NCBI RefSeq assembly: GCF_016756395.1
Contig: NZ_AP018365.1
Location: forward strand, 1,116,001-1,180,000
Length of the DNA: 64,000 bases
From: Streptomyces sp. SN-593
GTDB taxonomy: Bacteria; Actinomycetota; Actinomycetes; Streptomycetales; Streptomycetaceae
Direction: 5' to 3'
The translations under genes were made by a program, and so were the position numbers. Below are positions 1 through 64,000 of this stretch, one piece after another. Position 1 is the stretch's first letter. Every line of letters starts with the position of its first letter. The notes beneath the pieces are model-generated. The model had not been told where the DNA came from, made no database searches, and saw only the letters and a program-made list of their open reading frames with translations.

Positions 1-209
1 AAGGTCCACCTTGTCACCTTGGCGGCGTGGTCCGTGCGTCCACGGTACTGAGCCGGGCGGGTGCCCGAAGCCGGTGCCGCGCAGTGATCGTAGCGCGCGA
101 CTGCGGACGTCGGAGTGTGCCGCCGTCCACCCGGCTGCGGCCCGAGTCGCGCCAGGTTCGCGGGCCGCCGGGGCAAGAGTACCCTCACCTGCCGGAATCG
201 CGGCAGGCT

Positions 210-413
210 TCAACGGCGTGAGATCTCCCCGGTCCGCTCGGCCAGCGGGCCGGCGGCCCGGCGCAGCCGCTCGCTCGCCGCGGTCAGCGCGTCGGTGCTC
301 GCCGCGACCTGGTGCGTGAGTGCCTGCACGGCCGCGAAGACCCGGACCGCCAGGACGCCCAGCACCAGCAGGCCGGCGGTCGACAGGCCGACGTAGAGAA
401 AGAGCCACCACAT
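210..413 (-). CDS. small single-span membrane protein
   Basis: This 67-residue protein has one hydrophobic N-terminal helix (about residues 2-27, rich in Leu/Val/Phe). An alpha-helical, charged Ala-rich tail follows, ending in Arg-Arg. The ATG start is at 413 and the stop at 210. It is the last minus-strand gene after pafBC and the Cys4 protein. In streptomycetes the tatA/tatC genes lie just beyond this position, outside the window. No domain is recognised; an accessory role at the membrane is a guess. The 209 bases to its left hold no gene that I can support. Confidence 0.5.
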   Translation of the reverse strand: MWWLFLYVGLSTAGLLVLGVLAVRVFAAVQALTHQVAASTDALTAASERLRRAAGPLAERTGEISRR

Positions 414-530
414 GGGTCGGGAGCCTATCGGTGGACCGCCCGGCCCCGCGCGCCCGGCCCCGGGCCGGAGAGCGGGCGTCCGCCCCGCCGCCGACCCGGC
501 GTCCGGTGTGCGAGGTGCCCGTCCGGCGCC

Positions 531-596
531 CGGTCAGCGCCCGGTCAGCGCCCGGTCAGCGCCCGGTCAGCGCCCGGTCAGCGCCCGGTCAGCCGG
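531..596. repeat. 11-bp tandem repeat, 6 copies
   Basis: Six head-to-tail copies of an 11-bp unit (cggtcagcgcc), the last one degenerate. They run from the intergenic region into the final codons of the Cys4 protein gene that ends at 578. The array is likely polymorphic and moves the 3' end of that gene rather than encoding anything. Confidence 0.85.
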
Positions 597-880
597 ATCG
601 TCGGCACCCCGCCACCGGTGAGCAGCTCCACGATCCGCTCCCCGGCCGGTTTGCGAACGGCCTCGCCGCACTCCGGGCAGGTGAAGGAGTAGAAAGTGGT
701 GCGGGACGAGGCCCCGATGGCCAACCGCAGCGCGCCGGCGTCCAGTTCGAAGCTGCTGCGGCAGTGCGTGCAGTTCGCCCGGAACAGCACCGCGGGCGCC
801 GCCGGGCCGTCCGCGGTGGCGGGGGCGTCCTCCGGCGGGCGGACCACGCGCAGGGTGCCGCCGTCCGTGCCCTCACTCAC
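578..880 (-). CDS. hypothetical Cys4 (zinc-ribbon-like) protein
   Basis: A 100-residue protein. Two CxxC pairs (Cys37/Cys40 in NCTHC, Cys68/Cys71 in TCPEC) are spaced like a zinc ribbon, with a beta-rich segment between them. The GTG start at 880 overlaps the pafC stop codon by 8 bases (GTGAGTGA), so it is probably translationally coupled to pafC. This gene follows pafBC in streptomycetes. Metal binding is inferred from the Cys pattern; the function is unknown. Confidence 0.7.
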   Translation of the reverse strand: MSEGTDGGTLRVVRPPEDAPATADGPAAPAVLFRANCTHCRSSFELDAGALRLAIGASSRTTFYSFTCPECGEAVRKPAGERIVELLTGGGVPTIRLTGR

Positions 881-1829
881 CGTAGGCGGCCAGGGCCCGC
901 ACCGCGGCGTCGCGGGCGCCGTCGGCGAGGTCCGGCGGGGAGACGATCCGGCCGTCGCGGCCCAGCCGCAGCGCCAGCCGGCGCAGCGAACCGGGGTCGG
1001 GGGTGCGCAGGGTGATCCGCAGGCCGCCGTCGGGCAGCTCCTCGGCGCTGTCGTGCGGGTAGTACTCGGCGACCCAGCGCCCGCCGGGGCCGACCTCGAC
1101 CACCACCTCGGGGTCGTCGCCGGCCGGCTGCACCAGTCCCTGCGACAGGTCGCGCGGCTCGATCCGGGGCGGGTCGGCCGGCTCGTCGAGCAGCCGGATC
1201 TCGGCGACGCGGTCCAGCCGGAAGGTGCGGCGGTCCTCCGACAGCCGGCACCAGCCCTCGACATAGGTGTGCCCGACGGCGAAGAGCCGGATCGGGTCCA
1301 CCTCTCGGTCGGTCAGCGTGTCGCGGGCCGGCGAGTAGTAGCGCATCCACAGCCTGCGCCGCTCGGTCAGCGCGCGGTCGACGGTGGCGAACACGCTGCC
1401 CTCGGACTCGAAGGTCACCGACAGCCGCCCGCTGGCGCCGGCCGCCTCGCCGGCCGCCGTCTCCAGCTTGGCGGCCGCCCGCTGGAGCGCCTGCCGGTCG
1501 CCCTCGCGCAGCCCGGGCAGGTTCGCCACCGCGCGGGCGGCGACCAGCAGCGCGGTCGCCTCGTCGGCGGCCAGCCGCAGCGGCTGCGCCACGTCGTCGG
1601 CGGTGCCGGGGTTGTGCCACCAGATCCGCTCGCCGTCGGTGTCGATGTCCAGCAGGTCGCCGCCCCTGAAGCTGGTGCCGCACAGCGGCAGCACGTTCAG
1701 GTCGCCGATCAGCTCGGCCTCGCTCACCCCGAAGGCCCGCGCCACCTCGCTCACCCGCGCCCCGGGCCGCTCGCGCAGATACGTCACCAGGGACAGCATC
1801 CTGCGGGTCTGGTCGATCGCGTTGCTCAT
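873..1829 (-). CDS. pafC: WYL-domain transcriptional regulator PafC
   Basis: A 318-residue protein. It has an N-terminal winged-helix segment (about 1-60, RMLSLVTYLRERPG), a central WYL domain (about 150-215, with WMRYYSPARDTLTDREVDP) and a C-terminal WCX domain. PafB and PafC act together as the LexA-independent activator of DNA-damage genes in mycobacteria, and the pair is physically linked to pafA and the Pup system across actinobacteria. The gene starts 27 bases after the natural end of the pafB frame. PafB is truncated here (see that entry), so whether the pair works in this strain is open. Confidence 0.88.
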   Translation of the reverse strand: MSNAIDQTRRMLSLVTYLRERPGARVSEVARAFGVSEAELIGDLNVLPLCGTSFRGGDLLDIDTDGERIWWHNPGTADDVAQPLRLAADEATALLVAARAVANLPGLREGDRQALQRAAAKLETAAGEAAGASGRLSVTFESEGSVFATVDRALTERRRLWMRYYSPARDTLTDREVDPIRLFAVGHTYVEGWCRLSEDRRTFRLDRVAEIRLLDEPADPPRIEPRDLSQGLVQPAGDDPEVVVEVGPGGRWVAEYYPHDSAEELPDGGLRITLRTPDPGSLRRLALRLGRDGRIVSPPDLADGARDAAVRALAAYGE

Positions 1830-1855
1830 CGGTCACTCCCCCACTGGCTCACAGA

Positions 1856-1978
1856 TCAGCCCTTCGCCACGGCGCGCAGCCGGTCCACCAGTTCCGCGCG
1901 CAGCTCCTCGGGGGCCAGCACGACGACGTCGGGGCCGAACTCGGCCAGCCACGCGTCCAGGCCGTGCCCGTAGGGGAC
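1856..1978 (-). other. stranded 3' end of the pafB frame after the amber stop
   Basis: Forty sense codons in the pafB frame downstream of TAG 1981-1979, ending at TGA 1858-1856. The translation (VPYGHGLDAW... to ...RLRAVAKG) has the composition of the WCX C-terminus of WYL regulators. It has no start codon or ribosome binding site of its own. It would be translated only by read-through or if the TAG is an error. Confidence 0.75.
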
Positions 1979-2797
1979 CTACAGCTCGTCCCACTCCGCG
2001 TCGACCGGGGTGGTGGTGACCGCGCGGGCGCGCAGCGGGTAGCCGCTGTCCCGGCGGAGCCTGATCCGCGCGGTGGCGGCGGTGGCGCCCTCGCCGGCCC
2101 AGCGGGCCACCGTCTCGCGCACGTCGATGTGGTCGGGCACCTCGACGGTGAAGGCGCCGCGCACCTTGACCCGGCCGGAGATCCGCGACAGCCGGAAGAC
2201 CCGCACGTCACCGCGGTCGCGGTCGTGGCCGGCCAGGTACCAGTGGCCGCGCCAGCACTCCAGCGCCCACGGCTCGACCAGCCGGGGCTCGGGGCGGGCG
2301 GCGTTGGCCTTGCGGTAGTCGAAGGCGACCGCCTTGCGTTCGCGGGTGGCCACCATCAGCGCCTCGAAGGCCGGCTCCGGCGCCGGGATGCGCGGTTCCA
2401 GCGCGCTGGTGGTGTCCTCGTACGGCACCCCGGCCGCACGCAGCTTCTGCAACGCCCCGCTCGCGGCCTCCGCGAGCCGGGCCTGCTGCCAGACCTTCGC
2501 GGCCAGGGCGAGGGCGGCGGCCTCCTCGGGGTCCAGGGCGATGTCCGGCAGCCGGTTGCGGTCGCTGCGGGCGAGGTACCCGAAGTCGCCGTCGATGCTC
2601 TCCACGGTGTCGATGACCAGGCCCAGTTCGCGCAGGTCGTCCTTGTCGCGCTCGAACATCCGGTTGAACGCCTCGTCCGAGGTGACCTCGTGGTACGCCT
2701 CGATCGACGCGCGCAGCTCGCGCTTGCTGACCGGGCGGCGGGTGTTCATCAGGCACAGCGCGAGGTTCATCAGCCGCTCGGCCTTGGCGATCGCCAT
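1979..2797 (-). CDS. pafB: WYL-domain regulator PafB, ended early by an amber codon
   Basis: A 272-residue protein as read. The N-terminal helix-turn-helix (about 1-70, MAIAKAERLMNLALCLMNTR) is followed by a WYL domain (about 140-205). The frame stops at TAG (1981-1979) right after AEWDEL. The same frame then stays open for 40 codons with ordinary Streptomyces codon use and a fitting C-terminal sequence (VPYGHGLDAW...), ending at 1856, 27 bases before pafC. The simplest reading is one GAG-to-TAG change in a gene that should encode about 313 residues. It could be a real nonsense mutation losing the end of the WCX domain, or a base-call error. Confidence 0.8.
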   Translation of the reverse strand: MAIAKAERLMNLALCLMNTRRPVSKRELRASIEAYHEVTSDEAFNRMFERDKDDLRELGLVIDTVESIDGDFGYLARSDRNRLPDIALDPEEAAALALAAKVWQQARLAEAASGALQKLRAAGVPYEDTTSALEPRIPAPEPAFEALMVATRERKAVAFDYRKANAARPEPRLVEPWALECWRGHWYLAGHDRDRGDVRVFRLSRISGRVKVRGAFTVEVPDHIDVRETVARWAGEGATAATARIRLRRDSGYPLRARAVTTTPVDAEWDEL

Positions 2798-2892
2798 CAG
2801 TACGCCCTCATCCGTCTTCTCTGCCGCCCGGCGCGCCCGCGGGCGTGGCCCCCGCTGAACCGTACCGCTCCGCGGCGCCGCCCCAAAACCGC

Positions 2893-2917
2893 GGCCCCCG
2901 CCGTTCGGGCGGGGGCC
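2893..2917 (-). terminator. hairpin terminator after the FKBP gene
   Basis: Perfect 10-bp GC stem (2893-2902 with 2908-2917) and a 5-base loop (gttcg). It lies between the FKBP gene ending at 2975 and the pafB start at 2797. There is no T-run, as is usual for terminators in this genus. Confidence 0.6.
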
Positions 2918-2974
2918 GGGTCCACGGGCGGCTCGCCCCGGGTCAACGCTCCCGGAGGCGCCCGAACACGGGGT

Positions 2975-3346
2975 TCAGACGCCCACCAGGTCGCAGACGA
3001 AGATCAGGGTCTCGCCCGGGGCGATGGCGGCGCCGGCGCCGCGGTCGCCGTAGGCGAGGTGCGCGGGGATGGTGAGCTGGCGACGGCCGCCCACCTTCAT
3101 GCCCTGCACGCCCTGGTCCCATCCGGCGATGACCTGGCCGACGCCGAGCTGGAACTGCAGCGGCGTGCCGCGGTTCCAACTCGCGTCGAACTCCTCGCCG
3201 GTGGAGAAGGCCACACCCACGTAGTGGACGGAGACGGTGTCGCCGGACTTCGCGACCGGGCCGTCGCCCTCCCAGATGTCCTTGACCTGCAGGTCGGCCG
3301 GCGGCTCGCCGCCCGGGAAGTCGATCTCGGGCTTGTCGATGCTCAC
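2975..3346 (-). CDS. FKBP-type peptidyl-prolyl isomerase (cytoplasmic)
   Basis: A 123-residue single-domain FKBP. The family signatures are VSVHYVGVAFSTGEEFDAS and FQLGVGQVIAGWDQGVQGMKVGGRR, then IPAHLAYG and TLIFVCDLVGV at the end. It catalyses cis-trans isomerisation of proline peptide bonds. There is no signal peptide, so it acts in the cytoplasm. The next gene upstream is a second, exported FKBP, and the pair sits between pafA and pafBC as in other streptomycetes. Confidence 0.93.
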   Translation of the reverse strand: MSIDKPEIDFPGGEPPADLQVKDIWEGDGPVAKSGDTVSVHYVGVAFSTGEEFDASWNRGTPLQFQLGVGQVIAGWDQGVQGMKVGGRRQLTIPAHLAYGDRGAGAAIAPGETLIFVCDLVGV

Positions 3347-3395
3347 TGCGATGCTCCTTGTGCTGTTGCGGGCAACCCGGACAGTCTCGCAGACC

Positions 3396-4421
3396 TCACA
3401 GGACGGCCAGCACGTCGAGCGTGAAGACCAGCGTGGCGTTCTTCGGGATGCCGCTGCCCGAGGGCGGGTTGGCCCCGTAGGCCAGCGAGCCGGGGGTCAC
3501 CAGCAGGACCCGGCTGCCGGCCTTCTTGCCGACCAGGCCCTGCTGCCAGCCCTGGATGAGCTGGCTCAGTTCGAACGCCGCCAGCTCGCCGCGGCTGTAG
3601 CTGGAGTCGAACTCCTTGCCGGTGCTCCAGACCTTGCCCTGGTACTGCGCGAGCACCGAGTCGGTGGACTTGATCACCGGTCCGTCGCCTTCGAGGATGT
3701 ACGCGGAGACGAGCTTGGTGGGGGCCTTGACGCCCTTCGGGATGGTCAGCGAGGGCATCTTGCCGTCGGTGTTGGTGCCGGACTTGGGCAGTTTCGCGTC
3801 GGTCTGCGGCACTACCTTCCCCTTCGACGAGCTCTTGCCGTCGAAGCGCTCCAGCACGTCGATGACGAACACCAGGGTGTCGGTGCCCTTGATGCCGGCC
3901 TGCGCGTTGCCGCTGTCGCCGTAGCCGAGCGACGGCGGGATCGCCATCTCCACCCGGCTGTTCGCCTGCTGGCCGATCAGGCCCTGGTCCCAGCCCGGGA
4001 TGAGCTTGCCCTGGCCGATCACGTTCGTGTACGGGCTCTTGCCGAAGGAGGTGTCGAAGACCTTCCCGGTGTTCCAGATCTGGCCGACGTAGTTCACCTG
4101 GACGTAGTCGCCGCCGGCGATCTTCGCCCCGTCGCCCTTGATCACCGTCTTCACGGCGAGCTTGTCGGAGGGGGTGCCGGTGCCCTTGGCGACGGTCGGC
4201 TTCTGGTTGAAGCCCGTGCCCGCGGTGATCGCCGGGACCGGGCCGGAGACGATCTCCGCCGACGGTGTCGCCGAACCGGTCGCCGAGTCGGTCGGCGAAG
4301 CGGGCGGGGTCGTCGAGGACGACGAACTGGGCGTCGACGAGCTGCCCTTGCTGTCGTCGCCGCAGCCGGCGGCGGTGAGCATGAGCGCGGGGACGGCGAG
4401 CAGTACTGAGCGTCGGCGCAC
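3396..4421 (-). CDS. exported lipoprotein with two FKBP domains
   Basis: A 341-residue protein. The signal sequence MRRRSVLLAVPALMLTAAGC ends in a lipobox-like Cys20. A Ser/Thr/Pro-rich linker (about 24-60) follows, then two tandem FKBP domains (about 85-193, and 235-341). Both keep the core pattern (VNYVGQIWNTGKVFDTS...LIPGWDQGLIG and AQYQGKVWSTGKEFDSS...LIQGWQQGLVG). It probably folds proteins on the outer face of the membrane. The second domain has a weaker match around its Tyr/Phe pocket and may be a binding rather than catalytic module. Confidence 0.9.
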   Translation of the reverse strand: MRRRSVLLAVPALMLTAAGCGDDSKGSSSTPSSSSSTTPPASPTDSATGSATPSAEIVSGPVPAITAGTGFNQKPTVAKGTGTPSDKLAVKTVIKGDGAKIAGGDYVQVNYVGQIWNTGKVFDTSFGKSPYTNVIGQGKLIPGWDQGLIGQQANSRVEMAIPPSLGYGDSGNAQAGIKGTDTLVFVIDVLERFDGKSSSKGKVVPQTDAKLPKSGTNTDGKMPSLTIPKGVKAPTKLVSAYILEGDGPVIKSTDSVLAQYQGKVWSTGKEFDSSYSRGELAAFELSQLIQGWQQGLVGKKAGSRVLLVTPGSLAYGANPPSGSGIPKNATLVFTLDVLAVL

Positions 4422-4512
4422 GGAATTCCTCGTAACTGTCGTCGGGGCGGGGGGTCGTGCCGGGTGTGGTGCGTGGGGGGAACACGAGTGCAGGCCACAC
4501 CCTACGGCGTGC

Positions 4513-4547
4513 GACAGGCCCCGTACGAGATACGCACGGGGCCTGTC
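4513..4547 (-). terminator. hairpin terminator after pafA
   Basis: Perfect 12-bp inverted repeat (4513-4524 with 4536-4547) and an 11-base loop. It lies in the 207-base gap between the pafA stop (4629) and the FKBP lipoprotein start (4421), so it separates pafA from the downstream FKBP genes. Confidence 0.7.
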
Positions 4548-4628
4548 GGGGCGGGTGTGGCGGGCGCGGGCGGCCGGGGCGGCAGGCGGGTCGTGGACCG
4601 CTTCCCGCCCCGGCGGCGCCGCGCCGGG

Positions 4629-5990
4629 TCACATGCCGGCGATCAGCTTCTCCACCCTGTCGTCCACCGACCGGAACGGGTCCTTGCACAGCACGGTGCG
4701 CTGCGCCTGATCGTTCAGCTTCAGGTGCACCCAGTCGACGGTGAAGTCGCGGCGCTGCTCCTGGGCGCGGCGGATGAAGTCGCCGCGCAGCCGGGCCCGG
4801 GTGGTCTGCGGCGGCACCGACTTGGCCTCGAAGATCTTCAGGTCGCTGCAGATCCGCTTGGCCTGCCCCTTGCGCTCCAGCAGGTAGTACAGCCCGCGGC
4901 GGCGGTGGATGTCGTGGTACGCGAGGTCTATCTGCGCGACCCGCGGGTGGGACATGGTGATGTTGTCGCGGTTCCGGTACCGCTCGATGAGCTGGTACTT
5001 CATCACCCAGTCGATCTCGGTGCCGATCTTCGACAGGTCGCCGCTGCCGATCGACTCCAGGGCCCGGCCCCACAGCTCCAGGACCTGGTCGATGACGCCG
5101 CTGCGGATGCCGCGGCGCTCGCAGAACTCGACGGCCTTGGAGTAGTACTCCTGCTGGATGTCGAGCGCGGACGCCTCCCGGCCGGAGGCGAGCCGCACCT
5201 TGCGGCGCCCGGTGATGTCGTGGCTGACCTCGCGGATGGCCCGGATCGGGTTCTCCAGCGTCAGGTCGCGCATCACCGTGCCGGCCTCGATCATCCGCAG
5301 CACCAGGTCGGTCGCGCCGACCTTGAGCATCATCGTGGTCTCCGACATGTTGGAGTCCCCGACGATGACGTGCAGCCGGCGGTACCGCTCCGCGTCGGCG
5401 TGCGGCTCGTCACGGGTGTTGATGATCGGCCGGGACCGGGTGGTCGCCGAGCTGACGCCCTCCCAGATGTGCTCGGCGCGCTGGCTGACGCAGAAGACCG
5501 CGCCGCGCGGGGTCTGGAGCACCTTGCCCGCGCCGCACAGAAGCTGGCGGGTGACGAGGAACGGAATGAGGATGTCGGCCAGCCGGGAGAATTCGCCGTG
5601 CCGGGCGACCAGGTAATTCTCGTGGCAGCCGTAGGAGTTGCCTGCCGAGTCGGTGTTGTTCTTGAAGAGGTAGACGTCACCCGCGATGCCCTCTTCGTGC
5701 AGGCGCCGCTCGGCGTCCACCAGCAGGCCCTCGAGGATGCGTTCACCGGCTTTGTCGTGCGTGACGAGTTCGGTGACGTTGTCGCACTCGGGAGTGGCGT
5801 ACTCCGGGTGCGAGCCGACGTCGAGATAGAGGCGGGCCCCATTGCGGAGGAAAACATTGCTGCTGCGGCCCCATGACACGACACGGCGGAAGAGGTACCG
5901 CGCCACCTCGTCAGGGGACAGACGCCGCTGTCCCCTGAACGTGCATGTGACGCCGTACTCGTTCTCCAGCCCGAAAATGCGGCGGTCCAT
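4629..5990 (-). CDS. pafA: Pup-protein ligase PafA
   Basis: A 453-residue protein. It uses ATP to join the C-terminal Glu of Pup to substrate lysines, through a gamma-glutamyl phosphate. The carboxylate-amine ligase fold shows in FGLENEYGV at the start, in [14 protein letters not shown] (Asp57 is the position of the catalytic Asp in this family) and in [18 protein letters not shown]. The length is normal for the family. It is homologous to Dop (10613-12124) but lacks the Dop loop. It is separated from the proteasome operon by the MFS/LacI pair and has its own terminator. Confidence 0.97.
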
Positions 5991-5999
5991 GTCTGAACA

Positions 6000-7256
6000 T
6001 TACGCCTGATGCGACGTGCTGAAACGGGGATCGGGGCCACGGTTTGGATCTTTTTCCGTGACGGCCCGACCGGTTTCGACCTCGCGGACGGTCAGGATTC
6101 GCCCCGTCGACAGCAGTACGCCCAGCGCCACGGCCCCGCACACGGCGCAAACACCGAATCCGGCCGGGGTCCCGAGGTGTTGCGCGACCGCCCCGGCGGC
6201 CGCGGTGCCCAGCGCCGAGCCGACCCCGATGGCGGTCACCACCCAGGAGAACGCCTCCGTGACCGTTCCCGGCGGGGCGTGCCGGTCGACCACCAGGAAC
6301 CCGCACGCGAGGGTGGGGGCCAGGAAGAGCCCGGACAGCGCGGCGAGCGGCAGCATCCAGCCCAGCGCCGGCACCAGCATCAGCGGCGGGTAGCAGGCCG
6401 CGAGGCCCACCGCGAGCAGGCGCAGCCGCCGCTCGGGGACGCCGGCGAAGGTGCGGCTGCCGTAGAGCAGGCCGCCGGCCAGCGCGCCGGCGCCGTTGGC
6501 CGCCAGGACGTAGGACGCGGCCGAACCGCCGCCGTGCGCGTCCCCGTAGGCGACCGCGGCCAGCGAGAAGGCGCCGAGCGCGATGCCGACGAAGAAGCAG
6601 GCGCCCAGCAGCGCCAGCAGGCCGGGCGAGCGCAGCGCGCCCAGCCAGTGCGGCTCGCGGGCCTCGGCGCGCCACTGCCGGGAGGGCCCGGAGGTGACGA
6701 CGACCAGGGTGCCCGCCACGCCGAGCAGCCCGGTCAGGACCAGCGCCGCGGCCTGCGAGGCGGCCGCGACCGTCGCGGTGACCAGCAGCGGGCCGAGCGT
6801 GAACAGCACCTCCTGGGCGGCGGCGTCCAGCGCGTAGGCGCGCCGCACCTGCTCCTCGTGGTCCAGCACCGCCGGCCACAGCGCGCGCAGCCCGCCCTCC
6901 AGCGGCGGTGTGGCGACGCCGGCGAGCAGCACCGCGGCGACCGCGACGGGCAGCGGGCGCGGGCCGTTCGCCGCGAGCAGCCCGAAGCCGGCCGCGGCCG
7001 CCAGCGCCGCCGAGGCCATCACGCGCGGCTGCCCCCTGCGGTCCACCGCCCGGCCGAGGAGCGGCTGCCCGACGGCGACCGCGAGCCCGTAGAGCGCGGA
7101 CAGGGCGCCGGCCAGGCCGTACCCCTCGCCGTGCGCGCGCACGAACAGCACGACGGCCAGGGCGGACATCGCGTTGGGCAGCCGGCCCAGCAGGGTCCCG
7201 CCGAGCAGCCGCGCGGCATGCCTGGTCCGCAGCAGGTCGCCATAGCCGCTCGCCAT
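6000..7256 (-). CDS. MFS transporter (probable exporter)
   Basis: A 418-residue polytopic protein with about 12 hydrophobic segments. It has the MFS loop 2-3 motif GQPLLGRAVDRRGQPR (about residues 62-77). The C-terminus is charged and cytoplasmic. It is divergent from the LacI gene, with only 47 bases between the starts, and a shared operator-like palindrome lies in that gap. The substrate cannot be told from the sequence. It ends 10 bases before the pafA start, so pafA may be partly co-transcribed with it. Confidence 0.85.
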   Translation of the reverse strand: MASGYGDLLRTRHAARLLGGTLLGRLPNAMSALAVVLFVRAHGEGYGLAGALSALYGLAVAVGQPLLGRAVDRRGQPRVMASAALAAAAGFGLLAANGPRPLPVAVAAVLLAGVATPPLEGGLRALWPAVLDHEEQVRRAYALDAAAQEVLFTLGPLLVTATVAAASQAAALVLTGLLGVAGTLVVVTSGPSRQWRAEAREPHWLGALRSPGLLALLGACFFVGIALGAFSLAAVAYGDAHGGGSAASYVLAANGAGALAGGLLYGSRTFAGVPERRLRLLAVGLAACYPPLMLVPALGWMLPLAALSGLFLAPTLACGFLVVDRHAPPGTVTEAFSWVVTAIGVGSALGTAAAGAVAQHLGTPAGFGVCAVCGAVALGVLLSTGRILTVREVETGRAVTEKDPNRGPDPRFSTSHQA

Positions 7257-7276
7257 CGCCCCGCCCCTTTCGTGTT

Positions 7277-7300
7277 ACGTATAACGTCGCCGTCATACGT
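7277..7300. promoter_or_regulatory. operator-like palindrome between the MFS and LacI genes
   Basis: Inverted repeat acgtataacg - tcgc - cgtcatacgt (10-4-10, one mismatch) in the 47-base divergent gap, ending 3 bases before the LacI ATG. The size and position fit an operator for the LacI protein controlling itself and the exporter. A -10-like tataac lies inside the left arm. Confidence 0.6.
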
Positions 7301-7303
7301 ACC

Positions 7304-8368
7304 ATGACGGCAGCTCACGGGTCCAGGCCGTGGGACGGGTTCCGGAAGGCGGCGGACGAGGTGGCCGGGAGCGATCGACCCACATCGCGCGACGTGGCGC
7401 GGGCGGCCGGCGTGTCGCAGGCGACGGTGTCGCTGGTGCTCGGCGGGAAGTGGCGCGGGCGGGTCTCGGAGCGCACCGCGGGCACGGTGCGCTCGGTGGC
7501 CGGCGAGCTGGGCTACCGGCCGAACGCGGCCGCGCGCAGCCTGCGGCTGGGCCGGACCAGGACCGCGCTGCTGGTGGTGCCGGCCCTCACCCACGAGTAC
7601 TTCGCCCGGGTGTACGCGGGAGCGGCCCGGGTGGCCGACGCGCACGGCTTCGGCGTGGTGCTCTACCCGTCACCCGAGGGCATCGGGCCGGCCCGCGACC
7701 CGTTCGGACCGGCGCGGGCGGCGATCGACGGGGTGATCGCCTCCTCGATGGCGGCCGACGCGCTCGCCGGGATCGCCGACGGCGGGCTGCCGCTGGTGAT
7801 GCTGGACAGCGGGCCCGGGGCGCAGGACGGCCCGCCGACCGTGGACCTCGCCGTCGCCGACGGCATCCGGCAGGTGGTGCGGCACCTGGTGGCCCTGGGG
7901 CACCGCCGGATCACCCACCTCGCCGCCGACGTGGACACCTGGACCTTCAAGGTGCGCGCGCGGACCGTCGGCGAGGAACTCGCCCGGGTCGCGGGGGCGC
8001 GGCCGGCCACCGAGCGGTGCGGGCTGGACGTGGCCTCCGCGCGGGACGCGGCCGTGCGCGCGCTGACCGCCCCCGGCCCCCGGCCGACCGCCCTGCTGTG
8101 CGACGGCGACGTGCTGGCCGCGGGTGCCTGCAAGGGCGCGCGCAGCCTCGGGCTGCGGGTGCCCGAGGACGTGTCGGTGTCCGGCTTCGACGACCTGGAG
8201 CTGGCGACCGCGCTCGACCCGGAGCTGACCACGGTGCGGCTGCCCGCCGAGGAGGTGGGCGCCCGCGGCATGGCCGCGCTGCTCGCCCTGCTCGACGGCG
8301 CGCCCGTCCCGCCGGTGGAGCTCCCGGTGGAACTGGTCGCCCGGGGCTCCACCTCGGCGGCGCCTTGA
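7304..8368 (+). CDS. LacI-family transcriptional regulator
   Basis: A 354-residue protein. The LacI helix-turn-helix is at about residues 25-75 (TSRDVARAAGVSQATVSLVLGG), with a hinge-like YRPNAAARSLRLGRT. A periplasmic-binding-like ligand domain follows (VVPALTHEYFARVYAG..., SGFDDLELATALDPELTTVR at the end). The ATG at 7304 has no clear ribosome binding site, so the message may be leaderless; a GTG at 7361 is the alternative start. The ligand is unknown. It probably represses the divergent MFS gene. Confidence 0.88.
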   Translation: MTAAHGSRPWDGFRKAADEVAGSDRPTSRDVARAAGVSQATVSLVLGGKWRGRVSERTAGTVRSVAGELGYRPNAAARSLRLGRTRTALLVVPALTHEYFARVYAGAARVADAHGFGVVLYPSPEGIGPARDPFGPARAAIDGVIASSMAADALAGIADGGLPLVMLDSGPGAQDGPPTVDLAVADGIRQVVRHLVALGHRRITHLAADVDTWTFKVRARTVGEELARVAGARPATERCGLDVASARDAAVRALTAPGPRPTALLCDGDVLAAGACKGARSLGLRVPEDVSVSGFDDLELATALDPELTTVRLPAEEVGARGMAALLALLDGAPVPPVELPVELVARGSTSAAP

Positions 8369-8410
8369 CGGTTCGCGTCCGCGCGGTCGCGTGACCGCGC
8401 GGCCGGGGCC

Positions 8411-8474
8411 CCGGAGGGCAGGGGCGCCGGAGGGCGGGGGCGCCGGAGGGCAGGGGCGCCGGAGGGCGGGGGCG
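8411..8474. repeat. 16-bp tandem repeat, 4 copies
   Basis: Four copies of a 16-bp unit (ccggagggcaggggcg, with a/g alternating at position 10) directly behind prcA and convergent with the LacI gene. Each junction forms ggcgcc. It may help termination between the convergent genes; no coding role is seen. Confidence 0.85.
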
Positions 8475-8476
8475 CC

Positions 8477-9226
8477 CTACTCCTCCTCGTCGGACGGTTC
8501 GTCCGTCTTCGTGGTGGCCGCGCTCTCGGTGTCGAGCAGCCGCGAAAGCTGCCGGCCGAGGATGCGCCTGAACTTCCGCTGCTGCGGCCGGGTCCGGTCG
8601 AGCACCGCCACTTCGAGCTGCTCGGCGGTGAGCTGGCGGTCGCTGCCGCCGTTCGCGTCGCGCCCGAGCGACTCGACGGCCAGCGCCAGCGCCTCCGCGA
8701 GGGTCATCCCGTCGCGGTGCCGCTGGTCGAGGTAGCTGCCGATCTGGTCGGAGTTGCCGCCCACCGCGACCGCGCCGTGCTCGTCCACGATGGAGCCGTC
8801 GTGCGGCAGGCGGTAGATCTGGTCGTCCTCGGGGGCGGCGCCCACCTCGGCGACGATCAGCTCCACCTCGTACGGCTTCTCGCCGACGCTGGAGAAGATG
8901 GTGCCGAGCGTCTGCGCGTAGACGTTGGCCAGGCCGCGGGCGGTGACGTCGTCGCGGTCGTAGGTGTACCCGCGCAGGTCGGCGTAGCGGACGCCGCCGA
9001 TCCGCAGGTTCTCGAACTCGTTGTACTTGCCGACGGCGGCGAAGGCGATCCGGTCGTAGATCTCGCTGACCTTGTGGAGCGCGCGGGAGGGGTTCTCGGC
9101 GACGAAGACGATGCCGTCGGTGTACTGGAGCACCACGACGCTGCGGCCGCGCGCGATGCCCTTGCGGGCGTACTCCGCGCGGTCCGCCATGGCCTGCTGG
9201 GGCGAAACGTAAAAGGGCGTGGACAC
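8477..9226 (-). CDS. prcA: proteasome alpha subunit PrcA
   Basis: A 249-residue protein that forms the outer seven-membered rings of the 20S core and gates substrate entry. The N-terminal gate helix [22 protein letters not shown] and the alpha-subunit body ([36 protein letters not shown]) are typical. The tail is acidic and unstructured (TDEPSDEEE). The GTG start at 9226 matches the family N-terminus. It is the last gene of arc-dop-pup-prcB-prcA. Confidence 0.96.
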
Positions 9227-9307
9227 CGGCTCAACCGTGCCTTTCTGCTGTCGTCGGCGCTGCTGCGTGAGTCAGGGGCCGCGGCGGGCGCGGCGGGTGA
9301 ACGGGCG

Positions 9308-10153
9308 TCACAGCACCTCGGCCTGCGGGCCGTCGGGGTGTTCGAGCCGGCCGTCGAGCACCGAGCGGGCGATCGCGGCGACCTCGGACTCGTCGAGCCT
9401 GCGGAAGCCGTCCTCGGTGATGACGGTGACGATCGGGAAGATCTGCCGGGTCAGGTCGGGGCCGCCGGTGGCCGAGTCGTCGTCGGCCGCGTCGTAGAGC
9501 GCCTGGATGACGGCGGTGACGGTCTGCCGCTCGGTCTGGCCACTGCGGTGGAGCTTCTTCAGCGAGCCACGGGCGAAGACCGAACCGGAGCCGGTGGAGG
9601 CGAAGTTGACCTCCTCGGTGCGGCCGCCGGTGACGTCGTAGGAGAAGATCCGGCCCTTGGCGCGGTCCGTGTCGTACCCCGCGAAGAGCGGGACCACGGC
9701 GAGTCCCTGCATGGCCATCGCCAGGTTGCCGCGGATCATCGTGGACAGCCGGTTGGCCTTGCCCTCCAGCGAGAGGGTGGCGCCCTCGATCTTCTCGTAG
9801 TGCTCCAGCTCGAGCTGGAAGAGCTTGACCATCTCCACCGCGAGGCCGGCGGTGCCGGCGATGCCGACCGCGGAGTACTCGTCGGCCGGGAAGACCTTCT
9901 CGATGTCGCGCTGGGCGATCACGTTGCCCATGGTGGCGCGGCGGTCGCCGGCCAGCACGACGCCGGAGTCGAAGACCGCGGCCACGATGGTGGTGCCGTG
10001 CGGGAGCTCCACCGCGCCCTTGACCGCGGGCAGCGCGCGGTTGCCCGGCAGCAGCTCCGGCGAGTGCTCGCCGAGGAAGTCGAGGAACGACGACGAGCCG
10101 GGCGTCAGGAAGGCAGCCGGCAGATGCCCGGGCTTACGAGTGTTGGCTTCCAC
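9308..10153 (-). CDS. prcB: proteasome beta subunit PrcB
   Basis: A 281-residue protein, the catalytic inner-ring subunit. The propeptide is 53 residues. Self-cleavage at HG/TT would expose Thr54 as the N-terminal nucleophile ([22 protein letters not shown]), with the conserved downstream lysine in the [17 protein letters not shown] body. The gene precedes prcA with an 80-base gap. Confidence 0.97.
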
Positions 10154-10261
10154 GCGATTCCTTCCACACGATCATGGTGTTTTCTACGGACCCTACCCAT
10201 GGGCCCCGCATCCATCCGCCCCGCGGTCCACGGACCGCGGGGCGGAGAGACGGGCGAGCGG

Positions 10262-10480
10262 CTACTCGCCGCCCTTCTGGACGAAGGAACGCACGAAGTC
10301 CTCGGCGTTCTCCTCCAGGACGTCGTCGATCTCGTCGAGAACCGAGTCCACGTCGTCCGAGAGCTTCTCGTGGCGTTCCTTGAGGTCCTCGGCGGCCTTG
10401 GCGTCCTCCTGGACCTCCTCGACCTCGTCCGTGGAACGCGTAGCCCGCTGCTGTCCGCCGTCGGTGTCCTTGGTAGCCAT
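10262..10480 (-). CDS. pup: prokaryotic ubiquitin-like protein Pup
   Basis: A 72-residue, highly acidic and mostly disordered modifier. The coiled-coil segment that binds ARC is the LKERHEKLSDDVDSVLDEID region. The C-terminus is already Gly-Gly-Glu, so no deamidation by Dop is needed before ligation (mycobacterial Pup ends in Gln). The start is taken at ATG 10480 (MATKDTDGG, as in streptomycete Pup); an upstream in-frame GTG would add three residues. Confidence 0.97.
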   Translation of the reverse strand: MATKDTDGGQQRATRSTDEVEEVQEDAKAAEDLKERHEKLSDDVDSVLDEIDDVLEENAEDFVRSFVQKGGE

Positions 10481-10612
10481 GTCCCTCACCCCGCTCGGTT
10501 GCGTGCGTACAAGATCAGACCCTACAAGGAGGGTCCGACTACGGCCCTCGAATACGACAACGTCCGAGTGCTAGGAACTTGATTCCCGGTTCCGGACCGT
10601 TTCAGCCGCGGA

Positions 10613-12124
10613 TCAGCCGCCGGACAGGATGCGGACCAGCTCGTCGGCGGTGCGGCAGCGGTCCAGCAGTTCCTTCACGTGCTGCCGGGTGCCGCGCAGC
10701 GGCTCCAGGGTGGGAACGCGCTGGAGGGAGTCGTGGCCGGGCAGGTCGAAGATCACCGAGTCCCAGGACGCGGCCGCCACGTCGTCCGCGTACTGCTCCA
10801 GGCAGCGGCCGCGGAAGTAGGCCCTGGTGTCCTCCGGAGGGTGCTGCACGGCCCGCGCGACCTCGTCCTCGGCCAGGAGCCTCTTGATCCGGCCGCGGGC
10901 CGCCAGGCGGTTGTACAGGCCCTTGTCGGGGCGCACGTCGGCGTACTGCAGGTCGACCAGGTGCAGGCGGGCGGCGTCCCAGTCCAGGCCGTCACGGCGC
11001 CGGTAGCCCTCCAGCAGCTCCAGCTTGGCCACCCAGTCCAGCTCGCCGGACAGGCTCATCGGGTCGCTCTCCAGCCGCCCCAGCACGTCCTCCCAGCGGG
11101 CCAGCACGTCCCTGGTCTGCTCGTCGGCGTCGGCGCCGTACCGCTCCTCGACGTACTTGCGGGCGAGGTCGAAGTACTCCATCTGGAGCTGCACGGCCGT
11201 CAGCTTCCGGCCGTTGCGGAGGGTGACGAGGCGTCGCAGTCCGGGGTCGTGCGAGACCTCGTGCAGGGTGCGCACCGGCTGGTCCACCGCGAGGTCCACC
11301 TTGATGAACCCCTCCTCGATCATGGACAGCACCAGGGAGGTGGTGCCCAGCTTGAGGTAGGTGGAGATCTCCGACAGGTTGGCGTCGCCGATGATGACGT
11401 GCAGCCGGCGGTACTTCTCGGCGTCGGAGTGCGGCTCGTCCCGGGTGTTGATGATCGGGCGCTTGAGGGTGGTCTCCAGGCCGACCTCGACCTCGAAGTA
11501 GTCCGCGCGCTGGCTGAGCTGGAAGCCGTCCTCGTGGCCGTCCTGGCCGACGCCGACCCGGCCGGCGCCGGTGACCACCTGCCGGGAGACGAAGAACGGC
11601 GTCAGGTGCCGGACGATGTCCGAGAACGGCGTCTCCCGGCGCATCAGGTAGTTCTCGTGGGTGCCGTAGGAAGCGCCCTTGTTGTCCGTGTTGTTCTTGT
11701 ACAGCAGGATCTGCCGGGCGCCGGGAAGCTGCGCCGCGCGCACCGCCGCCTCGGCCATGATCCGCTCGCCGGCCTTGTCCCACAGCACCGCGTCGCGCGG
11801 GTTGGTGATCTCCGGCGAGGAGTACTCAGGGTGGGCGTGGTCGACGTAGAGCCGCGCGCCGTTGGTCAGGATCACGTTGGCGAGGCCGATGTCCTCGTCG
11901 GTGAGCTGGGTGGAGTCGGCCGCCTCCCGGGCGAGGTCGAAGCCGCGGGCGTCCCGCAGCGGGTTCTCCTCCTCGAAGTCCCAGCGTGCGCGCCGCGCCC
12001 GGTGCATCGCCGCCGCGTAGGCGTTGACGATCTGGGACGAGGTGAGCATGGCATTGGCATTGGGGTGGCCGGGGACGGAGATGCCGTACTCCGTCTCGAT
12101 GCCCATTACTCGCCGTACGGTCAT
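10613..12124 (-). CDS. dop: depupylase Dop
   Basis: A 503-residue protein that hydrolyses the isopeptide bond between Pup and substrates, using ATP as a cofactor. The ligase-like fold shares motifs with PafA ([24 protein letters not shown] with Asp95 at the catalytic position; [18 protein letters not shown]). It has the extra N-terminal Dop-loop region (about 40-80) that PafA lacks. Because Pup ends in Glu here, removal of Pup is its likely main job. It lies between arc and pup. Confidence 0.96.
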
Positions 12125-12217
12125 GCGGCCCTCCTTGCCCGGCTCCGGCCCGTCCGGGTCGGAAACACACCGGCTGCGGGTACCCGCTGGTCGGGACCCG
12201 CAGCCGGAGGGTAGTGC

Positions 12218-13984
12218 TTACAGATACTGTCCGGTGTTCGCCACGGTGTCGATGGAGCGTCCGGTGTCCGCTCCCTGCTTTCCGGTCACCAGGGTGCGGA
12301 TGAAGACGATCCGCTCGCCCTTCTTGCCGGAGATCCGCGCCCAGTCGTCGGGGTTGGTGGTGTTCGGCAGGTCCTCGTTCTCCTTGAACTCGTCCACGCA
12401 GGCGGCGAGCAGGTGGTTCACGCGCAGCCCGCGCTGGTCGTGGTCGAGGAAGTCCTTGATCGCCATCTTCTTCGCCCGGTCCACGATGTTCTGGATCATC
12501 GCTCCGGAGTTGAAGTCCTTGAAGAACAGGACCTCCTTGTCACCGTTGGCGTAGGTGACCTCCAGGAAGCGGTTCTCCTCGCTCTCGGAGTACATCCGCT
12601 CGACCACCGACTGGATCATGGCGTCCACGGTGCCCGCCCGGGACTGGCCGTGCTCGGCCAGGTCGTCGGAGTGCAGCGGGAGGGTGTCGACGAGGTACTT
12701 CGAGAAGATGTCCTTGGCCGCCTCGGCGTCCGGACGCTCGATCTTGATCTTCACGTCGAGACGGCCGGGGCGCAGGATGGCCGGGTCGATCATGTCCTCG
12801 CGGTTGGACGCGCCGATCACGATGACGTTCTCCAGGCCCTCGACGCCGTCGATCTCGGCGAGGAGCTGGGGGACGATGGTGTTCTCCACGTCGGAGCTGA
12901 CGCCGGAGCCGCGGGTGCGGAAGAGGGACTCCATCTCGTCGAAGAAGACGATGACGGGCGTGCCCTCGGACGCCTTCTCCCGGGCCCGCTGGAAGACCAG
13001 GCGGATCTGCCGCTCGGTCTCGCCGACGTACTTGTTGAGCAGCTCGGGGCCCTTGATGTTCAGGAAGTAGCTCTTGCCCTGCGGCCGCCCGGTGACCTCG
13101 GCGACCTTCTTGGCCAGCGAGTTGGCGACCGCCTTGGCGATGAGCGTCTTGCCGCAGCCGGGCGGGCCGTACAGCAGGACGCCCTTGGGCGGGCGCAGTT
13201 CGTACTCCTTGAAGAGGTCGGCGTGCAGGTAGGGCAGCTCGACCGCGTCGCGGATCTGCTCGATCTGGTTGCCGAGGCCGCCGATCTGCCGGTAGTCGAT
13301 GTCGGGGACCTCTTCGAGGACCAGCTCCTCGACCTCGCTCTTGGGCACGCGTTCGTACACGTATCCCGAGCGGGGTTCGAGCAGCAGCGCGTCGCCGGTG
13401 CGCAGGGTGCCGTCGAGCAGCGGCTCGGCGAGCCGGACCACGCGCTCCTCGTCGGTGTGCCCGATCACCAGGGCCCGCTCGCCGTCCTCCAGGATCTCCT
13501 TGAGGGTGACGATGTCGCCGACCAGCTCGAACTCCATCGCCTCCACGACGTTCAGCGCCTCGTTGAGCATCAGCTCCTGGCCGCGCTTGACGTCGTCGAG
13601 TTCGACGGACGGGCTGACGTTGACCCGCAGTTTGCGTCCGCCGGTGAAGATGTCGGCGGTGCCGTCCTCGTTGGCCTGTAGGAACACGCCGAAGCCGGCC
13701 GGCGGCTGCGCGAGCCGGTCGACCTCCTCCTTGAGGGCCACGATCTGGTCGCGGGCCTCGCGGAGCGTGTTCGCGAGCCGTTCGTTCTGTGCGGAGACAC
13801 CCGCCAGATTGGTCTGCAGCTCGACGATCCGCTCCTCGAGAATCCTCGTGTGCCGCGGAGAGTCGGCGAGCTTGCGTCGCAGGACGGCGATCTCCTGCTC
13901 AAGAAAGGCGACCTGGCTCATGGGATCTTCCGAACCACGAGCGGGTCGGCCGCCACGGTTGAATTCGTCGTCGTGGGCCGCCAC
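12218..13984 (-). CDS. arc: proteasomal AAA ATPase ARC/Mpa
   Basis: A 588-residue hexameric unfoldase that binds Pup and feeds substrates to PrcAB. N-terminal coiled coil (about 24-95), double OB region (about 96-225), AAA module with Walker A GPPGCGKT (273-280) and Walker B VIVFFDE (344-350). It ends in Gln-Tyr-Leu, the penultimate-Tyr tail that docks into the alpha ring. The start is GTG 13984, behind a strong ggaggaggtgagg ribosome site. It is the first gene of the proteasome operon. Confidence 0.96.
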
Positions 13985-14038
13985 GGTCCTCACCTCCTCC
14001 AAGGGGAGCTGGACGTTCCCAGACCCTACCTGGGCTGG

Positions 14039-14056
14039 TAGGGGTTGAAACCCCTA
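14039..14056. promoter_or_regulatory. palindrome in the arc/ferredoxin divergent region
   Basis: Perfect inverted repeat taggggt-tgaa-accccta, 55 bases upstream of the arc start in the 253-base divergent gap. On the minus strand it is followed by a -10-like tagggt, so it may be an operator at the proteasome-operon promoter. No binding protein is implied by the sequence. Confidence 0.35.
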
Positions 14057-14237
14057 GATCACAAAGACGATCGCGGTGTGTCCGATCTTCACCCTTGCGC
14101 ACGTCCCTCCGCCACTGGGATACCCGCCGATCTCCATCCGAATGCCGCCGGTTGTATCGTCGTTTGGGTCAACAGCCGCCGGGGGCTGTTGCTTCCCCGG
14201 TGATACCGGAACGACGAACGGCAGGGATGGGTTCCGC

Positions 14238-14540
14238 GTGAGCGACAGCCAGGGCCAGAGCACAGCCGAGGCACTCGAGGTCTGGATCGACCAGGACCTG
14301 TGCACGGGCGACGGAATCTGCGTGCAGTACGCGCCCGAGGTGTTCGAGTTGGACATCGACGGCCTGGCGTATGTCAAGGACTCCGACGACGAGCTGCGCC
14401 AGTCCCCCGGCGCCACCGTGCGGGTGCCGCTGCCGCTGCTCACCGACGTGGCGGACTCGGCCAAGGAGTGCCCGGGCGAGTGCATCCACGTGCGGCGGGT
14501 CTCGGACCAGGTCGAGGTGTACGGCCCGGCCGCGGACTGA
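14238..14540 (+). CDS. ferredoxin (3Fe-4S/4Fe-4S type)
   Basis: A 100-residue protein. The cluster ligands are Cys22 and Cys28 (CTGDGIC) and Cys78 followed by Pro (ECPGEC). The pattern CxxxxxC...CP and the segment VQYAPEVFELDIDGLAYV match the short ferredoxins that serve cytochrome P450s and other oxidoreductases. A further Cys82 is present. The GTG at 14238 is the best start. It is divergent from arc, and no partner enzyme is adjacent. Confidence 0.88.
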   Translation: MSDSQGQSTAEALEVWIDQDLCTGDGICVQYAPEVFELDIDGLAYVKDSDDELRQSPGATVRVPLPLLTDVADSAKECPGECIHVRRVSDQVEVYGPAAD

Positions 14541-14624
14541 GCCGGGGCGGACGGCCCCGGCGGCGACCGGGCGTCCGTCCCCTGCCCGGCACGGGTCCGG
14601 CGCGGGCAGGGGGCGGACGAGCGG

Positions 14625-15206
14625 TCAGACGGCGCCCGCGGCCGGGCCGGGCAGCGCCACGTACCGGTCGCCGCGCCACTCCCAGGTGTAGGTGCGCTTC
14701 ATGTCGGGGCAGCAGCGGGCCACGTCGTCGCTGGAGAAGCCGAGCACGGTGGCCTTGACGGTGTCGCCGTCGAGCCGGAAGTCGGAGATCTGCCGGTCGT
14801 CCTTCGGGTCGACCAGGGTGACCGCGATCTTCGGGGCGCCGCCCGGGTGGGCGGGCGCGGACAACACGTACACGCCGCTGGGCGGGGTGCCGGTCTCGGA
14901 GTCGCAGCGGACCACGACGGCGGTCTCGGGCCGCCCGTCGCCGTCGAGGTCGGCCGAGACGTGCGAGACCACGTCGACCTTGACGCCGGGGGCGCAGGTC
15001 AGCGGGTAGTGCGCGGCGTTCGCGTTCGGCGCGGCCACCGGCGGCCCGGAGGGCGTCGCGGGTCTGGCGGCGGCCTTGGGGGTGGCGTCCGCGGGCTGCA
15101 CCAGGGCCGTGGCCCCGACCAGCGCGGCCACGGCCAGGGCCGTGGTGATCCAGTGCACGGCGCGGCTGTGCGTGTGCGGGAGGGCCGGACCTGCGGAGGG
15201 CTGCAC
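14625..15206 (-). CDS. secreted or membrane-anchored hypothetical protein
   Basis: A 193-residue protein. After a basic start, HWITTALAVAALVGATALVQPADA (about 16-39) is a signal peptide or anchor. The mature part is beta-rich and includes ADLDGDGRPETAVVVRC, a VCBS/FG-GAP-like calcium-binding Asp cluster, and Cys pairs including CC in ARCCPDMK. The GTG start at 15206 is chosen because it has a good aggag site; upstream in-frame codons are not preceded by one. Function unknown. Confidence 0.7.
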   Translation of the reverse strand: MQPSAGPALPHTHSRAVHWITTALAVAALVGATALVQPADATPKAAARPATPSGPPVAAPNANAAHYPLTCAPGVKVDVVSHVSADLDGDGRPETAVVVRCDSETGTPPSGVYVLSAPAHPGGAPKIAVTLVDPKDDRQISDFRLDGDTVKATVLGFSSDDVARCCPDMKRTYTWEWRGDRYVALPGPAAGAV

Positions 15207-15335
15207 TCGCCTGACTCCTGGGGGGTTCTGGTCTGCGGGGGTGGCCAGCATGGTGCCACACGTCACACGGGCGCGGAACGGCGGGGCCCGGCCCCGGGGC
15301 GGACCGGGCGGGTCCGGGCGAAGGGCTCCCACGGA

Positions 15336-15379
15336 CGCGCCGCCGCCGGTGTCCGGGCGGACAAACCGGCGGCGGCGCG
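15336..15379 (-). terminator. long hairpin terminator after trmI
   Basis: Perfect 15-bp stem (15336-15350 with 15365-15379). The loop itself can fold as gtcc/ggac. It lies 24 bases after the trmI stop on the minus strand. Confidence 0.75.
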
Positions 15380-15402
15380 GTGAAGTTGGCCGGAAAGGGA
15401 CC

Positions 15403-16314
15403 TCAGTGGTCGGGTCCGCTGCCGCCGCTCCCGCTGCCCGGGCCGGCGTAGTCCTCGCCGTAGGCGCCCTTGGCGGGGCGGCGGCGGCGCAGGGGCGGCT
15501 CGACGCCGTCGGCGAGCCGGCGGGCGGTCAGCAGGAAGCCGGTGTGGCCGATCATCCGGTGGTCCGGCCGCACCGCGAGCCCCTCGACGTGCCAGGTGCG
15601 CACCATGGACTCCCAGGCGGCCGGCTCGTTGAAGGTGCCGTGCTCGCGGATCGCCTCCACGGTGCGGGCGAGCTGGGTGGTGGTGGCCACGTAGGCGCAC
15701 AGGATGCCGCCGGGCACCAGGGCCTTGGCGACCGGCTCCAGGCACTCCCAGGGGGCGAGCATGTCCAGCACGACGCGGTCCACGTCGGTGTCGGACAGGT
15801 GGTCCTGGAGGTCGCCCACGGTGAGCTGCCAGGCCGGGTGCGGGCCGCCGAAGTAGCGCTCGACGTTCTGGGTGGCGATCTCGGCGAAGTCCGCCCGGCG
15901 CTCGTAGCTGTGCAGCATGCCGTGGTCGCCGATCGCGCGCAGCAGGAAGCTGCTCAGCGAGCCGGAGCCGACGCCTGCCTCGACCACCCGGGCCCCGGGG
16001 AAGATGTCGGCCATCGCCAGGATCTGCCCCGCGTCCTTGGGGTAGACCACGGCGGCGCCGCGGGGCATGGACAGGACGTAGTCGGGGAGCAGGGGGCGCA
16101 GCGCGAGGTAGGCGACGTTTCCCGTGGTCCGCACCACGCTGCCCTCGGGGGCGCCGATCAGCTCGTCGTGCGGGAAAGCGCCCTTGTGGGTGTGGAACTG
16201 CTTTCCGGCTTCGAGCGTGAACGTGTAGTGGCGTCCCTTGGGGTCGGTGAGCTGGACCTGGTCCCCGACTCTGAAAGGCCCGCGCCTGCGGGCTGCACCA
16301 GTCGGTTCGGACAT
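15403..16314 (-). CDS. trmI: tRNA (adenine58-N1)-methyltransferase TrmI
   Basis: A 303-residue protein that uses S-adenosylmethionine to make m1A58 in the T-loop of tRNA. It has an N-terminal beta domain (about 1-70, VGDQVQLTDPKGRHYTF) and a Rossmann methyltransferase domain with the SAM motif VVEAGVGSGSLS (about 109-120). A catalytic-region Asp lies in RVVLDMLAPWE. The C-terminal tail is Gly/Ser-rich. The start has an aaggtg site. It lies upstream of the secreted protein and is separated from it by a strong terminator. Confidence 0.93.
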   Translation of the reverse strand: MSEPTGAARRRGPFRVGDQVQLTDPKGRHYTFTLEAGKQFHTHKGAFPHDELIGAPEGSVVRTTGNVAYLALRPLLPDYVLSMPRGAAVVYPKDAGQILAMADIFPGARVVEAGVGSGSLSSFLLRAIGDHGMLHSYERRADFAEIATQNVERYFGGPHPAWQLTVGDLQDHLSDTDVDRVVLDMLAPWECLEPVAKALVPGGILCAYVATTTQLARTVEAIREHGTFNEPAAWESMVRTWHVEGLAVRPDHRMIGHTGFLLTARRLADGVEPPLRRRRPAKGAYGEDYAGPGSGSGGSGPDH

Positions 16315-16391
16315 AGGGACACCTTAGTGGCTCGGTGGGGCCGCTCCCGACCGCGCCCGCGGGGCCGCGCCCGAGCGCGTCCGCGCCGCGG

Positions 16392-17612
16392 TCAGGCGGC
16401 CCGGGACATCGCGGCGACGAAGGCCCGCTCGACGTCCGCGGTGGACAGCACCCCGTAGATCTCCCCGGTGGGCTCGACCACGAGGTACTCCGTGGAGGGG
16501 GTGGCGCGCAGGGTGTCGAGGAGGTCCTCGCCGGTGAGGTCGGCCGAGACCCGCATCCCGGGGCGCAGGTCGTGCGACAGGCCGCTGACCGCGACCCAGG
16601 GGCGGCGGTGCTCGGGGACCGAGATGATCGCCGACTCGCGGACCAGGGCCGTCGGGTCGCCCTTGCCGTCCACGACGACCAGGGCGCGGGCGCCCGCCTC
16701 GTTGGCCCGGCGCAGCGCCTCGGACAGCGGGGTGTCGGAGGAGACCGGGACGGCCCGCCGGGTCAGGGTGCGGGCCCGCAGGTCCGGCAGGCGCTCGCGC
16801 AGCCGGGCCATCCGCAGCCCGTTGCCGGCGCCGGTCCACATGATCGCGGCGAGGACCGCGGCGAGCAGGGCGTCGGTGAGGGAGTCCGCGCCGCTCTCGC
16901 CGTTGCCGCGGAGGTAGGAGAGCATCGGCATGCCGATCAGGACGGCGAGGGCGAGCACCCGCCCGGCCCACGCCGCCGCGACGGTGCCCTTCATCGGGTC
17001 GCCGCTGGCCTTCCAGACCACCGCCCGCAGCATGCGGCCGCCGTCCAGCGGCAGTCCGGGCAGGAAGTTGAAGATCGCCACGATCAGGTTGCTGACCATC
17101 AGCCCCGCGAGCAGCACCCCGGGGACGGTGCCGCGGTCCACGAGCTGCATCCCGCCGAAGAAGGCGCCGGACAGCAGCAGCGACAGCAGCGGCCCGACGA
17201 AGGCGAGCACGAACTCCCGGCCGGGGGTGTCGGAGTCCTTCTCGATCTCCGACACGCCGCCGAAGAACTGGAGCTGGATGCGGCGCACCGGCAGGTCGAA
17301 CCGGATCGCGGCCACCGTGTGGGCCAGCTCGTGGACGAGCACGGAGGCGTAGAAGGCGACCGCGAAGAAGAGCGACACCAGGTAGCGGGCGCGGCCGAGT
17401 TCGGGCAGCACCGTGTCGAGCTGCCCGCCGAACACCCAGGTGATCAGCGCGGCGACCAGGAACCAGCTCGGGGCGACGTAGATCGGCACGCCGAGGAACC
17501 GGCCCATCAGGATGCCGCCGCCGGGCTCCCTGGGCTGCTTGTCGGTGCCGTCGCCGCCGCCTCGGCCCGGCGCGCGGGTGCTCCGGGACGGCGGACCGCC
17601 GCTCTCGCTCAC
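16392..17612 (-). CDS. site-2 protease-type zinc metalloprotease with CBS pair
   Basis: A 406-residue multi-pass membrane protein. Active site HELAH (in VLVHELAHTVAAIRF, about residues 91-95) plus LPLDGGRML, the second zinc-ligand motif of M50 proteases. A C-terminal CBS-domain pair (about 290-402) probably senses a nucleotide. It cleaves membrane-embedded substrates, usually anti-sigma factors or signal remnants. The GTG start at 17612 follows an agaagggga site. It is divergent from the RecB-like nuclease. Confidence 0.9.
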   Translation of the reverse strand: MSESGGPPSRSTRAPGRGGGDGTDKQPREPGGGILMGRFLGVPIYVAPSWFLVAALITWVFGGQLDTVLPELGRARYLVSLFFAVAFYASVLVHELAHTVAAIRFDLPVRRIQLQFFGGVSEIEKDSDTPGREFVLAFVGPLLSLLLSGAFFGGMQLVDRGTVPGVLLAGLMVSNLIVAIFNFLPGLPLDGGRMLRAVVWKASGDPMKGTVAAAWAGRVLALAVLIGMPMLSYLRGNGESGADSLTDALLAAVLAAIMWTGAGNGLRMARLRERLPDLRARTLTRRAVPVSSDTPLSEALRRANEAGARALVVVDGKGDPTALVRESAIISVPEHRRPWVAVSGLSHDLRPGMRVSADLTGEDLLDTLRATPSTEYLVVEPTGEIYGVLSTADVERAFVAAMSRAA

Positions 17613-17745
17613 TGGTTCCCCTTCTGAAAACAGACCCCCGTGCCGATCATGCGGCACGAGGGGCATCACACCCATGATATTGCCCCGTCGCACGGCACAC
17701 ACCGGCGCGTGTCCGTGTCGGTGCCAGGCCGTAAGGTCGTCTGCC

Positions 17746-18780
17746 ATGGGGACCCCCACCGACAGCACCCGCCCGGGCGGCAGCGCGCCGTCCGATCCCG
17801 CGCGGCCGGCCGCCGCGCCGACCACCGCCGCAGACCCCGCGCCGACCACCGCGACCGGCCCCGCGCCGGTCCCGCCCGGCCGCACCTCCCCCGAGCACGG
17901 CGCCCCCGAGCACGGCGCCCCCGAGGCCGGCGGCCCCCGCGGCGGGCTGCCGCCCCGCCCGCCGGCGTCCCTGTCGCCGTCGCGCGCGGCGGACTTCATG
18001 CGCTGCCCGCTGCTGTACCGGCTGCGGGTGATCGACCGGCTGCCGGAGAAGCCGAGCGAGGCGGCCACCCGCGGCACCGTCGTGCACGCGGTGCTGGAGC
18101 GGCTGTTCGACGCCCCCGCGGCCGAGCGCACCGCCGAGCGGGCCCGGGCGCTGGTGCCCGGTGAGTGGCAGCGGCTGCTGGCGGCCCGCCCGGAGCTGGC
18201 CGGGCTGTTCACCGCGGCCGAGGGCGCGCTCGACGACGCGGCGCTGTCGGCCTGGCTGGCCAGCGCCGAGCGGCTGGTGGAACGCTGGTTCACGCTGGAG
18301 GACCCGACCCGCCTGGAGCCCGCCGAGCGCGAGCTGTACGTGGAGACGGTGCTGGAGTCCGGCCTGACGCTGCGCGGCTACGTCGACCGGCTGGACGTGG
18401 CCCCGGCCACCGGGGACCTGCGGGTGGTGGACTACAAGACCGGCAAGGCGCCCCGCCCGGAGTACGCCGACGAGCCGCTGTTCCAGATGCGCTTCTACGC
18501 CCTGGTGCTGTGGCGCTTGCGCGGGGTGGTGCCGCGCCGGCTCCAACTGGTCTACCTCGGCAGCGGCGACGTGCGGACCTACGACCCGTCGCCGGAGGAC
18601 CTGCTGCGCACCGAGCGGCGGCTGCTGGCGCTGTGGGAGGCGATCCGGCAGGCGACGGCCAGCGGTGACTGGCGGCCGCGGCGCACCCCGCTGTGCGGCT
18701 GGTGCGACCACCAGGCGCTGTGCCCGGAGTTCGGGGGCACTCCCCCGCCCTACCCGCTGGCGCGCGCCGGTGGCGCGTGA
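17746..18780 (+). CDS. RecB-family exonuclease with Fe-S cluster (PD-(D/E)XK)
   Basis: A 344-residue protein. After a low-complexity Pro/Ala N-terminus (about 1-70) comes SLSPSRAADFMRCPLLYRLR, then the nuclease core GYVDRLDV...LRVVDYKTGKA (about 207-240), which carries the catalytic Asp/Lys. Cys86 in MRCPLLYR and the C-terminal C-x2-C-x5-C (LCGWCDHQALC) form the four-Cys iron-sulfur staple of AddB/Cas4-type nucleases. It is a stand-alone domain without a helicase partner. The biological role is not assigned. Confidence 0.88.
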   Translation: MGTPTDSTRPGGSAPSDPARPAAAPTTAADPAPTTATGPAPVPPGRTSPEHGAPEHGAPEAGGPRGGLPPRPPASLSPSRAADFMRCPLLYRLRVIDRLPEKPSEAATRGTVVHAVLERLFDAPAAERTAERARALVPGEWQRLLAARPELAGLFTAAEGALDDAALSAWLASAERLVERWFTLEDPTRLEPAERELYVETVLESGLTLRGYVDRLDVAPATGDLRVVDYKTGKAPRPEYADEPLFQMRFYALVLWRLRGVVPRRLQLVYLGSGDVRTYDPSPEDLLRTERRLLALWEAIRQATASGDWRPRRTPLCGWCDHQALCPEFGGTPPPYPLARAGGA

Positions 18781-18853
18781 CGGTGGCGCGTGACGGCCTG
18801 CCGGGCGGGGGGCCGTGGGCGAGAATGGTCCGGTCGAGCGAAGAGGAGTACCC

Positions 18854-19525
18854 GTGGCGATCCGCGTCCTGCTGGTGGACGATCAGCCCCTGTTGCGCAC
18901 CGGCTTCCGGATGATCCTGGAGGCGGAGCCGGACCTGGCCGTGGTCGGCGAGGCCGGTGACGGGCAGCAGGCCCTGGACCAGGTGCGGGCGTTGCAGCCC
19001 GACGTGGTGCTGATGGACATCCGCATGCCCCGGATGGACGGCGTCGAGGCGACCCGGCAGATCACCGGCCCGGACCGGTCGGGCCCGGCGAAGGTGCTGG
19101 TGCTGACCACCTTCGACCTGGACGAGTACGTCGTGGAGGCGCTGCGCGCCGGCGCCAGCGGCTTCCTGCTCAAGGACGCGCCGGCCGCGGAACTGGTGCA
19201 GGCGATCCGGGTGGTGGCGGCCGGCGAGGCGATGCTCGCGCCGAGCATCACCCGGCGGCTGCTGGACAAGTACGCGGGCCGGCTGCCGTCGGGCGAGGAG
19301 TCGGTGCCGCAGCCGCTGCACGCGCTGACCGAGCGCGAGGTCGAGGTGCTGAAGCTGGTCGCGCGCGGCCTGTCGAACGCCGAGGTCGCCGCCGAGCTGT
19401 TCGTCAGCGAGACCACGGTGAAGACGCACGTCGGCCATGTGCTGACCAAGCTCGGCCTGCGCGACCGGGTCCAGGCGGCGGTGTACGCCTACGAGAGCGG
19501 TCTGGTGCGGCCCGGGTCGAGCTGA
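18854..19525 (+). CDS. orphan NarL/LuxR-type response regulator
   Basis: A 223-residue protein. Receiver domain 1-120 with acidic pocket Asp9/Asp10, phospho-acceptor Asp55 ([13 protein letters not shown]) and conserved Thr/Lys (VLTTFD, LLKDAP). The LuxR helix-turn-helix is at about 155-215 ([43 protein letters not shown], in part). The GTG start has an agaggag site. No sensor kinase is adjacent. Confidence 0.92.
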
Positions 19526-19544
19526 ACTGCCCGGGCTCCCCGCC

Positions 19545-19605
19545 GTCACGCGGACGCCCCCCGCACCGGGCCCGGAAGGGCCGGTACGGGGGGCGTCCGC
19601 GTGAC
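19545..19605. terminator. bidirectional terminator, 19-bp stem
   Basis: Perfect 19-bp inverted repeat (19545-19563 with 19587-19605), capped by a second smaller GC stem. It sits between the convergent response-regulator and binding-protein genes and would stop transcription from both sides. Confidence 0.85.
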
Positions 19606-19617
19606 GCGTGCGGGAGG

Positions 19618-21213
19618 TCAGCCGGAGGCGCCCCGGCCCAGCTCCCAGAACTGCGTGGTGGTCGAGGCGTTGAGCGCCCACTCCGCGCCGGTGATGTCGT
19701 TGCGGGCGGCGATGTACTGGTTGGCCTGCCACAGCGGGAGCATCGGCACCTGGTCCGCGACGAGCTTCTGCGCCTCGCCGAAGGCGTCCGTGGTGGCGCT
19801 GCGCTCGGCCTGGCGGCGGGTCTCCGGCAGGATCGTGTCGCGGATCTGCGTCAGGTCGAAGGGCAGCGGGATGAACGTCTCCTTGTCGAAGAACGGCGCG
19901 ATGTAGTTGTCCGGGTCCGGGAAGTCGGGCAGCCAGCTCAGCGCGAAGACCTGGTACTGGCCCTCGCCGGCCGCCTTGAGGAAGGCGTTCCACTGCTCGC
20001 TCTTCACCTTGACGTCGAAGAGCCCCGAGGCGTTGAGCTGCTTGGCGATCGTCTCGGCCTCGGCCTGGTTCATCGTGCCGCCGTTGTCGCGGCGGAAGTT
20101 GATGGTCAGCGGCACCTTCTCGGTGATGCCGGCGTTCTTCAGCGTCTTCTCCGCGTTCTTGACGCTGGGCTCGCCGTAGGTGTCGTAGAACGAGTTGACG
20201 TGCGTGGTGATGCCCTGCGGGACGACCGAGTACAGCGGCACCGCGGTGCGCTGGTAGACGTCGCGGGTGATCGCCTGGCGGTCGATGATCTGGGCCATCG
20301 CCTGGCGGACCGCGACCTTCTTCAGCGACGGCGCGTCGGTGTTGAGGAACAGGTAGCGGGCCTCGCCGCCGGAGGACTCGGTGAGCTTGAAGTCCGGGTC
20401 GGGGTCGCTCTCCAGCTTCTGGATCTGGTCCGGCGAGATCTGGCGGCTCATGACGTCCAGGTCGCCGGCCTTCAGCGCGTCCTCCATCTTGTTGGAGTCG
20501 GCGTACATCTTGAGCGTGACGGCGCTGTTGTGCATCTTCAGGGTGCCGTCGTAGTGGCTGTTCTTGGTGAACACCGCCTGCTTGCCGGCGGTCCAGGAGT
20601 CCAGCTTGTACGGGCCGGAGCCGACCAGCCGCCAGCCGGTGTACGGCTTCGTCGCCGGGTACACGCTGCTGTCCACGATCGCGGCGGCGGGGGTGGCGAG
20701 CTTCGCGGGGAAGGTCGCGTCGGGCTGCTTGAGGTGGAAGACCACGGTCTGCGCGTCGGGCGCGTCCACGCTCTTGACGTCGGATATGAGCGAGGACGGG
20801 CCGTCGGCCCAGTGGATCTTCTGCATCCGGTCGATGGAGAACTTCACGTCCGTGGAGGTGAGGCTGCGGCCGGTGGAGAACTTCTCGCCGTCCCGCATCG
20901 TGCACTGGTACGTCAGGCCCGAGGTGCCGTCGTAGTGGCACTCCTTGGCGGCGTCGGGCGTCGGTGTGGTGCTGCCGCGCTGGTAGGTCAGCAGCATCTG
21001 GAAGGTGTTGTAGAAGACGTTCCAGGTGGCACTGTCGTAGGACGTGGCCGGGTCGAGCGGCGCCGGGTTGTCCTTGGTCAGCTCGATGCTGTCGGTGGTA
21101 CCGACGACGATGGGTTTGCCACTGCCGCCGCTGCCGCCGGAACTGCCGCACCCGGAGATCGCGGGTGCCAACGCGCCGAGCAGGGCCGGCAGCACCAGAA
21201 GCTTGCGGTTCAT
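19618..21213 (-). CDS. ABC-transporter family 5 substrate-binding lipoprotein
   Basis: A 531-residue protein. Signal peptide with lipobox ISGC at Cys22, then the SBP_bac_5 fold of oligopeptide/dipeptide binders (PLDPATSYDSATWNVFYNTF; LTSTDVKFSIDRM; VGSGPYKLDSWTAGK). The C-terminal half is also typical (FALSWLPDFPDPDNYIAPFF). The gene stands alone with no permease or ATPase beside it. It may use a shared transporter or act as a receptor. Confidence 0.9.
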   Translation of the reverse strand: MNRKLLVLPALLGALAPAISGCGSSGGSGGSGKPIVVGTTDSIELTKDNPAPLDPATSYDSATWNVFYNTFQMLLTYQRGSTTPTPDAAKECHYDGTSGLTYQCTMRDGEKFSTGRSLTSTDVKFSIDRMQKIHWADGPSSLISDVKSVDAPDAQTVVFHLKQPDATFPAKLATPAAAIVDSSVYPATKPYTGWRLVGSGPYKLDSWTAGKQAVFTKNSHYDGTLKMHNSAVTLKMYADSNKMEDALKAGDLDVMSRQISPDQIQKLESDPDPDFKLTESSGGEARYLFLNTDAPSLKKVAVRQAMAQIIDRQAITRDVYQRTAVPLYSVVPQGITTHVNSFYDTYGEPSVKNAEKTLKNAGITEKVPLTINFRRDNGGTMNQAEAETIAKQLNASGLFDVKVKSEQWNAFLKAAGEGQYQVFALSWLPDFPDPDNYIAPFFDKETFIPLPFDLTQIRDTILPETRRQAERSATTDAFGEAQKLVADQVPMLPLWQANQYIAARNDITGAEWALNASTTTQFWELGRGASG

Positions 21214-21424
21214 CGTTGCTCGTTCTCCTCTTGCGCAAGTGCCGGGGGGCTCATGACGCGCCCGGAAGGCCCAACAGAGCCGCCCGCTCACCCGGGTCAC
21301 GGGCGTCGGGCGGGAGGCGGCGCGGGGCACGCTGGGGCGACGATACCCAGGTCTCCCGTGATCAGCACCAACGGGTGGGCCTAAAGTCAGCAGTCTGCAC
21401 AAGCGGAGCGGGCCGGTCGCACAC

Positions 21425-22132
21425 TCAGTGAAGAGCCGTGCGCAGGGAGCGCAGAAAAGGGACGTCGAGGTCCTCCAGGGAGCGCACGACGGTGCGCCCC
21501 GGCCCCGGCGGGATCGGCACCACCGAGGGCACCGCCACGACCTGGCAGCCGGCCGCCTCCGCGGAGGCGACGCCGGTGAGGGTGTCCTCGACGACCACGC
21601 AGTGCGCGGGGTCCGTGCCGAGGCGCGCGGCGGCGGCCAGGTACGGGTCCGGGTGCGGCTTGGTGCGGCCGATCTCGTCGCCGGCCAGGGTGAAGGAGAA
21701 GTGCTCGGGACCGAGCGAGCGCAGCATGACGTCGATGGTGCGGCGGTGCGAGGCGGACACCAGCGCGGTGGGCACGGTGTGCGCGGCCAGTTCGGTGAGC
21801 AGCCGCCGGGCGCCGGGCATCAGCGGCGCGCCGCGGGCGACCAGGTGCTCGAAACGGCCGTTGATGGCGGTCATCAGCTCGGCCGCCGGCACCCGGATGC
21901 CGGTGACGTCGATCAGGTGGCCCACGCTGCGGGACATCGGGCCGCCCACCACCACGGAGCGGTGCACCTCGTCCAGCACGTGCCCGAGGTCGGCGAAGAC
22001 CTCGGACTCGGCCGCCCACCACAGCCCCTCGGTGTCGACCAGGGTGCCGTCCAGGTCCAGGAGCACGGCCCAGGGCCCGTCGTCGGGCCCGTCGTCCGCG
22101 CGGGTGGCGGCGACCGGGATGCTGCTCGTCAT
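21425..22132 (-). CDS. HAD-superfamily phosphatase
   Basis: A 235-residue protein. HAD motif I DLDGTLVDTEG (nucleophile in LLDLDG, about residue 24-30), motif II Ser in ALVSASHRR, motif III Lys in GRTKPHPDPYL, motif IV VVEDTLTGVASAEAAG. The cap region places it with beta-phosphoglucomutase/sugar-phosphate phosphatase-like subfamily IA enzymes. The ATG at 22132 with a gaggag site is preferred over upstream codons. It follows metH on the same strand, with 141 bases between them. Confidence 0.88.
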   Translation of the reverse strand: MTSSIPVAATRADDGPDDGPWAVLLDLDGTLVDTEGLWWAAESEVFADLGHVLDEVHRSVVVGGPMSRSVGHLIDVTGIRVPAAELMTAINGRFEHLVARGAPLMPGARRLLTELAAHTVPTALVSASHRRTIDVMLRSLGPEHFSFTLAGDEIGRTKPHPDPYLAAAARLGTDPAHCVVVEDTLTGVASAEAAGCQVVAVPSVVPIPPGPGRTVVRSLEDLDVPFLRSLRTALH

Positions 22133-22273
22133 AGGCCCCACTCCTCGGGTCCGGAGGACACGAAGGCCGGTCGCCGCACCCCGCGACACGCGCGGGGAGG
22201 CGACCGGCCCCTGCCGGACCGTCCAGTGTACGTCGGGGCCCTTCGGCCCGCTGGACAACGGATGAACCGCTGG

Positions 22274-25200
22274 TCAACGGGCGTTGAAGTACTTCGCCTC
22301 CGGGTGGTGGATGATGATCGCGTCGGTGGACTGCTCGGGGTGGAGCTGGAACTCCTCGGAGAGCTTGACCCCGATCCGCTCCGGCTCCAGCAGGCCGGCG
22401 ATCTTGGCCCGGTCCTCCAGGTCGGGGCAGGCCCCGTAGCCCAGGGAGAAGCGGGCGCCGCGGTACTTCAGGTCGAACATGTCCACCACGTCCGCCGGGT
22501 CCTCGCCGGCGTAGCCCAGCTCGGCCCTGACCCGGGCGTGCCAGTACTCGGCCAGCGCCTCGGCGAGCTGGACGGACAGGCCGTGCAGCTCCAGGTAGTC
22601 GCGGTAGGAGTCGGCGGCGAACAGCTCGTTGGCCGCCTCGGAGACCCGGTTGCCGACGGTGACCACCTGGAAGCCGACCACGTCGGTCTCGCCGGAGTCC
22701 TCGGGGCGGAAGAAGTCCGCCAGGCACAGCCGCCGGCCGCGCCGCTGCCGCGGGAAGGTGAACCGGGTGCGCTCGGTGCCGTCCTCGTGCAGCACGATCA
22801 GGTCGTCGCCCTTGGAGACGCACGGGAAGTAGCCGTAGGTGACGGCCGCCTCCAGCAGGTGCTCGGACTGGAGCTTGGTCAGCAGCCCGCGCAGCCGGGG
22901 CCGCCCCTCGGTCTCCACCAGTTCCTCGTAGCCGGGTCCGTCGGCGCGCGACTGCTTCAGGCCCCACTGGCCCTTGAAGAGCGCGCCCTCGTCCAGCCAG
23001 GAGGCGTAGTCGGCGAGCTGGATGCCCTTGACCACCCGGCTGCCCCAGAACGGCGGGGCCGGCACGGGGTTGTCCACCGCGACGTCGGAGCGGACCTGGC
23101 CGAGGTTCGGCTCCTGCGGCTCCTCCGGCTGCTCCCGCTTCGGCACCCGGCGGGCCTTCAGCTCCGGCAGCGCCGCGCCGGGCACGCCGCGCTTCACGCC
23201 GATCAGCGCGTCCATCAGCCGCAGCCCCTCGAAGGCGTCGCGGGCGTAGCGCACCTCGCCGGCGTAGATCTCGTGCAGGTCCTGCTCGACGTAGGCGCGG
23301 GTGAGGGCGGCGCCGCCCAGGATCACCGGGTAGGTGGCGGCCAGGCCGCGCTGGTTCAGCTCCTCCAGGTTCTCCTTCATGATCACCGTGGACTTCACCA
23401 GCAGCCCGGACATGCCGATCACGTCGGCGCGGTTCTCCTGGGCGGCCTCCAGGATCGAGGAGACCGGCTGCTTGATGCCCAGGTTGACGACGTTGTAGCC
23501 GTTGTTGGACAGGATGATGTCGACCAGGTTCTTGCCGATGTCGTGCACGTCGCCGCGCACGGTGGCGAGCACGATCGTGCCCTTGCCGGCCTCCTCGCCG
23601 TCGGCCACCTTCTCCATGTGCGGCTCCAGGTAGGCCACCGCGGTCTTCATCACCTCGGCGGACTGGAGCACGAACGGCAGTTGCATCTGGCCGGAGCCGA
23701 ACAGCTCGCCGACCACCTTCATGCCGGCCAGCAGCGTGTCGTTGACGATGTCCAGGGCGGAGCGCTCGGTCAGCGCCTCGTCCAGGTCCGCGGCCAGGCC
23801 GTTCTTCTCGCCGTCGATGATCCGGCGCTGGAGGCGCTCCTCCAGCGGCAGCGCCATCAGCTCCTCGGCGCGGCCGGCCTTCAGCGACTTGGAGTCGACG
23901 CCCTCGAAGAGCTGCATCAGCTTCTGCAGCGGGTCGTACCCCTCGGCGCGCTTGTCGTAGACGAGGTCGTACGCGGTCCGGCGCTGCTCCTCGGGGATGC
24001 GGGCGATCGGCAGGATCTTGGCGGCGTGCACGATCGCGGAGTCCAGCCCGGCCTTGACGCACTCGTCGAGGAAGACCGAGTTGAGCACGGTGCGGGCGGC
24101 CGGGTTGAGGCCGAAGGAGATGTTGGACAGGCCCAGCGTGGTCTGCACGTCGGGGTGGCGGCGCTTGAGCTCGCGGATCGCCTCGATGGTGGCGACGCCG
24201 TCCTTGCGGGACTCCTCCTGGCCGGTGCAGATGGTGAAGGTCAGGCAGTCGATGAGGATGTCGGACTCGCGGATGCCCCAGTTGCCGGTGAGGTCGGCGA
24301 TCAGCCGCTCGGCGATCTCGACCTTCTTCTCCGCGGTCCGCGCCTGCCCCTCCTCGTCGATGGTCAGGGCGATCAGGGCCGCGCCGTGCTCGGCGGCCAG
24401 CGCGGTGACGCGGGCGAAGCGGGACTCGGGGCCGTCGCCGTCCTCGTAGTTGACGGAGTTGAGCACCGCGCGGCCGCCGAGCTTCTCCAGCCCCGCCTTC
24501 AGCACGTCCACCTCGGTGGAGTCCAGCACGATCGGCAGGGTGGAGGCGGTGGCGAAGCGGCCGGCGATCTCGGACATGTCGGCGACGCCGTCCCGGCCGA
24601 CGTAGTCCACGCACACGTCGAGCAGGTGGGCGCCCTCGCGGATCTGGTCGCGGGCCATCTCCACGCAGTCCTCCCAGCGGCCCTCCAGCATCGCCTCGCG
24701 GAACTTCTTCGAGCCGTTGGCGTTGGTCCGCTCGCCGATGGCCAGGTAGGACGTGTCCTGGCGGAACGGCACGGTCTGGTAGAGGGAGGAGGCGCCGGGC
24801 TCCGGACGCGGGTCGCGCGGCGCGATGTCGTGGCCGCCGATCCGGTCCACCAGCTCGCGCAGGTGCTCGGGGGTGGTGCCGCAGCAGCCGCCGACCAGGG
24901 ACAGGCCGTACTCCTGGGCGAACGTCTCGTGCGCGTCGGCGAGTTCGGAGGGGGACAGCGGGTAGTGCGCGCCGTCCTTGGTGAGCACCGGCAGGCCGGC
25001 GTTGGGCATGCAGGTCAGCGGGATGCGGGAGTGGCGGGCGAGGTAGCGCAGGTGCTCGCTCATCTCGGCGGGGCCGGTGGAGCAGTTCAGGCCGATCAGG
25101 TCGATGCCGAGCGGTTCCAGCGCGGTCAGCGCGGCGCCGATCTCGGAGCCGAGCAGCATGGTGCCGGTGGTCTCCACGGCGACCGAGCAGATCAGCGGGA

Positions 25201-25804
25201 GGTTGACGCCGGCGGCGGCCATCGCCCGGCGCGAGCCGACCAGGGCGGCCTTGACCTGGAGCAGGTCCTGCATGGTCTCCACGACCAGCGCGTCGGCGCC
25301 GCCGGTGATCAGCCCGGCCGCGTTGGCCTGGTAGCCGTCGCGCAGCGTCGAGTAGTCGATGTGGCCGAGGGTCGGCAGCTTGGTGCCGGGGCCGATCGAG
25401 CCGAGCACGAAGCGGCGGCGGCCGTCGGCGGCGAAGCCGTCGGCGACCTCGCGGGCCAGCCGGGCGCCGGCCGCGGACAGCTCCTCGATCCGCTCGGGGA
25501 TGTCGTACTCGCTCATCGCCGCGTGGTTGGCGCCGAAGGTGTTGGTCTCGACGCAGTCGACGCCGGCCTGGAAGTACGCCTCGTGCACGGAGCGGACGAT
25601 GTCCGGGCGGGTGACGTTGAGGATCTCGTTGCAGCCCTCGAGCTGCTGGAAGTCGTCGAGCGTCGGGTCCTGCGCCTGGAGCATGGTGCCCATCGCGCCG
25701 TCGGCGACGACGATGCGGGAGGCCAGTGCCTCCCGGAACGCGGTGACCCTCGCCGCGTCGTGCGCGGACGCGGCGGGACTGGACGAGGGGGACGGCAAAG
25801 CCAT
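22274..25804 (-). CDS. metH: cobalamin-dependent methionine synthase MetH
   Basis: A 1176-residue protein that transfers a methyl group from 5-methyl-tetrahydrofolate through cobalamin to homocysteine. Four modules in order: homocysteine-binding barrel with zinc Cys residues (NCSTGP, GGCCGTTPEHL, about 1-325); pterin-binding barrel (about 340-620); cobalamin domain with DVHDIG, His754 being the lower axial ligand; reactivation domain (about 900-1176). The length is normal. I could not recognise a cobalamin riboswitch in the 285 bases upstream. Confidence 0.97.
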   Translation of the reverse strand: MALPSPSSSPAASAHDAARVTAFREALASRIVVADGAMGTMLQAQDPTLDDFQQLEGCNEILNVTRPDIVRSVHEAYFQAGVDCVETNTFGANHAAMSEYDIPERIEELSAAGARLAREVADGFAADGRRRFVLGSIGPGTKLPTLGHIDYSTLRDGYQANAAGLITGGADALVVETMQDLLQVKAALVGSRRAMAAAGVNLPLICSVAVETTGTMLLGSEIGAALTALEPLGIDLIGLNCSTGPAEMSEHLRYLARHSRIPLTCMPNAGLPVLTKDGAHYPLSPSELADAHETFAQEYGLSLVGGCCGTTPEHLRELVDRIGGHDIAPRDPRPEPGASSLYQTVPFRQDTSYLAIGERTNANGSKKFREAMLEGRWEDCVEMARDQIREGAHLLDVCVDYVGRDGVADMSEIAGRFATASTLPIVLDSTEVDVLKAGLEKLGGRAVLNSVNYEDGDGPESRFARVTALAAEHGAALIALTIDEEGQARTAEKKVEIAERLIADLTGNWGIRESDILIDCLTFTICTGQEESRKDGVATIEAIRELKRRHPDVQTTLGLSNISFGLNPAARTVLNSVFLDECVKAGLDSAIVHAAKILPIARIPEEQRRTAYDLVYDKRAEGYDPLQKLMQLFEGVDSKSLKAGRAEELMALPLEERLQRRIIDGEKNGLAADLDEALTERSALDIVNDTLLAGMKVVGELFGSGQMQLPFVLQSAEVMKTAVAYLEPHMEKVADGEEAGKGTIVLATVRGDVHDIGKNLVDIILSNNGYNVVNLGIKQPVSSILEAAQENRADVIGMSGLLVKSTVIMKENLEELNQRGLAATYPVILGGAALTRAYVEQDLHEIYAGEVRYARDAFEGLRLMDALIGVKRGVPGAALPELKARRVPKREQPEEPQEPNLGQVRSDVAVDNPVPAPPFWGSRVVKGIQLADYASWLDEGALFKGQWGLKQSRADGPGYEELVETEGRPRLRGLLTKLQSEHLLEAAVTYGYFPCVSKGDDLIVLHEDGTERTRFTFPRQRRGRRLCLADFFRPEDSGETDVVGFQVVTVGNRVSEAANELFAADSYRDYLELHGLSVQLAEALAEYWHARVRAELGYAGEDPADVVDMFDLKYRGARFSLGYGACPDLEDRAKIAGLLEPERIGVKLSEEFQLHPEQSTDAIIIHHPEAKYFNAR

Positions 25805-25979
25805 GGGTGCTCCCTGGAGTGCGACGGCTGTCGGCTATGCGCCGCCGAGCCCCGGGGGCACGGCACGCACCACGCCAGCGTAGCGGGCGCGGCCGGAAAG
25901 GCTCAGGCGATTCCAGGTGGCGGACGGGTGGCACGGGTGGGGTGCGCTCCCTGGTCTGCCATGATGAAGAATGACGAAG

Positions 25980-25994
25980 GTCGACATTGTCGAC
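25980..25994. promoter_or_regulatory. GylR-type operator upstream of gylR
   Basis: Palindrome gtcgaca-t-tgtcgac, 96 bases before the gylR start. Nearly the same palindrome precedes glpF (27007-27021). A site shared by the regulator and its target operon indicates autoregulation by the IclR-family protein. Confidence 0.65.
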
Positions 25995-26089
25995 CCGGGG
26001 CATCGCCGACCGCCCTCGTTCCGGCCACACCGGCCGGAATCCGCGGCGGCCGGCGACCCGCACCGTCCCGCACTTCTTGGAGCGCCGCC

Positions 26090-26854
26090 ATGCCAGGTCC
26101 CATCCAGTCACTGGAACGCGCCGCGGCGATCCTGCGGCTGCTGGCGGGCGGCGAGCGGCGGCTGGGGCTGTCGGACGTGGCGTCCTCGCTCGGCCTGGCC
26201 AAGGGCACCGCGCACGGCATCCTGCGCACCCTCCAGCAGGAGGGCTTCGTCGAGCAGGACCCGGTGTCGGGGAAGTACCAGCTCGGCGCCGAGCTTCTGC
26301 GGCTGGGCAACAGCTTCCTGGACGTGCACGAACTGCGGGCCCGCGCCCTGGTGTGGACCGACGACCTGGCCAGGTCCAGCGGCGAGGCCGCCTACCTGGG
26401 GGTGCTGCACCAGCAGGGCGTGCTGGTCGTGCACCACGTCTTCCGGCCGGACGACAGCCGGCAGGTGCTGGAGGTCGGCGCCATGCAGCCGCTGCACAGC
26501 ACCGCGCTCGGCAAGGTGCTCGCGGCCTACGACCCGGTCGCCCACAGCGAGGCGGCCGAGGGCGAGCGGGCCGCGCTGACCGGGCGGACGGTGACGGCGG
26601 CCGAGGACTTCGAGGCGGTGCTCGACCTGACCCGGGCCCGCGGGTGGGCCGCCGACCTGGAGGAGACCTGGGAGGGCGTGGCGTCGGTCGCGGCCCCCGT
26701 CCACGACCGGCGGCGGATGCCGGTCGGCGCGGTGGGCGTCACCGGCGCGGTGGAGCGGGTCTGCGACGGCGACGGGATCAGGCCGCAGCTTGTCGCGGCG
26801 GTGCGGGACTGCGCGCGGGCGGTCTCGCGCGACCTGGGCGCCGGCCGGTTCTGA
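26090..26854 (+). CDS. gylR: IclR-family glycerol operon regulator GylR
   Basis: A 254-residue protein. Winged helix at about 1-65 ([40 protein letters not shown]), then the IclR ligand domain ([15 protein letters not shown], and [12 protein letters not shown] near the end). It lies directly ahead of glpFKD in the same orientation, as gylR does in S. coelicolor, where it represses glycerol use until glycerol-3-phosphate appears. The ATG at 26090 has ttggag upstream. Confidence 0.93.
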
Positions 26855-27006
26855 GGCGCCCGCGGGCGGCCGGGGGCGGCCCGCCGGGCGGTCTCCCGGG
26901 CGGCCCGCGCGCGGCGCGCCCGGACGGCCGGGCGGCAGGTGGTGCGTCTGGTCCGTCACACGGCTATTGACCTGGTCATCGCGGGGGGCGAGACTTTCGA
27001 CCTGCG

Positions 27007-27021
27007 GTCGACAATGTCGAA
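27007..27021. promoter_or_regulatory. GylR-type operator upstream of glpF
   Basis: Palindrome tcgaca-a-tgtcga (27008-27020), 51 bases upstream of the glpF start. An overlapping half-site, ttcgac-ctgcg-gtcga, is just to the left. It matches the site before gylR, so the glp operon and gylR are probably controlled together. Confidence 0.7.
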
Positions 27022-27071
27022 CAACGGACGGATGCCGACCGCGGCTCAGGGACTGGGACAAAGGAGTCGAC

Positions 27072-27950
27072 GTGTCCAACGGCCACATAGTCATCGGCGA
27101 GCTCTTCGGTACCGCCGTTCTAATCCTGCTCGGCGGCGGCGTGTGCGCCGCGGTGACCCTCAAACGATCCAAGGCCAAGGACGCCGGCTGGGTGGCGATC
27201 TCCTTCGGCTGGGGACTGGCGGTGCTGGGAGGCGCCTACATCGCGAACGGCTACTCGGGCGGCCAGCTCAACCCGGCCGTCACCTTGGGCGTCGCCATCA
27301 AGACCGGCGACTGGAGCACCATGCCGTACTACCTGATCGGGGAGTTCGGCGGTGCCCTCATCGGCGCGGTGCTGGTGTGGGCGGCCTACCTCGGCCAGTT
27401 CCACGCGCACCTGACCGACCCCGCCGTGGTGGGCCCGGCGGCCGGCACCGCGCCGGACGGCGACACGTCCGGTACCGCGCCCGGCACGGCGGCCACCGCC
27501 GCGGCCGACGGGGCCGGCTCCGCGCCGAAGCCGGACCCGGCCGGTCCGACCACCGGCCTCCCCGCGGCGCAGCCCGGCGGCCCGGTGCTCGGGATCTTCT
27601 CCACCGGCCCGGAGATCCGCAACCCGGTGCAGAACCTGCTCACCGAGATCATCGCCACCGCGGTGCTGGTGCTGTTCATCCTCACCCAGGGCATGACCAA
27701 GGGCCTGGCGCTCAACGGCACGGGCATCCTGCTGACCTCGCTGCTCGTCGTCGGCATCGGCCTCTCGCTCGGCGGGCCCACCGGCTACGCGATCAACCCC
27801 GCGCGCGACCTCGGCCCGCGGATCGTGCACGCGCTGCTCCCGCTGCCCAACAAGGGCGGCTCCGACTGGGGATACGCGTGGATTCCGGTGGTCGGCCCGC
27901 TTGTCGGCGCCGCGATCGCCGGCGGGCTGTACAGGCTGGCCTTCATGTAG
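27072..27950 (+). CDS. glpF: glycerol uptake facilitator GlpF with long extracellular insertion
   Basis: A 292-residue aquaglyceroporin of the MIP family. It has six hydrophobic segments and two pore half-helices: NPA at 67-69 (GGQLNPAVT) and NPAR at 242-245 ([10 protein letters not shown]; Arg245 is the selectivity-filter position). Residues about 117-171, between the third and fourth spans, form a roughly 55-residue Ala/Gly/Pro/Thr-rich insertion absent from the compact family core. The GTG start at 27072 has an aaggag site. First gene of glpF-glpK-glpD. Confidence 0.94.
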
Positions 27951-28010
27951 CGCACGCGGCGCGCGCGACCCCTCGCGCGCCGCGGCCGCCCGTACCGACC
28001 ACCGCCGCCC

Positions 28011-28052
28011 GCGCACCGCGCACCGCGCACCGCGCACCGCGCACCGCGCACC
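28011..28052. repeat. 7-bp tandem repeat, 6 copies
   Basis: Six head-to-tail copies of gcgcacc in the 163-base glpF-glpK gap, 61 bases before the glpK start. Copy number may vary between strains and alter the spacing or structure of the intercistronic RNA. Confidence 0.9.
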
Positions 28053-28113
28053 GGCCGAGCCCACCGCCCACCGACCCGCCCGCACAGGACGCCAGACCCA
28101 GCAGGAGCACACC

Positions 28114-29727
28114 GTGACCGACACCCCGAACGAGACCGGCACCGCCGCCACCGGCACCGCCACCGACTCCGCCCCCCGGAGCGACGGCGGCTGCCACGGC
28201 ACCGGCCCGTTCATCGCCGCCATCGACCAGGGCACCACGTCCAGCCGCTGCATCGTCTTCGACCGGGACGGCCGGATCGTGGCGGTGGACCAGAAGGAGC
28301 ACGAACAGATCTTCCCCAAGCCCGGCTGGGTGGAGCACGACGCCGCCGAGATCTGGACCAACGTCCAGGAGGTGGTGGCCGGCGCCGTCCGCAAGGCCGC
28401 CCAGGACGTCCCCGGCTTCCAGCCGTCCGACGTCAAGGCGATCGGCATCACCAACCAGCGCGAGACCACCCTGCTGTGGGACCGCCACACCGGCGAGCCG
28501 GTGCACAACGCGCTGGTCTGGCAGGACACCCGCACCGACGCGCTCTGCCGCGAGCTGGGCCGCGACGAGGGCCAGGACCGGTTCCGCGCCACCACCGGGC
28601 TGCCGCTCGCGTCGTACTTCGCCGGCCCGAAGATCCGCTGGCTGCTGGACAACGTGGCGGGCCTGCGCGAGCGCGCCGAGGCCGGCGACATCCTCTTCGG
28701 CACCATGGACTCCTGGGTGATCTGGAACCTCACCGGCGGGGCGGACGGCGGCGTGCACGTCACGGACGTCACCAACGCCTCCCGCACCCTGCTGATGGAC
28801 CTGCGCACCCTCGACTGGGACCAGGACATCCTCGACGCGATCGGCGTGCCGGCCGCGGTGCTGCCGCGCATCGGCTCCTCCTCGGAGGTCTACGGCACCA
28901 CGGACGTCGGCGGCCTGTCGGGGGTCCCGGTGGCGTCCGCGCTCGGCGACCAGCAGGCCGCGCTCTTCGGCCAGACCTGCTTCTCCCCGGGCGAGGCCAA
29001 GTCCACCTACGGCACCGGCACGTTCATGCTGCTCAACACCGGCGAGACCCCGGTGGACTCCCGCAACGGCCTGATCACCACGGTCGGCTACCGGATCGGC
29101 GAGGCCGCCCCCGTCTACGCCCTGGAGGGGTCGATCGCCGTCACCGGCGCCCTGGTGCAGTGGATGCGCGACCAGATGGGCCTGATCAGCACGGCCGCCG
29201 AGATCGAGACGCTGGCCCTGACCGTCGAGGACAACGGCGGCGCCTACTTCGTCCCCGCCTTCTCCGGGCTGTTCGCGCCCTACTGGCAGGACGACGCCCG
29301 CGGCGTGATCGCGGGGCTCACCCGCTACGTCACCAAGGCGCACATCGCCCGCGCCGTCCTGGAGGCGACCGCCTGGCAGACCCGGGAGATCGCCGACGCG
29401 ATGACCAAGGACTCCGGGGTCGAGCTGGCCGCCCTGAAGGTCGACGGCGGCATGACCTCCAACAACCTGCTCATGCAGACCCTCGCCGACGTGCTGGCCG
29501 CACCCGTGGTGCGCCCCATGGTCGCCGAGACCACCTGCCTGGGCGCGGCCTACGCCGCCGGACTCGCGGTGGGCTTCTGGCCGGACACCGACGCGCTGCG
29601 CGCCAACTGGAAGCGCGCGGCGGAATGGACGCCCCGGATGGCCGACGCCGACCGGGAGCGCGAGTACCACAACTGGCGCAAGGCCGTGACCCGGACCATG
29701 GGCTGGATCGAAGACGAGGAGCACTGA
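28114..29727 (+). CDS. glpK: glycerol kinase GlpK
   Basis: A 537-residue protein that phosphorylates glycerol with ATP to give sn-glycerol-3-phosphate. FGGY kinase fold: N-terminal [14 protein letters not shown] (about 36-49), [24 protein letters not shown] and the C-terminal [12 protein letters not shown]. The first 30 residues are a Thr/Gly/Ala-rich extension beyond the usual start. The GTG start has a gcaggag site. It ends 7 bases before glpD. Confidence 0.97.
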
Positions 29728-29734
29728 GAACGCC

Positions 29735-31348
29735 ATGACCACCCTGCAACGCGTCCCCGCGCTGGGGACGCACCCGACCGCCGGCACGAACCCCGGGCGG
29801 GCCGAGACCCGCGCCCTGCTCGGGCACGCCACGTACGACCTGCTGGTGATCGGCGGCGGCATCCTCGGCATCACCACCGCCTGGCACGCCGCCCAGTCGG
29901 GACTGCGGGTGGCGATGGTGGACGCCGGCGACTTCGCCGGCGCCACCTCCTCGGCCTCCTCCAAGCTGCTGCACGGCGGCCTGCGCTACCTCCAGACCGG
30001 AGCGGTGCGGCTGGTCGCCGAGAACCACCTGGAGCGGCGCGCGGTCTCCCACGACGTCGCGCCGCACCTGGCCAACCCGCTCACCTTCTACCTGCCGGTC
30101 TACAAGGGCGGCCCGCACGGCGCGGCCAAGCTCGGCGCGGGCGTGTTCGCGTACTCGGCGCTGTCCGCCTTCCGCGACGGCGTCGGCCACGTGATCAGCC
30201 CCGCCCGGGCCGCCCGCGACGTGCCCGAGCTGCGCACCGACGACCTGCGCGCGGTCGCGGTCTACGAGGACGGGCAGATGAACGACGCGCGGATGGCGCT
30301 GATGACGGTGCGCGCGGCCGTCGAGGCCGGCGCGACCGTGCTCAACCACGCCGAGGTCACCGGGCTGCGCTTCACCCGCGGCCGGGTGACCGGTGCGGAC
30401 CTGCGGGACCGTACCGACGGCACCGAGTTCGGCGTGGACGCCCGGCTGGTGCTCAACGCCACCGGCCCGTGGGTGGACCACCTGCGGCGGATGGAGGACC
30501 CGACGGCGGTGCCGTCGATCCGGCTGTCCAAGGGCGCGCACCTGGTGCTGAAGCGGACCGCGCCGTGGCGCGCGGCGCTGGCCACGCCGATCGACAGGTA
30601 CCGGATCACCTTCGCCCTGCCGTGGGAGGACATGCTGCTGCTCGGCACCACCGACGAGGCGTACGAGGGCGACCCCGGCGACGTGGCGGTCACCGAGGCG
30701 GACACCGCCCAGATCCTGGACGAGGCGGCCTTGTCGGTGCGCGACCACCAGCTCACCCGGGACCTGATCACCTACTCCTTCGCCGGACTGCGGGTGCTGC
30801 CCGGCGGGCCCGGCGACACCGCGAAGGCGAAGCGGGAGACGGTGGTCACCGAGGGCCGCGGCGGCATGCTGTCGGTCGCGGGCGGCAAGTGGACCACCTT
30901 CCGGCACATCGGCCGCACCGTGATGGCGAAGCTCGCCGAGCTGCCCGGACATCCGCTCGCCGACGACATGGAGCCGCTGTCCCGGCTGCCCAAGCGCGCC
31001 CCGCTGCCCGGTTTCGCCAGCCGGGAGGCGGTCGCGCACCGCCTGGTGGTCGACGGCGCCGCGCCCGGCCCGCGAATGGCCGCGGACACCGCGGGACACC
31101 TCGCCGGGCACTACGGCTCGCTCGCCTTCGACATCGCCCGTCTGGCCAACGAGGACCCGGCGCTCGCCGAGCGCGTCCACCCGGACGCCCCGGAGATCTG
31201 GGCGCAGGTGGTCTACGCCCGCGACCGCGAATGGGCGTACGACGTGGACGACGTGCTGCGGCGGCGCACCACGCTCACCATCCGCGGGCTGGACACGCCG
31301 GAGGTGCGGGAGGGCGTGGAGCGCGTCCTGAAGGCGCGCCGGGACTGA
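29735..31348 (+). CDS. glpD: aerobic glycerol-3-phosphate dehydrogenase GlpD
   Basis: A 537-residue FAD-dependent, membrane-associated enzyme that oxidises glycerol-3-phosphate to dihydroxyacetone phosphate and passes electrons to quinone. FAD motif VIGGGILGITTAWHAAQSG (about 37-55), substrate-site SSKLLHGGLRYL and the C-terminal alpha domain. Last gene of the glp operon. Confidence 0.97.
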   Translation: MTTLQRVPALGTHPTAGTNPGRAETRALLGHATYDLLVIGGGILGITTAWHAAQSGLRVAMVDAGDFAGATSSASSKLLHGGLRYLQTGAVRLVAENHLERRAVSHDVAPHLANPLTFYLPVYKGGPHGAAKLGAGVFAYSALSAFRDGVGHVISPARAARDVPELRTDDLRAVAVYEDGQMNDARMALMTVRAAVEAGATVLNHAEVTGLRFTRGRVTGADLRDRTDGTEFGVDARLVLNATGPWVDHLRRMEDPTAVPSIRLSKGAHLVLKRTAPWRAALATPIDRYRITFALPWEDMLLLGTTDEAYEGDPGDVAVTEADTAQILDEAALSVRDHQLTRDLITYSFAGLRVLPGGPGDTAKAKRETVVTEGRGGMLSVAGGKWTTFRHIGRTVMAKLAELPGHPLADDMEPLSRLPKRAPLPGFASREAVAHRLVVDGAAPGPRMAADTAGHLAGHYGSLAFDIARLANEDPALAERVHPDAPEIWAQVVYARDREWAYDVDDVLRRRTTLTIRGLDTPEVREGVERVLKARRD

Positions 31349-31436
31349 GCGGGGCCGGGGCCGGCCGCCGCGGCGGAGGCCCGCCCGGGTCGGCCGGCGG
31401 CTCCCGGCGGGGTTGCCGGACGGCTGCTCGCGGCTG

Positions 31437-31508
31437 GTCGGCACGGCGCAGGGCCGCGGGCGGTCGGCACGGCGCAGGGCCGCGGGCGGTCGGCACGGCT
31501 CAGGGCCG
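31437..31508. repeat. 26-bp tandem repeat, 2.8 copies, holding a stop codon
   Basis: Two full copies and one partial copy (31437-31462, 31463-31488, 31489-31508) of a 26-bp unit starting ggtcggcacggc. In the third copy one base change (cgc to ctc) makes the TGA that ends the nucleotidyltransferase gene at 31500. The array lies between that gene and glpD. Confidence 0.85.
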
Positions 31509-32270
31509 GCCGGGGGCCAGCAGCGCGTCGAGTTCCGCGAGGAGCGCGGCGGGGTGCTCGCGTCCGATCCGGTCCAGCAGGGCCAGCCAGCGGCACCGGC
31601 CCTCCCGCCACAGGCCGGCGGGCGTCCCCGCGGCGACCGCCTCGACCGTGGCGCGCGGCAGTTCGGCCTCCGCGGCGCGGGACGGCGTCAGCCAGTGCGC
31701 GGTGCTCCCCTCGGCCAGGCGGGCCATCCACAGCAGGTGGCGGGCCGCGTGCGCCAGGGCGTCCTGGGCGCGCAGGTGCTCGCCGCGGGCGGTGACATGG
31801 GCGGCGAGCACCATCCAGTTCACGAACCGCCCGCACAGGTCGGCGACCTCCTCGGCGGTGCCGGGGAGCGCGGGCCGCTCGGGCAGCGCGGCCAGCACCG
31901 GGGCGAGCGCGCCGTCGCGGTCCACCACGACCATCGCGCCGACGGCCGCGCCCCGGGCCGGCCACTCCCCCACCGACGCGATGTCCGCCGTGGTGGCGAA
32001 GTGGAACTCGCCGCGGACGGGACCGGGGAAGAGCGCCACATGGGTGCCGAACTCGTTGCGCAGCACCAGGTGGACCGGGGCGACCTCGGCGCACCACGCC
32101 GCCGGGTCGAGGGCCGCGCGCGCCTTGGGGTCGAGAAAGAGCCAGAACTCCACGTCGCTGTGCGCGTCGCCCTCGCCCGCCGCGAAGGAGCCGTACATCA
32201 GGGCCGCGCGGACGGTCTCGTCGGCGCGGCACAACGCCCGCACCCGGTCGATCAGTTCGTACTGGAGCAC
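31500..32270 (-). CDS. nucleotidyltransferase-fold protein (Lnu/LinB-like)
   Basis: A 256-residue protein. The nucleotidyltransferase signature is LMYGSFAAGEGDAHSDVEFWLFLD (about 24-47): GS followed by two acidic residues that bind metal. An alpha-helical C-terminal half follows. The pattern recalls lincosamide and related small-molecule nucleotidyltransferases, so it may adenylylate a small hydroxylated compound. The GTG start at 32270 lacks a ribosome site and may be leaderless. The stop lies inside a tandem repeat. Confidence 0.7.
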   Translation of the reverse strand: MLQYELIDRVRALCRADETVRAALMYGSFAAGEGDAHSDVEFWLFLDPKARAALDPAAWCAEVAPVHLVLRNEFGTHVALFPGPVRGEFHFATTADIASVGEWPARGAAVGAMVVVDRDGALAPVLAALPERPALPGTAEEVADLCGRFVNWMVLAAHVTARGEHLRAQDALAHAARHLLWMARLAEGSTAHWLTPSRAAEAELPRATVEAVAAGTPAGLWREGRCRWLALLDRIGREHPAALLAELDALLAPGRP

Positions 32271-32435
32271 GCGGGCCAGTATGGGCGCGCGGCCGGGCCG
32301 GCTCCAGCGGTTTCCGGTGCGGTGGCGGCCGCGCGGGGCCGGCGGTGGGACAGGGCGCGGCGCTGACCCCATAATGGGAGACATCGGAGGTCTGGCCCAG
32401 CGTGGCGCCGACGGATGGACAACGGGGAGGGCCTG

Positions 32436-33107
32436 ATGGCGGTCACGGACGAGGCGATCGAGAAGATCAAGGACATGATCGTCTCGGGAGCGCTGCGGCC
32501 GGGCGACCGGTTGCCCAAGGAGAGCGAGCTGGCGGCCGAGCTGGGGCTGTCCCGCAACTCGCTGCGCGAGGCGGTGCGCGCGCTGTCGCTGATCCGCATC
32601 CTGGACGTGCGGCAGGGCGACGGCACCTACGTCACCAGCCTCGACCCCCAGTTGCTGCTGGAGGCGCTGAGCTTCGTGGTGGACTTCCACCGCGACGACA
32701 CGGTGCTGGAGTTCCTGGCGGTGCGGCGCATCCTCGAACCGGCGGCCACCGCCATGGCGGCGGTCCGGCTCACCCCGGCCGAACTCGACGCGCTGGAGGG
32801 CCGGCTGGACGCCCTCGGCACGGCCCCCTCGGTGGAGCAACTGGTCGCCTCCGACCTGGACTTCCACCGCGGCATCGTGCAGGGCTCGGGCAACTCCGTG
32901 CTCTGCTCGCTCCTCGACGGCCTGTCCGGCCCCACCACCCGCGCCCGCATCTGGCGCGGGGTCACCCAGGAGGACGCCATCGCCCGCACCCTCCACGAGC
33001 ACCGGGCGATCCTCACCGCGCTGCGCGACCGCGACCCCGACGCAGCCCGCGCCTGGGCGACGGTCCACGTCGCGAGCGTCGAGCAGTGGCTGCGCTCCAC
33101 CCTCTGA
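32436..33107 (+). CDS. FadR-type GntR regulator (FCD domain)
   Basis: A 223-residue protein. Winged helix at about 5-70 (LRPGDRLPKESELAAELGLSRNSLREAVRALSLIRILDVRQGDGTYV, in part). The FCD ligand domain follows, with the metal-binding pattern (Asp in DLDFHRGI, His in LHEHRAI, and TVHVAS). The ATG at 32436 has a ggggaggg site. It is convergent with the sugar-acid catabolic genes, whose first gene carries a palindrome in its leader, so it is their probable repressor. Confidence 0.9.
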   Translation: MAVTDEAIEKIKDMIVSGALRPGDRLPKESELAAELGLSRNSLREAVRALSLIRILDVRQGDGTYVTSLDPQLLLEALSFVVDFHRDDTVLEFLAVRRILEPAATAMAAVRLTPAELDALEGRLDALGTAPSVEQLVASDLDFHRGIVQGSGNSVLCSLLDGLSGPTTRARIWRGVTQEDAIARTLHEHRAILTALRDRDPDAARAWATVHVASVEQWLRSTL

Positions 33108-33267
33108 GGGCGGACCGCGGTCCCCGGCGGACCAGCCCTCAGGACGACGACGCGGCCGCGGGGTCCGGCCCGGCCGGCGGCGCCCGGCGCGCCGCGGTCA
33201 AATGGTCACCGGTCCGGGCGGTCTCCCGGAGCCTCGTCCCGGCGGGCCGCGCGGGTCGCCCGGCCGG

Positions 33268-34143
33268 TCACTCGGTCGCCTGGTCGCTCACCCGCTCGCC
33301 CGGTCCGGCCAGGCTGTAGACGCGGAAGGCGTTGCCCCCGAGCACCGCGTCCCGTTCGTCCGGCGTGAGGGCGGCCGTGGCCTGTTCGGCGAGGGCGAAC
33401 GCGTCGGCGTAGCGGCCGGCGAGCGTGCAGACCGGCCAGTCGGAGCCGAACAGGACCCGGTCGGCCCCGAAGGAGGCGAGCACGTGGCGGGCGTAGGGCA
33501 GGACGTCCGCCGGCCGCCAGGACTCGTGGTCCGCCTCGGTCAGCAGCCCGGACAGCTTGCACACCGCGTTCGGGTGGTCGGCGATCCCGGCGACCTGCTC
33601 GGCCCACGGCTCCCACCGGCCGGCCGCGATCGGCGGCTTGCCCGCGTGGTCCAGCACGAACCGCACCTCGGGCAGCTCCTCGACCGCGGCGAGCGCCGCG
33701 GGCAGCTCCCGCGGGGTGACGAGCAGGTCGTACGCCAGCCCGGCGGCCCCCACCGCGCGCAGCCCGGCGCGCACGTCGGGCCGGTCCAGCCACTGCGGGT
33801 CGGCCTCGTCCTGGACCTGGTGCCGGACGCCGACCAGCGGTCCGGCCTCGGCGAGTTCGGCGAGTACGCCGGGCAGCCGGTCGGGGTCGGTGAGGTCGGC
33901 CCAGCCGACCACGCCGGCGATCCGGCCGTGCGAGGCGCGGGCGGTGGCGAGCAGGTCCCGGGTCTCGTCGAGCGAGGCGCTGGACTGCACGACGACGGTG
34001 GTGTCGATGCCGTGGGCGTCCAGCAGCGGCAGCAGTTCCGGCAGCGCGAAGGTGCGGCGGAGCGGTTCGAGCGCGTCACCCCGCAGCCAGGGCTGCGGGC
34101 GGCGGTCGAGGTCCCACAGGTGGTGGTGCGCGTCGATCCTCAT
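33268..34143 (-). CDS. amidohydrolase-fold sugar lactonase (L-fuconolactonase-like)
   Basis: A 291-residue protein. Amidohydrolase_2 fold: N-terminal IDAHHHLWDLDRRPQPWL, FVLDHAGKPPI and the C-terminal FGSDWPVC. These motifs are characteristic of the fuconolactonase/2-pyrone-4,6-dicarboxylate lactonase family. Neighbouring genes (dehydrogenase 8 bases upstream, fuconate-type dehydratase and SDR further up) support hydrolysis of a deoxysugar lactone such as L-fucono-1,5-lactone. Confidence 0.85.
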   Translation of the reverse strand: MRIDAHHHLWDLDRRPQPWLRGDALEPLRRTFALPELLPLLDAHGIDTTVVVQSSASLDETRDLLATARASHGRIAGVVGWADLTDPDRLPGVLAELAEAGPLVGVRHQVQDEADPQWLDRPDVRAGLRAVGAAGLAYDLLVTPRELPAALAAVEELPEVRFVLDHAGKPPIAAGRWEPWAEQVAGIADHPNAVCKLSGLLTEADHESWRPADVLPYARHVLASFGADRVLFGSDWPVCTLAGRYADAFALAEQATAALTPDERDAVLGGNAFRVYSLAGPGERVSDQATE

Positions 34144-34151
34144 CCGGCCGC

Positions 34152-35162
34152 TCACCTTCCCGCCGCCGGTCGCGCGGACGGCTCGGCCGGCGGTGCCGTG
34201 GGCAGCGGCACGTCCGGGTCGAGCAGCCCCCGCTCGACGAGCGCGTGCCACAGGTCGTCGGGGATCTCGCGGTCGAAGAGCGCCGCGTTGTCGCGGGCCT
34301 CGGCCTCGTTGGCGGCGCCGACCACCGCGCAGTCCACCGAGGGGTGCGCGAAGGGGTAGCGCAGCGCGGCCGCCCGCAGCGGCACCCCGAACTCGGCGCA
34401 GACCCGTTCCAGGCGCCGGGCCCGCTCCACCAGGTGGGCGGGCGCGGCCCGGTAGTCGTAGCGGGCGCCGGGCCGGGGGTCGGCGAGCAGCCCGGAGTTG
34501 TAGACGCCGCCGACCACCACCCGCGTGCCCCGCCGCGCGCAGACCGGCAGCAGGTCGTCGTAGGCGGTGCGCTCCAGCAGCGTCCAGCGGCCCGCGCACA
34601 GCACCACGTCGACGTCGAGGTCGGCGACGAGGTCGGCCGTCACCCCGCTGTGGTTCATGCCGAAGCCGATCGCCCGCACCACGCCCTGGTCGCGCAGGGC
34701 GGCCAGCGCCGGGAAGCCGCTGGCGCGGACCTCCCGCAGGTGGTCCTCGACGTCGTGCAGGAAGACGATGTCCACGCTGTCCACGCCCAGCCGGCGCAGC
34801 GAGCCCTCCAAGGTGGCCTCGATCCCGTCGGCGGTGAAGTCCCAGACCCGGGCCCGGGCCGGGTTGTCCACGTATCCCTGGCCGTCCGGGGTCTCGCCGG
34901 GGCGCAGGTCGCGCAGCCGCCGGCCGACCTTGGTCGACAGCACGTACGACGCCCGGTCCCGGCCGGCCAGCGCCCGGCCGAGCCGTTCCTCGGCGCGGCC
35001 CAGGCCGTAGTGCGGGGCGGTGTCGAGGTACGTCACCTCGCCGGGGAAGGCGTCGAACGCGGCCGCGACCGTGGCCTCGGCCTGCTCGTCGGAGATCGCG
35101 GTGTAGAGGTTTCCGAGCGGGGCGCAGCCGAGGCCGAGCCGGGGCAGTGCCGGTACGGGCAT
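34152..35162 (-). CDS. aldo/keto reductase, L-fucose dehydrogenase-like
   Basis: A 336-residue TIM-barrel NAD(P)-dependent enzyme. Catalytic residues: Asp in YLDTAPHYG with Tyr, Lys in LSTKVGR, His in VFLHDVEDH. The start PALPRLGLGCAPLGNLY and the insertion VDNPARARVWDFTADGIEATLEGSL resemble D-threo-aldose/L-fucose 1-dehydrogenases, which oxidise the sugar to a lactone. It is followed 8 bases later by the lactonase. Confidence 0.87.
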   Translation of the reverse strand: MPVPALPRLGLGCAPLGNLYTAISDEQAEATVAAAFDAFPGEVTYLDTAPHYGLGRAEERLGRALAGRDRASYVLSTKVGRRLRDLRPGETPDGQGYVDNPARARVWDFTADGIEATLEGSLRRLGVDSVDIVFLHDVEDHLREVRASGFPALAALRDQGVVRAIGFGMNHSGVTADLVADLDVDVVLCAGRWTLLERTAYDDLLPVCARRGTRVVVGGVYNSGLLADPRPGARYDYRAAPAHLVERARRLERVCAEFGVPLRAAALRYPFAHPSVDCAVVGAANEAEARDNAALFDREIPDDLWHALVERGLLDPDVPLPTAPPAEPSARPAAGR

Positions 35163-35339
35163 GCGGGGGTCTCTCCTTGCGCTGGACGTCAGGGGTGGGC
35201 CGCTGCGCGCGGGCGCGGCGGGCCGGCCCCCGGAGGCGGACCGGGTACGGCTGCGGCCGGCCCCGGGGAGCCGGTCCGGCGGATCGTGCCGGTCTCGCGG
35301 CGTCCGGCACCGCGCCTCCCGGACGCCGAACCGCCGACG

Positions 35340-35428
35340 GACGACCCGGTACGAGGACGGTTGTCCGCCGTGCGATCCACGGCCCCGGGCGCCGCGGGCC
35401 CGACCGGCGGGATCCGCCGGACCGATCC
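35340..35428. repeat. degenerate inverted partner of the adjacent MITE-like element
   Basis: About 55 bases here (35343-35397) resemble the reverse complement of the middle of the element at 35429-35595. Shared stretches include ccgccgtgcgatccac and gaggacg in the same order. The left part of the 430-base gap (35163-35339) shows weaker traces and no gene. It looks like an older copy in opposite orientation. Confidence 0.45.
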
Positions 35429-35595
35429 TAAGGGCTGTCCCGCAGTCCCCGGCGGATCAGCGTGCGGCGTCCGATGCGGTGGATCGCACGGCGGAGGGTC
35501 GTCCTCATACCGGATCGTCTGTGGATGAGCCCGGCAACGAAGCGAGGCGCCGTAGCCGTCGTCGCACGCCCGCCGGGGATTGCGGGACAGCCTTA
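35429..35595. mobile_element. MITE-like inverted-repeat element, copy 1 (167 bp)
   Basis: Begins taagggctgtcccg and ends cgggacagcctta. The terminal repeats are about 27 bp with one indel and one mismatch in this copy, and a TA at each outer edge could be the target duplication. It is about 93% identical to copy 2 at 44146-44313. It has no significant ORF, so it needs a transposase from elsewhere; TA targets and these ends suggest an IS5/IS427- or IS630-type enzyme. Its last three bases are the TAA stop of the SDR gene. Confidence 0.8.
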
Positions 35596-36438
35596 GTCGG
35601 CCGCCGGGCGCAGCCGCAGCCCCTGCATGCCGCCGTCCACGGCGAGGGCGGCTCCGGTGACGCTCGCGGCCGCGGGGCTCGCCAGGTAGACGATGGCGGC
35701 GGCGACCTCGTCGGCGCTGACCAGGCGGCCCATCGGCTGCCGGGCGGCGAGCGCGGCCCGCTCGGCGGCCGGGTCGTCGGCCTGGTCGAGCAGCCTTCCG
35801 ACCCACGGCGTGTCGGCGGTCCCGGGGTTGACGCAGTTCACCCGGACGCCCTCGCGCACGTGGTCGGCGGCCATCGCCAGCGTCAGGGAGAGCACGGCGC
35901 CCTTGCTGGCGCTGTACAGGGCCCGTTGGGGCAGGCCGGCGGTGGCGGCGATGGAGCAGGTGTGGGTGATCGAGGCGCTGCCGGGCCGGGCGGCCGCGGC
36001 CTCGCGCAGGTGCGGCAGGGCGGCGCGCGCGGCCCGGACCAGGCCCAGGACGTTGATGTCCAGCACCCGCCGCCACTCGTCGTCGGCGTTGTCCTCCACG
36101 GTGCCGACGGCGCCGATCCCGGCGTTGCCGACGAGGATGTGCAGGCCGCCCAGCTCGGCCGCCGCCTCGGCGACGCCGGCCCGGACCTCCTGGTCGGAGG
36201 TCACGTCGGCCCGCACGGGGAGGGTGCCCGCGGGCGCACCGGCGGGGTCGCGGTCCAGGACGGCGACGCGCGCGCCCCGGGCGGCCAGCAGCCGGGCGGT
36301 GGCGGCGCCGATCCCGGAGGCGCCACCGGTGACCAGGGCGGACAGCCCGGCGAGGTCCTGGGGGTGGCCGGCGGGAACCCGGGAGGCGGCGGTGGCGGGG
36401 GCGGGGAGGTCGGCGGGGGTGTGCGGGGCGTCGGTCAT
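35593..36438 (-). CDS. short-chain dehydrogenase/reductase of a deoxysugar-acid pathway
   Basis: A 281-residue protein. An N-terminal Ala/Pro extension (about 1-22) is followed by the cofactor motif TGGASGIG (about 36-43), VGNAGIG and the catalytic YSASKG. The C-terminus [12 protein letters not shown] is typical of classical SDRs. It overlaps the dehydratase stop by ATGA and so is coupled to it. By context it could oxidise 2-keto-3-deoxy-L-fuconate. Its TAA stop is provided by the MITE-like element, so the last residues may differ from the pre-insertion protein. Confidence 0.87.
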
Positions 36439-37751
36439 CGGGTCGGCTCCTGTCGGGCCACCCAGACCGGACCGTCCGGGTAGCGGTAGTCGGTGAGGGT
36501 GGCGGGCAGCATGCGGGCGGAGAACCCGGGGGAGGCGGGCGCCCGGTAGCGGCCGCCCTCCACCACCGCGGGGTCGGTGAAGTGCTCGTGCAGGTGCGGG
36601 ACGTACTCGATCACGCGGTCCTCCAAGCTGCCGGAGACGGCCACGTAGTCGAACATCGAGAGGTGCTGGACGAGTTCGCACAGGCCGACCCCGCCCGCGT
36701 GCGGGCAGACGGGCACCCCGTACTTGGCGGCGAGCAGCAGGATCGCCACGTTCTCGTTGACGCCGGCCACCCGGGCCGCGTCGATCTGCACGAAGTCCAC
36801 GGCACCGGCCTGGAGGAGCTGTTTGAACACCACACGGTTGGCGACGTGCTCGCCGGTGGCGACCGGGACCGGCTGCCCGGCCCGCACCGCGGCGTGTCCG
36901 AGGATGTCGTCGGGGCTGGTCGGCTCCTCGATCCAGTACGGGTCGTACGGCGCGAGCGCGCGCATCCAGGCGACCGCCTCGGCCACCTCCCAGCGCTGGT
37001 TGGCGTCGACCGCGATCCGGATGTCCGGGCCGACCGCCTCCCGGGCCAGCCGCATCCGCCGCAGGTCGTCGCCGAGGTCGGCGCCGACCTTCAGCTTGAT
37101 CTGGGTGAAGCCGGCCGCGACCGCCTCCCCGGCCAGCCGGGTCAGCTTCTCGTCGCTGTAGCCCAGCCAGCCGGGCTCGGTGGTGTAGGCGGGGTAGCCC
37201 TCGCGGCGCAGCAGTTCGGCCCGCGCGGCGCGGCCGGGCTCGGCGCGGCGCAGGATCTCCAGGGCGTCGTCCGCGGTGAGCGCGTCGCCAAGGTAGCGGA
37301 AGTCGACGAGGTCGACGAGCTGCTCCGGGGTCATGCCGGCCAGCAGCTCCCACACCGGGCGGCCGGCCTGACGGGCGGCCAGGTCCCAGGCGGCGTTGAC
37401 GACGGCGCCGGCCGCCATGTGCACCACGCCCTTCTCCGGTCCGAGCCAGCGCAGTTGCGAGTCGTGGGTGAGCAGCCGGTGGAAGCCGCCGAGGTCGCCC
37501 GTGACGCCGGCCACGGTGCGGCCCACCACGAAGGGGCGCAGGGCGGCGATCGCGGCGGCGACGACGTCGTTGCCGCGTCCGATCGTGAAGCACAGCCCGT
37601 GTCCCGCGAGTCCGTCGGGCGCGTCGGTGCGCAGCACCACGTAGGCGGCGGAGTAGTCGGGGTCGGGGTTCATGGCGTCCGAGCCGTCGAGCTGCTCCGA
37701 GGTCGGAAAGCGGATGTCGTGCACCTCGACCCCGGTGATGGTCGGACTCAT
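36435..37751 (-). CDS. L-fuconate dehydratase-type enolase-superfamily enzyme
   Basis: A 438-residue protein. The N-terminal capping domain ends near 185. The barrel carries the Lys pair in [11 protein letters not shown], metal ligands in [19 protein letters not shown] and GEHVANR, and the base His in [12 protein letters not shown]. The start [34 protein letters not shown] (in part) is typical of the fuconate dehydratase group. It removes water from the acid sugar to give a 2-keto-3-deoxy acid. First gene of the fucose-type operon. Confidence 0.9.
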
Positions 37752-37769
37752 GCCCACTCCCGTCGCAAG

Positions 37770-37798
37770 ACATCGGATCTCTCTCGGTGATCCGATGT
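37770..37798. promoter_or_regulatory. operator-like palindrome upstream of the fuconate dehydratase gene
   Basis: Perfect 9-bp arms acatcggat and atccgatgt with an 11-base spacer, 19 bases upstream of the ATG on the minus strand. A similar half-site, atcggacgtat, lies at 37854-37864. It is a candidate site for the FCD-GntR regulator encoded at 32436-33107. The rest of the 384-base gap up to 38135 shows no gene. Confidence 0.6.
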
Positions 37799-38135
37799 AT
37801 AGCCGCGAACGGTGCCGCCCGTCCAGGGGCCGGCCCGCAACGGCCGACGACAGATCGGACGTATGGACGCCGTGGCCGGCCGGGAGCCGCATCGCGTCGG
37901 CCGGCGCGCCGCACGGCGGGCGCGGTCCGCGGCGCGGACTGCGGTGCACCGCCCCCGACGCCGTAGGCTGGTTCCCGCACGTGGAAGTGCGCCGGTGAAC
38001 GCCCGAGACGGCGGGAATCGGCGCGGTACGGCGGGAAGCGCCGGAGGACGTCGAAGGACGCCGAGGGCGCCGCGCGAACAGCAAGCCGGTACGGGGACGG
38101 GCCAGCCGCCCCCGCCGGCCGGAAGGAGGAGCTGG

Positions 38136-39107
38136 GTGATCGAGCTGGAGGGTGTTCCCGAGCTGATCGACCCGGTCATGGTGGCCGCGTTCGAGGGCTG
38201 GAACGACGCCGGGGACGCAGCCTCCACCGCGGTCGACCACCTCGACCGGGAGTTCAAGGGCGAGGTCTTCGCGGCGCTCGACGCGGAGGACTACTACGAC
38301 TTCCAGGTCAACCGGCCCACGGTGTGGATGGACGGCGGCACCCGGAAGATCACCTGGCCCACCACCCGGCTGTCGGTGGTCCGCATCCAGTCGCCCAAGC
38401 CGCGCGACCTGGTGCTCGTGCGCGGCATCGAGCCGAGCATGCGGTGGCGCTCGTTCTGCAACGAGATCCTGGGATTCGCCCACGAGTTGGGCGTCGAGAT
38501 GGTCGTCATCCTCGGCGCGCTGCTCGGCGACACCCCGCACACGCGGCCGGTCCCGGTCTCCGGCGTCACCTCCGACGCGGACCTGGCCGCCACCATGAAC
38601 CTGGAGGAGTCCCGGTACGAGGGCCCCACCGGCATCGTGGGCATCCTCCAGGAGGCGTGCACGCACGCGGGCATCCCCGCGGTGAGCCTGTGGGCCGCGG
38701 TGCCGCACTACGTCTCGCAACCGCCCAACCCCAAGGCCACGTTGGCCCTCCTCAACCGCCTGGAGGACCTGCTCGACCTGCGCGTCCCGCAGGGCGAGCT
38801 GCCCGAGGACGCCCGCGCCTGGCAGGTCGGCGTGGACCAGCTCGCCGCGGAGGACAGCGAGGTCGCGGAGTACGTCCAGACACTGGAGGAGGCCCGCGAC
38901 ACCGCGGAGCTGCCGGAGGCGTCCGGCGAGGCCATCGCCAAGGAGTTCGAGCGGTACCTCAGGCGGCGCGACCCCGGGGACTACGCGACCAGCGAGGGGA
39001 CCGACGGGGTGCCCAACTTCCGCGGCAGGCCCGAGCCCCGGGAGGACCCGGCGCCCGCTCCCGGCGAGGACGACGACGAGGACGACGACCCCGACGGCGG
39101 CGCGTAG
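38136..39107 (+). CDS. PAC2-family protein (ParJ-like)
   Basis: A 323-residue protein. PAC2 fold of about 270 residues ([64 protein letters not shown]), the fold of proteasome-assembly chaperones, followed by an acidic Asp-rich tail ([13 protein letters not shown]). The position next to glpD and mshC matches S. coelicolor SCO1662, which I recall as the ParA-interacting protein ParJ; that link is from memory, not from sequence here. The GTG start has a strong aaggagga site. Confidence 0.85.
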
Positions 39108-39158
39108 CCCCTCACCGGGCGGTGGACCGGACCCGCGCCGCGGGGGCCGGACCAGGCG

Positions 39159-39192
39159 CCCGCGCCCCCGGCCTCGCGGCCGGGCGCGCGGG
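39159..39192. terminator. bidirectional terminator between PAC2 gene and mshC
   Basis: A 15-bp GC stem with one mismatch (39159-39173 with 39178-39192) and a tcgc loop in the 111-base convergent gap. Confidence 0.7.
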
Positions 39193-39218
39193 TCCCCGCA
39201 CCCCGTGGAGCGCCCTGC

Positions 39219-40448
39219 CTACAGGGCGACGCCCAGCAGCGCGTCCACCGTGCGGGAGACGAGCCCGGGCGCACCGGTGTCCGTACCGCCCCCGGCGGCC
39301 TGCTCGGCCGCCCAGGCGTCGACGGCCGCGAGCGCGCGGGGCGCGTCGAGGTCGTCCGCGAGCGCGGCGCGCACGTCGTCGAGCAGCGCGTCGGCGGACG
39401 GACCGTCGGGCCGGGAGACCGCTTCGCGCCAGCGCCCCAGCCGGGCGACGGCGTCGGCGAGGACGTCGTCGGTCCACTCCCAGTCGGAGCGGTAGTGGTG
39501 CGCGAGGAGCGCCAGCCGGATCGCGGCCGGGTCGACGCCGGCCCGGCGCAGCGTGGAGACGAAGACGAGGTTGCCCTTGGACTTGGACATCTTCTCGCCG
39601 TCGAGGGCCACCATGCCGGCGTGGACGTACGCCTTGGCGAACGGGTACTCGCCGGTGAGCACCTGGGCGTGCGAGGCGCCCATCTCGTGGTGCGGGAAGG
39701 CGAGGTCGGAGCCGCCGCCCTGGACGTCGAATCCCATGCCGAGGTGGTCCAGGGCGATCGCCACGCACTCGATGTGCCAGCCGGGCCGCCCGCGCCCGAG
39801 CGACGCGCCGTCCCAGCTCGGCTCGCCGTCCCGCTCGGCGCGCCACAGCATCGGGTCGAGCGGGTTCTTCTTGCCGGGCCGCTCCGGGTCGCCGCCGCGC
39901 TCCGCGGCCAGTACCCGCATCGCGGCGTCGTCCAGCCCGGACACCGAGCCGAAGTGCGGGTCGCACGCGACCGAGAAGTACACGTCGCCGTCCACGTCGT
40001 AGGCGGCGCCGCTCTCCCGCAGCCGCTCGATCAGCGGCACGATGCCGGGTATGGCCTCGACCGCGCCGATGTAGTGGGCCGGCGGCAGCAGCCGCAGCGC
40101 CGTCATGTCCTCGCGGAACAGCGCGGTCTCGCGCTCGGCGAGCGCGGTCCAGTCGTCGCCGGTGTCCGCGGCGCGCTCCAGCAGCGGGTCGTCCACGTCC
40201 GTGACGTTCTGCACGTACTCGACCTGGCGCTTCGTGTCGAGCCACACCCGCTGCACGAGGTCGAACGCGTTGTAGGTCGCCGCGTGCCCCATGTGGGTGG
40301 CGTCGTACGGCGTGATGCCGCAGACGTACAGGCGGGCGACCGGACCGGGCTCGACGGACACGAGTCCCCCGGTCGACGTGTCGTGCAGACGGAGAGGGCG
40401 TCCGGTGCCCGGAAGGGCGGGGACGTCGGAAGCTGGCCAGGCATGCAT
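39219..40448 (-). CDS. mshC: L-cysteine:1D-myo-inositol 2-amino-2-deoxy-alpha-D-glucopyranoside ligase MshC
   Basis: A 409-residue protein that makes the amide bond between cysteine and GlcN-inositol in mycothiol synthesis, via cysteinyl-adenylate. It is a class I aminoacyl-tRNA synthetase paralogue: zinc Cys43 in YVCGITPYD, the HIGH-like THMGHA (51-56), WHIECVAIA with further zinc ligands, and the [10 protein letters not shown] loop. It is shorter than CysRS because the anticodon-binding domain is reduced. It follows the SCO1664-like gene on the same strand. Confidence 0.96.
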
Positions 40449-40531
40449 GAGACGAGGGTAACCGGGAGGGCGGCCGGCCCTCTCCCGCGGGCTGGCCGCC
40501 AGCGGAGGGCGGCCGGCCCCGGGGACAGCCC

Positions 40532-41590
40532 TCAGACCGGGGGCCAGGGGATGGCGGGCCATTCGCCGGAGGGCGAGGGGTGGACGCCGGTGTCCAGGAG
40601 CCGGTCCACGCGGGCGCGCAGCGCGGCCGTCTCCGCAGGTGTGAGGAGCTCGCCCAGCCGGTCGCCGAGCGGGCCCGACAGGTCGCCGGCGAGCCGCCCG
40701 AGCACGTCGGTGGCCTCGGCGGGCAGCGGCTCCCCCGCCCATCCCCACAGCAGCGTCCGCAACTTGTCGTCGGTGTGGAAGGTCACGCCGTGGTCGATGC
40801 CGTGGAGCCGCCCGTCGGCGGACACCAGCAGGTGGCCGCCCTTGCGGTCGGCGTTGTTCACGACGGCGTCCAGGACGGCCAGGCGGCGCAGCCGCGGGTC
40901 GTCGGCGTGCACGAGCAGCGCGGTGCCGCCCCCTTCGAGTTCGGCCCGCACGACCGCCTTCCAGCCCGGTGCCGGCTCGGTGTCCTCGGTCAGCGCGAGC
41001 AGCGCGCCCGCCCCGCCGGCCGCGAGGTCCCCGTCGTCGCCCTCCGCGTCGTCCGCGGACCCGCCGCCGTCCCCGTCCCCGTCCTCGCTGTCCCCGTTCT
41101 CGGCGTCCTCGCCGTCCCCGTCCTCGTCCGCGGACTCGATCCAGAGCTGCACCATGCCCTCGCCGTACGGGCCGTCGCGCAGGACGGTGGGCGGCACCAG
41201 GCCCCAGCCGGTGGCCTCGGAGACGAGGTACGCGGCGACCTCGCGCTGGGCCAGGGTCCCGTCCGGGAAGTCCCACAGCGGCCGCTCGCCGCGCACCGGC
41301 TTGTAGACGCACACGACGGTGTGGCCCTGGTGCGTGCTCTCGCACAGCAGCACGGCGTTGGACGCGTCGCGGATCTGGCCGCGGACGGTCAGCTCACCGT
41401 GGCGCAGCGCCGCCAGGTCCCGGGGGTCGGCGGCGGGCGTGCCGGAGCCCCCCGCCGGGTCCGTGCGCAGGCCGACCGCCGGTCGGGCCGCGCCGGCCGT
41501 CCCCGCAGTCCCCGCCGGACCCGCGGTGCCGGTCCGCGGGTCCGTGCCGGTGCTCAGGCCGACCTCCGGTACCCGTTCTGGCGCGGGCAT
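40532..41590 (-). CDS. SCO1664-family protein (PI3/PI4-kinase-like fold)
   Basis: A 352-residue protein. Kinase-like elements: [20 protein letters not shown] (nucleotide Lys region), [36 protein letters not shown] (catalytic-loop Asn/Asp) and GIDHGVTFH (metal Asp). A 45-residue Asp/Glu/Gly-rich insertion (about 150-195) splits the lobes. The ATG at 41590 overlaps the DUF3090 gene by 37 bases. Phosphotransfer activity is an inference from the fold; the substrate is unknown. Confidence 0.82.
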
Positions 41591-42144
41591 ACGTGTCCTT
41601 CCGGGTCCAGGGGCAGACTGCACAGCGGGCAGGGCGGGCGGCCGGCGGAGACCACGTCGAGCGCGCGCTTGGCGAAGGAACGGGCCTGTGCGCCGGTGAG
41701 CAGCACCCGCAGCAGCGGCGGGCCGTTCTCGTCGTCCTGGAGCAGCTCCTCCTCGGCGGCCTCCAGGTCCTCCTCGTCCTCGCCGGCCAACTCGACCAGG
41801 GCCTGCGCCTCGATGACCATCCGCTCGTGGGTGCCGTCCCACGCCAGCGCCATGGTGCCGACCCGGAACTCCTCCTCGACCGGCACCTCCAGCGGGCCGG
41901 CGTCCAGCATCTCGCTCGGGGCGACCGCGGGCACCGGGGCGTTGCCCCCGGTGCGGCGGACCACCTCGTCGAGGAGTTCGTCGACCCGCTCGGCGAGCGC
42001 GGCCACCTGCGTCTTCTCCAGCGCCACGCTGGTGGTCCGGCCCAGCGCGGTGGCCTGGAGGAAGAACGTCCGCTGTCCCGGCTGACCGACGGTCCCGGCG
42101 ACGAAACGCTCCGGGTGTTCGTAGAAGAAGACCTGGCGGGGCAC
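41554..42144 (-). CDS. DUF3090 family protein
   Basis: A 196-residue protein. The N-terminus PRQVFFYEHPERFVAGTVGQPGQRTFFLQA is the DUF3090 hallmark. The C-terminus has a zinc-type cluster [15 protein letters not shown]. It is always found between the SCO1664-like and phosphatase genes in actinobacteria, which suggests one pathway; the biochemical role is unknown. The GTG start is at 42144. Confidence 0.88.
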   Translation of the reverse strand: MPRQVFFYEHPERFVAGTVGQPGQRTFFLQATALGRTTSVALEKTQVAALAERVDELLDEVVRRTGGNAPVPAVAPSEMLDAGPLEVPVEEEFRVGTMALAWDGTHERMVIEAQALVELAGEDEEDLEAAEEELLQDDENGPPLLRVLLTGAQARSFAKRALDVVSAGRPPCPLCSLPLDPEGHVCPRQNGYRRSA

Positions 42145-42316
42145 GTCCTGCTCCGTTTGCTCGGGGTGATCGACTTGATCGACTGTGCTGGTGGCTGCTG
42201 GGTGGTGGTCGGGCTGCGGTCGGCGGTGGCGGTGGTCGCGCGGTCGGCCGCCGCGGCGCCCGCGGGCGGTGTTCAGGGCACGGGCCGCCGGTCGCCCACC
42301 CTACTGCGGAAGGCGA

Positions 42317-43075
42317 TCACGGGGCGCCGGTCGAACCGCCGACCACCGCGTCCCCGGGGTCGAGCCGGCCCTGCGAGCGCGCGGCGTCGGCCGGTCCAGC
42401 GGCGTCGTCGGCGTCGTCGGCGCCCTCGGCTGGCAGCGGCGGGATGAGCCCGGTGAGGTCCCCGGTGTCGCCGAGCCGCAGCAGGAACGGCCGGTGCGGG
42501 GTGTAGCGGACCACCGTGACGGAGCAGGGGTCGGCGTTGATCCGCTGGAAGAGGTCGAGGTGCATGCCCAGGGCGTCGGCGACCAGCGCCTTGATGACGT
42601 CGCCGTGCGAGCAGACCAGGTACAGCGCGTCCGCGCCGTGCTCGGCCTCGATCCGGGCGTTCCAGTCGCGGACGGCGTCCACCGCGCGGGTCTGCATCGC
42701 GCGCAGCGACTCCCCCTCGGCGCCGGGGAAGACCGCGGCGGAGGGGTGGCGCTGCACGGTCGTCCACAGCGGTTCCTCGACCAGCTCGCGGATCTTCCGG
42801 CCGGTCCAGTCGCCGTAGTGGCACTCACCGACCCGGTCGTCGGTGTGCAGCGGCAGTTCGGGCCGGGTGGCGAGCAGCGGTCCGACGGTCTCCTGGCAGC
42901 GCTGGAGGGGGCTGCTCACCACTGCGGCCAGCGGAAGTGCGGCGAGGCGGGCGGCGAGCGCGGTGGCCTGGGCGCGGCCGGTGTCGTCGAGGGCGACGCC
43001 GGGGGTCCAGCCGGCCAGCACTCCGTCGGTGTTGGCGGTCGAACGGCCGTGCCGGACGAGGATCACGGTGGGCAT
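42317..43075 (-). CDS. histidine phosphatase (MSMEG_4193-type)
   Basis: A 252-residue protein. Catalytic LVRHGRSTAN (phosphorylated His at about 9), SSPLQRC, GECHYGDWTG and the second His in LVCSHGDVIKAL. The fold is that of phosphoglycerate-mutase-like phosphatases, with an acidic Ala/Asp C-terminal tail. First gene of the phosphatase-DUF3090-SCO1664-mshC run, so linked to mycothiol genes by position. Confidence 0.88.
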   Translation of the reverse strand: MPTVILVRHGRSTANTDGVLAGWTPGVALDDTGRAQATALAARLAALPLAAVVSSPLQRCQETVGPLLATRPELPLHTDDRVGECHYGDWTGRKIRELVEEPLWTTVQRHPSAAVFPGAEGESLRAMQTRAVDAVRDWNARIEAEHGADALYLVCSHGDVIKALVADALGMHLDLFQRINADPCSVTVVRYTPHRPFLLRLGDTGDLTGLIPPLPAEGADDADDAAGPADAARSQGRLDPGDAVVGGSTGAP

Positions 43076-43510
43076 GTCCGCCACCGTAACCCCTTCCGGG
43101 CAGGCGCGTTGTGCTGGGTGACGGCCGTGGCGGGGAAGATCCCCCCGAGCCCCCACCACGGCCGCTGTGCGGAGCGTGCCCCGCGCGGGCCGGTTCCGTG
43201 CCCCGCGCGGGGAGGCGTCCAGGAGGCGGTCGGCGAGCACGGCCGCCGGGCCCGCGCCCGCTTTCCGAGCGCGTTTGCTCACTCCTGCCCATGTTTTGCT
43301 CGTACCCTGACGGTCCGTTGCCTCTGCTTTGCATGCCTGTCGAGAGCCGTGCGTTCCGCGGCCCGTTGCGGTTTGCTTGTCCTCGCCGTCAGGTCCCGGG
43401 CTGTCACTCCCCGTGGGTAGGGTGCAACCGGGGGACGGGTCGAGACGGCCCGCTGTGTCGGGACCGCGAAGCAGGTGGAGATGTTCGGCAAGGCGACGAG
43501 GAGCCGCCCG
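43076..43510. other. 435-base divergent intergenic region
   Basis: No convincing gene in the gap between the phosphatase start and the gene at 43511. From about 43260 the GC content drops and four tttgc-centred motifs recur (near 43273, 43294, 43327 and 43373), which suggests promoter or regulator sites. A gaggag ribosome site precedes 43511. No terminator is evident. Confidence 0.4.
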
Positions 43511-44098
43511 ATGACCGATCCGGGCGTGGGGGGCGCGGGCGCGGACTGGTCTCCTTACGGCCGGCTGCGGGACGCCGCGGAAGCCTACTTCCTGCACCCG
43601 GAGATCGCGTTGGACGCGATCTCCGGGGTACTCGGCAGGCGGCGGGTGCGGGGCTTCACCCTGGAGCGCGTGGTGGACCTGACCGAGGCCGGCGCGTCGG
43701 TGTGGCAGGAGGCGGCGGTCTGCGACGGGCGGCGGCTGATCCTGTGGCACAGCGAGGAGTTGGCCGACGAGAACTCCCCCGGCGGGACCGTGCTGGACTC
43801 CTCGGTGCAAGTGCTCCCGCTCGACGCCATCGGCCACATCGGGATGCGCACGCTCGTCGGGCGCGACGAGCGCGGGCACCGGGTCGACCGCGGGGTCTAC
43901 CTGGTGCTGGCCACCGCCACGCCGCACGAACTGACCGCCGCGCAGCCGGACCCCGACGCGCAGCCGCCGCTCGCCGCCGCGAAGATCCGGCCGGAGTCCT
44001 TCCGCTTCAGCAAGTCCCTCGATGACGGCGGGCCCGGGCAGATAGCCCGCCTCATCGACTTCGGCCGCCTGCTGTCCCGCCTCGTCCCGGTGGGCTGA
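43511..44098 (+). CDS. conserved hypothetical protein
   Basis: A 195-residue soluble, mixed alpha/beta protein (YGRLRDAAEAYFLHPEIALDAISGVLGRRRVRGFTLERVVDLTEAG, in part; the end is RLIDFGRLLSRLVPVG). The ATG at 43511 is chosen for the gacgaggag site 7 bases upstream; GTG 43475 and ATG 43481 are possible earlier starts. The stop is 47 bases before a MITE-like element. I do not recognise the family. Confidence 0.7.
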   Translation: MTDPGVGGAGADWSPYGRLRDAAEAYFLHPEIALDAISGVLGRRRVRGFTLERVVDLTEAGASVWQEAAVCDGRRLILWHSEELADENSPGGTVLDSSVQVLPLDAIGHIGMRTLVGRDERGHRVDRGVYLVLATATPHELTAAQPDPDAQPPLAAAKIRPESFRFSKSLDDGGPGQIARLIDFGRLLSRLVPVG

Positions 44099-44145
44099 CG
44101 GCGCCGGCCCGGCAGGATCCGCCGGACAGGCCCTGGACAGGTGCC

Positions 44146-44313
44146 TAAGGGCTGTCCCGTAATCCCCGGCGGATCAGCGTGCGGCGTCAGATGCGGTGGA
44201 TCGCAAGGCGGAGGGTCGTCCTCATACCGGGTCGTATGTGGATGAGCCCGACAACGAAGCGAGGCGCCGTAGCTGTCGTCGCACGCCCGCCGGGGATTAC
44301 GGGACAGCCCTTA
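44146..44313. mobile_element. MITE-like inverted-repeat element, copy 2 (168 bp)
   Basis: Perfect 27-bp terminal inverted repeats starting taagggctgtcccgtaat, with TA at both outer edges. About 93% identical to copy 1 (35429-35595). It is flanked on the left by ggatccgccgga, also seen beside copy 1, which looks like the worn end of a second copy. No usable ORF. As at copy 1, the right terminal repeat supplies the TAA stop of the adjoining minus-strand gene (44311). Folded RNA could also act as a terminator here. Confidence 0.85.
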
Positions 44314-45366
44314 GGCCAGGCCCGCCCGGGAGAGCGCCTCCATGCCGGCCCGCAGCCCCGCGATCCGCTCCTCCAGGGTGAAGCCGGACGGCGCCAGCGA
44401 GAGCGTGGTGACGCCCGCGGCGGCGTACTCCCCCATCCGGTCCGCGATCCGCTCCACCGGCCCCAACAGGCAGGTCGAGTCGATGAGTTCCTGCGGAACC
44501 GCCGCCGCGGCGTCGTCCTTCCGCCCGTCCAGGTACTTCTCCTGGATGTCGGCGGCCTCCCGTTCGTACCCCATGCGCTGCGCGAGCTGGTTGTAGAAGT
44601 TCTGCTTGCGGCTGCCCATCCCGCCGACGTACAGCGCGGTGTAGGGGCGGAAGGTGTCCGCGAGCGCGGGCAGGTCCGCGACGGAGCCGAGCGCCAGCGG
44701 CAGTGTCGGGCAGACGTCGAACCCGTCCATCCCCAGCCCGGCCTTCTCACGGCCGGCCCGCAGCGGGCGGATCGCGGTCTCCTCCAGGTGGGCCGCGGAC
44801 GGGAAGATCAGCAGCGCGCCGTCGGCGATCTCGCCGGTCTGCTCCAGGTTCTTCGGGCCGATCGCCGCGATGTACAGCGGGATGTGCTCGCGCTCCGGGT
44901 GCACGGTCAGCCGCAGCGCCTTGCCGGGGCCGCCCGGCAGCGGCAGCGTCCAGTGCTCGCCCTCGTAGGACAGCCGCTCGCGGGTCATCGCCTTGCGGAC
45001 GATGTCCACGTACTCGCGGGTGCGGGCCAGCGGCTTGTCGAACTTGACGCCGTACCAACCCTCGGAGACCTGCGGCCCGGACACGCCCAGGCCCAGCCGG
45101 AACCGGCCGCCGGTCAGGGAGTCCAGGGTGGCGGCCGTCATCGCGGTCATCGCCGGGGTGCGGGCAGGGATCTGGAGGATCGCCGAGCCGACGTCGATCC
45201 GCTCGGTCTGCGCGGCCACCCAGGACAGCACCGTCGGCGCGTCGGAGCCGTACGCCTCGGCGGCCCAGCAGACGGAGTACCCGAGGCGGTCGGCCTCCTG
45301 GGCGACGGCGAGGTTGTCCGCGTCCATTCCGGCGCCCCAGTAGCCGAGGTTGATCCCGAGCCGCAT
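44311..45366 (-). CDS. LLM-class F420-dependent oxidoreductase
   Basis: A 351-residue luciferase-like barrel. MRLGINLGYWGAGMDADNLAVAQEADRLGYS, SAILQIPARTPAMTAMTA, GGRFRLGLGVSGPQVSEGWYG (sequences shown in part) and the C-terminal RIADRMGEYAAAGVTTLSL mark the F420-binding subgroup. It transfers hydride to or from coenzyme F420; the substrate is unknown. The TAA stop comes from the MITE-like element. It is divergent from an aldo/keto reductase. Confidence 0.88.
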   Translation of the reverse strand: MRLGINLGYWGAGMDADNLAVAQEADRLGYSVCWAAEAYGSDAPTVLSWVAAQTERIDVGSAILQIPARTPAMTAMTAATLDSLTGGRFRLGLGVSGPQVSEGWYGVKFDKPLARTREYVDIVRKAMTRERLSYEGEHWTLPLPGGPGKALRLTVHPEREHIPLYIAAIGPKNLEQTGEIADGALLIFPSAAHLEETAIRPLRAGREKAGLGMDGFDVCPTLPLALGSVADLPALADTFRPYTALYVGGMGSRKQNFYNQLAQRMGYEREAADIQEKYLDGRKDDAAAAVPQELIDSTCLLGPVERIADRMGEYAAAGVTTLSLAPSGFTLEERIAGLRAGMEALSRAGLA

Positions 45367-45384
45367 ACCGCTCCCCTATCTGCG

Positions 45385-45396
45385 TACTGGCCAGTA
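45385..45396. promoter_or_regulatory. palindrome upstream of the F420 oxidoreductase gene
   Basis: Perfect 12-bp palindrome tactggccagta, 18 bases before the ATG at 45366 in the 133-base divergent gap. The form resembles TetR-type operators; no regulator gene is adjacent. Confidence 0.4.
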
Positions 45397-45499
45397 ACGT
45401 CGTTGTCCCCCCGGACTTTAGCGCCTCGGCCCGACGAACGCGCCTGTCGGGTACGTCACTGCTCCCCATTTGCGGGGCCGGGCGCTAGCCTCAGCGGTC

Positions 45500-46477
45500 A
45501 TGGAGCACAGGCATCTCGGCCGCACCGGCCTGCGCGTGTCCCGGCTCGGGCTCGGCACCCTCACCTGGGGGCGCGACACGGGCGAACGGGACGCCGCCGA
45601 CCAGCTCAAGTCCTTCTGGGAGGCGGGCGGGTCACTGGTCGACACCGCGGACGTGTACGCGGACGGAGGCGCGGAGTACCTCCTCGGCCGCCTCATCGAG
45701 GACCTGGTGCCGCGCTCCGACCTGGTGATCGCCACGAAGGCGGGCAGCGTGCCCGACCCCGAGCGGCGCTTCGACACCTCCCGCGGGCACCTGCTGGCCG
45801 CCCTCGACGCCTCGCTCCAGCGGCTCGGCACCGACCACGTGGACCTCTGGCAGGTGCACGCGTACGACCCCGGCACTCCGCTGGAGGAGACGCTCCAGGC
45901 CCTGGACATCGCGGTCAGCAGCGGGCGGGCCCGCTACGTGGGCGTCTCGAACTTCTGCGGCTGGCAGCTCGCCAAGGCCGCGTCCTGGCAGCTCGCGTCG
46001 CCCGGGCGGACGCCGCTTGCCAGCACCCAGATGGAGTACTCGCTGCTCCAGCGGGGCGTCGAGCGCGAGGTGCTGCCGGCCGCGGTCGACCTCGGGGTGG
46101 GGCTGCTCCCGTCGTCGCCGCTCGGGCGCGGCGTGCTCACCGGCAAGTACCGCAACGGCACCCCGGCGGACTCGCGCGGCTCCTCCGGGATGGCCGCGTT
46201 CGTGGCGCCGTACCTGGACGACACCGCGGGGCTGATCGTGGACGCGCTCGCGATAGCCGCCGACGGCCTGGCCGTGTCACCGCTGCACGTCGCCCTCGCC
46301 TGGGTGCGTGACCGGCCCGGCGTCACGGCGCCCATCCTCGGCGCGCGCAACGCCGCGCAGCTCGGCGCCGCCCTGTCGGTGGAGGGCCTTACGCTGCCGG
46401 AAGAGATCTGCTCGGCCCTGGACGACGTCTCGGCGCCGCTGCACCGCTACCCGGACCACGACTGGACCACTCTGTGA
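45500..46477 (+). CDS. aldo/keto reductase
   Basis: A 325-residue TIM barrel. LGRTGLRVSRLGLGTLTWG start; catalytic Asp/Tyr in LVDTADVYADGGAE, Lys in IATKAG, His in LWQVHAYDP; NADPH site SNFCGWQL and LGARNAAQL. The substrate is unknown. The ATG at 45500 is chosen because the conserved domain begins there. Confidence 0.88.
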   Translation: MEHRHLGRTGLRVSRLGLGTLTWGRDTGERDAADQLKSFWEAGGSLVDTADVYADGGAEYLLGRLIEDLVPRSDLVIATKAGSVPDPERRFDTSRGHLLAALDASLQRLGTDHVDLWQVHAYDPGTPLEETLQALDIAVSSGRARYVGVSNFCGWQLAKAASWQLASPGRTPLASTQMEYSLLQRGVEREVLPAAVDLGVGLLPSSPLGRGVLTGKYRNGTPADSRGSSGMAAFVAPYLDDTAGLIVDALAIAADGLAVSPLHVALAWVRDRPGVTAPILGARNAAQLGAALSVEGLTLPEEICSALDDVSAPLHRYPDHDWTTL

Positions 46478-46520
46478 GTGCCGCGTGTCGTGGTCGTCCC
46501 GCTCCACGGAGGCCTTCCGC

Positions 46521-49154
46521 GTGACCAGCCCGACCCCGCCCGACGACTCCACCGCGCCCGCCGCTCCTCCGGCTCCCGCGAACCCGCCGGCTTCCGCGGC
46601 CCTCGCGGACGGCGGTTCCGTGCCGGCGGCACGGCCCCGCCCGGCCGGGAAGCCGGATCTGGCGGGCCTGGCGGCCGCGATGCGGTCGATCGAGCGGGGC
46701 GAGAACCCGGCGGCGCCCGCCCCGCGCGGGGACGCGGCGGAGGCCCGCCGCAAGCGGCGCGAGGCGATGGCCGAGGAGACCGCCCGCCTCCAGGCACTGG
46801 AGGCGGCCGAGGCGCCGGGTGCGCCCGGCGGCGCGGACGAGGCGGAGCCCGCGGAGCCCGGCGGCGAGCACCCGGACGCGGAGGGCCGCACCGCCCCCTC
46901 GGCGAGCGAGGAGGCTCCGGCGGGCGCCGAGGGCACCGAGCCGACGCCGGAGGACGCGGAGGACGCGGAGGATACGGAGGCCGTCGGACGAGAGCGGGAC
47001 GCGAGCGGGGAGGACGATGCCGCAACGGCGGCGGACGCCCCCGGCGGAGGGACGCCCGAGGGGTCGGCGCAGCCCGCCGGTGGCACGGAGGCCGACCCGG
47101 ACACGGAGTTCGACCCGGACACGGCGGCGAACCCGAGCGGACCGGACGACGAACACGGAACGGCCGGCGCCGAAGCGGCACCGGCCGCGGCCGACGGGCG
47201 CCGCCGGGACGCCGACTCCACCACCCCGGGCCCGGACCACCCGGACGACCAGGACGCCCGCCTCCGGGGCGGCGGACCGGGTGGGGGCGACCGGGGCCGT
47301 TCGGCAGCCGCGACGCCGTCGCGGGGCCCGCAGGCCGCGGGGGCGGCTCCTGGCGCCGCGCGGCCGGCTTCCGGGGCCGACGCCCGGGGCGCGGGAGGGG
47401 CCGCCGCGTCCGGTGCCCCCAGGGCGCCGTTGGACGCCGCCGCGGTGGCGGCCGCCCGGGAGGTGCTCGCCGGAGGCGGGGCGCCCGGCGAGCTGGCGGA
47501 GCCGGTCGTGCGGGCACTGGGCGAAGGCGCGGCCGAGCTGGTGCGGCAGGACCCGTGGGGCGTGCTCGGCCTGCCGGGGGTGCGGGTCGGGGTGGAGCAG
47601 GTGGACGCGTTCGCGCGGGCGGTGCTGGGCGGGGCGGTCGGCCCCGGCGACGCACGGCGGGTGTGCGCGCTGGTCGGCCACGTGCTGGACCGGGCCGCCG
47701 AGCAGGGCCACACCGCTCTCGGCGGGGACGCGCTGCGCGCGGCCCTGGCGCGCTGGTCCGTGCCGGACCCGGACGCCGCCCTCGCGGCCGCCGTCGAGGA
47801 GGGCCGCGTGCTGGTCTTCCGCGCGGAGCCCGAGGGCGCGGACGCGGCCGCCGAGGACGCCGAGGACGCCGAACCGGCCCCCGTGCCCCTGCTGTTCGGC
47901 CTGGACCGGTACGCCCTGGCCGAGGAGAGCCTCGCGGACGGCTGCGTGCGGCTGCTGCGCTCGTTCGAGGGCGCCGGGGACGGCGCGGAGCCCGACTGGG
48001 AGGCCGCCGCGGCCGCCGCCCCCTCCCCGTCGGCCGCGGAGCTGATCCGCGCGGCCGCCGCCGACGGCCTGGTCCTGCACACCGGCGGCGAGGCGGCCCG
48101 CGCGGAGCCCGCCGCGCTGGTCGCGGCCGCCCGCGCGGCGGGCCTGCGGGCGTACGCCGCCGCGTACACCGACAGCGGACGGCGCCGGCTCGCCGCGGTC
48201 CCCGGGATCGGCGAGGAGGGCGCGCGGACGGTCGCCGGCCTGCTCGCGGGCGCCCGCGCCGCCGACGGCAGCCTCCCGGTGGACCTGCTCGCGGTGCTGG
48301 ACGCCCCGCAGTTGTCCGTCGAGGAGGCCGCCACGCTGGTCGAGGCGGTCCCGGACGGCGCCCGGCTGGTGCTCAGCGGCGACCCGCACACGCTGTGGTC
48401 GGCCGGTCCCGGCCGGGCGTTCGCCGACCTGCTGGCCTCGAAGACGTGCCCCCGGGTCGCCTCGCGCACGCCCGATCCGGGGCCGATCGGCGAGCTGACG
48501 TCCTGCGTGGCCGTCGGCGAACTCGCCCCGGTCGACGCGCCCGGCAAGGAGGTCGTGGTGGTCCCGGTGCGCGCACCGGGCGAGGCGGTGCACCGCGCGG
48601 TGCAGTTGGTCGCGGACTCGGTGCCCCGGGCGTTCGGAGTGCCGCCGGAGCACACGCAGGTGATCACCCTCGCGCACGGCGGCCCGGTCGGCACCCGCGC
48701 GCTCAACGCGGCCCTCAAGGAGCGGCTGAACCCCGGTCCCGGACGGTTCGGCGGCTTCGACGAGGGCGACCGGGTCGTCCACGTGCCGGCCCCGGGCCGT
48801 ACGCACCCGGCGGTCGTCGTGGGCGCCGAGCCGGACGGACTGCGGCTGGACGGCGAGGGCGGTCCGGTGCTGGTGCCGCGCGCGGAGGTCGCCGCCACCG
48901 TCCGGCACGGCTGGGCGGTCACCGGCCACCAGGCGGCCGGCATCCGCTGGCCGGCCGCGGTCGTGGTGGTGCCCGGCGACGCGGGCGCCCTGCTCACCCG
49001 TGGCTGGGTCTACACCGCCTTCAGCCGCGGCGAGCGGCACCTGTCGGTCGTACAGGGCGCGGAGCAGGCACTGGCCGCGGCGGTGGCCGGCCCGGTCGCG
49101 AGCGAGCGTACGACGCGGCTGGCGGCGGTGCTGCGGGAGCTGGCCGCGGAGTAG
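46521..49154 (+). CDS. RecD2-like HhH protein with degenerate ATPase motifs
   Basis: An 877-residue protein. Residues 1 to about 300 are Ala/Gly/Pro/Glu-rich and disordered. The rest follows the RecD2 helicase layout: helix-hairpin-helix region (about 310-560), an AAA-like core, and the C-terminal SF1 end (VTGHQAAGIRWPAAVVVV ... LLTRGWVYTAFSRG). The Walker A position reads VPGIGEEGA (560-568) instead of GxxGxGKT, and Walker B reads VLDAPQ (592-597) instead of the usual DEAS/DEx. A motif III-like GDPHTLWSAGPG is kept. ATP hydrolysis is unlikely, so it is probably a DNA-binding or regulatory relative. The GTG start has cggagg upstream. Confidence 0.75.
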   Translation: MTSPTPPDDSTAPAAPPAPANPPASAALADGGSVPAARPRPAGKPDLAGLAAAMRSIERGENPAAPAPRGDAAEARRKRREAMAEETARLQALEAAEAPGAPGGADEAEPAEPGGEHPDAEGRTAPSASEEAPAGAEGTEPTPEDAEDAEDTEAVGRERDASGEDDAATAADAPGGGTPEGSAQPAGGTEADPDTEFDPDTAANPSGPDDEHGTAGAEAAPAAADGRRRDADSTTPGPDHPDDQDARLRGGGPGGGDRGRSAAATPSRGPQAAGAAPGAARPASGADARGAGGAAASGAPRAPLDAAAVAAAREVLAGGGAPGELAEPVVRALGEGAAELVRQDPWGVLGLPGVRVGVEQVDAFARAVLGGAVGPGDARRVCALVGHVLDRAAEQGHTALGGDALRAALARWSVPDPDAALAAAVEEGRVLVFRAEPEGADAAAEDAEDAEPAPVPLLFGLDRYALAEESLADGCVRLLRSFEGAGDGAEPDWEAAAAAAPSPSAAELIRAAAADGLVLHTGGEAARAEPAALVAAARAAGLRAYAAAYTDSGRRRLAAVPGIGEEGARTVAGLLAGARAADGSLPVDLLAVLDAPQLSVEEAATLVEAVPDGARLVLSGDPHTLWSAGPGRAFADLLASKTCPRVASRTPDPGPIGELTSCVAVGELAPVDAPGKEVVVVPVRAPGEAVHRAVQLVADSVPRAFGVPPEHTQVITLAHGGPVGTRALNAALKERLNPGPGRFGGFDEGDRVVHVPAPGRTHPAVVVGAEPDGLRLDGEGGPVLVPRAEVAATVRHGWAVTGHQAAGIRWPAAVVVVPGDAGALLTRGWVYTAFSRGERHLSVVQGAEQALAAAVAGPVASERTTRLAAVLRELAAE

Positions 49155-49320
49155 GCGCGGCGGGGCGCGCGGGGGCGCCCCGCCCACGGGTCCCTCGGTT
49201 CACCGGTCCCTCAGCCCACCGGCCGCCCCGCCCGGCCGGGCGCCTGTCGTCGGCGGTCCGGTCGGCCGGCGGTCCTGGCCGGACCGGCGGCCAGCGCCGG
49301 TCCGCCCGTCGCCCGAAGCG

Positions 49321-49349
49321 GCGGCGGGGGCACCGGCGGCCCCCGCCGC
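49321..49349. terminator. bidirectional terminator
   Basis: Perfect 11-bp GC stem (49321-49331 with 49339-49349) and a 7-base loop, just after the gene ending at 49355 and convergent with the RecD2-like gene. Confidence 0.7.
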
Positions 49350-49354
49350 GGCGC

Positions 49355-49960
49355 TCACTCCTGGTCGAGCGCGCCGAGTTCGTCCTCGAAGACCAGGCTC
49401 ATGTCGAAGCGGCACAGCGCGAGTTGCGGATCGGCCTGCTCGAAGGGCGCGTCCAGCCACTCCCCCGGCTCGGCCGGCTCGACCGCGCACACCCACAGCG
49501 TGGAGTCGCCCTCCTCCAGGCCGAACTCCTTGTGCCGCTGGGCGATCTCGTCGGGTTCGTACTCGCCGAAGACCGCCGCGACCGCCGCGTTGACCGACTC
49601 GCCGGCCTCCGCGTCGCCCTCGGCGGCCCTGCGGGCCTGGGCGAGCAGGCGCTCCGGCTCGACCACGGTGTAGTCCCGGCGGATCAGCACGCTGATCGCC
49701 TCGGGGTCCTCGGGGCCGGCGTACTCCGGTGCCCCGTCGCCCGCGGGCACCTCGAACGGGGTCACCTCGTCGTACGCGTCGTACAGCAGCTCGTCGTACG
49801 ACTCGGCGGCCGAGGCCAGAGCTTCGAAGGCCGTGTAGACGGACGGGTCGTCGTCCCCGGCACGGTTCTCGATCGCGTCGAGGTGGCGGTCGAGCGCGGC
49901 TTTGAGCGCTTCCACCGCGGCACGGACCTCGGCGACGGTGGGCTGTACGTCATCAGACAT
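49355..49960 (-). CDS. conserved acidic hypothetical protein
   Basis: A 201-residue, strongly acidic, mostly helical protein. Helical N-terminus (VAEVRAAVEALKAALDRHLDAIE), middle part with ISVLIRRDYTVVEPERLL, C-terminus ending LVFEDELGALDQE. No signal peptide. The ATG at 49960 is divergent from the DUF5703 gene, with 48 bases between them. No domain function recognised. Confidence 0.8.
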   Translation of the reverse strand: MSDDVQPTVAEVRAAVEALKAALDRHLDAIENRAGDDDPSVYTAFEALASAAESYDELLYDAYDEVTPFEVPAGDGAPEYAGPEDPEAISVLIRRDYTVVEPERLLAQARRAAEGDAEAGESVNAAVAAVFGEYEPDEIAQRHKEFGLEEGDSTLWVCAVEPAEPGEWLDAPFEQADPQLALCRFDMSLVFEDELGALDQE

Positions 49961-50008
49961 GGAGCAGACGCTATCCGCAGAGGGGTGTTGCCCGCACAAT
50001 AGATTGCG

Positions 50009-50197
50009 ATGCCGGAATACGAATTCAGAGAGATGTACGTGCCGCGCGGTACCTCGCGCAAGGAAGCGGCACGTCTGCTGACCGACGAAGCCGAGTACAG
50101 GAACTGGGAGCTGGACCGGGTCCGGCTCTATCCGGACGGCAGCCGCAGGGTGCGGCTGCGCCGCCGGATCATCCGCCAGATGCGGGCCACGTGGTGA
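50009..50197 (+). CDS. DUF5703-type small basic protein
   Basis: A 62-residue protein beginning MPEYEFREMYVPRGTSRKEA and ending in an Arg-rich helix (RRVRLRRRIIRQMRATW). It matches the small DUF5703 proteins found beside chaplin genes in streptomycetes. Nucleic-acid binding is possible from the charge, but unproven. Confidence 0.8.
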   Translation: MPEYEFREMYVPRGTSRKEAARLLTDEAEYRNWELDRVRLYPDGSRRVRLRRRIIRQMRATW

Positions 50198-50424
50198 GGC
50201 GCACACCGGGACGACCGGTGGGCGCCCGCCGCCGGGACGGTGCGTTCCGGGCCGCCTGACGGCCCGCCCGACCGGGGCGGGTGGCCAGGGCCCGCGACGC
50301 GGTGCCGGGCCGCGGGCGCGGTCGTGGGCGCCCGCCACGGGCACCCGGCCCGGGGGCATGGATGCCCGCGGGCCGGATCACCGGGGCCCGCGGGTCCGCC
50401 TGTCGTCGGCGGTCGCGGCCCCTC

Positions 50425-50449
50425 CTGAGCGCTGAGGGCCGGCGCTCAG
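50425..50449 (-). terminator. hairpin at the chaplin stop codon
   Basis: Perfect 8-bp arms ctgagcgc (50425-50432) and gcgctcag (50442-50449) with a 9-base loop. The stop codon of the collagen-like chaplin gene (50446-50448) lies in one arm. Confidence 0.5.
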
Positions 50450-51162
50450 CGGCGCGCGGCGCGTCCGCGACGGTAGAGCAGGGCGCCGCCGAGCAGCAGG
50501 GCTCCCGCGGCGCCGGCGATCATCCCCATGTCGTCCGCGCCGGTGTGGGCGAGGGTGGGAGTGGTGGCGCCGGTGGGCGTCACCGTCTGGGAGACGGGTA
50601 CGGCGCCGCCGGGGGTGTCCGGGGTGTCCGGGGTACCCGGGTTCGTCGGAGTGCCCGGGGTGGCGGGCGTACCGGGGGTGGTCGGTGTGCCGGGGGTGCC
50701 GGGGTTCCCCGGATTACCGGGGTTCCCGGGCGTACCCGGGTTGCCAGGGTTCCCCGGCGTACCCGGGTTGCCAGGCGTGCCCGGGTTACCGGGGCTCCCC
50801 GGCGTGCCCGGATTCCCGGGGTTGCCAGGCGTACCCGGGTTGCCCGGCGTGCCCGGATTCCCCGGGTTCCCCGGCGTACCCGGGTTGCCAGGCGTACCCG
50901 GGTTGCCCGGGTGGCCGGTGTCGCTGTTCCCGCAACTGTTCCCGAACGCCGGGTTCAGCAGGGCCAGCACGTCGACCGTGTTGCCGCACACGTTCACCGG
51001 AACGTGCACCGGCACCTGGACGGTGTTGCCCGACACCACCCCTGGCGAGCCGACCGCCGCGGCGCCCGCACCGGCGTCCGCGTGGGCGAGCCCGCCGCCC
51101 GCGACGAGCACCCCGCCCGCGGCGACCGCGGTGAGCAGGCCCTTCTTCGTGACCTGACGCAT
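50446..51162 (-). CDS. collagen-like chaplin with class E sortase signal
   Basis: A 238-residue surface protein. Signal peptide 1-28 (cut after AHA); one chaplin domain (about 36-77) with the two conserved Cys59 and Cys77 ([24 protein letters not shown]); 26 unbroken Gly-x-Pro triplets (83-160; [12 protein letters not shown]); a Thr/Pro stalk; then LAHTG (204-208), a hydrophobic span and an Arg-rich tail. LAxTG is the class E sortase signal, so it should be cell-wall linked. S. coelicolor has chpC in this place, but long chaplins there carry two chaplin domains and no collagen tract. Confidence 0.9.
50683..50916 (-). repeat. 26 Gly-x-Pro triplet repeat tract inside the chaplin gene
   Basis: Nine-base codon triplets (Gly-Asn-Pro and Gly-Thr-Pro alternating) repeated 26 times without a break. 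Wobble bases vary between copies while the amino acids do not, which argues for selection on the protein. Confidence 0.9.
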
Positions 51163-51246
51163 GGATCGTTTCCTGCCTTCGCTTACGACTCTTGACCGGA
51201 GCGGCAGGGAACATCCATGCCCCCGCACTCCCCGGAAATGGCGAGC

Positions 51247-51278
51247 GGCCCCGGCGCGCCGCGCGGGCGTCCGGGGCC
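51247..51278 (-). terminator. candidate terminator after chpH
   Basis: Arms ggccccgg (51247-51254) and ccggggcc (51271-51278) around a GC-rich loop, in the 202-base gap between chpH and the longer chaplin gene. Confidence 0.45.
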
Positions 51279-51364
51279 GGCCTCCCCCGCGCACTCGGGC
51301 GCGGGAGGGTTCCCGAACCGCGGCCGGAGGGGCCGCGGAAGGTTCCAGTGCTGCCAGGACGTGC

Positions 51365-51598
51365 CTAGCCGTTGACGCAGGTGTTCCCGAAGGCGGGGTT
51401 GAGCAGCCCGATCACGTTCACCGTGTTGCCGCACACGTTCACCGGGACGTGCACCGGGATCTGCACGACGTTGCCGGACAGCACGCCGGGGGACTGCACG
51501 GCGGCGCCCTGCGCGCCCGCGTCGGCGAACGCCAGGCCGGCGCCCGCGAGCACCAGACCGCCGGTGGCGGCCACGGTGGCCACGACCTTCTTGATCAT
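51365..51598 (-). CDS. chpH: short chaplin ChpH
   Basis: A 77-residue protein. Signal peptide ([20 protein letters not shown]..., cut after AFA at about 25), then a single chaplin domain with both conserved Cys residues ([22 protein letters not shown]). Secreted, amyloid-forming surfactant that lets aerial hyphae leave the aqueous layer. Strong tccaggagg ribosome site. Position and size match S. coelicolor chpH next to chpC. Confidence 0.95.
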
Positions 51599-51752
51599 TG
51601 TTCCTCCTGGAAGGGGACGGCGTGGTCCAGGAGCCGCGGACCACACCCGACGTAACGACAAGGAGGAAGCGGGGCAACGAAGGGGGCACGGCATTCACCC
51701 GTACCGGCGACCTGGAGCCACCGGTACGGGCAGGGCCGGGCGAGGGGGCGGG

Positions 51753-53090
51753 TCAGCAGTTGTCGAGGAAGCGGTCCAGCACCCGGACGCCGAACCTCAG
51801 GCCCTCGGTCGGGACGCGCTCGTCCACGCCGTGGAACATGCCGGCGAAGTCCAGCTCGGGCGGCAGTTGCAGCGGGGCGAAGCCGAAGCAGCGGATGCCC
51901 AGGTCGGAGAAGGACTTCGCGTCGGTGCCGCCGGAGAGCATGTACGGCACGGTGCGGGAGATCGGGTCCTCGGCCTTGAGCGCGGTCCGCATCGCCTCGA
52001 CCAGCGCGCCGTCGAAGTCGGTCTCCAGCGCCTTGTCCGAGTGCAGCGACTCGCGCTTCACCCGGGGGCCGAGCACCCGGTCGAGGTCGGCGAGGAACTC
52101 CTCCTCGTACCCGGGCAGGAAGCGCCCGTCCACGTGGGCGGTGGCCTGGCCGGGGATGACGTTGACCTTGTAGCCGGCGCCGAGCATGGTCGGGGCGGCG
52201 GTGTTGCGCAGCGTGGTGCCGATCATCCGGGCGACCCCGCCGAGGCGGACCAGCGTCTCCTCCATGTCCTCCGGGTCGAGCTCGATCCCGAAGGCGTCGG
52301 ACAGCTCGTCGAGGAAGCCGCGCACGGACTTGGTCAGCCGCACCGGGAACTGGTGCCGCCCGAGCCGGCCGACCGCCTCGCACAGCTCGGTGATCGCGTT
52401 GTCCTTGTTGGTCATCGAGCCGTGGCCGGCGGTTCCGTCCACGGTGAGCCGCATCCAATGCATGCCCTTCTCGGCGGTCTCCACCAGGTACAGCCGCAGG
52501 TTCTCGTTGACGGTGAAGGAGAAGCCGCCGACCTCGCCGATGGCCTCGTCGACGCCCTCGAAGAGCCCGGGGTGGTTGTCGACCAGGTACCGGGCGCCGT
52601 AGGTGCCGCCGGCCTCCTCGTCGGCGAGGAAGGCCAGCACGACGTCCCGCGGGGGCTTGCGCCCGCTGCGGACCCGGTCCCGGATGACCGCGAGGGTCAT
52701 CGCGTCCATGTCCTTCATGTCGACCGCGCCACGGCCCCATACGCAACCGTCGGCCACCTCGCCGGCGAAGGGGTGCCGGGTCCAGTCGTCGGCGTTCGCC
52801 GGGACCACGTCCGTGTGCCCGTGGATCAGCAGCCCGGGCCGGCTGCGGTCCTCGCCCTCGATACGCACCACCGTGGACGCCCGTCCCGGGTGCGACTCGA
52901 AGATCTCCGGCTCCAGGCCGACCTCGGCCAGTTTCTCCGCCACGTACTCGGCGGCGGCGCGCTCCCCCGGGCCCGAGTGGTCGCCGTAGTTGCTGGTGTC
53001 GATCCGGATCAGCTCGGCGCACAGGTCGACGACCTCGTCCTCGCCCGCGACCCTCCCGTTCTCCGCCCTTGCGGGCCCCGACTCACTCAC
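51753..53090 (-). CDS. M20-family metallopeptidase
   Basis: A 445-residue protein. Di-zinc ligands: His/Asp in LIHGHTDVVPA, Asp in WGRGAVDMKDMDA, Glu-Glu in FLADEEAGG, a later Asp (VDGRFLPG) and the C-terminal His in MFHGVDERV. A dimerisation domain is inserted in the middle. It hydrolyses amide bonds of peptides or N-acyl amino acids in the cytoplasm. The GTG start at 53090 has a gaggag site. It lies next to the tRNA-Leu island boundary. Confidence 0.92.
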   Translation of the reverse strand: MSESGPARAENGRVAGEDEVVDLCAELIRIDTSNYGDHSGPGERAAAEYVAEKLAEVGLEPEIFESHPGRASTVVRIEGEDRSRPGLLIHGHTDVVPANADDWTRHPFAGEVADGCVWGRGAVDMKDMDAMTLAVIRDRVRSGRKPPRDVVLAFLADEEAGGTYGARYLVDNHPGLFEGVDEAIGEVGGFSFTVNENLRLYLVETAEKGMHWMRLTVDGTAGHGSMTNKDNAITELCEAVGRLGRHQFPVRLTKSVRGFLDELSDAFGIELDPEDMEETLVRLGGVARMIGTTLRNTAAPTMLGAGYKVNVIPGQATAHVDGRFLPGYEEEFLADLDRVLGPRVKRESLHSDKALETDFDGALVEAMRTALKAEDPISRTVPYMLSGGTDAKSFSDLGIRCFGFAPLQLPPELDFAGMFHGVDERVPTEGLRFGVRVLDRFLDNC

Positions 53091-53311
53091 ACTGTCTCCT
53101 CGCTCGTTCCGCGCCGCGGCGACCGCGACCGGTGCGCCTCCCATCCTCCCTCGCCGTCCGGCCTCTTCCCACCCCCCGCCCCGCAGCCGACACGCGCCCG
53201 ACATGCACCGCGCGCACCGGCGCACCGGCCCGGCGGCCGTGATTTCCCGGTCTGGATCTTTGCTATGGTTTACCTCGTCGCCCCGGCCCCGTCGCCGCGG
53301 TGACACACCCG

Positions 53312-53399
53312 GTCCGGGTGGCGGAATGGCAGACGCGCTAGCTTGAGGTGCTAGTGCCCTTTATCGGGCGTGGGGGTTCAAGTCCCCCCTCGGACACCA
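53312..53399 (+). tRNA. tRNA-Leu (anticodon GAG)
   Basis: Acceptor stem gtccggg/ctcggac (53312-53318 with 53389-53395). Anticodon stem ctagc/gctag around ttgaggt gives GAG. Long variable arm gtgccctttatcgggcg, T-arm ggggg-ttcaagt-ccccc and an encoded CCA end. A type II (long variable arm) leucine tRNA. Its 3' part is repeated at 59161-59180, so it is the attachment site of the island to its right. Confidence 0.96.
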
Positions 53400-53405
53400 G
53401 CAGAG

Positions 53406-53430
53406 ACCCCAGTTGACCTGGGGTTTTTCT
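53406..53430 (+). terminator. intrinsic terminator behind tRNA-Leu
   Basis: Stem accccag/ctggggt (53406-53412 with 53418-53424), loop ttgac, then tttttct. One of the few canonical T-run terminators in the window; it ends the tRNA transcript. Confidence 0.85.
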
Positions 53431-53609
53431 GTTTCCCCGGCTGTGGCGTGGCCAACGACGTGACCAAAAGCCGAGCGAATCTCCTGGTCAGACCAGGGAT
53501 GACAGGCCGAGTCGGCCCGCTCCGGAGGCGGCCGGTCGCGCGCTCTGTCCTTACGTGCGTGCCCGTACCGGGCCATGGTGTAGCCGGGCGAGCGAGCTTG
53601 CTCCGGTTT

Positions 53610-53807
53610 GACGGACAGCGGCCTGACCACCAGCGAAAGTGACGAGCCGGCTGCATTGCGGCGGGAGAACCGCCGTCTGCGCGAGGACGTGGAGGTCCTC
53701 AAGCGAGCCACGGCCTTCTTCGCGAAGGAGACCCGGTGACGGTGCACCCGTTCATCGAGGCGGAGAAGCAGGCGGGCCGCAGCGTCAAACGGGCGTGTGA
53801 GCGAGCG
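53610..53807 (+). pseudogene. IS3-family transposase remnant (orfA end, orfB start)
   Basis: The orfA frame reads ...ALRRENRRLREDVEVLKRA and FFAKETR, then TGA at 53737-53739, the standard IS3 OrfA C-terminus with its leucine-zipper helix. A GTG at 53736 overlaps this stop and opens the orfB frame (TVHPFIEAEKQAGRSVKRAC), which breaks off after about 24 codons. No terminal repeats found. A relic at the island's left edge. Confidence 0.85.
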
Positions 53808-53833
53808 CCTGAGACCGGCGCACAGCCACGCAG

Positions 53834-54688
53834 TCAGGCGCTCACCTCGGAGTGCACCGGGACGGGCGGGCGAACTCCGGTGAGCGCCTCTGCACGGGCC
53901 ACGAGGCGGGGCGCAAGCTCGGGATACCAGCCACGGGCGACGGCTTGCAGCATCTCGGCCAGGGCTGCCAGTTCCCCCATTCGGCCGGCGGGGGTGTCGA
54001 GGGTCGGCGCGAACTCCTTCCGGATGCGGGCGGCAACGTCGGGCACGAGCAAGCTGTTGGCGTGGAGGAGCCCCGCGTCATAACCGAACGGCACTCGGCC
54101 CCACCGCTCCCAGTCCAACAGGCACAGGGGTGCGGCAGTGAGGTTGCCCCAGTGCAGGTCACCGTGACCGGTCACCCGCTCCACCTTGGCGGGGGCCGGG
54201 ACGCCGAGAAACTGGGGGAAGGCCCGTTCAATCCACCCGTCCCGCACGGTTGCCTTCACTCCCTCCGCTTCAGCGAGGAGGACAAGGGCTCGGCGAAGGT
54301 CCGCCCACCACTCGTCAGGCAACCCCGGGTCATGGTCGATGTCGGCCCGTTCCGGGGACACGATGGGTTGCGTGAGGTAGTCCAGGACTTCCGACTCGAA
54401 GGCCCACTCGCCGTCAGTCCAGTCATGCACCGCGTACAGGTGGGGGCGGGGCACGCCGTCAGGCACCAGCTCCGAGGCACCCACGATGCCTTCCCTCGCC
54501 TTCCTGCCCGCGTTCCTCCTCGCCGTCCGGCTCACCCGTAGCCACCGGTCCCCCGCTCGGCGCCCGAGGGTGACACCGAGGAAGCCCCACGCCAGCGGCC
54601 CCGTGCAGGTAAGGCCCAGTGCGTTGGCCGCCCGGTCGTGGGCGGCCTCCATCAGGGCCCGCACCTCCTCATTCACCGGCGAGTTCAT
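53834..54688 (-). CDS. APH-fold kinase-like protein of the peptide-modification operon
   Basis: A 284-residue aminoglycoside-phosphotransferase-fold protein. The catalytic loop HGDLHWGN (175-182; Asp177 base, Asn182 metal) and metal-binding Asp192 (CLLDWERW) are intact. The N-lobe is short. The start overlaps the aldo/keto reductase stop by 20 bases, making it the last gene of a coupled set: peptide, JmjC oxygenase, reductase, kinase. Class V lanthipeptide and thioamitide pathways use APH-type kinases on Ser/Thr of a precursor; here the substrate is unproven and a small-molecule kinase is possible. Confidence 0.8.
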   Translation of the reverse strand: MNSPVNEEVRALMEAAHDRAANALGLTCTGPLAWGFLGVTLGRRAGDRWLRVSRTARRNAGRKAREGIVGASELVPDGVPRPHLYAVHDWTDGEWAFESEVLDYLTQPIVSPERADIDHDPGLPDEWWADLRRALVLLAEAEGVKATVRDGWIERAFPQFLGVPAPAKVERVTGHGDLHWGNLTAAPLCLLDWERWGRVPFGYDAGLLHANSLLVPDVAARIRKEFAPTLDTPAGRMGELAALAEMLQAVARGWYPELAPRLVARAEALTGVRPPVPVHSEVSA

Positions 54689-55574
54689 CCGTCACCCTCC
54701 TGAGTTCCCGGGCCGTCAGCGGCGCAGCCAGAGCCTTGGCCACATCGTCCCAGTGCTCGCGGGTGCTCGCGGAGGTGAGGACGACATCGAGGCCGGGGCA
54801 CGAGCCGGCGGCCAGCAGGGCTGCGGCTGCGGCCGACAGGCCGGGGCGGATGAAGTGCACCAGTTCGGGTGTCATGGTGTCGAGGAGTTCGCCCCCATGC
54901 AGGGGAGCAGAGCCGAACGTGATCAGCCCCGCGTCCTTCGCCTGTACCAGTGGTCCGCCACCGTTCAGGGCCTGTGTGATCGGGGCATCCATGATCAGGC
55001 TGACGGGCATCTGCAAGCCCGTGAAGTGGTGATCGGCGGAACCGGCCGCCTGACGGGCGAGCGTGAGCAACTCGGGGACGCTGAGCGCTCCGGAGGTCAG
55101 GCCCGACCAGGTGGCGACGCCGTACCCGCCGATCCTGTCCGCATGGGCGGACTCTTCCAGCGCGGTGAAGGCTTCCCGTACGCGCCCGTGCAGAGCGGCA
55201 CGGTCAAAGCCGTGCCCGTGATGCTCGGGGTTGTGCACGAACACCAGGTCCACGCGCCCGAGCGCGGCCAAGGATCGCTCCGTCTGCCAGCGGACGAAGC
55301 CCCGTTCAAGGCTGTGCCTACCGGCCGCTTCCTCCCGGGTGAGCACTCCCTCAGTCAGGGCGGTACGGCCTTGGTCCTCCGTGAAGAACCCCGTCTTCGT
55401 GGCTACCCGCACGGTCGGGTACTCCCCGAGAACCGGGCGCAGCTCCTCATGCGCCAGACCGCGGGCGTAGTTGGGTGCCGTGTCCACCCAGGGACTACCA
55501 GCAGCCAGGGCTGTGCGCGCCGCCTGACGGACGGCACGCACGCGGTATGTCCCCAGGCAGAGCACGGCGGTCAC
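54669..55574 (-). CDS. aldo/keto reductase of the peptide-modification operon
   Basis: A 301-residue AKR-type barrel. VTAVLCLGTYRVRAVRQAAR start; Asp/Tyr pair in WVDTAPNYARG; Lys in ATKTGFF; His in VFVHNPEHHGHG; NADP-site-like VVLTSASTREHW near the end. Its GTG start at 55574 overlaps the JmjC gene stop (GTGA), so the two are coupled. The start is shorter than most AKRs, beginning directly at the first barrel strand. The substrate may be the 45-residue peptide or a small molecule. Confidence 0.8.
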   Translation of the reverse strand: MTAVLCLGTYRVRAVRQAARTALAAGSPWVDTAPNYARGLAHEELRPVLGEYPTVRVATKTGFFTEDQGRTALTEGVLTREEAAGRHSLERGFVRWQTERSLAALGRVDLVFVHNPEHHGHGFDRAALHGRVREAFTALEESAHADRIGGYGVATWSGLTSGALSVPELLTLARQAAGSADHHFTGLQMPVSLIMDAPITQALNGGGPLVQAKDAGLITFGSAPLHGGELLDTMTPELVHFIRPGLSAAAAALLAAGSCPGLDVVLTSASTREHWDDVAKALAAPLTARELRRVTDELAGE

Positions 55575-56767
55575 AGCGCCGTCCCCACGACTACGACGGC
55601 GTGGCCGTCGATGAGGACGGAGACCAGTTCGGCCACCTCCTTCACCTCCAGCCCAGTGGAGTCGGCAAGTTCGCCCAGCGTGGTCGGCTGGTTGGTCAGC
55701 AGCGTGCCCAGCGCGGGCGCGGCGGACTCGGCGAAGTCCCACGCGGTACCAGCCGCCGAGAAGGTGACCGTGCCCTGTTCGCGGTTCGCCGTCAGGCGGC
55801 CCCTCGGGGCGGTGAGCTTCACCGTGATCTCCCGCCGTGTGGGGAGTCCGTCCACATAGGGCAGAGACGGGATCGCGTGGCCCAGGTCCGTCGTGTCGAT
55901 CGACTCTGCCCACCGCTCCACGAGGCGGGGGTCCGCCATTATGTCGGCAACCTCACGGCGTACGGCGTCGGTGAAGTCCGACTGTTCCGCCAGCGAGCCG
56001 AAGCGCGGGATGTCCCTGCGGAGCGCGAGGGACGCCCGAAGCTGGTCGACGACCCAGAGCATCAGGTCAGCGCCCGTGTGAGGGACCATCCCGAACGTGA
56101 GGTGAAGGGATTCCGTCCCCTGGTCAGCGGTGACCGAGTGCCACCAGCCGCGCGGCAGGTAGAGCACGTCACCCGGGGACAGAACGAGGTCCGCCACCGG
56201 GTCGCCCTCCGGCTCCTCCGGCGACTCCACGTCCCGGAAGGTGGGCGCTTCACGGGTCATCCCCCACAGGCGCCACCGCTTCGAACCGTGCAGTTGGACC
56301 ACGACCACATCGTGGTCGTCCCAGTGCCGCCCGAAGCCCTCCCGCTCGGTCCACGAGGCGTACACGTTGGCCTGTACGGATGTCCCAAGGAAGCGTTCCA
56401 GTCCCTCCGCAGCCGCCCCCACGGCGGGGTGGATCTTCTCCACCGCGTCCAGGACCAGCGACGCCCCGTCCCTGAGCTGGGCGTGGAAGTCGGACGGCTG
56501 GATGCGGGACCATGTCACCGCGCGGCGGTTCGTGGTCGGGATCGCGTAGCGGTGGAGCGGGATCATCTCGCCGTCGACCGACAGGCGAAGCCGGGGCGGC
56601 TCCAGCCGCTGCGTGGCGATGATCAGGTTCAGGTCATCCCAGGAGAACAGCCCCGCCGTGTCGGCGGCCCCGGGGAAGTGCGCGTAGGAGCGGTGGTACG
56701 TCTGGGCGAGGAACGTGTCCCCGCCCAGACGCCCCGCCCACGAGGCTGCATCAAGCAACGTGGGCAC
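55571..56767 (-). CDS. JmjC/YcfD-type Fe(II)/2-oxoglutarate oxygenase
   Basis: A 398-residue protein. Double-stranded beta-helix with iron ligands His148 and Asp150 (GRHWDDHDVVVVQLHGSKRW) and His210 (PRGWWHSV). The C-terminal winged-helix-like domain (PTTLGELADSTGLEVKEVAEL) is as in ribosomal-protein hydroxylases of the YcfD/ROX family. These enzymes hydroxylate His, Arg or Lys side chains in proteins. It starts 5 bases after the 45-residue peptide gene, so that peptide is the obvious candidate substrate. Confidence 0.87.
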   Translation of the reverse strand: MPTLLDAASWAGRLGGDTFLAQTYHRSYAHFPGAADTAGLFSWDDLNLIIATQRLEPPRLRLSVDGEMIPLHRYAIPTTNRRAVTWSRIQPSDFHAQLRDGASLVLDAVEKIHPAVGAAAEGLERFLGTSVQANVYASWTEREGFGRHWDDHDVVVVQLHGSKRWRLWGMTREAPTFRDVESPEEPEGDPVADLVLSPGDVLYLPRGWWHSVTADQGTESLHLTFGMVPHTGADLMLWVVDQLRASLALRRDIPRFGSLAEQSDFTDAVRREVADIMADPRLVERWAESIDTTDLGHAIPSLPYVDGLPTRREITVKLTAPRGRLTANREQGTVTFSAAGTAWDFAESAAPALGTLLTNQPTTLGELADSTGLEVKEVAELVSVLIDGHAVVVVGTAL

Positions 56768-56772
56768 TCCCG

Positions 56773-56910
56773 TCAGTCGTTGCCGTCGGAACGGCCACTG
56801 CTGACGTCGGACTCCTGCTCGGCGCGGGTGCGCGCGGCCACGATCTTCCGCTTCGCGACGAGCAGGCCACCCCCCTCGGGGGCCACCGAAGCGGTGTTCT
56901 CTTCCACCAT
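56773..56910 (-). CDS. 45-residue peptide, candidate precursor
   Basis: A 45-residue peptide starting MVEENTASVAPEGGGLL, with a basic middle (VAKRKIVAARTRA, 18-30) and a hydrophilic Ser/Gly/Asp-rich end (SDVSSGRSDGND, 34-45). The ATG at 56910 has a gagaggtag ribosome site. It has no Cys, Trp or signal peptide. It is placed immediately before the JmjC, reductase and kinase genes. The layout (tiny gene, then tightly coupled modification enzymes) is that of a ribosomally made, post-translationally modified peptide; possible targets are the Lys/Arg cluster for hydroxylation and Ser37/38/41 for phosphorylation. Confidence 0.7.
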   Translation of the reverse strand: MVEENTASVAPEGGGLLVAKRKIVAARTRAEQESDVSSGRSDGND

Positions 56911-56933
56911 CGGACTACCTCTCTCTTCTCGGG

Positions 56934-56952
56934 GAACTCCCGCCGGGAATTC
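56934..56952. promoter_or_regulatory. near-palindrome in the leader of the peptide operon
   Basis: The 19-bp sequence gaactcccgccgggaattc is a palindrome apart from one pair and the central base. It lies 24 bases before the peptide start. It may be an operator for the island's XRE regulator or a leader hairpin. Confidence 0.45.
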
Positions 56953-57038
56953 GGCAGGGAGCAAAGGGAGACAGCGGTGAGTGCGGCGGCTACCGGGATC
57001 GCCAGAGTTCCGGCGAGAGCCAGGACGCACGCCGCGCA

Positions 57039-57245
57039 TCACGTCGCCTTCGGCTCCACCGCGACGGGGCGGAGAGCACTGGCAGGCAACGGACCGCGGC
57101 CCGTGCACCAAGGGCACCCGCACGGCGGGTACTTGGTCGGCAAACCCAGAATCACCGCATTGTGCGGCTCCACCTGCACCTCACGAACCGGGCCGTACGT
57201 CCGGCCGCCGTCGTACGACACCCGCAGAGTCATGCGCCCCGTCAC
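57039..57245 (-). CDS. small CxCxxC protein of the island
   Basis: A 68-residue protein. TLRVSYDGGRTYGPVREVQV is followed by PPCGCPWCTGRG, a compact Cys3 cluster, and a Pro/Ala tail. It resembles small proteins often found beside XRE-DUF5753 regulators in streptomycetes. The GTG at 57245 is taken as start, with ATG 57233 as the alternative. It lies 128 bases upstream of the peptide gene on the same strand and may be co-transcribed. Function unknown; the 160 bases to its right hold no gene. Confidence 0.6.
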   Translation of the reverse strand: MTGRMTLRVSYDGGRTYGPVREVQVEPHNAVILGLPTKYPPCGCPWCTGRGPLPASALRPVAVEPKAT

Positions 57246-57405
57246 GAGCGCGAACCACCATCAGGGCCGAACGTCCGCCGGTACTCCAGCCCCCGGCCCA
57301 CGCCGTAACGCACCCGCTCTTCGTTTCGCTCGGTCGCTGTCATGGGGGAAATCATCGGCCCAGAAAGTGGCGGCTGTGCAGTTCTTTCCCGTCATGGACT
57401 AAAGA

Positions 57406-58239
57406 TCATGAACGGCAGGCGGCAGCCCACTCCGTCAACAAGGCTCGCGCTTCGGCCCCGAACAGCGCGTACCCCTCCAGTGCCGAGAACAGTTCCACAT
57501 GCATTTCGATGTCGCGTGGATCTCTCAGGATCACGACTCCGGTGGTGTTCTCCACAGTGGCCAGGGTGTTGTCGTAGACAGTGAAGGTGTCCATCGGAGC
57601 CATGGGCTTGCATCCCGCAATGGGGATGACACCGAGCTTCACATTCGGCAGATGGGTCAATGAGGCCACCCGGTCGATCTGCATCGCCATCGCGGCCGGG
57701 GGCAGGATTGGCCACCTCACGGCCTGTTCGGTGAGGATGAAGACGAACCGCTTCTTCGTATCGTAAAGAACCTCCTGCCGCTCCAACTTCCTCGCAATCG
57801 TCTTGGTGACATCAGCCGGTGAATGGGAAAGGCTGGCCCGGATGTACTCAGGAGTGGACAGGAGCCCCGTAATCATCGAGAGCAGGAAGAAGCGGAACTC
57901 GGTAGAGGAGGATTCAAGCGCGGCAAGTTCGGTCTGCTTCTTCTCCAGCCCCCTTCGCCGCAGCGAGCGCAGGTCTTGCCACTCGGTATTGGCCAGCCTC
58001 GCGAGGGCAATGACCTCCTCGATGACCTCGGGCGGAGCGACGACAGCCCGGAGGATTCTCTCCAGGTCGAGCAGGCTCGGTTGCGCTTTCCCGTTCTCGA
58101 TCCGACTGATCTTCGATTGGGACATGTTGCAACGCCGAGCGAGCCGGTCCCCAGTGAGGCCGGCTCGATTGCGTAGTTCTTTCAGCAGGGCGGCCAATTC
58201 TTGCTCAGGCTGCCCCAACTGTTCAGGGTCGAACGTCAC
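57406..58239 (-). CDS. XRE-family regulator with DUF5753
   Basis: A 277-residue protein. Cro/C1 helix-turn-helix at about 15-70 (LLKELRNRAGLTGDRLARRCNMSQSKISRIENGK, in part), then the DUF5753 domain (LLSMITGLLSTPEYIRASLS to ALFGAEARALLTEWA). Streptomycetes have many such proteins, each paired with a small DUF397- or DUF6879-type gene. The GTG start overlaps the stop of the DUF6879-like gene (GTGA). It is probably the island's regulator. Confidence 0.9.
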   Translation of the reverse strand: MTFDPEQLGQPEQELAALLKELRNRAGLTGDRLARRCNMSQSKISRIENGKAQPSLLDLERILRAVVAPPEVIEEVIALARLANTEWQDLRSLRRRGLEKKQTELAALESSSTEFRFFLLSMITGLLSTPEYIRASLSHSPADVTKTIARKLERQEVLYDTKKRFVFILTEQAVRWPILPPAAMAMQIDRVASLTHLPNVKLGVIPIAGCKPMAPMDTFTVYDNTLATVENTTGVVILRDPRDIEMHVELFSALEGYALFGAEARALLTEWAAACRS

Positions 58240-58748
58240 CCGCTCACGTACTCCAGGAATGGAACCGACTCGGCTACGGCGATCCGCTTCCACTGCCGAT
58301 ACGGCTCAGGATCACCCTTGTACAGTTCCCGGTTTATCTGCGTCCCGTCCGCCCGGTAGTTCATCAGAACCACCTTGGACTCATCGAACATCCAGAAATC
58401 CCGATCCGGAAGCCCCGGGCTCTCCCGCTCGGTGATGTCGAGAATGCGGATATCCTCGCCCGCCTTCACGTGGTGCCGGTAGTAATACTCGAACTCGAAC
58501 CGGAGGTAGTCCGAGAGCGGGCGGGTCACGACGTGCACCCTGCCGACGCTCTTCCCTTCCGATGCCCATTGCCGAACCTCGTCCATCCAGGCCGACGTGT
58601 AATCGTCCGGGGACTTCTCCCCTGCGAGGAAGCGCTTCAGCTTCTCCGCTTCCTGGGGCATGGTGTAGACGGGCAGCGTTTCCAGCCGCCACGCCGCACG
58701 CTCCATGGAATCGAAGCAGTCATTCCACGCGTCACCATCCAAGTGCAC
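58236..58748 (-). CDS. DUF6879-type protein
   Basis: A 170-residue soluble protein. WNDCFDSMERAAWRLETLPVYTMPQE at the start, RVHVVTRPLSDYLRFEFEYYYRHHVKAGEDIRILD (in part) in the middle, DFWMFDESKVVLMNYRADG near the end, matching DUF6879. The GTG start at 58748 has a gggaga site. Coupled at both ends: a 17-base overlap with the upstream small gene and a GTGA overlap with the XRE gene. Typical partner of XRE-DUF5753; biochemical role unknown. Confidence 0.82.
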   Translation of the reverse strand: MHLDGDAWNDCFDSMERAAWRLETLPVYTMPQEAEKLKRFLAGEKSPDDYTSAWMDEVRQWASEGKSVGRVHVVTRPLSDYLRFEFEYYYRHHVKAGEDIRILDITERESPGLPDRDFWMFDESKVVLMNYRADGTQINRELYKGDPEPYRQWKRIAVAESVPFLEYVSG

Positions 58749-58941
58749 GGAATGTCTCCCTGAGAACCGCCTCCGGGATTTCCACGAGCCCTTCCCCGGA
58801 GGGCGGGGTGAAGGCGTTGGACACGTCGCCCTGCACGACGAACGATCCCGTGGCCGTGCGGTACACGTTCGGGCAGTCCTTCTCTCCGCACTCGCCGTTG
58901 CCGTTGCCCGTGAGCCGGGTGAGTGCCGAACGTCCGGGCAT
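58732..58941 (-). CDS. small conserved partner protein of the XRE/DUF6879 set
   Basis: A 69-residue protein. GNGECGEKDCPNVYRTATGSFVVQGD carries two Cys; the C-terminus is LVEIPEAVLRETFRALGW, a pattern seen in small genes that sit ahead of DUF6879/XRE pairs. First gene of the island's regulatory operon. Function unknown. Confidence 0.75.
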   Translation of the reverse strand: MPGRSALTRLTGNGNGECGEKDCPNVYRTATGSFVVQGDVSNAFTPPSGEGLVEIPEAVLRETFRALGW

Positions 58942-59129
58942 GCCAAACCCCCTTGCTCCAGGCCCGTTCGGGCCGCCTGTCCACCGACAGTAGAAGGGGT
59001 GGCGCCACGCGTCTATGCATGAACGCGACTATGCGTGTCTTTGCATAAACAGGTCCCCGACCGCCCCGGCCACCCCCGGCACGTGGTCACGTACGCGCCC
59101 GTGCGGACTGGGCGCAGCCTCATGGCGCG
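58942..59129. promoter_or_regulatory. island promoter region
   Basis: AT-richer stretch with repeated tatgc-type words at 59010-59050 (ctatgcat, ctatgcgt, ttgcataaa), upstream of the minus-strand regulatory operon. On the minus strand gcatag occurs twice about 16 bases apart, which suits promoter and XRE-operator sites. No gene is seen here or from 59181 to 59443. Confidence 0.4.
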
Positions 59130-59180
59130 GTCCGGGATGGGCTGGTGCCCAAGAGGAGAGTTCAAGCCCCCCTCGGACAC
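59130..59180. pseudogene. degenerate tRNA-Leu fragment, right attachment site
   Basis: gtccggg at 59130-59136 and ctcggac at 59172-59178 are identical to the acceptor strands of tRNA-Leu at 53312. Between them is ttcaagccccc, close to the T-arm, but the D- and anticodon arms are lost. It marks the right end of the island. Confidence 0.65.
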
Positions 59181-59443
59181 GCGAGATCAGTACGGTGGCG
59201 TCCGGTCGGAATACCTTTCCGTCCGGACGTTTTTCCGTGTGCGCTCCCGCGTGGCCGAAACGCTACGGCGCCGACGGTGAGCGGTGCGTAACCGCCCGCC
59301 GGGCGGGGCAGGTACCCCACGCCCCTCGGGTCGGAGCGCTCCGCCACGGTTCCCGCGCGGCAGCCGGTCGGACGCCACCGCCGCGCGCCCTCCGGCCTCC
59401 AGGATCGGGCCGCCGCGCCCGCGACAGGGACGGGAGCGAGAAG

Positions 59444-60274
59444 GTGCCAGGAACTCCCGCGCTGGAGTTGCGGTCCGTGCGCCGGGTGTACGGGGCGGGG
59501 CCCTCCGCCACGATCGCCCTCGACGACGTCGCCGTGACGGTCGCGGCCGGCCGCTTCGTCAGCCTCATCGGCCCCAGCGGCTGCGGCAAGTCGACGCTGC
59601 TGCGGCTGGTCGCCGGCCTGGAGCGGCCCGACCGCGGCGAGGTGCTGGTGCACGGGGTCACGCCGGCCGAGGCGTGCGCCGCCAAGCTGATCGGGCTGGT
59701 GCCGCAGAGCCCGGCGCTGCTGCCGTGGCTGTCCGTGCTGCGGAACGTCACGCTGCCGCAGAAGATCAACCGCGGGGCCGGCGGGCGCCGCGCGCGCCTA
59801 CCGGGGTTCACCGAGCGGGAGGCCGCGCCGTCGGTCGCGCACACGCGCGACCTCCTCGTCCGGGCCGGCCTGGGCGAGGTCGTGCACAGGGTTCCGGCCC
59901 AGTTGTCCGGCGGGATGCGGCAGCGCGTGGCGATCGTGCGCGCCTTCGGCCTGCGGCCGGACCTGCTGGTCATGGACGAGCCCTTCTCGGCCCTGGACGA
60001 GTTCACCCGGGAGAGCCTCCAGGACCAGTTGCTGGACCTGTGGGAGGAGTTGCGGACGACGGTGCTGTTCGTCACCCACTCGGTCACCGAGGCCGTCCGG
60101 CTCTCGGACACGGTCGTCGTGATGGCACCGGGGCCCGGCCGCATCGTGGAGACCGTCGAGATCGACCTGCCCCGGCCGCGCGGGGAGCGCCTCCTGCGGG
60201 AGCGGCGCTTCCACGCGTACGAGGACCTGCTCAGGGAGCGGCTGCGCCGCGCCTGGCACGGCGGCGGCGCGTGA
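59444..60274 (+). CDS. ABC transporter ATPase, SsuB/TauB type
   Basis: A 276-residue protein. Walker A GPSGCGKST (about 40-48), Q-loop in LVPQSPALLPW, signature LSGGMRQR, Walker B LLVMDEPFSALDE, switch His in VTHSV. The sequence groups with ATPases of the nitrate/sulfonate/taurine/pyrimidine-precursor importers. The GTG start has a gggagcgagaag site. First gene of an importer operon with a flavin monooxygenase. Confidence 0.92.
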   Translation: MPGTPALELRSVRRVYGAGPSATIALDDVAVTVAAGRFVSLIGPSGCGKSTLLRLVAGLERPDRGEVLVHGVTPAEACAAKLIGLVPQSPALLPWLSVLRNVTLPQKINRGAGGRRARLPGFTEREAAPSVAHTRDLLVRAGLGEVVHRVPAQLSGGMRQRVAIVRAFGLRPDLLVMDEPFSALDEFTRESLQDQLLDLWEELRTTVLFVTHSVTEAVRLSDTVVVMAPGPGRIVETVEIDLPRPRGERLLRERRFHAYEDLLRERLRRAWHGGGA

Positions 60275-60319
60275 GCGGGGAGCACCGGACATGACCGCGG
60301 GCGACGGGGGGAGCGGGAG

Positions 60320-61174
60320 ATGACCGCAGTCGGGGAGCACACCGGCGCGGGGCCCGGGACGGGTCCGCCCGGCCGGCGGCCGCGCCGGGGCCGGTGCCGC
60401 CCGTGGCCGCGGGCGGCCTGGGCCCGCCCCGGCGTGTGGCTGCCGCTGCCGGTGATGCTGGCCGTCCTCGCCGCCCTGTGGCAGTACGGTGCCCGGCGCC
60501 TGCCCTACCTGCTGCCGCCGCTGCCGGCGGTCGGCCGGTCGCTGACCACGCACTTCGGGTACTACCTCTCGGGCGCGTGGGTCACCCTCGGCGAGGCGGC
60601 CGCCGGGCTCGCGACGGGCTTCGCCGCCGCGTTCGTCCTGGCGGTGCTGACCAGCGAACTCCCGCTGGTGCGCCGGGCGGTGATGCCGATCGCGGTCGTG
60701 CTCAACGTCACCCCGCTGGTGGCGATCGCGCCGGCCCTGGTCGTGGCCTTCGGTTTCGGCCCGCTGCCCAAGCTGATCATCACCGGCCTGATCTGCTTCT
60801 TCCCCATCCTCATCAACACCGCGACCGGCCTGCGGTCGGTGCCGCGGCCGGTGCTCCAGGTGTACCGGACGATGGACGCCGGCCGGATCGAGTTGCTGTG
60901 GCACCTGCGGGTCCCCCACGCGCTGCCCTACGTCTTCGCCGCGCTGCGCATCGTCTTCCCGCTGTCGCTCATCGGCGCCGTGGTGGCCGAGATGTCCGCG
61001 GCGGGATCGACCCGCGGGCTCGGCACGGCGATCAGCGTGGCCTCGTCCATGAACCAACTGCCCGTCGTGTACGCCTCCGTCCTCGTCCTCGCGGTGATGG
61101 GCGTCCTGCTCCTGCTCGCCGTCACCCTGGTCGAACGCCGGGTGCTGCGCCGGCACGACGGCGCCCCCGACTGA
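60320..61174 (+). CDS. ABC transporter permease, SsuC/TauC type
   Basis: A 284-residue protein. A basic Arg/Pro-rich N-terminus (about 1-36) is followed by six hydrophobic spans and the EAA-type loop (VYRTMDAGRIELLWHLRVPHALPYVFAALRI, in part) that contacts the ATPase. Probable channel subunit of the same importer. Confidence 0.92.
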   Translation: MTAVGEHTGAGPGTGPPGRRPRRGRCRPWPRAAWARPGVWLPLPVMLAVLAALWQYGARRLPYLLPPLPAVGRSLTTHFGYYLSGAWVTLGEAAAGLATGFAAAFVLAVLTSELPLVRRAVMPIAVVLNVTPLVAIAPALVVAFGFGPLPKLIITGLICFFPILINTATGLRSVPRPVLQVYRTMDAGRIELLWHLRVPHALPYVFAALRIVFPLSLIGAVVAEMSAAGSTRGLGTAISVASSMNQLPVVYASVLVLAVMGVLLLLAVTLVERRVLRRHDGAPD

Positions 61175-61333
61175 TCCGCCCCCGACCGCGGCCCCCGCCC
61201 CAACGCTCGCGCCCAGACCGCCCCGTCCCGACCGTCCCGCGATCCGCCGCCCGCCCGGCCCCGCCCGGCCCGGACGCGGCGGCGGTCCGTGTTCCGCGCG
61301 CCACCCCTGACGCCTCGTCACCTTGGAGCCGCC

Positions 61334-62458
61334 ATGCAGCCGCCCTCGCACCACCGCCTCCTCCGGTCCGGGCTCGCGGCCCTCGCGGCCGTCGCGCTGA
61401 CGGCCGCCGCGGGATGCGGCTCCGGCCCGGACACCGCCGGCCCGACGCGCACGAAGGGCTCCGCCGTCTCCGCCGCGCGCTGCGCCGAGAACGAGGCGGC
61501 CGGGAAGATCACCTACCTGTCGGGCTACCAGTACCAGGCGTCGGCGTCGATCCTGGAGTACGTCGCCGCCGAGAAGCTCGGCTACTTCGACGACCTGTGC
61601 CTGGACGTGTCCCTCCGGCCGGGCACCGGCGACACGGCGCAGAACACCAAGCTGCTGGCCGGCGGGCGGGCGACCGTGGCCGCCGTGGCCGAGCAGGACG
61701 TCATCCAGGCCCGGGCCGCCGGCATCGACATCGAGGGCGTCTCGTCGTACTCCGACGCGGGCCTGGACGTCCTGATGACGAACAAGGACATCACCGCGCT
61801 CCCCCAGCTCGACGGCAAGGTGGTCGGCCACAAGGGCTACGTCCCGGCGGCCGTCGAGGCGATGATGGTGAAGGCGGGGGTCCGGTGGGACTCGCTGAAG
61901 CTGGTGAAGGAGGGGTACGACCCCTCGGTGCTGCCCCGCCGGCAGGGCGGCCTCGAAGCGCTCACCGGGTTCGTCTCCAACGAGCCCAACCAGCTCAGGG
62001 CGGCCGGCAAGGACGTCACCGTGTGGCAGCCGGTCGACTACGGCATCCCCAGCTCGCTCGGCGCGATGGCCGTGAACCCGGCGTTCGCGAAGGCCCATCC
62101 GCACGCCGTCCAGGACGTCCTGCGTGCGGCCCTGCACGCCTACGCGTACTGCTCGTCCGGCGCGGCGCACATCCGCGAGTGCGTCGGCTACGCGGCGGGG
62201 CTGTCCGGCCCGACGTACGACAAGACGCTCAACACGACGATCTGGAGGACCGAGACGCAGGTCGTCCGGGACAACCCCACGCCCGGGCAGCCGCTGGGCG
62301 GCCTCGACCTGTCCAACGTCACCGAACTCGTGGCCATGCTGCACCGGTTCGCGATCGTGCCGGCCGGCGTGACCGCCGCCCGGGCGCGTGGGTGGTTCGA
62401 CACGTCGTACGTCGACGGGCTGTATGCCGCCGGAAAGCTGGTGTGGCCCGCACCGTAG
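61334..62458 (+). CDS. NMT1/THI5-like substrate-binding lipoprotein
   Basis: A 374-residue protein. The signal peptide ends in the lipobox-like AAAGC (Cys28). The mature protein is the SsuA/NMT1-like two-lobed binder (ITYLSGYQYQASASILEYVAAEKLGYFDDLCLDV; GDTAQNTKLLAGGRATVAAV, in part). Such proteins bind sulfonates, riboflavin or pyrimidines. The flavin monooxygenase that follows resembles RutA, so a pyrimidine-like ligand is plausible. Confidence 0.88.
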   Translation: MQPPSHHRLLRSGLAALAAVALTAAAGCGSGPDTAGPTRTKGSAVSAARCAENEAAGKITYLSGYQYQASASILEYVAAEKLGYFDDLCLDVSLRPGTGDTAQNTKLLAGGRATVAAVAEQDVIQARAAGIDIEGVSSYSDAGLDVLMTNKDITALPQLDGKVVGHKGYVPAAVEAMMVKAGVRWDSLKLVKEGYDPSVLPRRQGGLEALTGFVSNEPNQLRAAGKDVTVWQPVDYGIPSSLGAMAVNPAFAKAHPHAVQDVLRAALHAYAYCSSGAAHIRECVGYAAGLSGPTYDKTLNTTIWRTETQVVRDNPTPGQPLGGLDLSNVTELVAMLHRFAIVPAGVTAARARGWFDTSYVDGLYAAGKLVWPAP

Positions 62459-62524
62459 GGGCGAGCGGGCCGGCGGGCGGCCGGTCCGGGCGGAATCCGG
62501 AATCTCACCGAAAGGGCCGTGCAC

Positions 62525-63586
62525 ATGCCTGCGAAAGAGTACGGGATCTTCCTCCCGATCGGGAACGGCGGCTGGATGCTGTCCACGTCGGCCCCGCACC
62601 CCGAGGCGAGCTACGCGTGGAACCGGCGCGCGACGCTGCATGCCGAGCGGATCGGCCTGGACTTCGTCATGTCGATGGCGAAGTGGCGCGGCTTCGGCGG
62701 GAGCACCGACCACTGGGGCCGCTCGCTGGAGTCGGTCACGATGATGTCGGCGCTCGCCGAGGCCACCAGCCGGGTCAGGATCTGGGCCACCCTGCACGCG
62801 AACGTGCACAACCCCGCCGTCGCGGCGAAGATGATCGCCACCCTCCAGGACGTCTCCGGCGGCCGGGCCGGGCTGAACATCGTCAACGGCTCCTACGCCG
62901 GGGAGTTCGAGCAGTTCGGCGCCTGGGACCCGGAACTCGGCCACCAGGAGCGCTACCGGATGACGGAGTTGTGGACGGAGGCGGTCGGGCGGCTGTGGAC
63001 CGAGCCCTCCGTCACCATGCGCACCCCGTACTTCGACCTCGTGGACTGCCGTTCCCGCCCGCACCCGGCGGTGCGCCCGACCCTCATCAGCGCGGGCCGC
63101 TCCGAGGACGCGCGCCGCTTCCAGGCCCGGTACGCCGACGGCGCCTTCCTCGCCGCCGAGAGCCTCGACGAGATGCGGACGCTCTCGGCCGACGTGCACG
63201 CGCGGGCCGCGGCGAACGGCCGCGTCTGCCGGACGTACTCGATGCTCACCGTCGTCCAGGACGAGACCGACGCGCTGGCCGCGCGGAAGGTGCGCGCGTG
63301 GGGCGCGGGGCTGGACCGCGAGGCGCTGGCCCGCATGCGCCGGACCTGGGGCGTGCCGGAGGACCAGGCCCGCGCGTGGGCGGAGGGCGCGGAGGGCGAG
63401 GCCGCCTTCCAGACCGCCTACGTGGCCGGCTCGGCGCGCACCGTCACCGAGCACATCGCGTACATCGTGCGCGAAGCCGATCTGGACGGGCTCATGTTGA
63501 TCTTCCCGGAGTACGACGAGGACATGCTGCTGTTCGGCGAGACCGTGCTGCCGGCCCTGCGGGCCCGCGACGGGTCGACGGCCTGA
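62525..63586 (+). CDS. RutA-like flavin-dependent monooxygenase (LLM class)
   Basis: A 353-residue protein. The opening GIFLPIGNGGWMLSTSAP and the segments DFVMSMAKWRGFGGSTDHWG and VSGGRAGLNIVNGSYAGEFEQFG correspond closely to pyrimidine monooxygenase RutA, which opens the uracil ring using O2 and FMN. No rutB-F genes follow, so the product must be handled elsewhere or the substrate differs (other N-heterocycles or sulfonates). The ATG at 62525 is preferred over GTG 62519 for ribosome-site spacing. Confidence 0.87.
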   Translation: MPAKEYGIFLPIGNGGWMLSTSAPHPEASYAWNRRATLHAERIGLDFVMSMAKWRGFGGSTDHWGRSLESVTMMSALAEATSRVRIWATLHANVHNPAVAAKMIATLQDVSGGRAGLNIVNGSYAGEFEQFGAWDPELGHQERYRMTELWTEAVGRLWTEPSVTMRTPYFDLVDCRSRPHPAVRPTLISAGRSEDARRFQARYADGAFLAAESLDEMRTLSADVHARAAANGRVCRTYSMLTVVQDETDALAARKVRAWGAGLDREALARMRRTWGVPEDQARAWAEGAEGEAAFQTAYVAGSARTVTEHIAYIVREADLDGLMLIFPEYDEDMLLFGETVLPALRARDGSTA

Positions 63587-63767
63587 TTCCACGGCGTTTC
63601 CCGTGGCATCGGCCACAGATGGGCGCCGTTCGGGGCCCATCGGAGCAAAATCGGGTTATAACTTCCGAAGTGGTGCCCAAACCCCACCAATTGATCACCA
63701 CCGGGCGAAGTGACCTATTACACACCCTTCGCCGCATTTCTCCGCCCTGCGTCGAAAGGTGCGTATT

Positions 63768-64000
63768 GTGGCCGCTTACCTGTGTCCTCCCGCGGTGATC
63801 CACGGCGAGCACTCCGTGCCGACGGACGAGATCCTGGCCGACGTCCGCGACCGGCATCCGCGGGCACCGTGGCTGTCCCGGATCGAGGGCATCGCGGGTT
63901 CCACCGGGATCGACACCCGCGGGTGGATGCTGCCGCTGAGCGCCGCCGTGGCGCCCGGCGCCGGCGGCGGCCTGCGGACCCCGGCCCCCGGCCCGGCCCG
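63768..64000 (+). CDS. probable type III polyketide synthase (partial, 5' end)
   Basis: The first 77 codons, cut by the window end. The GTG at 63768 has a gaaaggtg site. The translation AAYLCPPAVIHGEHSVPTDEI and SRIEGIAGSTGIDTRGWMLPL follows the N-terminal pattern of bacterial chalcone/stilbene-synthase-type enzymes (Pro-Ala opening, helix with DEI, then a TGI-x-TR segment). The catalytic Cys-His-Asn lies beyond the edge, so a KASIII-like enzyme is not excluded. The 181-base gap before it is AT-richer, with ttgatc/tattac promoter-like boxes at 63691 and 63716. Confidence 0.55.
   Translation, partial: MAAYLCPPAVIHGEHSVPTDEILADVRDRHPRAPWLSRIEGIAGSTGIDTRGWMLPLSAAVAPGAGGGLRTPAPGPA

Follow-up and report, generated by a model that had tools for sequence, protein, structure and literature searches.

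We asked whether four coupled genes in a 64,000-nucleotide stretch of the Streptomyces sp. SN-593 genome (contig NZ_AP018365.1; the whole stretch is referred to as the window) constitute a RiPP-like system, as had been proposed in an earlier sequence-only reading. The genes occupy about 3.1 kb and form one operon, all on the minus strand. The first gene (56773–56910, read from 56910 to 56773) starts with ATG and encodes a candidate precursor peptide of 45 residues, MVEENTASVAPEGGGLLVAKRKIVAARTRAEQESDVSSGRSDGND. Five bases separate its stop codon from the GTG start of the second gene (55571–56767), which encodes a 398-residue Fe(II)/2-oxoglutarate oxygenase of the JmjC_2 (PF08007), ribosomal-oxygenase type. 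The third gene, for an aldo/keto reductase (AKR) of about 301 residues, also starts with GTG and was taken to extend from 55574 to 54669 because the TGA stop of the JmjC gene overlaps its start as GTGA. The fourth gene (53834–54688) encodes an APH-fold kinase of 284 residues and overlaps the AKR gene by 20 bases. The gene coordinates and couplings given in the sequence-only reading were correct to the base, and the RiPP-like system that it proposed is now supported by gene linkage and by the conservation of leader motif and core in the peptide. Few plausible RiPP systems would be smaller than this cassette.

The linkage of the genes was examined in 172 fetched loci encoding a close JmjC relative, a partly redundant set of which 121 are non-redundant by JmjC. 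All four genes were found in the same order and on the same strand in 161 of the 172, and the AKR gene alone was missing in 6 further loci. The peptide gene immediately preceded the JmjC gene in 169, such that a candidate precursor gene sits beside putative tailoring enzymes in a conserved unit, as in RiPP loci generally. The earlier proposal was to be abandoned if the small upstream gene was missing beside most JmjC homologues or its peptide showed no conservation; neither proved to be the case. At the 86 loci with JmjC scores above 480 bits, the peptide gene was directly upstream in 84 and the APH gene was present in 85. At L164, one of the two loci without the peptide gene, a remnant reading GKGDGND* is left; at L165, the second, the JmjC gene is truncated at its 5′ end. 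Among 395 genomes of one actinomycete family, the JmjC gene was detected in 75 and the peptide gene in 76, in nearly the same places. Roughly one in five sampled genomes of this family carries the cassette, which occurs in Streptomyces and some other soil actinomycetes. The three enzymes co-diverge over 63 loci (r 0.86–0.90), with none of 999 permutations giving values as high.

What is conserved as a unit is the set of four genes. In the flanks of the 121 non-redundant loci (about 5 kb on each side), we found no recurrent protease, transporter or lyase, which upholds the earlier statement that no lyase, protease or dedicated exporter is present; leader-removal and export genes are common in RiPP loci but not required. 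Leaving aside reading frames that run antisense to the cassette, any other gene recurred in at most 16 of the 121 loci. An XRE/DUF5753 regulator identified by Pfam (57406–58293, minus strand) accompanies the cassette in close relatives only and is not part of the core unit. The segment from 57320 to 59137 aligned in L031, L101–L104 and L106, and gave no alignment in L105, L109, L110, L112 and L047.

The cassette appears in mobile contexts, often on plasmids. The JmjC gene was found on 34 plasmid records, and known plasmids that carry the cassette include pSV2, from an S. violaceoruber host, and pSglau1 of S. glaucescens GLA.O. In the window, it lies inside an island of about 5.8 kb adjoining a tRNA-Leu(GAG) gene detected by ARAGORN (53312–53399, plus strand), which marks the island edge. 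The flanks of the island are 546 bp apart in genome G004 as compared to about 6.4 kb in the window; no directly repeated tRNA 3′ end that could represent an att site was found within the window. A phage origin was rejected, as the peptide had no match in 50,697 phage records. A role as a defence system was likewise dismissed, since none of the four proteins was matched by a PADLOC model.

The peptides of the cassettes are 30–55 residues long and consist of a variable N-terminus, the leader motif GLLxARRxIxAARxR and a core; the peptide matched no curated family. In the window peptide, the leader comprises residues 1 to about 33 with the conserved GGLLVAKRKIVAARTR, and the core comprises residues 34–45, SDVSSGRSDGND (56776–56811, minus strand). 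What had been described as a Ser-rich tail is better worded as this defined, conserved motif. A typical core reads SD-x-x-[GS]-[ST]-G-[RKV]-[STG]-D-x-N-D with a tail of 0–4 residues. All 127 distinct peptides have the D-x(6-7)-D-x-N-D ending, in some cases with a short tail after it, and 126 have Ser/Thr-Gly inside the core, giving a shared motif of the D..[ST]G..D-x-N-D type. The single exception has TA in place of [ST]-G and comes from a locus (L156) without AKR and APH genes. Columns D35, G39, D42, N44 and D45 are invariant (A1 and A9), and none of the 127 peptides has a Cys in the core. Tails of 1–4 residues follow ND in many loci, and the C-terminus of the peptide is therefore not fixed. 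The sequence pattern is consistent with the bipartite leader and core expected of a RiPP precursor, and both parts are kept across at least two actinomycete families. Among peptides with the same type of core as that of the window, synonymous differences (pS 0.243) were far more frequent than non-synonymous ones (pN 0.022), which indicates selection on the protein. A chance ORF was rejected for the peptide gene on the basis of this conservation and substitution pattern.

In a divergent group of 14 loci, whose JmjC proteins are about 30% identical, a related peptide gene occurs together with JmjC and AKR genes, and the APH gene is turned round in 13 of the 14. The peptide profiles of the main and divergent groups matched each other at a probability of 91.8 (E 7.4e-7). 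Since the gene arrangement differs in this group, the link between peptide and enzymes does not depend on one operon.

The window JmjC protein matched JmjC_2 (PF08007) with E=2.3e-31, and its nearest solved structures are NO66, MINA and YcfD. The iron site predicted earlier, His148, Asp150 and His210, is present and invariant across 41 aligned relatives, providing the HxD/E..H triad that defines the family. The C-terminal region (55574–55870, minus strand) is winged-helix-like. At the family level, 12 of 36 JmjC relatives matched ROXA-like_wH (PF20514; best 5.2e-16), although the window copy by itself did not. This C-terminus had no match to PqqD/RRE models, and weak PDB matches were at chance level. 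The winged helix is perhaps the leader-docking domain. The AKR matched Aldo_ket_red (PF00248, E=2.5e-12) and has the Asp-Tyr-Lys-His tetrad of the superfamily, with D32, Y37, K61 and H115 invariant. Its predicted model, like that of the kinase, used alignments of window and fetched-genome sequences only; the AKR model has a pLDDT of 92.8 and resembles known AKRs (Z 24.5). The earlier assignment of the AKR as a cassette partner held for most loci (77 of the 86 close ones) but not for one sublineage in which it is absent and dispensable, and the AKR is therefore not essential to every product. Loci L158, L159 and L161–L163 have the peptide, JmjC and APH genes and no AKR.

The APH protein scored 18.0 bits against PF01636, below the cut-off of 23.2, and its predicted model (pLDDT 95.4) has a clear APH fold with Z 15.3 to an APH. 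The catalytic loop, previously read as intact, is so: HGDLHWGN and LLDWE are both there, and H175, D177, N182 and D192 are invariant in 49 sequences, in keeping with the HxDxxxxN loop and metal-binding Asp of the family. We considered the possibility that this kinase serves in self-protection, phosphorylating and inactivating a toxic mature peptide as aminoglycoside and peptide-antibiotic phosphotransferases do, with the remaining cassette acting as we propose below. The folds nearest to the model include the resistance kinases APH(4)-Ia and corramycin phosphotransferase, and in the divergent group the APH gene usually stands apart from the peptide operon, on the other strand. However, the biosynthetic kinase LxmK matches the model about equally well (Z 13.8), nearly all close relatives have APH as the final gene of an operon with tight overlaps, and a hydroxyl residue is always kept in the core. 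We regard self-protection as rather unlikely.

It is also conceivable that the peptide is a carrier, comparable to pearlin scaffolds or amino-group carrier proteins, on or from whose acidic end a small molecule is built before the peptide is recycled. The nearly invariant, acidic peptide end would suit this role, as would the presence of several enzymes together with no protease or exporter. Yet the neighbourhood has no conserved ligase, ATP-grasp or PEARL-type gene and the C-terminus varies in its tails, which makes a carrier improbable. Another reading is that the peptide, encoded by a small ORF that directly precedes the JmjC gene by a few bases, serves that gene as a translational leader or regulatory partner instead of being a substrate. 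We find this very improbable because its amino acids are under selection and its motif is kept over about 50% enzyme divergence and in another gene arrangement; ribosomal-oxygenase-type JmjC enzymes are not otherwise known to depend on such a peptide. A chance neighbourhood in which the small ORF is spurious could draw on how common the JmjC, AKR and APH families each are in Streptomyces. It is refuted by the gene order in 161 loci, the parallel presence in 395 genomes, the co-divergence and the invariant motif, and we give it virtually no credence.

We favour the reading in which the peptide is modified by its neighbours. The four genes likely form a self-contained, horizontally moving RiPP-type cassette, and the peptide is probably the substrate of its enzymes, docking through its leader, perhaps on the JmjC winged helix. 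Tentatively, the JmjC enzyme may hydroxylate one of the invariant Asp or Asn residues of the core at its beta carbon. Arg, by analogy with YcfD, was judged an unlikely site as the core position reads R, K or V, and there is no His in the core; C-terminal carboxylate modification was judged unlikely as a common step in view of the tails after ND. The kinase might phosphorylate either the Ser/Thr that precedes Gly in the [ST]-G pair or the new hydroxyl, an assignment that we hold with some reserve. It is more doubtful that the AKR reduces or re-sets a carbonyl from further oxidation, as an optional step. Any phosphate would be retained rather than eliminated because no lyase is present, and trimming and release would fall to host functions. 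The product may be a natural product that is secreted. The peptide core varies far less than the cores of most antimicrobial RiPPs, which suggests a specific target or signal common to actinomycetes; this constancy suits a signal, a cofactor-like molecule or one with a fixed target no less than an antibiotic. Taken as a whole, the cassette could represent a new RiPP class without a known class-defining enzyme, a minimal mobile cassette on plasmids and tRNA-linked islands that yields a hydroxylated phosphopeptide with JmjC-hydroxylated Asp/Asn, a retained APH phosphate and an AKR-adjusted oxidised side chain, with a sister class of PWPGGD-type cores in related organisms. We advance this full picture with somewhat less than even confidence.

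The cassette is apparently undescribed, as neither a curated family nor a description of its gene set was found in the open-access PMC literature, and its pairing of a peptide whose tail is nearly fixed with three enzymes that most likely modify it suggests a new class of ribosomally synthesized natural products. NO66, MINA53, YcfD and ROXA share with its JmjC protein the JmjC_2 domain, the HxD..H iron site and the winged-helix-like C-terminus. These enzymes act on ribosomal proteins as single genes, whereas the cassette JmjC is tied to a dedicated peptide gene. Class V lanthipeptide and thioamitide operons likewise include an APH-fold kinase (LxmK, SprPT and thioviridamide-type kinases), but the partner enzymes differ. 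The cassette falls outside these classes, which are marked by a HopA1-type lyase and a Cys/Ser/Thr core; because it has neither such a lyase nor a core Cys, no lanthionine or Dha route is apparent. A 2025 RRE survey reported JmjC-RRE fusions, PF08007 proteins with bacterial homologues in RiPP-like contexts (PMC12710340); its passage on them describes no peptide/AKR/APH system, and the cassette JmjC gave no RRE match. In biphenomycin-type RiPPs (bip/bpm/pbs), a JmjC oxygenase is also paired with a ribosomal precursor, and BipG/BpmG hydroxylates Orn of the biphenomycin precursors (PMC12257519, PMC12707348). The cassette does not belong to this type, lacking the MNIO, arginase and B12 radical SAM enzymes and the FHAFRF core that characterize it as well as the TldD protease, while it contains an AKR and an APH that are not listed for biphenomycin clusters. 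If our proposal is true, JmjC hydroxylation and APH phosphorylation are joined on one peptide, and two enzyme types of general interest become open to direct tests, namely a JmjC oxygenase dedicated to a peptide and an APH kinase that works without a lyase.

The four genes of the cassette form one operon on the minus strand of the window: a peptide gene of 45 codons (56910-56773), a JmjC oxygenase gene (56767-55571), an aldo/keto reductase (AKR) gene (55574-54669) and an APH-like gene (54688-53834). The 5-base gap, GTGA overlap and 20-base overlap described between them in the sequence-only reading agree exactly with these coordinates. Window proteins matched the Pfam models JmjC_2 and Aldo_ket_red. 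The score of the APH-like protein against Pfam APH fell under the cut-off, and its predicted structure confidently assigns it as an APH-fold kinase. The peptide and its relatives gave no Pfam or NCBIfam model at a meaningful score. The window lies on a Streptomycetaceae-type chromosome (C1:1116001-1180000, genome of 9.0 Mb), and its close DNA relatives are Streptomyces. Nearby, at 50446-51294 and 51365-51694, are two proteins that we take to be chaplin-like; the longer one presumably has a stretch of collagen-like GTPGNPG repeats and ends in a sortase-like tail.

The linkage of the four genes was examined in wider collections. A search among 100 relatives returned JmjC homologues at 94, 93 and 86% identity, followed by a group at 46-54%. 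By tblastn, the 45-residue peptide was found on seven Streptomyces plasmids, six of which are annotated in the order small protein, 'cupin', 'aldo/keto reductase' and APH-like gene (the last is called either a hypothetical protein or a phosphotransferase); on the seventh, the peptide is accompanied by a truncated JmjC. In the 395 family genomes, the JmjC was detected in 75 (E ≤ 1e-90) and the peptide in 76 (E ≤ 1e-4), nearly always at adjacent sites. We fetched 172 loci from this set and the GTDB contig collection, including duplicates of the same strains (121 distinct JmjC loci at a loose redundancy cut). The expectation that the peptide gene would recur next to JmjC together with AKR and APH was borne out, as 161 of the 172 carry the complete set in a single order and on a single strand; six more lack the AKR alone, and the peptide is present at 169. 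The three enzymes diverged in step (r 0.86-0.90, 63 loci). Outside the cassette, no gene is shared by more than 16 of the 121 loci, apart from two larger clusters that consist of frames antisense to the cassette genes. Decayed cassettes at L053, L169 and L170, with the peptide or its remnant and JmjC truncated or lost, point to recent loss.

Conservation of the peptide, whose absence the sequence-only reading had named as refuting, holds across loci: the 127 distinct peptides vary at the N-terminus and then follow the pattern GLL-x-A-R-R-x-I-x-A-A-R-x-R in the leader segment and (S)D-...-[ST]-G-...-D-x-N-D in the core. Most end at D-x-N-D and the rest continue for 1-4 residues; in the L032 peptide, the stop is lost and the frame reads on. 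Precursors can be as short as 30-33 residues. Cores seen commonly are SDVSSGRSDGND, SDGGSTGRTDTND, SDNTGGKSDQNDT, SDGGSTGVSDSND and SDGGGTGKGDGND. Every core contains a hydroxyl residue, immediately N-terminal to Gly in 126 of 127; the sole exception, SDGGGTAKSDGND, is from L156, a locus without AKR and APH. Among genes whose peptides share the core type of the window, the difference rate at synonymous sites is about tenfold that at non-synonymous sites. The core DGGGTGKGDGND is common to the intact AKR-free lineages; since these are probably one clade, its link to the absence of AKR is a correlation only.

The JmjC iron triad, the AKR Asp-Tyr-Lys-His tetrad and the kinase HGDxHxxN/Asp motif are invariant among relatives. 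The sequence relatives of the JmjC enzyme for which structures have been solved are NO66, MINA and YcfD, all ribosomal oxygenases. Over the last hundred residues of the JmjC protein, 12 of 36 relatives match the ROXA-like winged helix. RiPP recognition elements (RREs) also have a winged-helix fold. A 2025 survey describes RRE-type domains fused to PF08007, with bacterial homologues in RiPP-like contexts (PMC12710340). RRE models gave no match to the JmjC C-terminus.

A second actinomycete family also has full four-gene cassettes (L208-L214; precursor example MDRNDHGGELLVAVEEIAVARSRGEQPSDGGGTGRSDLNDNAHH). In a divergent group (L044, L045, L171-L175, L177-L179, L221 and L223-L225), the JmjC is about 30% identical, the AKR gene lies directly 3' of it, the APH gene is convergently oriented at 13 of the 14 loci, and a peptide such as GLLMAVEELTAVHDRYDSLRSDNAGSSGDSPWPGGDGNLHDSE is encoded upstream. 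Profile comparison linked the two peptide families (probability 91.8, E 7.4e-7). Nothing argues more strongly than this second arrangement that the peptide and the three enzymes cooperate, beyond sharing an operon. Ten of 13 lower-scoring JmjC_2 loci, used as a control, are without a peptide, AKR or APH match; the remaining three, which do have AKR and APH, fall into the divergent group. Sister systems with convergent APH (L045, L171-L179, L221, L223-L225) have a PWPGGD-type or GENRDG-type core, and relaxase-like genes lie near at least two of them (L171, L173/L174). In another branch of JmjC_2 (about 300 bits; L215-L217, and L192-L207 upstream of position 1501), the JmjC gene and an S9 prolyl oligopeptidase gene adjoin an unrelated small upstream peptide, e.g. 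MDPIEVEVEDLAEVTSRDITAGGDNDGTDSSSDFI; this is possibly another undescribed RiPP-like system.

At five loci (L047, L105, L109, L110, L112), DNA alignment to the window is confined to the four-gene cassette plus an upstream stretch of between a few dozen and about 120 bases. The JmjC gene is in 34 plasmid records, and pSV2 and pSglau1 carry the whole cassette. In the window, the cassette lies shortly beyond a tRNA-Leu gene. The flanks of this site are 546 bp apart in the compared genome G004 versus about 6.4 kb here; therefore, about 5.8 kb within 53399-59800, including the cassette and an XRE-type regulator, was either inserted here or lost in the G004 lineage. In another genome, G007, the cassette adjoins another copy of tRNA-Leu, at a distance from the M20 peptidase gene. 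A short ORF beside the window cassette (53608-53739), ending ENRRLREDVEVLKRATAFFAKETR, is presumably an IS3-family transposase OrfA remnant.

The observations show the anatomy, intact catalytic residues, linkage and co-divergence. In the mechanism we propose, the precursor would be docked through its leader, the JmjC enzyme would hydroxylate one of the invariant Asp or Asn residues, either the Ser/Thr before Gly in the [ST]-G pair or this new hydroxyl would be phosphorylated by the kinase, and, where present, the AKR would adjust an oxidised position. Because a lyase and Cys are absent here, the phosphate would stay on the product or serve for self-protection, and the host would supply release and export. 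In the pathways of class V lanthipeptides and thioamitides, a HopA1-type protein works together with the APH-fold kinase. The gene content of these pathways, with the HopA1-type protein, has been described (PMC7794033), and JmjC enzymes hydroxylate RiPP residues, as BipG/BpmG do on Orn (PMC12257519, PMC12707348).

No description of the cassette was found in the open-access PMC literature, where absence is no proof of novelty. Since the cassette has the genomic features of a RiPP and lacks the defining features of class V lanthipeptides, of thioamitides and of biphenomycins, we propose that it is a new version of the RiPP type, with a fair chance of proving a class of its own.
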